A DNA stretch of 13,297 nucleotides, from assembly GCA_021817875.1 (NCBI GenBank), contig JAKAFQ010000051.1, positions 1 to 13,297 of the forward strand. The letters run 5' to 3'. The DNA is from Pseudomonadota bacterium (GTDB lineage: Bacteria > Pseudomonadota > Gammaproteobacteria > Steroidobacterales > Steroidobacteraceae). This document shows, piece after piece, positions 1 through 13,297 of the stretch. The position numbers and the translations under genes were made by a program. The notes beneath the pieces were generated by a model. The model did not search any database. It was not told the origin of the DNA and saw only the letters and a program-made list of their open reading frames with translations. The stretch's first letter is position 1; every line of letters starts with the position of its first letter.

Positions 1-519
1 CTGTCCGAAAGTGCCGGGGGATGCGGTGGGAAGAGAGCTTTTGATTTCTAACTGGTTGGTTTTAATACTATCTGGCCGGCACCGGACGTGGAACGATTGG
101 CTCGGCACCGCCGCGGTAGGCTGCCGGTAAACCACATCCGGGCACACCCGCGGGAAGCGTCTGCCGGCAGTGCGGGCCGCTCTTGTCTCGCGGAAGGCTG
201 CCGAGCGGTGCGGACGCTTCACGGGCACGACACCGGAAGTGGTGCGGACGGACCGGCGGATCCGACGCATGCTGTGGCCGTCGCTGGCCGGCTGCATCCG
301 GTCGGTAGAGAAGTCGATGCGGGTTCGTGTGGTCGGCGGGTCCGCTCGCTGCGAAGACGTCCGGACGTCCGCGCCTGATGTCGAGCCTGCAGCCGGGGCC
401 GCATGCAATCGAAGCAGGAACGGCCCAATCGGGCGATCCGGCCCGGCGAAGCAAAGAGGAACGACCGGCGCTCCCCGCTGCGGGTCAGCCGGGCAGCGAT
501 CCCCGCAAAAGGGGTAAGC
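1..519. other. Gene-free stretch at the left edge
   Basis: I see no convincing gene in these 519 bases. Open frames occur on both strands but they encode Arg/Pro/Ser/Gly-rich text with no recognisable domain and no good ribosome binding site. An AT-richer patch at about 38-71 holds a weak plus-strand promoter-like pair, TTGATT at 41-46 and TAATAC at 63-68 with a 16-base spacer, but nothing that it would obviously drive. A perfect 14-bp palindrome lies at 356-369 and a 10-bp one at 161-170. Just past the NTF2-like gene stop there is only a 4-bp stem (CCCC/GGGG, 501-514) with no T tract on the minus strand, so I do not call a terminator there. Confidence 0.6.
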
Positions 520-909
520 TTAAGACAGAGCCCGACTCATGACGAGCGTGTCGCAGAACTGCTCGAACCGGACGATCTGCCCATCGCGAACGTCCCACAC
601 GTGCAGCGAACGGCAGCGCATCGGCTTTCCGGTTTTGACGTACGTCCCGGTGTAGTGACCGGTGGCAACCACGCTGTCACCTGCATCGCGCAGTCTGTCG
701 AGGTGAAATGCATAGTCCAGCCACTCGGTGGCGAGCCGCGTGAATACTCTGGATACCACGGCAGCCGGTCCATGGTAGGTACCACCGTACACCGAGCCTT
801 CCATCTCTATCCAGCATACCTGCGGCGCGAGCAGCTGCGGTATATCCTCGACCCGGCCGGATTCCGCCGCGTCGTAGAAGGCTTTGACGACTTCGAGGGC
901 CGTTTCCAT
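520..909 (-). CDS. SnoaL/NTF2-like protein, last gene of the SDR-MoaF unit
   Basis: A 129-residue protein of the nuclear-transport-factor-2-like (SnoaL) fold, the usual length for a single cone-shaped alpha+beta barrel domain. Hallmarks are the N-terminal helix (VVKAFYDAAESG, 7-18), the GGTYHGPAAV turn at 42-51, and the strand pair SLHVWDVRDGQIVRFEQFCDT at 101-121. Family members include small-molecule isomerases, cyclases, dehydratases and ligand binders. The pocket chemistry cannot be read from sequence, so the activity is unknown. There is no signal peptide, which suggests a cytoplasmic protein. The ATG shares its A with the TGA of the upstream moaF-like gene (TGATG), and a GGAG lies 9 bases before it inside that gene, so the two are very probably translated together. 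This links it to the same pathway as the SDR and MoaF proteins. Confidence 0.87.
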   Translation of the reverse strand: METALEVVKAFYDAAESGRVEDIPQLLAPQVCWIEMEGSVYGGTYHGPAAVVSRVFTRLATEWLDYAFHLDRLRDAGDSVVATGHYTGTYVKTGKPMRCRSLHVWDVRDGQIVRFEQFCDTLVMSRALS

Positions 910-1697
910 CAGACGGGCTCCGTTCCGGGTTCGTAATGAGTGATCGATGCCTTTTGGATGAAGGCGCCTGCGTTGCGATTCTCGATGCGGCCCTCACCGC
1001 TCAATCCGAGGAACTTGCCTGTGGAACGCAGATCGCGGAAATTGTAAAAGAATACCGAAGCAACCGGAATGATGAATTCGCGGAAGGCAAACACGTACTG
1101 ATCCTCGTCGAACTTCCATGTGGTTGCCAGGTCCACATCCCCATGGCCACGCTGCTCGCCGACCAGGCACTGCCAGCAATAGCGCTGCGAGCTCAGGTAC
1201 ACGTGCTCGTACAGATGGACCGGACTGTAGCGGTAGAACGCCCGCAGACCGATCAGGTCGCGCGTCGGGCCGGGGACCGGGCTGCCCGGCGCCGCGACAC
1301 GGGCGTCGACCACGCCCGCCGTGAAGTGCTGCTCAACCAACGGTTCGCGTTCGATGCGGCGCTCACGCACGCGCTGGCGCACGGACATCGTCCGATGCGT
1401 CAGGGTGTTCATCACCACCGTGAGCGCCTCCCGCGGCCTGGACGAGAACGTCATATCGATGAAGTATGTCGAGGGAGCGACCCGGACCGCGTCATAGCGG
1501 ACGTCACCGTGCGGCGCGAGCCCATCGTCCCACAGGACGCGGCCTGCGCTCTGAAAGCCGAGACGCAGGCGCTCTGCGCCGAAGGTCAGCTCGAACGTCC
1601 GACCGGCGAGATCCTGGGTGGAAGGCAGGCGGTTCGTGTCGATGCCGGCCGCGAAGTCCTCGTATTGCTTCCAGTCGTCCGGTGTGTCGTTCGCCAT
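909..1697 (-). CDS. moaF: MoaF-family two-domain protein
   Basis: A 262-residue protein that I recognise as the MoaF family, with an N-terminal domain (about 25-115, starting LAGRTFELTF) and a C-terminal domain (about 145-255, with YSPVHLYEHVYLSSQRYCWQC and a YVFAFRE strand). Both look like calycin/lipocalin-type beta barrels. The ATG at 1697 is preferred over an in-frame TTG at 1715 because GGGGG sits 7 bases before it. Many databases label this family molybdenum cofactor biosynthesis, but no cofactor gene is present here. From memory, moaF was first named in the Klebsiella monoamine regulon, next to an SDR gene called moaE, and the same pairing occurs here. The gene follows the SDR stop by 26 bases and overlaps the NTF2-like gene by one base. 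A role in binding or converting a small metabolite is inferred; its enzymology is unknown. Confidence 0.83.
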   Translation of the reverse strand: MANDTPDDWKQYEDFAAGIDTNRLPSTQDLAGRTFELTFGAERLRLGFQSAGRVLWDDGLAPHGDVRYDAVRVAPSTYFIDMTFSSRPREALTVVMNTLTHRTMSVRQRVRERRIEREPLVEQHFTAGVVDARVAAPGSPVPGPTRDLIGLRAFYRYSPVHLYEHVYLSSQRYCWQCLVGEQRGHGDVDLATTWKFDEDQYVFAFREFIIPVASVFFYNFRDLRSTGKFLGLSGEGRIENRNAGAFIQKASITHYEPGTEPV

Positions 1698-1723
1698 GAT
1701 ATGACCCCCAAGCAACTGCCCGA

Positions 1724-2515
1724 TCAGTCTGAAAACGCCAGGGTCGGCAGATCAACGACGCCAGCGCCACCGTCCACCACCACGATCGCGCCGCACATCA
1801 TGGCGGCGTCCTCCGAGGCCAGGAAGCAGGCCACGCTGGCGATTTCCTCGGGCCGCGCGGCCCGGCGCAGCGGCACGTGTTTCGTGGCAAGCGCGTAGGC
1901 ATCGTCGATGCTCGCAAGACCATGTTTCTCCCGGAGCGCCTCCATCTGTTCGTCCGCCATCGCTGTCCGCACCCAGCCCGGACAAATTGCATTGATCCGC
2001 ACACCGCGCGCACCGTAGTCCCTGGCAATCGAGCGAGTGAGCCCCGTCAGGGCGTGCTTGGTCGTGACATATCCCATGACGTCCGGCCCAGCGAACAGGC
2101 CCGCGATGGACGAGACCACCACGACACTGCCCCGCTGCTCGATGAGATCGGGCAGACACTCCCGTATGGTCACGACTGCCGAAGTGAGGTTCGTGCGCAC
2201 GGCGAGCGCCCAGCTCCTGTCGTCGGTGGCGAGCGCATCACCGACACCATGACCGCCGGCGTTCGCCACGAGAATGGTGAGCCGACCGAATTGCGCGCGG
2301 GCCAACCGGATGGCCGCGCGCACGGAGTCGGCCTCCGCGGCATCGCCACAAAAAAACGCGCAACCAAGCGTCTTGGCAGTGGACTCGAGCGGCGTTCGCC
2401 GCCGGCCCATGATGATGGCGCGTCCCCCTTCCTCCGTGATCCGCCGGGCAACCGCGGCGCCGATTCCGGTGCCGCCGCCCGTGATCAGAGCCACTTGCCC
2501 TTGGAATCGCTTCAT
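1724..2515 (-). CDS. Short-chain dehydrogenase/reductase (classical SDR)
   Basis: A 263-residue classical SDR of normal length that would oxidise or reduce an alcohol/ketone with NAD(P)(H) in the cytoplasm. Visible motifs are the Rossmann glycine motif TGGGTGIG (12-19), NAGG (85-88), the catalytic Asn in RTNL (Asn109), Ser135/Ser136 in SSIAG, and YVTTK giving Tyr149 and Lys153, followed by the CPGWVRT loop (178-184). GRRR (37-40) after the second strand hints at NADP(H) preference, which is an inference. The ATG at 2515 is chosen because MKRFQGQVALITGG is the canonical SDR N terminus and GGTGG lies just upstream. A frame extending further upstream only reads back through the regulator gene. 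It is the first gene of the SDR-MoaF-NTF2 unit. The substrate is unknown. Confidence 0.93.
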   Translation of the reverse strand: MKRFQGQVALITGGGTGIGAAVARRITEEGGRAIIMGRRRTPLESTAKTLGCAFFCGDAAEADSVRAAIRLARAQFGRLTILVANAGGHGVGDALATDDRSWALAVRTNLTSAVVTIRECLPDLIEQRGSVVVVSSIAGLFAGPDVMGYVTTKHALTGLTRSIARDYGARGVRINAICPGWVRTAMADEQMEALREKHGLASIDDAYALATKHVPLRRAARPEEIASVACFLASEDAAMMCGAIVVVDGGAGVVDLPTLAFSD

Positions 2516-2604
2516 TCGCCCACCACCCTGTTGGTCGGCGACCCGGAATGAGCTGCCGCCGTACCGGGGAATCGTACGAACATACGCGCCTCCCGACAGT
2601 GCCG
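2516..2604 (-). promoter_or_regulatory. Likely promoter/operator region of the SDR-moaF-NTF2 unit
   Basis: This is the gap between the regulator's probable terminator and the SDR start. A promoter is expected here if the terminator works. The only clear symmetry is a perfect 8-bp palindrome, TCGTACGA, at 2572-2579, inside an AT-richer patch (2569-2585). On the minus strand this patch contains TATGTT as a weak -10-like sequence, with no good -35. It is an obvious place for the neighbouring AraC-family protein to bind, but no direct-repeat half sites typical of that family are convincing by eye. Confidence 0.3.
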
Positions 2605-2638
2605 AAAAGGAACCGGTTGCCCACCACCGGGGAACCGG
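2605..2638 (-). terminator. Probable Rho-independent terminator after the AraC-family gene
   Basis: On the minus strand, 8 bases after the regulator's TGA, CCGGTTCCC pairs with GGG-C-AACCGG. This gives nine base pairs with a single bulged C and a 7-base loop. It is followed directly by TTCCTTTT, a short interrupted T tract. Placement right behind a stop codon and ahead of an 89-base gap supports a terminator. The T tract is imperfect, so termination may be partial and some read-through into the SDR unit is possible. Confidence 0.5.
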
Positions 2639-2645
2639 CGCGGCC

Positions 2646-3617
2646 TCAATGGCCGCCGACCAGGGTTTTGCGGCGCCGTTCCGAGGGGGCATGTCCGAAT
2701 CGCTCACGGAATACGCGGGCGAAATGCGTCGTATTGTTGAATCCCCATTCAAAAGCGATCGCCGAAATGGTCTTTGCGGCCTGCGCACGGTCGCCGAGAG
2801 CGCGGTGACACTCTTCGAGCCGGCGACGCAGGATGTATTTGCCGAGCGATTCCGCTTCACAGGCATACAGCTTGTGCACGTAGCGCGGTGAGATCCTGAA
2901 GTGGCGCGCGATCTGCGTCGGCGTGAGATTCGGATCGCGCAGGTGCGCGTCGACGAAGCGCCCGAGACGCAGCCTCCAGCGAGTCTGCGTGGTCGACTCG
3001 TCGCTCGGCCCGTCGGCCGATTCCAGAAACGCCGCCGCCAGCAGATTGCACACCGAGTCCGCAAGACGGTCCCCGATCAGAGGCGACGGCGACACCCGCC
3101 ATTGCTCCCACAGGAGGGTCGCAAACCGGGCGGCGAGCAAACTGCCGCCGTGCTTTGCGGGCATGTGCCGGTTGATGTAGACCTCCGGCATCGGCAGACG
3201 CCGTTCGAGCAGAGGTTGCGGGATGCGCAGCACGAGCATGGCGTTGTCGCCGCCCAGCAGCAGCTCACAAGGCAGCGTATTGTCGCACAGCACGAAATCC
3301 CCGGGCCCCAGCAGCACCTCGCGGCCGGCCTGGCGGTTGACGCAGGTTCCGCCGGCCTGCAGGTGAATCAGATACGCCGCGGCGTCCGAGCGGACGGGCG
3401 AGGGATGAGAATGCACGACTCGCGTGGGCGTGGACGTTGCCTCCACGAAGCGGATGCCACCGACTTCGGTCGCCCTGAGGCTGGCGTCGAAGGCGACATC
3501 GGGCGACGGCTCGACGTGCAGGCGAGTGATGAGACCGGAGGCGTGTTCATCCCATGCCTCCACCTTGCGGGGCGCGGCCACACCCCGCGTGGAAAAACTC
3601 ACCAGCTCCGCACTCAT
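2646..3617 (-). CDS. AraC-family transcriptional regulator
   Basis: A 323-residue cytoplasmic DNA-binding protein. The C-terminal AraC/XylS domain (about 217-315) has both helix-turn-helix units: LTPTQIARHFRISPRYVHKL (231-250) and TISAIAFEWGFNNTTHFARVF (283-303), closing with the family signature FRERFGHAPSE. The N-terminal 200 residues resemble the AraC-binding-like ligand domain found in regulators such as FeaR (LIHLQAGGTCVNRQAGREVLLGPGDFVLCD region, 83-112). The ATG at 3617 is chosen because MSAELVSFSTR starts where such proteins usually begin. The frame is open further upstream, but that part is Arg-rich and contains a hairpin. The ribosome binding site is weak (GGAC, 8 bases). It sits between the MFS gene and the SDR unit, all in the same direction, so it probably controls one or both in response to their substrate. 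Confidence 0.9.
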   Translation of the reverse strand: MSAELVSFSTRGVAAPRKVEAWDEHASGLITRLHVEPSPDVAFDASLRATEVGGIRFVEATSTPTRVVHSHPSPVRSDAAAYLIHLQAGGTCVNRQAGREVLLGPGDFVLCDNTLPCELLLGGDNAMLVLRIPQPLLERRLPMPEVYINRHMPAKHGGSLLAARFATLLWEQWRVSPSPLIGDRLADSVCNLLAAAFLESADGPSDESTTQTRWRLRLGRFVDAHLRDPNLTPTQIARHFRISPRYVHKLYACEAESLGKYILRRRLEECHRALGDRAQAAKTISAIAFEWGFNNTTHFARVFRERFGHAPSERRRKTLVGGH

Positions 3618-3693
3618 GTTCGCAAGTCCATCGTGTTCGCCAAGTCCGGAATCACCGGCCGCGCAACGCCGCTGTCGCGACGCTGGGCGCCGC

Positions 3694-3713
3694 CCCGCCG
3701 GTTCTCCGGCGGG
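3694..3713. repeat. Perfect 8-bp stem-loop between the MFS and AraC genes
   Basis: CCCGCCGG and CCGGCGGG flank a 4-base loop (AGAA on the minus strand). It is 135 bases after the MFS stop and 77 bases before the regulator's start. There is no T tract on either side, so it is not a classical intrinsic terminator. It could limit read-through, stabilise the 3' end of the transporter message, or overlap the regulator's promoter. The rest of the 231-base gap (3618-3848) shows no gene. Confidence 0.4.
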
Positions 3714-3848
3714 CATGAATCGAGCCCCGCGAGCCCTGCGTTCATCAACCCCCCCGTGGCGTCTGGAGGCGCGCCGGCTGGGTTTCCCCCTTTGACACGC
3801 TGACGCATCGGGCGGCTCCGGCACCTGGCGCGTTTCTCATCGGTGCCC

Positions 3849-5117
3849 CTATGGAGAGCTGGGCTGGCGCTCCTTTGCCTTGGCCTTGCGGAGCACCGCG
3901 GTACGGCGCGGCGCGGTTTCAATGAACGCCGCGCTGATGACGACCCCCAACAGCAGCCCCGCCAGGGAGAACACCACGACATTCTGGATGCCGTAATGTT
4001 GCGCGATGTAGCCGGCGATCATCGGCCCGATCCCGCCGCCGAAAATCTCGCCGGTGCCGGAGGCGATGCCGATGGCCGAGGAGGTGAGCTGCGCCGGCAC
4101 GGCCTCGGTGGCCACCGGACCGGTCAGCAGCGACAGCACCCCGTTGCCGAAGAACGATACTCCCCCTAGCAGCAGAAACAGCATGAGCGGCTCGACCCCG
4201 GTGCGGATGAAACAGTACAGCAGCACCGCTGCCCCCGTGAAACACAGGATGGCCGTGCTCCTGCGACCGATCAGATCCGAGAGTGCCAGCATCGCGATGC
4301 CGCCGAGGAATCCGCCGACGCCCAGTCCGGAGGTGACGAAGCCCATTTGCACCGCGCTCATGTGCAGGTAATCGACCAGGTAATTGGGTATGAATGCGCC
4401 CAGCACGAATATGCAGCTCATGCCGCACATCATGCCGAGCATGCTGAGCACCACGTTGCGTGAGCGAAACAGGTCGGTCCAGGGCAACGATGGCGCACGT
4501 GGACCGGCCGCGGCGGAGCGCTGCAGATGCGGTGGCTCACGAATCACCCGGTACACGAATACGGCAAGAATGAACCCCGGGATCGAGACGCAGAAGAATA
4601 CCCAGCGCCAGGAGGGCACCACCGCGAGCAACTGAGTGGCGATGATCGGTCCGAGCGCCAGGCCGAACAGCGAGAAGCCGCTGAGCTGGATCCCCTGGTT
4701 GAAGCCGCGGCGCTTCGGATGCGAGGCTTCCCCGGTCAGCGCCACGCTGGTGGACAGGAAAGCGCCCTCGGTGCCGCCCATCACGGTCCGGATCGCGACC
4801 AGCATGGCCACTCCGCTCACCATGCCGGTCACGCCCGCCATGCAGGAGAACACCAGCAGCGCGGGAATCAGGATCCGTCGCCGCCCGATGCGGTCGGAGA
4901 GATTGCCCATCAGCGCCGAGAACGTCCCCCAGCCGAGCGACAAGGCCCCGACCGCATAGCCGAGATCCTGATAGGTGAGGTGCAGATCGCGCATCATGGT
5001 GGGGAACAGCGGCGCGATGATCCACCGATCGAGTCCCACCAGCCCGAAACCCAGAAACAGCAGCAGCACGGCCTGCCACTCGTAGGTGGTATCGAACTTG
5101 GCGTCGACGCCGCTCAC
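3849..5117 (-). CDS. MFS transporter
   Basis: A 422-residue inner-membrane transporter of the major facilitator superfamily with about 12 hydrophobic segments, the first at 15-30 and the last at 380-398. The loop 2-3 motif GNLSDRIGRRR (71-81) and its second-half counterpart LSDLIGRRS (279-287) identify the family. The LDR (29-31) in helix 1 is reminiscent of proton-coupled organic-acid symporters such as the aromatic-acid group, but the substrate cannot be assigned. The GTG at 5117 is chosen because GGAGAGG lies 5 bases upstream; longer in-frame starts add a hydrophilic, non-membrane leader. This start overlaps the stop of a possible 36-residue upstream ORF (GTGA). It precedes the AraC regulator and SDR-MoaF-NTF2 unit in the same direction, suggesting it imports or exports their substrate. 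Confidence 0.9.
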   Translation of the reverse strand: MSGVDAKFDTTYEWQAVLLLFLGFGLVGLDRWIIAPLFPTMMRDLHLTYQDLGYAVGALSLGWGTFSALMGNLSDRIGRRRILIPALLVFSCMAGVTGMVSGVAMLVAIRTVMGGTEGAFLSTSVALTGEASHPKRRGFNQGIQLSGFSLFGLALGPIIATQLLAVVPSWRWVFFCVSIPGFILAVFVYRVIREPPHLQRSAAAGPRAPSLPWTDLFRSRNVVLSMLGMMCGMSCIFVLGAFIPNYLVDYLHMSAVQMGFVTSGLGVGGFLGGIAMLALSDLIGRRSTAILCFTGAAVLLYCFIRTGVEPLMLFLLLGGVSFFGNGVLSLLTGPVATEAVPAQLTSSAIGIASGTGEIFGGGIGPMIAGYIAQHYGIQNVVVFSLAGLLLGVVISAAFIETAPRRTAVLRKAKAKERQPSSP

Positions 5118-5224
5118 GAGCACCTCTCCGTTGCTTCGCTGGTGCGCGCAGCGCTCACCTGGCGCACCGCATGCTCCGCTGTGCCGCTCCATCGCCCGCG
5201 CCCGAATTCTGACGGTCTGTTCAT
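5114..5224 (-). CDS. Possible 36-residue leader ORF coupled to the MFS gene
   Basis: A short frame that starts at an ATG with a very good ribosome binding site (GGAAGG, 7-base spacer). It encodes 36 residues beginning MNRPSEFGRGRW and ending EATERCS. Its TGA overlaps the transporter's GTG start as GTGA, and the transporter's own GGAGAGG lies inside its last codons. The peptide has no signal sequence, membrane segment or recognised domain. It could act as a translational coupling or regulatory leader, or be chance. It is better supported by its start signal and exact overlap than by its amino acids. Confidence 0.42.
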   Translation of the reverse strand: MNRPSEFGRGRWSGTAEHAVRQVSAARTSEATERCS

Positions 5225-5269
5225 GAAATGACCTTCCAGTGAGATCCGACGCACCGCTGTGAACCTCCA

Positions 5270-5289
5270 GGCCGGCACCGGTGCGGGCC
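5270..5289. promoter_or_regulatory. Near-palindrome upstream of the MFS unit, candidate operator
   Basis: A perfect 10-bp core palindrome, GCACCGGTGC (5275-5284), is flanked after one mismatched base on each side by GGCC and GGCC, giving 18 of 20 symmetric positions. It lies 45-65 bases upstream of the leader ORF start, a position suited to an operator. Either the AraC-family or MarR-family neighbour could bind here. GC-rich DNA produces such symmetry by chance fairly often. Confidence 0.3.
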
Positions 5290-5613
5290 GCCCTGATGCC
5301 AATTCAAAAAAATGTGCGCGCTGCCGTGCCCGGTCGCGTCCGACACACGCTCGCCCGGGCTGGCGCCCACGGCGGTTCGCACACGACCGGGCGCTACAGC
5401 CAGGGGTCGCAGCCGCGTCAGCGCAACCCGGTTCGCGGACGGTGTTTCTGATGAGCGCATCAAAAGCGGGGGATGGGATACTGAAGTCGAGGACAGGGTT
5501 GCCGGGGCGACACGCCAGTCCGCTCGGACCACGTGTTACGAAACCTGCGAATGATGGCGGAATGTCCCTGGCATGCTGCGGGTCATACGCGCACACCACG
5601 AACCGGGTGTCGC

Positions 5614-5694
5614 TCGAGGCGCTGGACCGTCGTTCTGAGTGCTCTCATGCCTCTCTATCCCGGTTCTGGCGCCTCGACGCTGTCGGGGACAGCG
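5614..5694 (+). other. Two adjacent hairpins, candidate structured RNA or leader element
   Basis: TCGAGGCGC (5614-5622) is perfectly complementary to GCGCCTCGA (5669-5677). The stem continues inward through two G-U pairs, a GA/TC pair and ACCG/CGGT-type pairing with one bulge, to about 16 pairs around a 31-base loop (5630-5660). Directly abutting it, CGCTGTC-GGG-GACAGCG (5678-5694) forms a 7-bp stem. The two wobble pairs are legal only if the plus strand is the RNA; on the minus strand they become A-C mismatches. No plus-strand gene is nearby, so it may be an independent small RNA or an antisense element to the transporter leader. No known RNA family is recognised. Confidence 0.35.
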
Positions 5695-6331
5695 ATTTCC
5701 GGCAACCCACCCATCCAGATGTAATTTTAGTTTGTGAGCATTCCATATTTCGGTCGGGGGCGCAAGTATTCCGCGGCACCATCGTTTGTGGCAGAGCGTG
5801 CACGGCACGGCGGCGCCGCATCCCGGCGAGGCAGGACGCGAATGGAATAAAAACTTAAAAACAGCGGGTTATCGCCGGGATGACCGGGCGGGCGGGTTCT
5901 GCTTGTGACCGGCCTCGGCGCGATCCCGAGAAGGAGACCCTGGGAACGGCGCGCATCCGACCGGACACATCAGGCGCGAAATACCGTTGGACATGCGACC
6001 ATCTGGATGCCTCGCGCCCGCTCGACGCGTTCGTGCAGAGGAAGTCAGGATCGCTGCGAACGGCCTCCGCTCGTACTCGGCACCGATTCCGGTCGCAACC
6101 GGACCGGGGCGTTCCGTCGAGGATGTGCTCTGGTGCGTCCGCAGGCCCATGACCACCGGACACCCGAGCCGCCGGACTTCTCCTTCACCCCGGGCTTGCC
6201 TCGGAGTCGCGACTCGAGCGCATGCCGCCCGATCCCATGCGACCATCCCGTATCGGCCAACCGGACAGGCGGCGGCAGGTCAACCCCGATGCCGGCCACC
6301 GCCGCATGCAGCTGCCGGCGGCCGGCGCGGC

Positions 6332-6820
6332 TCAGCCCTTTTCCTTCTCCAGGGAAGAGACGATCCGTTGCAGCAGGTGAATCAACAGCGGTTTGTGCAT
6401 CTCGCCGACGATCTGATCGAGCCGCCGGTCGTGCGCCTGGGCGTGTTCCGTCAGAATCTCGAGTTGCTTCCTGCCGAGCGGAGTGAGATTGAGAACATGG
6501 GCCCGGCCGTCAGTGCGCGAACGCTTGCGTGTGACCAGGCCGTGCTTCTCCATGTCCTTGAGCGCTAGAGCCAACGTCGACTTGTCACGGCCGTCGGCAC
6601 GACTCAGCTCGGACTGATTGATGCCCGGATTTTCGTTGATCAGGCAGAGTATCGCAAATTTTCCCGGGCTGGTATCGCTGTCATCGACCCTTTGGGCAAA
6701 GGCTCTAAAGGACAGTTCCTGCGCACGCCGCAGCTGAAAGCCGATGTAATTCTTCAGAGGTCCCAAGTTTGCGCCTTTCGTGTGGTCCGGTGCAGTGTGA
6801 TGTCTGGCCTGCTTCGGCAT
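6332..6820 (-). CDS. MarR-family transcriptional regulator
   Basis: A 162-residue winged-helix repressor-type protein of typical MarR length. The N- and C-terminal helices (about 20-45 and 125-160, ending SLEKEKG) would form the dimer interface. The DNA-binding part runs from TSPGKFAILCLINENPGINQ (50-69) through the recognition helix DKSTLALALKDMEKHGLV (79-96) to the wing RTDGRAHVLNLTPLGRK (102-118), which contains the family's conserved D-x-R. The ATG at 6820 is favoured by GGAGGA 5 bases upstream, the best ribosome binding site in the window. MarR proteins usually repress nearby or divergent genes and release DNA on binding aromatic or CoA-type ligands. Here no gene is immediately adjacent, so the target is unclear and self-regulation or control of the transporter unit are both possible. 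Confidence 0.93.
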   Translation of the reverse strand: MPKQARHHTAPDHTKGANLGPLKNYIGFQLRRAQELSFRAFAQRVDDSDTSPGKFAILCLINENPGINQSELSRADGRDKSTLALALKDMEKHGLVTRKRSRTDGRAHVLNLTPLGRKQLEILTEHAQAHDRRLDQIVGEMHKPLLIHLLQRIVSSLEKEKG

Positions 6821-6908
6821 GTTGTCCTCCAGAAGGCTGTGGCCGGCCAGCAGAGGGCCGACGCGCGCCGACTCAGGTTGGAGAATGCGGCGCACCGCGC
6901 TCTATTGT

Positions 6909-6924
6909 CATGCACACCGGCATG
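6909..6924. promoter_or_regulatory. Inverted repeat upstream of the MarR gene, candidate autoregulatory operator
   Basis: CATGC and GCATG arms are separated by 6 bases, a 16-bp dyad about 90 bases before the regulator's start. The size and position fit a MarR-type operator, and members of this family commonly repress themselves. The arms are short and may be chance. The surrounding gap (6821-7184) holds no gene. It also carries two copies of TCCGACGG (6952-6959 and 6967-6974). Confidence 0.3.
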
Positions 6925-7069
6925 GCCTGCGATGCCCGGACCCTTGTGCCGTCCGACGGGGCGCCTTCCGACGGACAGCGGCCCCGCTGCAGGAACGACA
7001 GGCTGGGAGTGCAGGTCAGCGCGGGCGGGAACGCCGCGGATTTCGTTGGCCATGCTACTATCGAGCGTG

Positions 7070-7113
7070 AAAAGGCGCAACAACCGAGGCCGGACGACAC
7101 GCGACGGCCTCGG
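7070..7113 (-). terminator. Probable terminator of the hydrolase-M16 operon
   Basis: A perfect 9-bp GC-rich stem (CCGAGGCCG at 7084-7092 with CGGCCTCGG at 7105-7113) encloses a 12-base loop, about 70 bases after the last M16 stop. On the minus strand it is followed by TTGTTGCGCCTTTT, a broken T tract. It is the only strong hairpin with any T-rich tail in this gap and is well placed to end the operon before the MarR gene. The interrupted T tract lowers confidence. Confidence 0.5.
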
Positions 7114-7184
7114 CGCATGATCCGTCGGAAGCGCCACCGACCGCAGTTGATCCGCCGCACCGACCCGGGAGGCGACGCGCCGTG

Positions 7185-8537
7185 TCAGCGGCGTGCCACC
7201 GGCGCCGGTGGCAGGAAAGTCGGGTCGGTGAGCGGCATCTCGGTTACCGGACCGAACTCCTGCAACTGTCCACGGATGCGCGCGGCGTCCCCGATCGCCA
7301 CGATGACCACCGCATCCGGCTGCGGAAACGCCTCCACGATCACCTCGCGGGCCGCCGTCGGATCGACTGCCGCGAGGTGTGCGCCATACTCGTCGATGTA
7401 GGCGGTGCCGAGCCCGTAGAACTCGATTTCCGCGATCATCGCCGCCCAGTCCGCGGCGGTTTCGAGCCCGAGCGCGTACTGGCCGAGCGTGTAGGCCCGG
7501 GCCGAGTCCAGCATCTGCGCCGTCACCCCCTCGGCGTGCAGGCGCGTCAGCGCGGAAAGCGCAATGCCGATCGCCCGGCCGGTATTGCCCGCCTCGACGA
7601 AGGAGCGGATGGCGAAATCCCCGGGGACGCTGCCGCGGACGAACCCTGAACGCGCCCCGTACGACAGTCCCGATTTGATGCGCAGCTCGGCGTTGAGCAA
7701 CGAGGTGAATCGGCCGCCGAACAGCGTATTGACCAGGTCGAGCGCCGCGCGCCGCCGGTAGCCCTTCTCGACCCCGATGCTGCCGATCCAGAAGTGCGTC
7801 TGTGTCGATCCGGGCGAGTCCACCAGCAGCACGCGCCGCCCGGCCGCCACCGGCTGCGCAACCGCAGACAACTGCACCGGCGCCCTGCGCCAGTCTGCGA
7901 ACGCGCTGCGGGCCGCCGTCTCGATCCGCCGTGCATCGAGGTCGCCGGCCAGAACGAGAATCAGCCTGTCGGCACCGAAATGCTGCCGGTAACCCTCCCG
8001 GACGTGATCCGGATCGATGGCCGCGAGGGACGTCTCGCTGCCGAACACCGGCCGGCCGTACGGGTGCACACCGAACAGCAGCGCCCGCCCGTAGACATCG
8101 AGGAGCTCCGCGGGCTCCGAGTCCTTGGCGGCCTTGATGAACTCGATCTGCCGCTGGCGCAGGTGCTCGAACTGCTCACGCTCGAGTCTCGGACTACGCA
8201 GTGCATCAGCCACGAGCTCCAGCATCAGCGACTGATCGCGAGACAGAAACTGCGCCCGGATGGTCAGGGCCTCGATCCCGGCCGCGGCGCCGAACGCGCC
8301 GCCGACGCCCTCCACCGTGTCCGCGAACGCATAGGCGTCGCGTCCGCCGGCGCCCTTTTCGAGCAGGCCGGCGACGAGAGAAGCGACGCCCGGGAGCGCC
8401 GCGGGATCGGTGAGCGCCCCGCCGCGCATCACGGCATGACACGCCACGAGCGGCACATCGCGCCGGGGCATCAGGATGAGAGTGGCGCCGTCATCCAATG
8501 CGAGGCGTGTATGCTCCGGCACCCGCACAGCCGTCAT
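7185..8537 (-). CDS. M16 peptidase-family subunit, catalytically inactive
   Basis: A 450-residue M16 (insulinase/processing-peptidase) protein with both halves of the fold. Aligning its GVASLVAGLLEKG (50-62) with the neighbour's GLAHFFEHMMFNG shows His to Ser53, Glu to Ala56 and His to Gly57, so it cannot bind zinc. It keeps the second-half substrate motif LRIKSGLSYG (285-294), with Arg286 and Tyr293. This pattern is known for the non-catalytic subunit of heterodimeric M16B proteases and mitochondrial processing peptidase. The ATG overlaps the stop of the catalytic subunit (ATGA), and there is no good ribosome binding site of its own, so translation is probably coupled. No signal peptide is seen. 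A 20-bp palindrome overlaps its last codons. It is the last gene of the operon. Confidence 0.92.
   Translation of the reverse strand: MTAVRVPEHTRLALDDGATLILMPRRDVPLVACHAVMRGGALTDPAALPGVASLVAGLLEKGAGGRDAYAFADTVEGVGGAFGAAAGIEALTIRAQFLSRDQSLMLELVADALRSPRLEREQFEHLRQRQIEFIKAAKDSEPAELLDVYGRALLFGVHPYGRPVFGSETSLAAIDPDHVREGYRQHFGADRLILVLAGDLDARRIETAARSAFADWRRAPVQLSAVAQPVAAGRRVLLVDSPGSTQTHFWIGSIGVEKGYRRRAALDLVNTLFGGRFTSLLNAELRIKSGLSYGARSGFVRGSVPGDFAIRSFVEAGNTGRAIGIALSALTRLHAEGVTAQMLDSARAYTLGQYALGLETAADWAAMIAEIEFYGLGTAYIDEYGAHLAAVDPTAAREVIVEAFPQPDAVVIVAIGDAARIRGQLQEFGPVTEMPLTDPTFLPPAPVARR
7194..7213. repeat. Perfect 20-bp palindrome at the 3' end of the inactive M16 gene
   Basis: TGCCACCGGC followed by GCCGGTGGCA, fully self-complementary, lies within the codons for the last eight or so residues of the peptidase subunit. 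In RNA it would form an 8-bp GC-rich stem with a GCGC loop just before the stop codon, with no T tract after it. It may protect the message 3' end or pause transcription ahead of the downstream hairpin. Codon use for a Pro/Ala-rich tail may explain part of it. Confidence 0.5.
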
Positions 8538-9895
8538 TCGCCGGCGCTTGCGGCCGGTTCCTGGATCAGCATGCCGACGGTGCGTCTGCTGCGATCCAGG
8601 ATCTGTTCGGCGACCGCCCGCACCTGCGCGCGGGAAACCTGCGCGAGACGCGCCGGGGCGTCGAACAGTCGGGCCCACTCACCCTGGAACACCTCGTACT
8701 CCCCGAGCATGTGCGCCTTGCCATCTATGGTGGCGAGCTTCTTCCAGAAGCCCACGGCAGCGAGATTCCGCGCGCGTACGAGTTCAGCCTCGGTCACGCC
8801 TTCGGACGCGATCGCCGACAGCTCGCGATCGAGCGCAGCGAGTGCGGCTTCAGGCGCGCTCTCCTGCGGCAGCGTCAACGACAGCCACAGCAGTCCCGGA
8901 TCGAACCCCTCCTGCCAGTGTCCGCCCACCTCGATCGCGAGCCGTTGATCTTCCACCAGCGAGCGGTGCAGACGCGAGGCATCGCCCTCCACCAGCACCG
9001 ACAGCAGCAATTCGATCGCCGGGCCGCGCGGATCGGCGGCGGCGGGCGCCTTGTAGGCGCACTGCAGGAGAGGGGTTTGCGCCTTGCGCCGGATGAGCAG
9101 CCGCCGCTCGGCGAGCTGCTCGGGCTCGCGAATCTGCACCGGTACCGGCGGCGGCTGGGTGGGGATCGGCTCGAAGTAATCCCGGGCCAGCGCCAGGGCG
9201 CGCTCGGGATCGACATCGCCGGCCAGAGTCAGCGTCAGGTTGTTGGGTGCATAGTAGGTCCTGTAGAAAGCCTGCAGGTCCTGCATCCGCCAGGACCGGA
9301 TGTCTTCCGGCCAGCCGATGGTCGGGAAGCGATACGGATGCGTGAGAAAGGCGGTTGTCTGCACGTGCTCGGCGAGCAGCCCGTGATTGTTGTCCTCCAC
9401 GCGCAGCCGCCGCTCCGAGCTCACCACGTTGCGTTCGCTCTCGATCAGCTCGGGCGCAAAAGCGAGGTTCGCAACCCGGTCCGACTCGAGGTCGAGCACC
9501 AGCTCGAGCGCGCAGGAGGGAAACCAGTCCTGATACACCGTGACGTCGTCGCTGGTGAAGGCGTTGTTGGCGCCTCCCTGCGCCTCCATCAGCCGGTCGA
9601 ACTCGCCCGGGGGGTGCCGGCGGGTGCCGTTGAACATCATGTGCTCGAAGAAATGCGCCAGGCCCGTGATGCCCGGCGCCTCATTGCGGCTTCCAGCCCG
9701 TACCCAGAGGTTCAGCGCCACGTTGGGAATGTGGTGCACGGGCCAGACGATGACCCGCAAACCGTTGGTGAGAGTCGCCGAGCGCACGAACTCCCGCCCC
9801 GCGAGTTCGGGAGCGCGGGCGGCGGGCAGGCGGTCGAGGCTGGCGCGTCTTCGCATGCAGTCAGTGTACGCCTGGGGCACCGCTGCCGAGGACAT
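8534..9895 (-). CDS. M16 zinc metallopeptidase, catalytic subunit
   Basis: A 453-residue M16B-type peptidase. The inverted zinc motif HFFEH (81-85) gives ligands His81 and His85 and the catalytic base Glu84; Glu161 in VVSSERR, 76 residues later, fits the third ligand. The second half (about 260-445) contains SRLHRSLVEDQRLAIEV, where the Tyr of the usual substrate motif is missing; that motif is intact in the downstream subunit. The two are therefore probably one heterodimeric protease acting on peptides or small unfolded proteins. The ATG at 9895 is chosen for GAGAAG 6 bases upstream; an ATG at 9856 is possible but has a poorer site, and longer versions would overlap the hydrolase. No clear signal peptide is present, so a cytoplasmic site is likely but unproven. 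It follows the hydrolase by 79 bases. Confidence 0.93.
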   Translation of the reverse strand: MSSAAVPQAYTDCMRRRASLDRLPAARAPELAGREFVRSATLTNGLRVIVWPVHHIPNVALNLWVRAGSRNEAPGITGLAHFFEHMMFNGTRRHPPGEFDRLMEAQGGANNAFTSDDVTVYQDWFPSCALELVLDLESDRVANLAFAPELIESERNVVSSERRLRVEDNNHGLLAEHVQTTAFLTHPYRFPTIGWPEDIRSWRMQDLQAFYRTYYAPNNLTLTLAGDVDPERALALARDYFEPIPTQPPPVPVQIREPEQLAERRLLIRRKAQTPLLQCAYKAPAAADPRGPAIELLLSVLVEGDASRLHRSLVEDQRLAIEVGGHWQEGFDPGLLWLSLTLPQESAPEAALAALDRELSAIASEGVTEAELVRARNLAAVGFWKKLATIDGKAHMLGEYEVFQGEWARLFDAPARLAQVSRAQVRAVAEQILDRSRRTVGMLIQEPAASAGE

Positions 9896-9974
9896 GCCGC
9901 ACTTCTCTGTCACGTAGGGGATACGCACGGATCCCCCGGAAGAAGGCCCCCGAGAATGCGCCCCGGGGCAGCGG

Positions 9975-11060
9975 CTACGCGACTTCTTCGGCCGGAGCCT
10001 CGAGCGATACCGCACACGCCCATGACTCGAGCGTCAGCTCTGCAACGACACGCCGCTCCGCCCACGTCGGTCCGCTGAGCCGCTCGAGGAAGCCACAATG
10101 TCCGCCGCGGCGCGTCACGACGATGTTCAGGCAGGGTGGCCGCATCAAGTGGAACAGCCCGGCCGGGGGAATGATGGGGTCGTCGAGCGAGGTGATCAGC
10201 GTCGAGGGAACTTCGAGGGTCTCGAGCCGGCGACCGGTGAGCGAATAACCGTCGAGGTATTCGTCCAGGTTGGCAAAACGGGTGTAGCGGCGCACGAGCT
10301 CGGCCGTCAGGCGCCGCAAATCTTTCGTACCTCGCAGGTCCCGGAAATCGTAATCCTCAGGCCAGGCATGCTGCTTTTTCCTGAGCGATCGCCACCACTT
10401 CCTCGCAAAATACAGGGAGTAGCCGCGGAATCCGCTTTCGAGCGCGACCAGAGTCTGATGGGGATCGAGCACCGGCGACACCGCGACGATCCGGACCAGG
10501 TCAAGGCCGGCCGCCCGTGCCTCGGCGCCCGCCCGCAACAGAAAATTACCGCCCAGCGAAAAGCCGACCAGCCGGAGGGGACGTCCGGTCAGCCGCTGCA
10601 ATTCTCGGAGCGCACCCACGACCTCGGGCAGGCGGCAGGAATGGAACAGGCCGCGGTTGAGGCGGTGGGTTTCGCCGTGGTCGCGCAGATTGAGTCGCAG
10701 CACGTCGAAACCGCGCTCGAACAGCTGCTGCCCGAGCGACAGCACGTAGAGCGAATCCGCGCTGCCTTCCCAGCCGTGCAGGAGCACCACGGGCGCGCCC
10801 TCCGCCTGGCGCGAGCGGAAACACTGCAGCCGAACGCCGTTGCCACAGTCGAGCAGCAGTTCACGCTGGGCGGCCAGCAGCGGCGCCGCCCGGCGCACGA
10901 TCGGCCTGCGGCGCAGCCCGATGCTGGCGAGCATGGACTGCAGGTGACGGTTGCTCAGCCAGCGCGGCGGCCGGAAATCCGCCTCCGCAAGCCAATCGCG
11001 CGGAAGGGTCGGCGGAACCGTTTGTCCGACACCGGCGTACCGCGCCCGTTTGTCTGCCAT
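9975..11060 (-). CDS. yheT: YheT-like alpha/beta hydrolase
   Basis: A 361-residue alpha/beta-fold hydrolase of the YheT/ABHD-type group. The sequence shows the oxyanion turn LHGWEGS (94-100), the nucleophile elbow GFSLGG with Ser168, the acid in SLDDPIIPP (probably Asp294) and the catalytic His321 in RGGHCGF. The segment FRPPRWLSNRHLQSML (29-44) is a family hallmark near the N terminus. Related proteins are esterases or lipases of unclear natural substrate. The ATG at 11060 is supported by AGAGG 7 bases upstream; a longer frame is open but lacks similarity. It is the first gene of the minus-strand operon with the two M16 subunits and is divergent from the ydbH-like gene, which hints at an envelope or lipid-related role (inference). 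Confidence 0.9.
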   Translation of the reverse strand: MADKRARYAGVGQTVPPTLPRDWLAEADFRPPRWLSNRHLQSMLASIGLRRRPIVRRAAPLLAAQRELLLDCGNGVRLQCFRSRQAEGAPVVLLHGWEGSADSLYVLSLGQQLFERGFDVLRLNLRDHGETHRLNRGLFHSCRLPEVVGALRELQRLTGRPLRLVGFSLGGNFLLRAGAEARAAGLDLVRIVAVSPVLDPHQTLVALESGFRGYSLYFARKWWRSLRKKQHAWPEDYDFRDLRGTKDLRRLTAELVRRYTRFANLDEYLDGYSLTGRRLETLEVPSTLITSLDDPIIPPAGLFHLMRPPCLNIVVTRRGGHCGFLERLSGPTWAERRVVAELTLESWACAVSLEAPAEEVA

Positions 11061-11283
11061 GCTGCCGCCTCTGCCGGCTCTCTCAAGTGCGGTCCACAGT
11101 GTAGCGTAGCGGCAGGCAGGCCGTGCTGGCCGCAAACCCGGGTGGCGTTCCCGGGGTGCGCCCCGCTCGCGATCCGATCTGCCGGGGCAGTCGCTTTCAT
11201 CGGGGTGGCGGAACGTGCAGTATGGTTGGTACGGGATCAGCGCGGCAGCAGGGCCGCGACGGCATCCGAGCGATGATCGATCG
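11061..11283. promoter_or_regulatory. Divergent promoter region between the hydrolase operon and ydbH-like gene
   Basis: These 223 bases must contain promoters for two divergent units, or at least their leaders. On the minus strand TACACT (about 11098-11103) is a 4/6 match to a -10 box but has no matching -35 at a proper distance. On the plus strand a TATGGT-like -10 (11221-11226) has no good partner. The end of the region repeats ATCG (11275-11282). No palindromic operator stands out. Confidence 0.4.
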
Positions 11284-13297
11284 ATGAAGCGTCTGTTGCA
11301 GTCAGCCCGTCATGCGGCACCGTTGCTGTTCTTCCTCGCGGCGGTTCGACCGGCCGGGGCGTTCGAGCGGCTGGTGCTCAGCGTGGGCCACGTATCCTCG
11401 CCGCTCCTCGTGCTCACCGGCGGCACAGTGACGCTTCGCCTCGACTCCACGTCGCCTGGGCTGGAGGTCCGCGCCGACACCCTGAGCGTGCGGCGGCCCG
11501 GGTTGCCGGTGCTACGCCGGATCGCGCTCACCTGCGCGATGGTCCGCCTGGGCGGACCGCTGTATGCGTGCCGCGGCGGACGATTATCGGCACTGGCCGG
11601 CGGAACGGTCGGGGTGATCCGCGCGACGCTCTCCGGGAAGTACGATCCCACCCGTAAGACCCTGCACGTCACCGCCTCGCGGGTCCCGCTGGCCGGGGGA
11701 AGCGTGCGGCTCGTGGCGCTCACTCACTCCGGCACGTGGGCTTTTTCGGTGACGGCGTCCCGGATCGATCTGGCGCGTGCCGCGCGGCTCGCGCGCCCGT
11801 GGTTCACCCTTCCGGACGGCTACAGCGCCACAGGCCGCCTGGACGCACGGATCACCGTGACCCACGATCCCTTGCTGGCGGTACGAATTGCGGCGCGGAC
11901 CGCAGACCTCGACTTCACCAACCCGGCTGGAACGGTTGCCGGGCAACAGCTCGGTGCGTCACTCAGCGGCACGCTGCTGCGCGAGGGCACCAGACTGAGG
12001 CTGGGCCTCGCCCTGCGCGGTTCGCGGGGGCAGGCACTGGCAGGCCCCGTATTCCTGGATCTCGCGGCCCATCCGCTGACGCTTCGGGCCCGGCTGAGCC
12101 GGGACGGCACCGGGCCGGTGTACGTAACGCGTCTCGCTCTGGCGCAACAGGGCGTGATCGACGCCGAGGCACACGGCGTCGTGGCACTGAGCCCCCGTCC
12201 AGAGATCGAGACCGGTAGCATCAAGGTCGCTCACCTCTTTTTTCCCGGCACGTTTGCCACTTACCTGCAGATGACGCTGGCTGCGAAGGCGCAGGGCTCG
12301 ATCACCAGCAGCGGGCAAGCGAGCGGGGAGGCGTGGATATCCCACGACGCCATCACCCGCGTCGACGGGACGCTGCGCAACTTCGGCTTCGACGATCCGG
12401 TGTCGCGGCTGTTCGTGCGGCACGCCGACGGCAGCATCCATTGGGCGGCCGCGTCAGGCAGCTCGGTCCTGCCGTCGCACCTCAGATGGAACCGCTTCGG
12501 GGCGTATGGCCTTTCCGGCGGCGCGGCGCAGCTCACCTTCCTCGCCTGGAAGCGCAACTTCGCGCTGCTCGGCGGCAATGCGCGCCTGCCGGTGTTCAAC
12601 GGCGCCATCCTCATCCACACCCTCGTCGGGCGGAACCTCGGTCTGCCTCAGGCCACATTCGATTTCGATGCCGACCTCACTCCCATCAGCATGCCGCGGC
12701 TGTGCCGGGCGTTCGGCTGGCCCATCATGAACGGACAGCTTTCCGGACACATTCCTCTGGTGCGTTACCGCGATCACCAGCTGACCTTCGACGGCGACCT
12801 CGTGGCCCGGGTTTTCGACGGCACCATCACCGGCCGGCGAATCCGCCTGCAGAACCCGCTCGGCCAATGGCCGCAGCTGTCGGCAGACGTCGAGGCACGG
12901 GGACTTGATCTCGGGCTGGTCACGCGCACTTTCGCCATCGGCTCGATCACCGGCCGGGTGGACGCTGACATCCGCGGACTGCAGCTGTTCGACTGGTCGC
13001 CCGTGACCTTCGACGCCCGGGTCTACACCATGCCGGGCGACCGCTCGGCGCACCGGATCAGCCAGAAGGCGGTCACCCGCATCGCCGCCCTGGGCGGCGG
13101 CGCCGGAGCGGTCACCGCGGCACTGGAATCAGGCTTTCTGCGCTTCTTCCACACCTTCCACTACGGGCGCCTGGCGATCGGCTGCCGGCTTCGCAATCAG
13201 GTTTGCCGGATGTCGGGGGCGGGCCCGGCGCCGGACGGCGGGTACTACCTCGTCCAGGGCAGCTGGCTGCCGCGGCTCGACATCATCGGCAATGTGC
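11284..13297 (+). CDS. ydbH: YdbH-like AsmA-superfamily envelope protein (3' end missing)
   Basis: The frame stays open for 671 codons and runs off the right edge. The N terminus (MKRLLQSARH, then a hydrophobic stretch ending PAGAF at 22-27) looks like a short signal peptide or membrane anchor. The body is rich in alternating hydrophobic beta strands, as expected for the long beta-groove of AsmA-like proteins. The C-terminal part is diagnostic of YdbH: ISQKAVTRIAALGGG (592-606), then FLRFFHTFHYGRLAIGCRL (618-636) and GGYYLVQGSWLPRLDIIGN (652-670). Little should be missing. In Escherichia coli YdbH works beside TamB and YhdP in moving phospholipids between the inner and outer membranes, and is followed by ynbE and ydbL. 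It is somewhat shorter than the E. coli protein (about 880 residues, from memory). The ribosome binding site is weak. Confidence 0.84.
   Translation, partial: MKRLLQSARHAAPLLFFLAAVRPAGAFERLVLSVGHVSSPLLVLTGGTVTLRLDSTSPGLEVRADTLSVRRPGLPVLRRIALTCAMVRLGGPLYACRGGRLSALAGGTVGVIRATLSGKYDPTRKTLHVTASRVPLAGGSVRLVALTHSGTWAFSVTASRIDLARAARLARPWFTLPDGYSATGRLDARITVTHDPLLAVRIAARTADLDFTNPAGTVAGQQLGASLSGTLLREGTRLRLGLALRGSRGQALAGPVFLDLAAHPLTLRARLSRDGTGPVYVTRLALAQQGVIDAEAHGVVALSPRPEIETGSIKVAHLFFPGTFATYLQMTLAAKAQGSITSSGQASGEAWISHDAITRVDGTLRNFGFDDPVSRLFVRHADGSIHWAAASGSSVLPSHLRWNRFGAYGLSGGAAQLTFLAWKRNFALLGGNARLPVFNGAILIHTLVGRNLGLPQATFDFDADLTPISMPRLCRAFGWPIMNGQLSGHIPLVRYRDHQLTFDGDLVARVFDGTITGRRIRLQNPLGQWPQLSADVEARGLDLGLVTRTFAIGSITGRVDADIRGLQLFDWSPVTFDARVYTMPGDRSAHRISQKAVTRIAALGGGAGAVTAALESGFLRFFHTFHYGRLAIGCRLRNQVCRMSGAGPAPDGGYYLVQGSWLPRLDIIGNV

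Follow-up and report, generated by a model that had tools for sequence, protein, structure and literature searches.

A MoaE-type dehydrogenase, MoaF and NTF2-like gene cassette with a possible early role in aromatic C6-C2 catabolism

The window analyzed here is the whole 13,297-nucleotide (13.3 kb) stretch of DNA, and contains five consecutive genes on the minus strand, coding in order for an MFS transporter, an AraC-family regulator, a short-chain dehydrogenase/reductase (SDR), MoaF, and an NTF2-like protein (Table 1). This organization agrees with the original prediction, including the 26-base spacing between the SDR and MoaF genes and the 1-base overlap of MoaF and NTF2; the AraC-SDR and MFS-AraC gaps are 130 and 231 bases, respectively. 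The MFS start, originally placed at 5224, has to be moved, as that position is out of frame with the MFS ORF. The ORF list gives an ATG at 5192, and the GTG at 5117, which is preceded by GGAGAGG and opens an ORF of 422 aa, is the more likely start. The Pfam scores of all five gene products far exceed the family cut-offs, and Rfam and tRNA scans of the window gave no match.

Table 1. Genes and other features of the locus, with positions in the window.
Feature	Coordinates	Strand	Remarks
NTF2-like / SnoaL_2 protein	520..909	-	129 aa; closes the unit; Pfam SnoaL_2, 66 bits (cut-off 27)
MoaF	909..1697	-	262 aa, two barrel domains; PF10703 and PF17409
MoaF C-terminal barrel (residues 141-254)	936..1277	-	phenolic-acid-decarboxylase-like; Y155, Y157, Y163, E164, W175, E207
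MoaE-type short-chain dehydrogenase/reductase (SDR)	1724..2515	-	263 aa; 52% identity to K. aerogenes MoaE
AraC-SDR gap	2516..2645	.	130 bases; likely promoter of the SDR, MoaF and NTF2 genes
AraC-family regulator, FeaR-like	2646..3617	-	323 aa counted from ATG; listed ORF longer
MFS transporter	3849..5117	-	likely start GTG 5117; alternative ATG 5192; MFS_1 193 bits (Pfam)

The AraC protein contains AraC_binding_2 and HTH_18 domains (Pfam). FeaR, which governs the phenylethylamine/tyramine regulon, is its best NCBIfam match (NF007243) at 136 bits, under the cut-off of 199. FeaR is likewise the best match, below cut-off, for the AraC protein of a related locus (L076) at which MoaF, NTF2 and AraC genes lie near a syringate/vanillate O-demethylase-like gene. 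The AraC-SDR gap includes a 10-nt inverted repeat (arms 2613-2622 and 2629-2638), and a promoter scan of the gap returned no sigma-70-like site; it is the likely promoter region of the three downstream genes. The best NCBIfam matches of the MFS protein are D-galactonate and aromatic-acid/H+ symporters, also below cut-off.

Comparison with relatives shows that the last three genes travel together. The 80 related loci compared are the top-ranking ones among 275 retrieved with two MoaF peptides, and most are from Rhizobiales, such that they are not independent; by a position rule, the order SDR, MoaF, NTF2 recurs in 73 of them. The rule overlooked the SDR of L060 (311 bits), and L060 and L090 are a single locus with the SDR beside MoaF. 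A sample of 398 genomes from the phylum gave eight matches to A1 at E <= 1e-20, four of these at cassette level. The three genes had been regarded as a conserved catabolic module, a view to be given up if they rarely occurred together, and their recurrence in 73 of 80 loci supports it. The MFS gene is a different matter: a relative is present at one of the 80 loci, with 25% identity, and we have rejected it as part of the module, so the notion that the cassette has its own transporter does not hold. Transport genes at related loci are mostly of the LIV-type ABC class, with some APC permeases. The AraC gene codes for a FeaR-like regulator, which many relatives also have, but its position and direction differ from theirs.

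The SDR belongs with MoaE, being 50-60% identical to four MoaE-type SDRs and 27-33% identical to five others from annotated MoaF loci, and it adjoins moaF on the same strand with the SDR gene first, as in a moaEF operon. The marks of classical SDRs are kept, with TGxxxGxG (T12-G19), N109, S136, Y149 and K153 invariant in alignment A4 (7 sequences). Its C-terminal VDLPTLAF conforms to a motif, VD[VLI]PT[LIM]A[FY], present in 83 of 87 MoaF-adjacent SDR ORFs, a set that includes some duplicate loci. The NTF2-like protein is modelled with a pLDDT of 94.9 and has 3ec9 as its best Foldseek match (TM 0.97); Y12, E35, Y86, R100 and H103 are invariant among 26 aligned cassette NTF2s.

MoaF passes both of its family models (PF10703, 84.6 bits against a gathering score of 23.3; PF17409, 133.7 against 22.1), and its structure model (pLDDT 89.7) places the C-terminal barrel within the fold of the phenolic acid decarboxylases (PADs). 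PAD residues Tyr21, Tyr27, Glu28 and Glu72 correspond to Y157, Y163, E164 and E207, and Tyr19 to Y155, such that the catalytic Tyr19, Tyr21 and Glu72 are all matched in the window protein. Y157, Y163, E164, W175 and E207 are kept in 66 of 66 MoaFs and make the PAD catalytic positions densely polar, and the first 'twin' tyrosine (Y155) is F, H, N, Q or S in some cassette MoaFs. PAD Arg49 is not kept: its position, in an alignment uncertain by one residue, is H185 in the cassette group and mostly L in distant MoaFs, and the basic residue two positions before it (R183) is not kept across all distant MoaFs. Profile comparison by hhalign is weak (0.4% when the C-domain is used by itself, and 23-39% when MoaF is used whole, in which case it is the N barrel that aligns), and the PAD link therefore rests on the fold, the HMM register, and Pfam cross-matches, in which the two PADs tested pass MoaF_like and an Azoarcus MoaF passes PAD (PF05870), mainly via its N barrel. 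PAD sequences were drawn from a separate phylum sample, in which 4 of 299 genomes matched; three were used and the fourth is without the searched motif. MoaF thus resembles the PADs (PF05870; FDC_Es, PAD_Bs) in C-barrel fold and catalytic-residue positions, and differs in its tandem double barrel, in having no Arg49 equivalent in place, and in that the PF05870 model gave no match to the window protein up to E 10 (filters drop most matches above 0.1). Four papers describe PAD residue roles and styrene hydration via a quinone methide (PMC10176493, PMC13358373, PMC5488193, PMC10915792), and MoaF looks related to an enzyme that works through this reactive intermediate. Ammonia and methylamine were unreactive as nucleophiles in PADs (PMC5488193), a point that counts against amine elimination by MoaF.

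The surroundings of the cassette point to aromatic catabolism. Genes of the homoprotocatechuate (hpa) route lie within 10 kb of it in 29 of 80 loci, including those of Rhizobium, Shinella, Maritalea, Cucumibacter, Ramlibacter and Roseateles; a GMC oxidoreductase is nearby in 69-70 of 80, and aldehyde dehydrogenases and an ABC importer are also among the neighbors. Within one family (199 genomes; the cassette, HpaE and hmgA samples are taken as identical since the genome identifiers coincide), HpaE is present in 9 of 9 cassette genomes and in 41 of 190 others (Fisher p 2e-6), whereas the hmgA control is found in 5 of 9 and 108 of 190. HpaE is on a different contig than the cassette in five of the nine. 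Similarly, of 25 cassette genomes without hpaE at the locus itself, 23 encode an HpaE scoring over the cut-off elsewhere, and two do not; one of the 25 also belongs to the nine-genome family set. No hpa, GMC or aldehyde dehydrogenase genes were found among the scanned genes of the window, and its link to the pathway is therefore by orthology. PMC12322963 gives a weak further hint, with a 'MoaF protein' and a 3,4-dihydroxyphenylacetate 2,3-dioxygenase both in the up list of a proteome of Burkholderia thailandensis. Two Bradyrhizobium loci (L008 and L038) have thiolase- and ChsH2-like/SDR genes upstream, which do not fit our main reading; a steroid or terpenoid substrate was considered and is not favored, although these genes are present.

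We tentatively propose, at a little less than even confidence, that SDR-MoaF-NTF2 is an NTF2-extended moaEF operon acting early in C6-C2 catabolism towards the hpa meta-cleavage route. The original prediction could not name a substrate, but the genomic context and the kinship of SDR and MoaF with the moaE and moaF products of the monoamine regulon in Klebsiella point to 4-hydroxyphenyl C6-C2 compounds. The substrate would be a C6-C2 compound with a 4-hydroxyphenyl or 3,4-dihydroxyphenyl ring, most likely an aromatic monoamine or the corresponding alcohol, with octopamine, synephrine, norepinephrine and tyrosol as candidate types. It would be imported by the MFS protein, and the FeaR-like AraC would respond either to the substrate itself or to the aldehyde. 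The MoaE-type SDR would oxidize or reduce the side-chain oxygen; MoaF, as a cofactor-free PAD-related barrel enzyme, would bind the para-phenolate through Tyr157 (and Tyr155), with Glu207 serving as the acid/base by which a p-quinone methide is formed or quenched; and the NTF2-like protein would complete a tautomerization or dehydration. The predicted end products are (di)hydroxyphenylacetaldehyde and -acetate, which would enter homoprotocatechuate meta-cleavage. A more specific version, which we consider doubtful, is that MoaF and NTF2 dehydrate para-hydroxyphenyl carbinol amines such as octopamine, synephrine and norepinephrine via the p-quinone methide to hydroxyphenylacetaldehyde and the amine, making MoaF a new kind of cofactor-free enzyme. 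If true, this would supply a gene for 'synephrine dehydratase' (EC 4.2.1.88), an old activity, and explain why moaF is in a monoamine regulon.

Among the alternatives, MoaF and NTF2 may both be non-catalytic, with MoaF a lipocalin-like protein acting as binder or chaperone to carry or sense an aromatic compound, and the SDR the sole enzyme. This is unlikely given the polar residues at PAD catalytic positions in 66 of 66 MoaFs, and E35, R100 and H103 in 26 of 26 NTF2s. Slightly less probable is a role in degrading lignin or phenylpropanoid aryl alcohols (C6-C3 diols and beta-ethers), in which the SDR would be a C-alpha dehydrogenase, GMC and aldehyde dehydrogenase would oxidize the terminal alcohol, MoaF and NTF2 would catalyze elimination, and hpa would be just one of the outlets. 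The prevalence of GMC genes is consistent with this, as are the solved relatives of the one GMC protein searched, which include alcohol oxidases and a chloramphenicol-inactivating oxidoreductase, the O-demethylase-like gene at L076, and the activity of the NTF2-like LdpA on lignin dimers; the tie to HpaE points instead to arylacetates, and the Klebsiella and Paenarthrobacter contexts are amine-related.

That the five genes constitute a self-contained system importing, sensing and converting one undescribed substrate, as first suggested, accords with their shared direction and gaps of no more than 231 bases. We regard it as quite improbable, as the MFS gene is kept with the cassette at a single locus and most of the relatives examined carry additional enzymes close by (GMC, aldehyde dehydrogenases, an ABC importer, and hpa genes in 29) or the hpa route elsewhere in the genome. 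Least probable by far is involvement in molybdenum cofactor biosynthesis, as implied by several database names ('molybdenum cofactor biosynthesis protein F'). MoeA-like genes are located downstream of the cassette at three Burkholderiales loci of the 80 (L070, L071 and L075, which form one cluster and of which only L075 was checked with Pfam); these do not fit our main reading, and moaF is listed among cofactor genes in some papers (PMC8265622). But the L075 gene adjoins threonine-pathway genes, the 80-locus map, so far as its annotation goes, shows no recurrence of any other cofactor gene family, and PMC11540253 describes its moaF, there a transporter, as unrelated to the cofactor. The database name seems to come from a mix-up over moa, which stands for monoamine.

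MoaF has been named since a 1995 operon paper and is carried in databases under molybdenum cofactor biosynthesis, and the PAD relationship with its named residues, the partnership with a MoaE-type SDR and NTF2, and the co-occurrence with HpaE make its function directly testable. If we are right, the cassette helps to explain the uptake of aromatic amines or phenylethanoids by bacteria of soil and roots, and adds to the natural uses of quinone-methide chemistry in barrel proteins.

In the literature covered (titles and abstract openings, with most subscription journals outside the coverage), we found no reaction for MoaF and no description of an SDR-MoaF-NTF2 module; elsewhere moaF turns up in lists of genes, in a table of proteome data, as a fluoride transporter, and as a domain of short exported proteins. 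Among the closest known systems is moaEF, an operon in the monoamine regulon of Klebsiella aerogenes (Azakami et al. 1995, as cited in PMC9386226). As in the window, a MoaE-type SDR gene is followed directly by MoaF (52% and 29% identical, respectively), but no NTF2 is annotated, and the neighbors are arylsulfatase genes and a gene for a 'monoamine regulon transcriptional regulator'; the nine main proteins scanned in the window gave no arylsulfatase match, and AraC and MFS genes are there instead. The MoaFs of K. variicola and Paenarthrobacter have no MoaE-type SDR beside them. On the Paenarthrobacter aurescens TC1 pTC2 island MoaF (38% identical) is accompanied by an AraC gene as in the window, with feaB at ~10 kb, hpaE at 16 kb, a Cu amine oxidase at 29 kb, and HpaI also within ~29 kb. 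However, this is an actinobacterium, of another phylum, with an EthD-like gene after MoaF and no MoaE-type SDR or NTF2 annotated. Rhizobium etli pRetNXC12e and Agrobacterium leguminum p1 share with the window the SDR, MoaF, NTF2 order, the short gaps, and an adjoining AraC-type gene, but in these the AraC gene is on the opposite strand, and a LIV-type ABC importer, an aldehyde dehydrogenase and hpa genes are present, together with GMC, APH kinase and class III aminotransferase genes in R. etli.

The left part of the window carries five minus-strand genes in the 5′ to 3′ order MFS, AraC, SDR, MoaF and NTF2-like, with 231 bases between the MFS and AraC genes and 130 bases between the AraC and SDR genes. 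The 26-base SDR–MoaF spacing and 1-base MoaF/NTF2 overlap of the original prediction are confirmed on the sequence. Position 5224, which it gave as the MFS start, does not lie in the reading frame of that gene. Searches for Rfam families and tRNAs in the window gave no hits. Among the other genes, the two overlapping M16-family peptidases have YfmF/YfmH-like scores far under cut-off, a YheT-like alpha/beta hydrolase lies upstream of this pair, and a 694-aa open frame with a weak, below-cut-off match to YdbH runs past the window end.

Coordinates of genes in the window
Feature	Position	Strand
NTF2-like	520-909	minus
MoaF	909-1697	minus
SDR	1724-2515	minus
AraC	2646-3617	minus
MFS	3849-5117 or 3849-5192	minus
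MarR regulator	6332-6895	minus
M16-family peptidase	7185-8678	minus
M16-family peptidase	8534-10015	minus
YheT-like alpha/beta hydrolase	9975-11135	
Open frame, weakly YdbH-like	11215-13296	plus

A scan of one-genome-per-species contigs with a 27-sequence MoaF alignment gave 275 confirmed loci, of which the best 80 were kept. The original prediction had treated all five genes as one system; the conserved unit among these best 80 is SDR-MoaF-NTF2, found by a position rule in 73, and an MFS relative (BLASTP E ≤ 1e-5) is present in only one, at 25% identity. An AraC relative is found at the same threshold and in any position in 60 of the 80 (median identity 32%). From these counts we infer that the MFS gene, and probably the exact AraC gene likewise, was recruited separately. 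NTF2 is missing from three of the 80 (L001, L003, which lies on a short contig, and L055), SDR from three by the position rule (L004, L060 and L076, yet L060 does have one), and both from L002. Median identities to the best match per locus are ~60% for the window SDR (77 of the 80 loci with a match) and ~43% for the NTF2 (76 loci). The misfit locus L076 (9917-14885) has MoaF-NTF2-AraC without SDR and a nearby O-demethylase-like gene whose top-scoring models are those for syringate/vanillate O-demethylase. Genome G001, the source of L001 and L087, has two MoaFs, one cassette-type and one distant-type, the latter with HpaE ~16 kb off on the same contig. The window MarR regulator scores weakly with Saro_0803, BagL/FevM and HpaR models, and a relative (BLASTP E ≤ 1e-5) is present at none of the best 80 loci.

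By sequence, the window SDR is of the MoaE type. It is 52% identical to the annotated MoaE of Klebsiella aerogenes NCTC10006, whose gene lies directly 5′ of moaF alongside arylsulfatase genes and a 'monoamine regulon transcriptional regulator', and 50–60% identical to MoaF-adjacent SDRs of Agrobacterium, K. aerogenes, Azoarcus and one Pseudomonas plasmid. Five other SDRs from annotated MoaF loci are at 27–33%; judged by these identities, MoaF does not always pair with a MoaE-type SDR, because the K. variicola SDR, one of the five, also adjoins a MoaF. Of 87 SDR ORFs adjacent to MoaF, a set in which some loci count twice, 83 carry a C-terminal VD[VLI]PT[LIM]A[FY] motif, as do two of eight other SDRs, both from one MoaF locus.

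The NTF2 structure model (pLDDT 94.9) is closest among solved structures to uncharacterised NTF2-like proteins (3ec9, TM 0.97), followed by TerC and ketosteroid isomerase. Residues Y12, E35, Y86, R100 and H103 are invariant across 26 aligned NTF2s, a set that would fit an isomerase or dehydratase; the window protein has F at position 11, where H is almost invariant in the other sequences.

Neighbouring gene clusters, up to 10 kb away, were compared at the same best 80 of 275 loci, several shortened by contig ends. GMC oxidoreductases are present at 70 of the 80 by clustering (69 by reference match), ALDH superfamily members, a mixture of several types, at 70, LIV-type ABC genes at ~61 and AraC-type genes at 55. 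The two ALDHs run on NCBIfam (L065 and L078) have phenylacetaldehyde dehydrogenase StyD as top model, under cut-off. At least one of HpaD, E, F, G, H and I, of the homoprotocatechuate route, is matched by reference at 29 of these 80 partly contig-truncated loci. Annotated examples are Agrobacterium p1 (HpaB-like, hpaE), Rhizobium etli pRetNXC12e and Rhizobium BT03 (each hpaE, hpaD, hpaH, hpaI), and Roseateles XES5 (hpaD; record flagged unverified organism). MoaF of the actinobacterium Paenarthrobacter aurescens TC1 has a kinase, an aminotransferase and an ALDH nearby, with feaB ~10 kb, hpaE ~16 kb and a copper amine oxidase ~29 kb away. Its pTC2 loci (L085, L119, L120) have the APH-type kinase and class III aminotransferase pair that recurs at 17 of the best 80 (17 for each gene), which may serve as a second point of entry for amino alcohols. 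Other contexts do not fit: Bradyrhizobium L008 and L038 have thiolase-like and ChsH2-like/SDR fusion genes upstream of the cassette, unlike other loci, and Burkholderiales L070, L071 and L075 have MoeA-like genes downstream (one cluster, Pfam-checked on L075), perhaps the ordinary gene order of these genomes; that of L075 adjoins threonine-pathway genes.

The link to hpa genes extends to whole genomes. Among 199 genomes from the family of one cassette carrier, nine have a cassette-level MoaF, and HpaE is over cut-off in all nine versus 41 of the 190 others (one-sided Fisher p 2.2e-6, which overstates independence as the genomes are related). For the control gene hmgA, which also belongs to aromatic ring cleavage, the counts are five of nine versus 108 of 190 (p 0.67; counted at E ≤ 1e-60, with one of the 113 under its cut-off). 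The association exceeds local synteny, because HpaE is on a different contig from the cassette in five of the nine. A second check started from 28 loci without nearby HpaE and covered 25 genomes, of which G203 is shared with the nine. In 23 of these related genomes, a count with no matched background, HpaE passes its cut-off, in one barely (638.3–638.6 against 638.35); the two that miss it are the Desulfobacteraceae (L002) and Burkholderiaceae (L060) assemblies.

The data themselves establish the module, its family relations, its conserved residues and the tie to hpa genes in relatives. We tentatively propose that the triad acts on a 4-hydroxyphenyl C6-C2 amine or alcohol with chemistry via a quinone methide, a reading that is quite possible as a whole; its specific amine-dehydratase form is unlikely. 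The SDR and NTF2 would both serve this pathway, with AraC as putative sensor and MFS as putative importer. The literature searched, which takes in a minority of subscription journals, has no mention of the NTF2-extended triad, its homoprotocatechuate tie or a decarboxylase-like MoaF active site. A 'MoaF protein' (BTH_II1540) and a 3,4-dihydroxyphenylacetate 2,3-dioxygenase (BTH_II1732) are both among the proteins listed as up in a growth-phase proteome of Burkholderia thailandensis (PMC12322963). The moaEF pair itself is already known as an operon.
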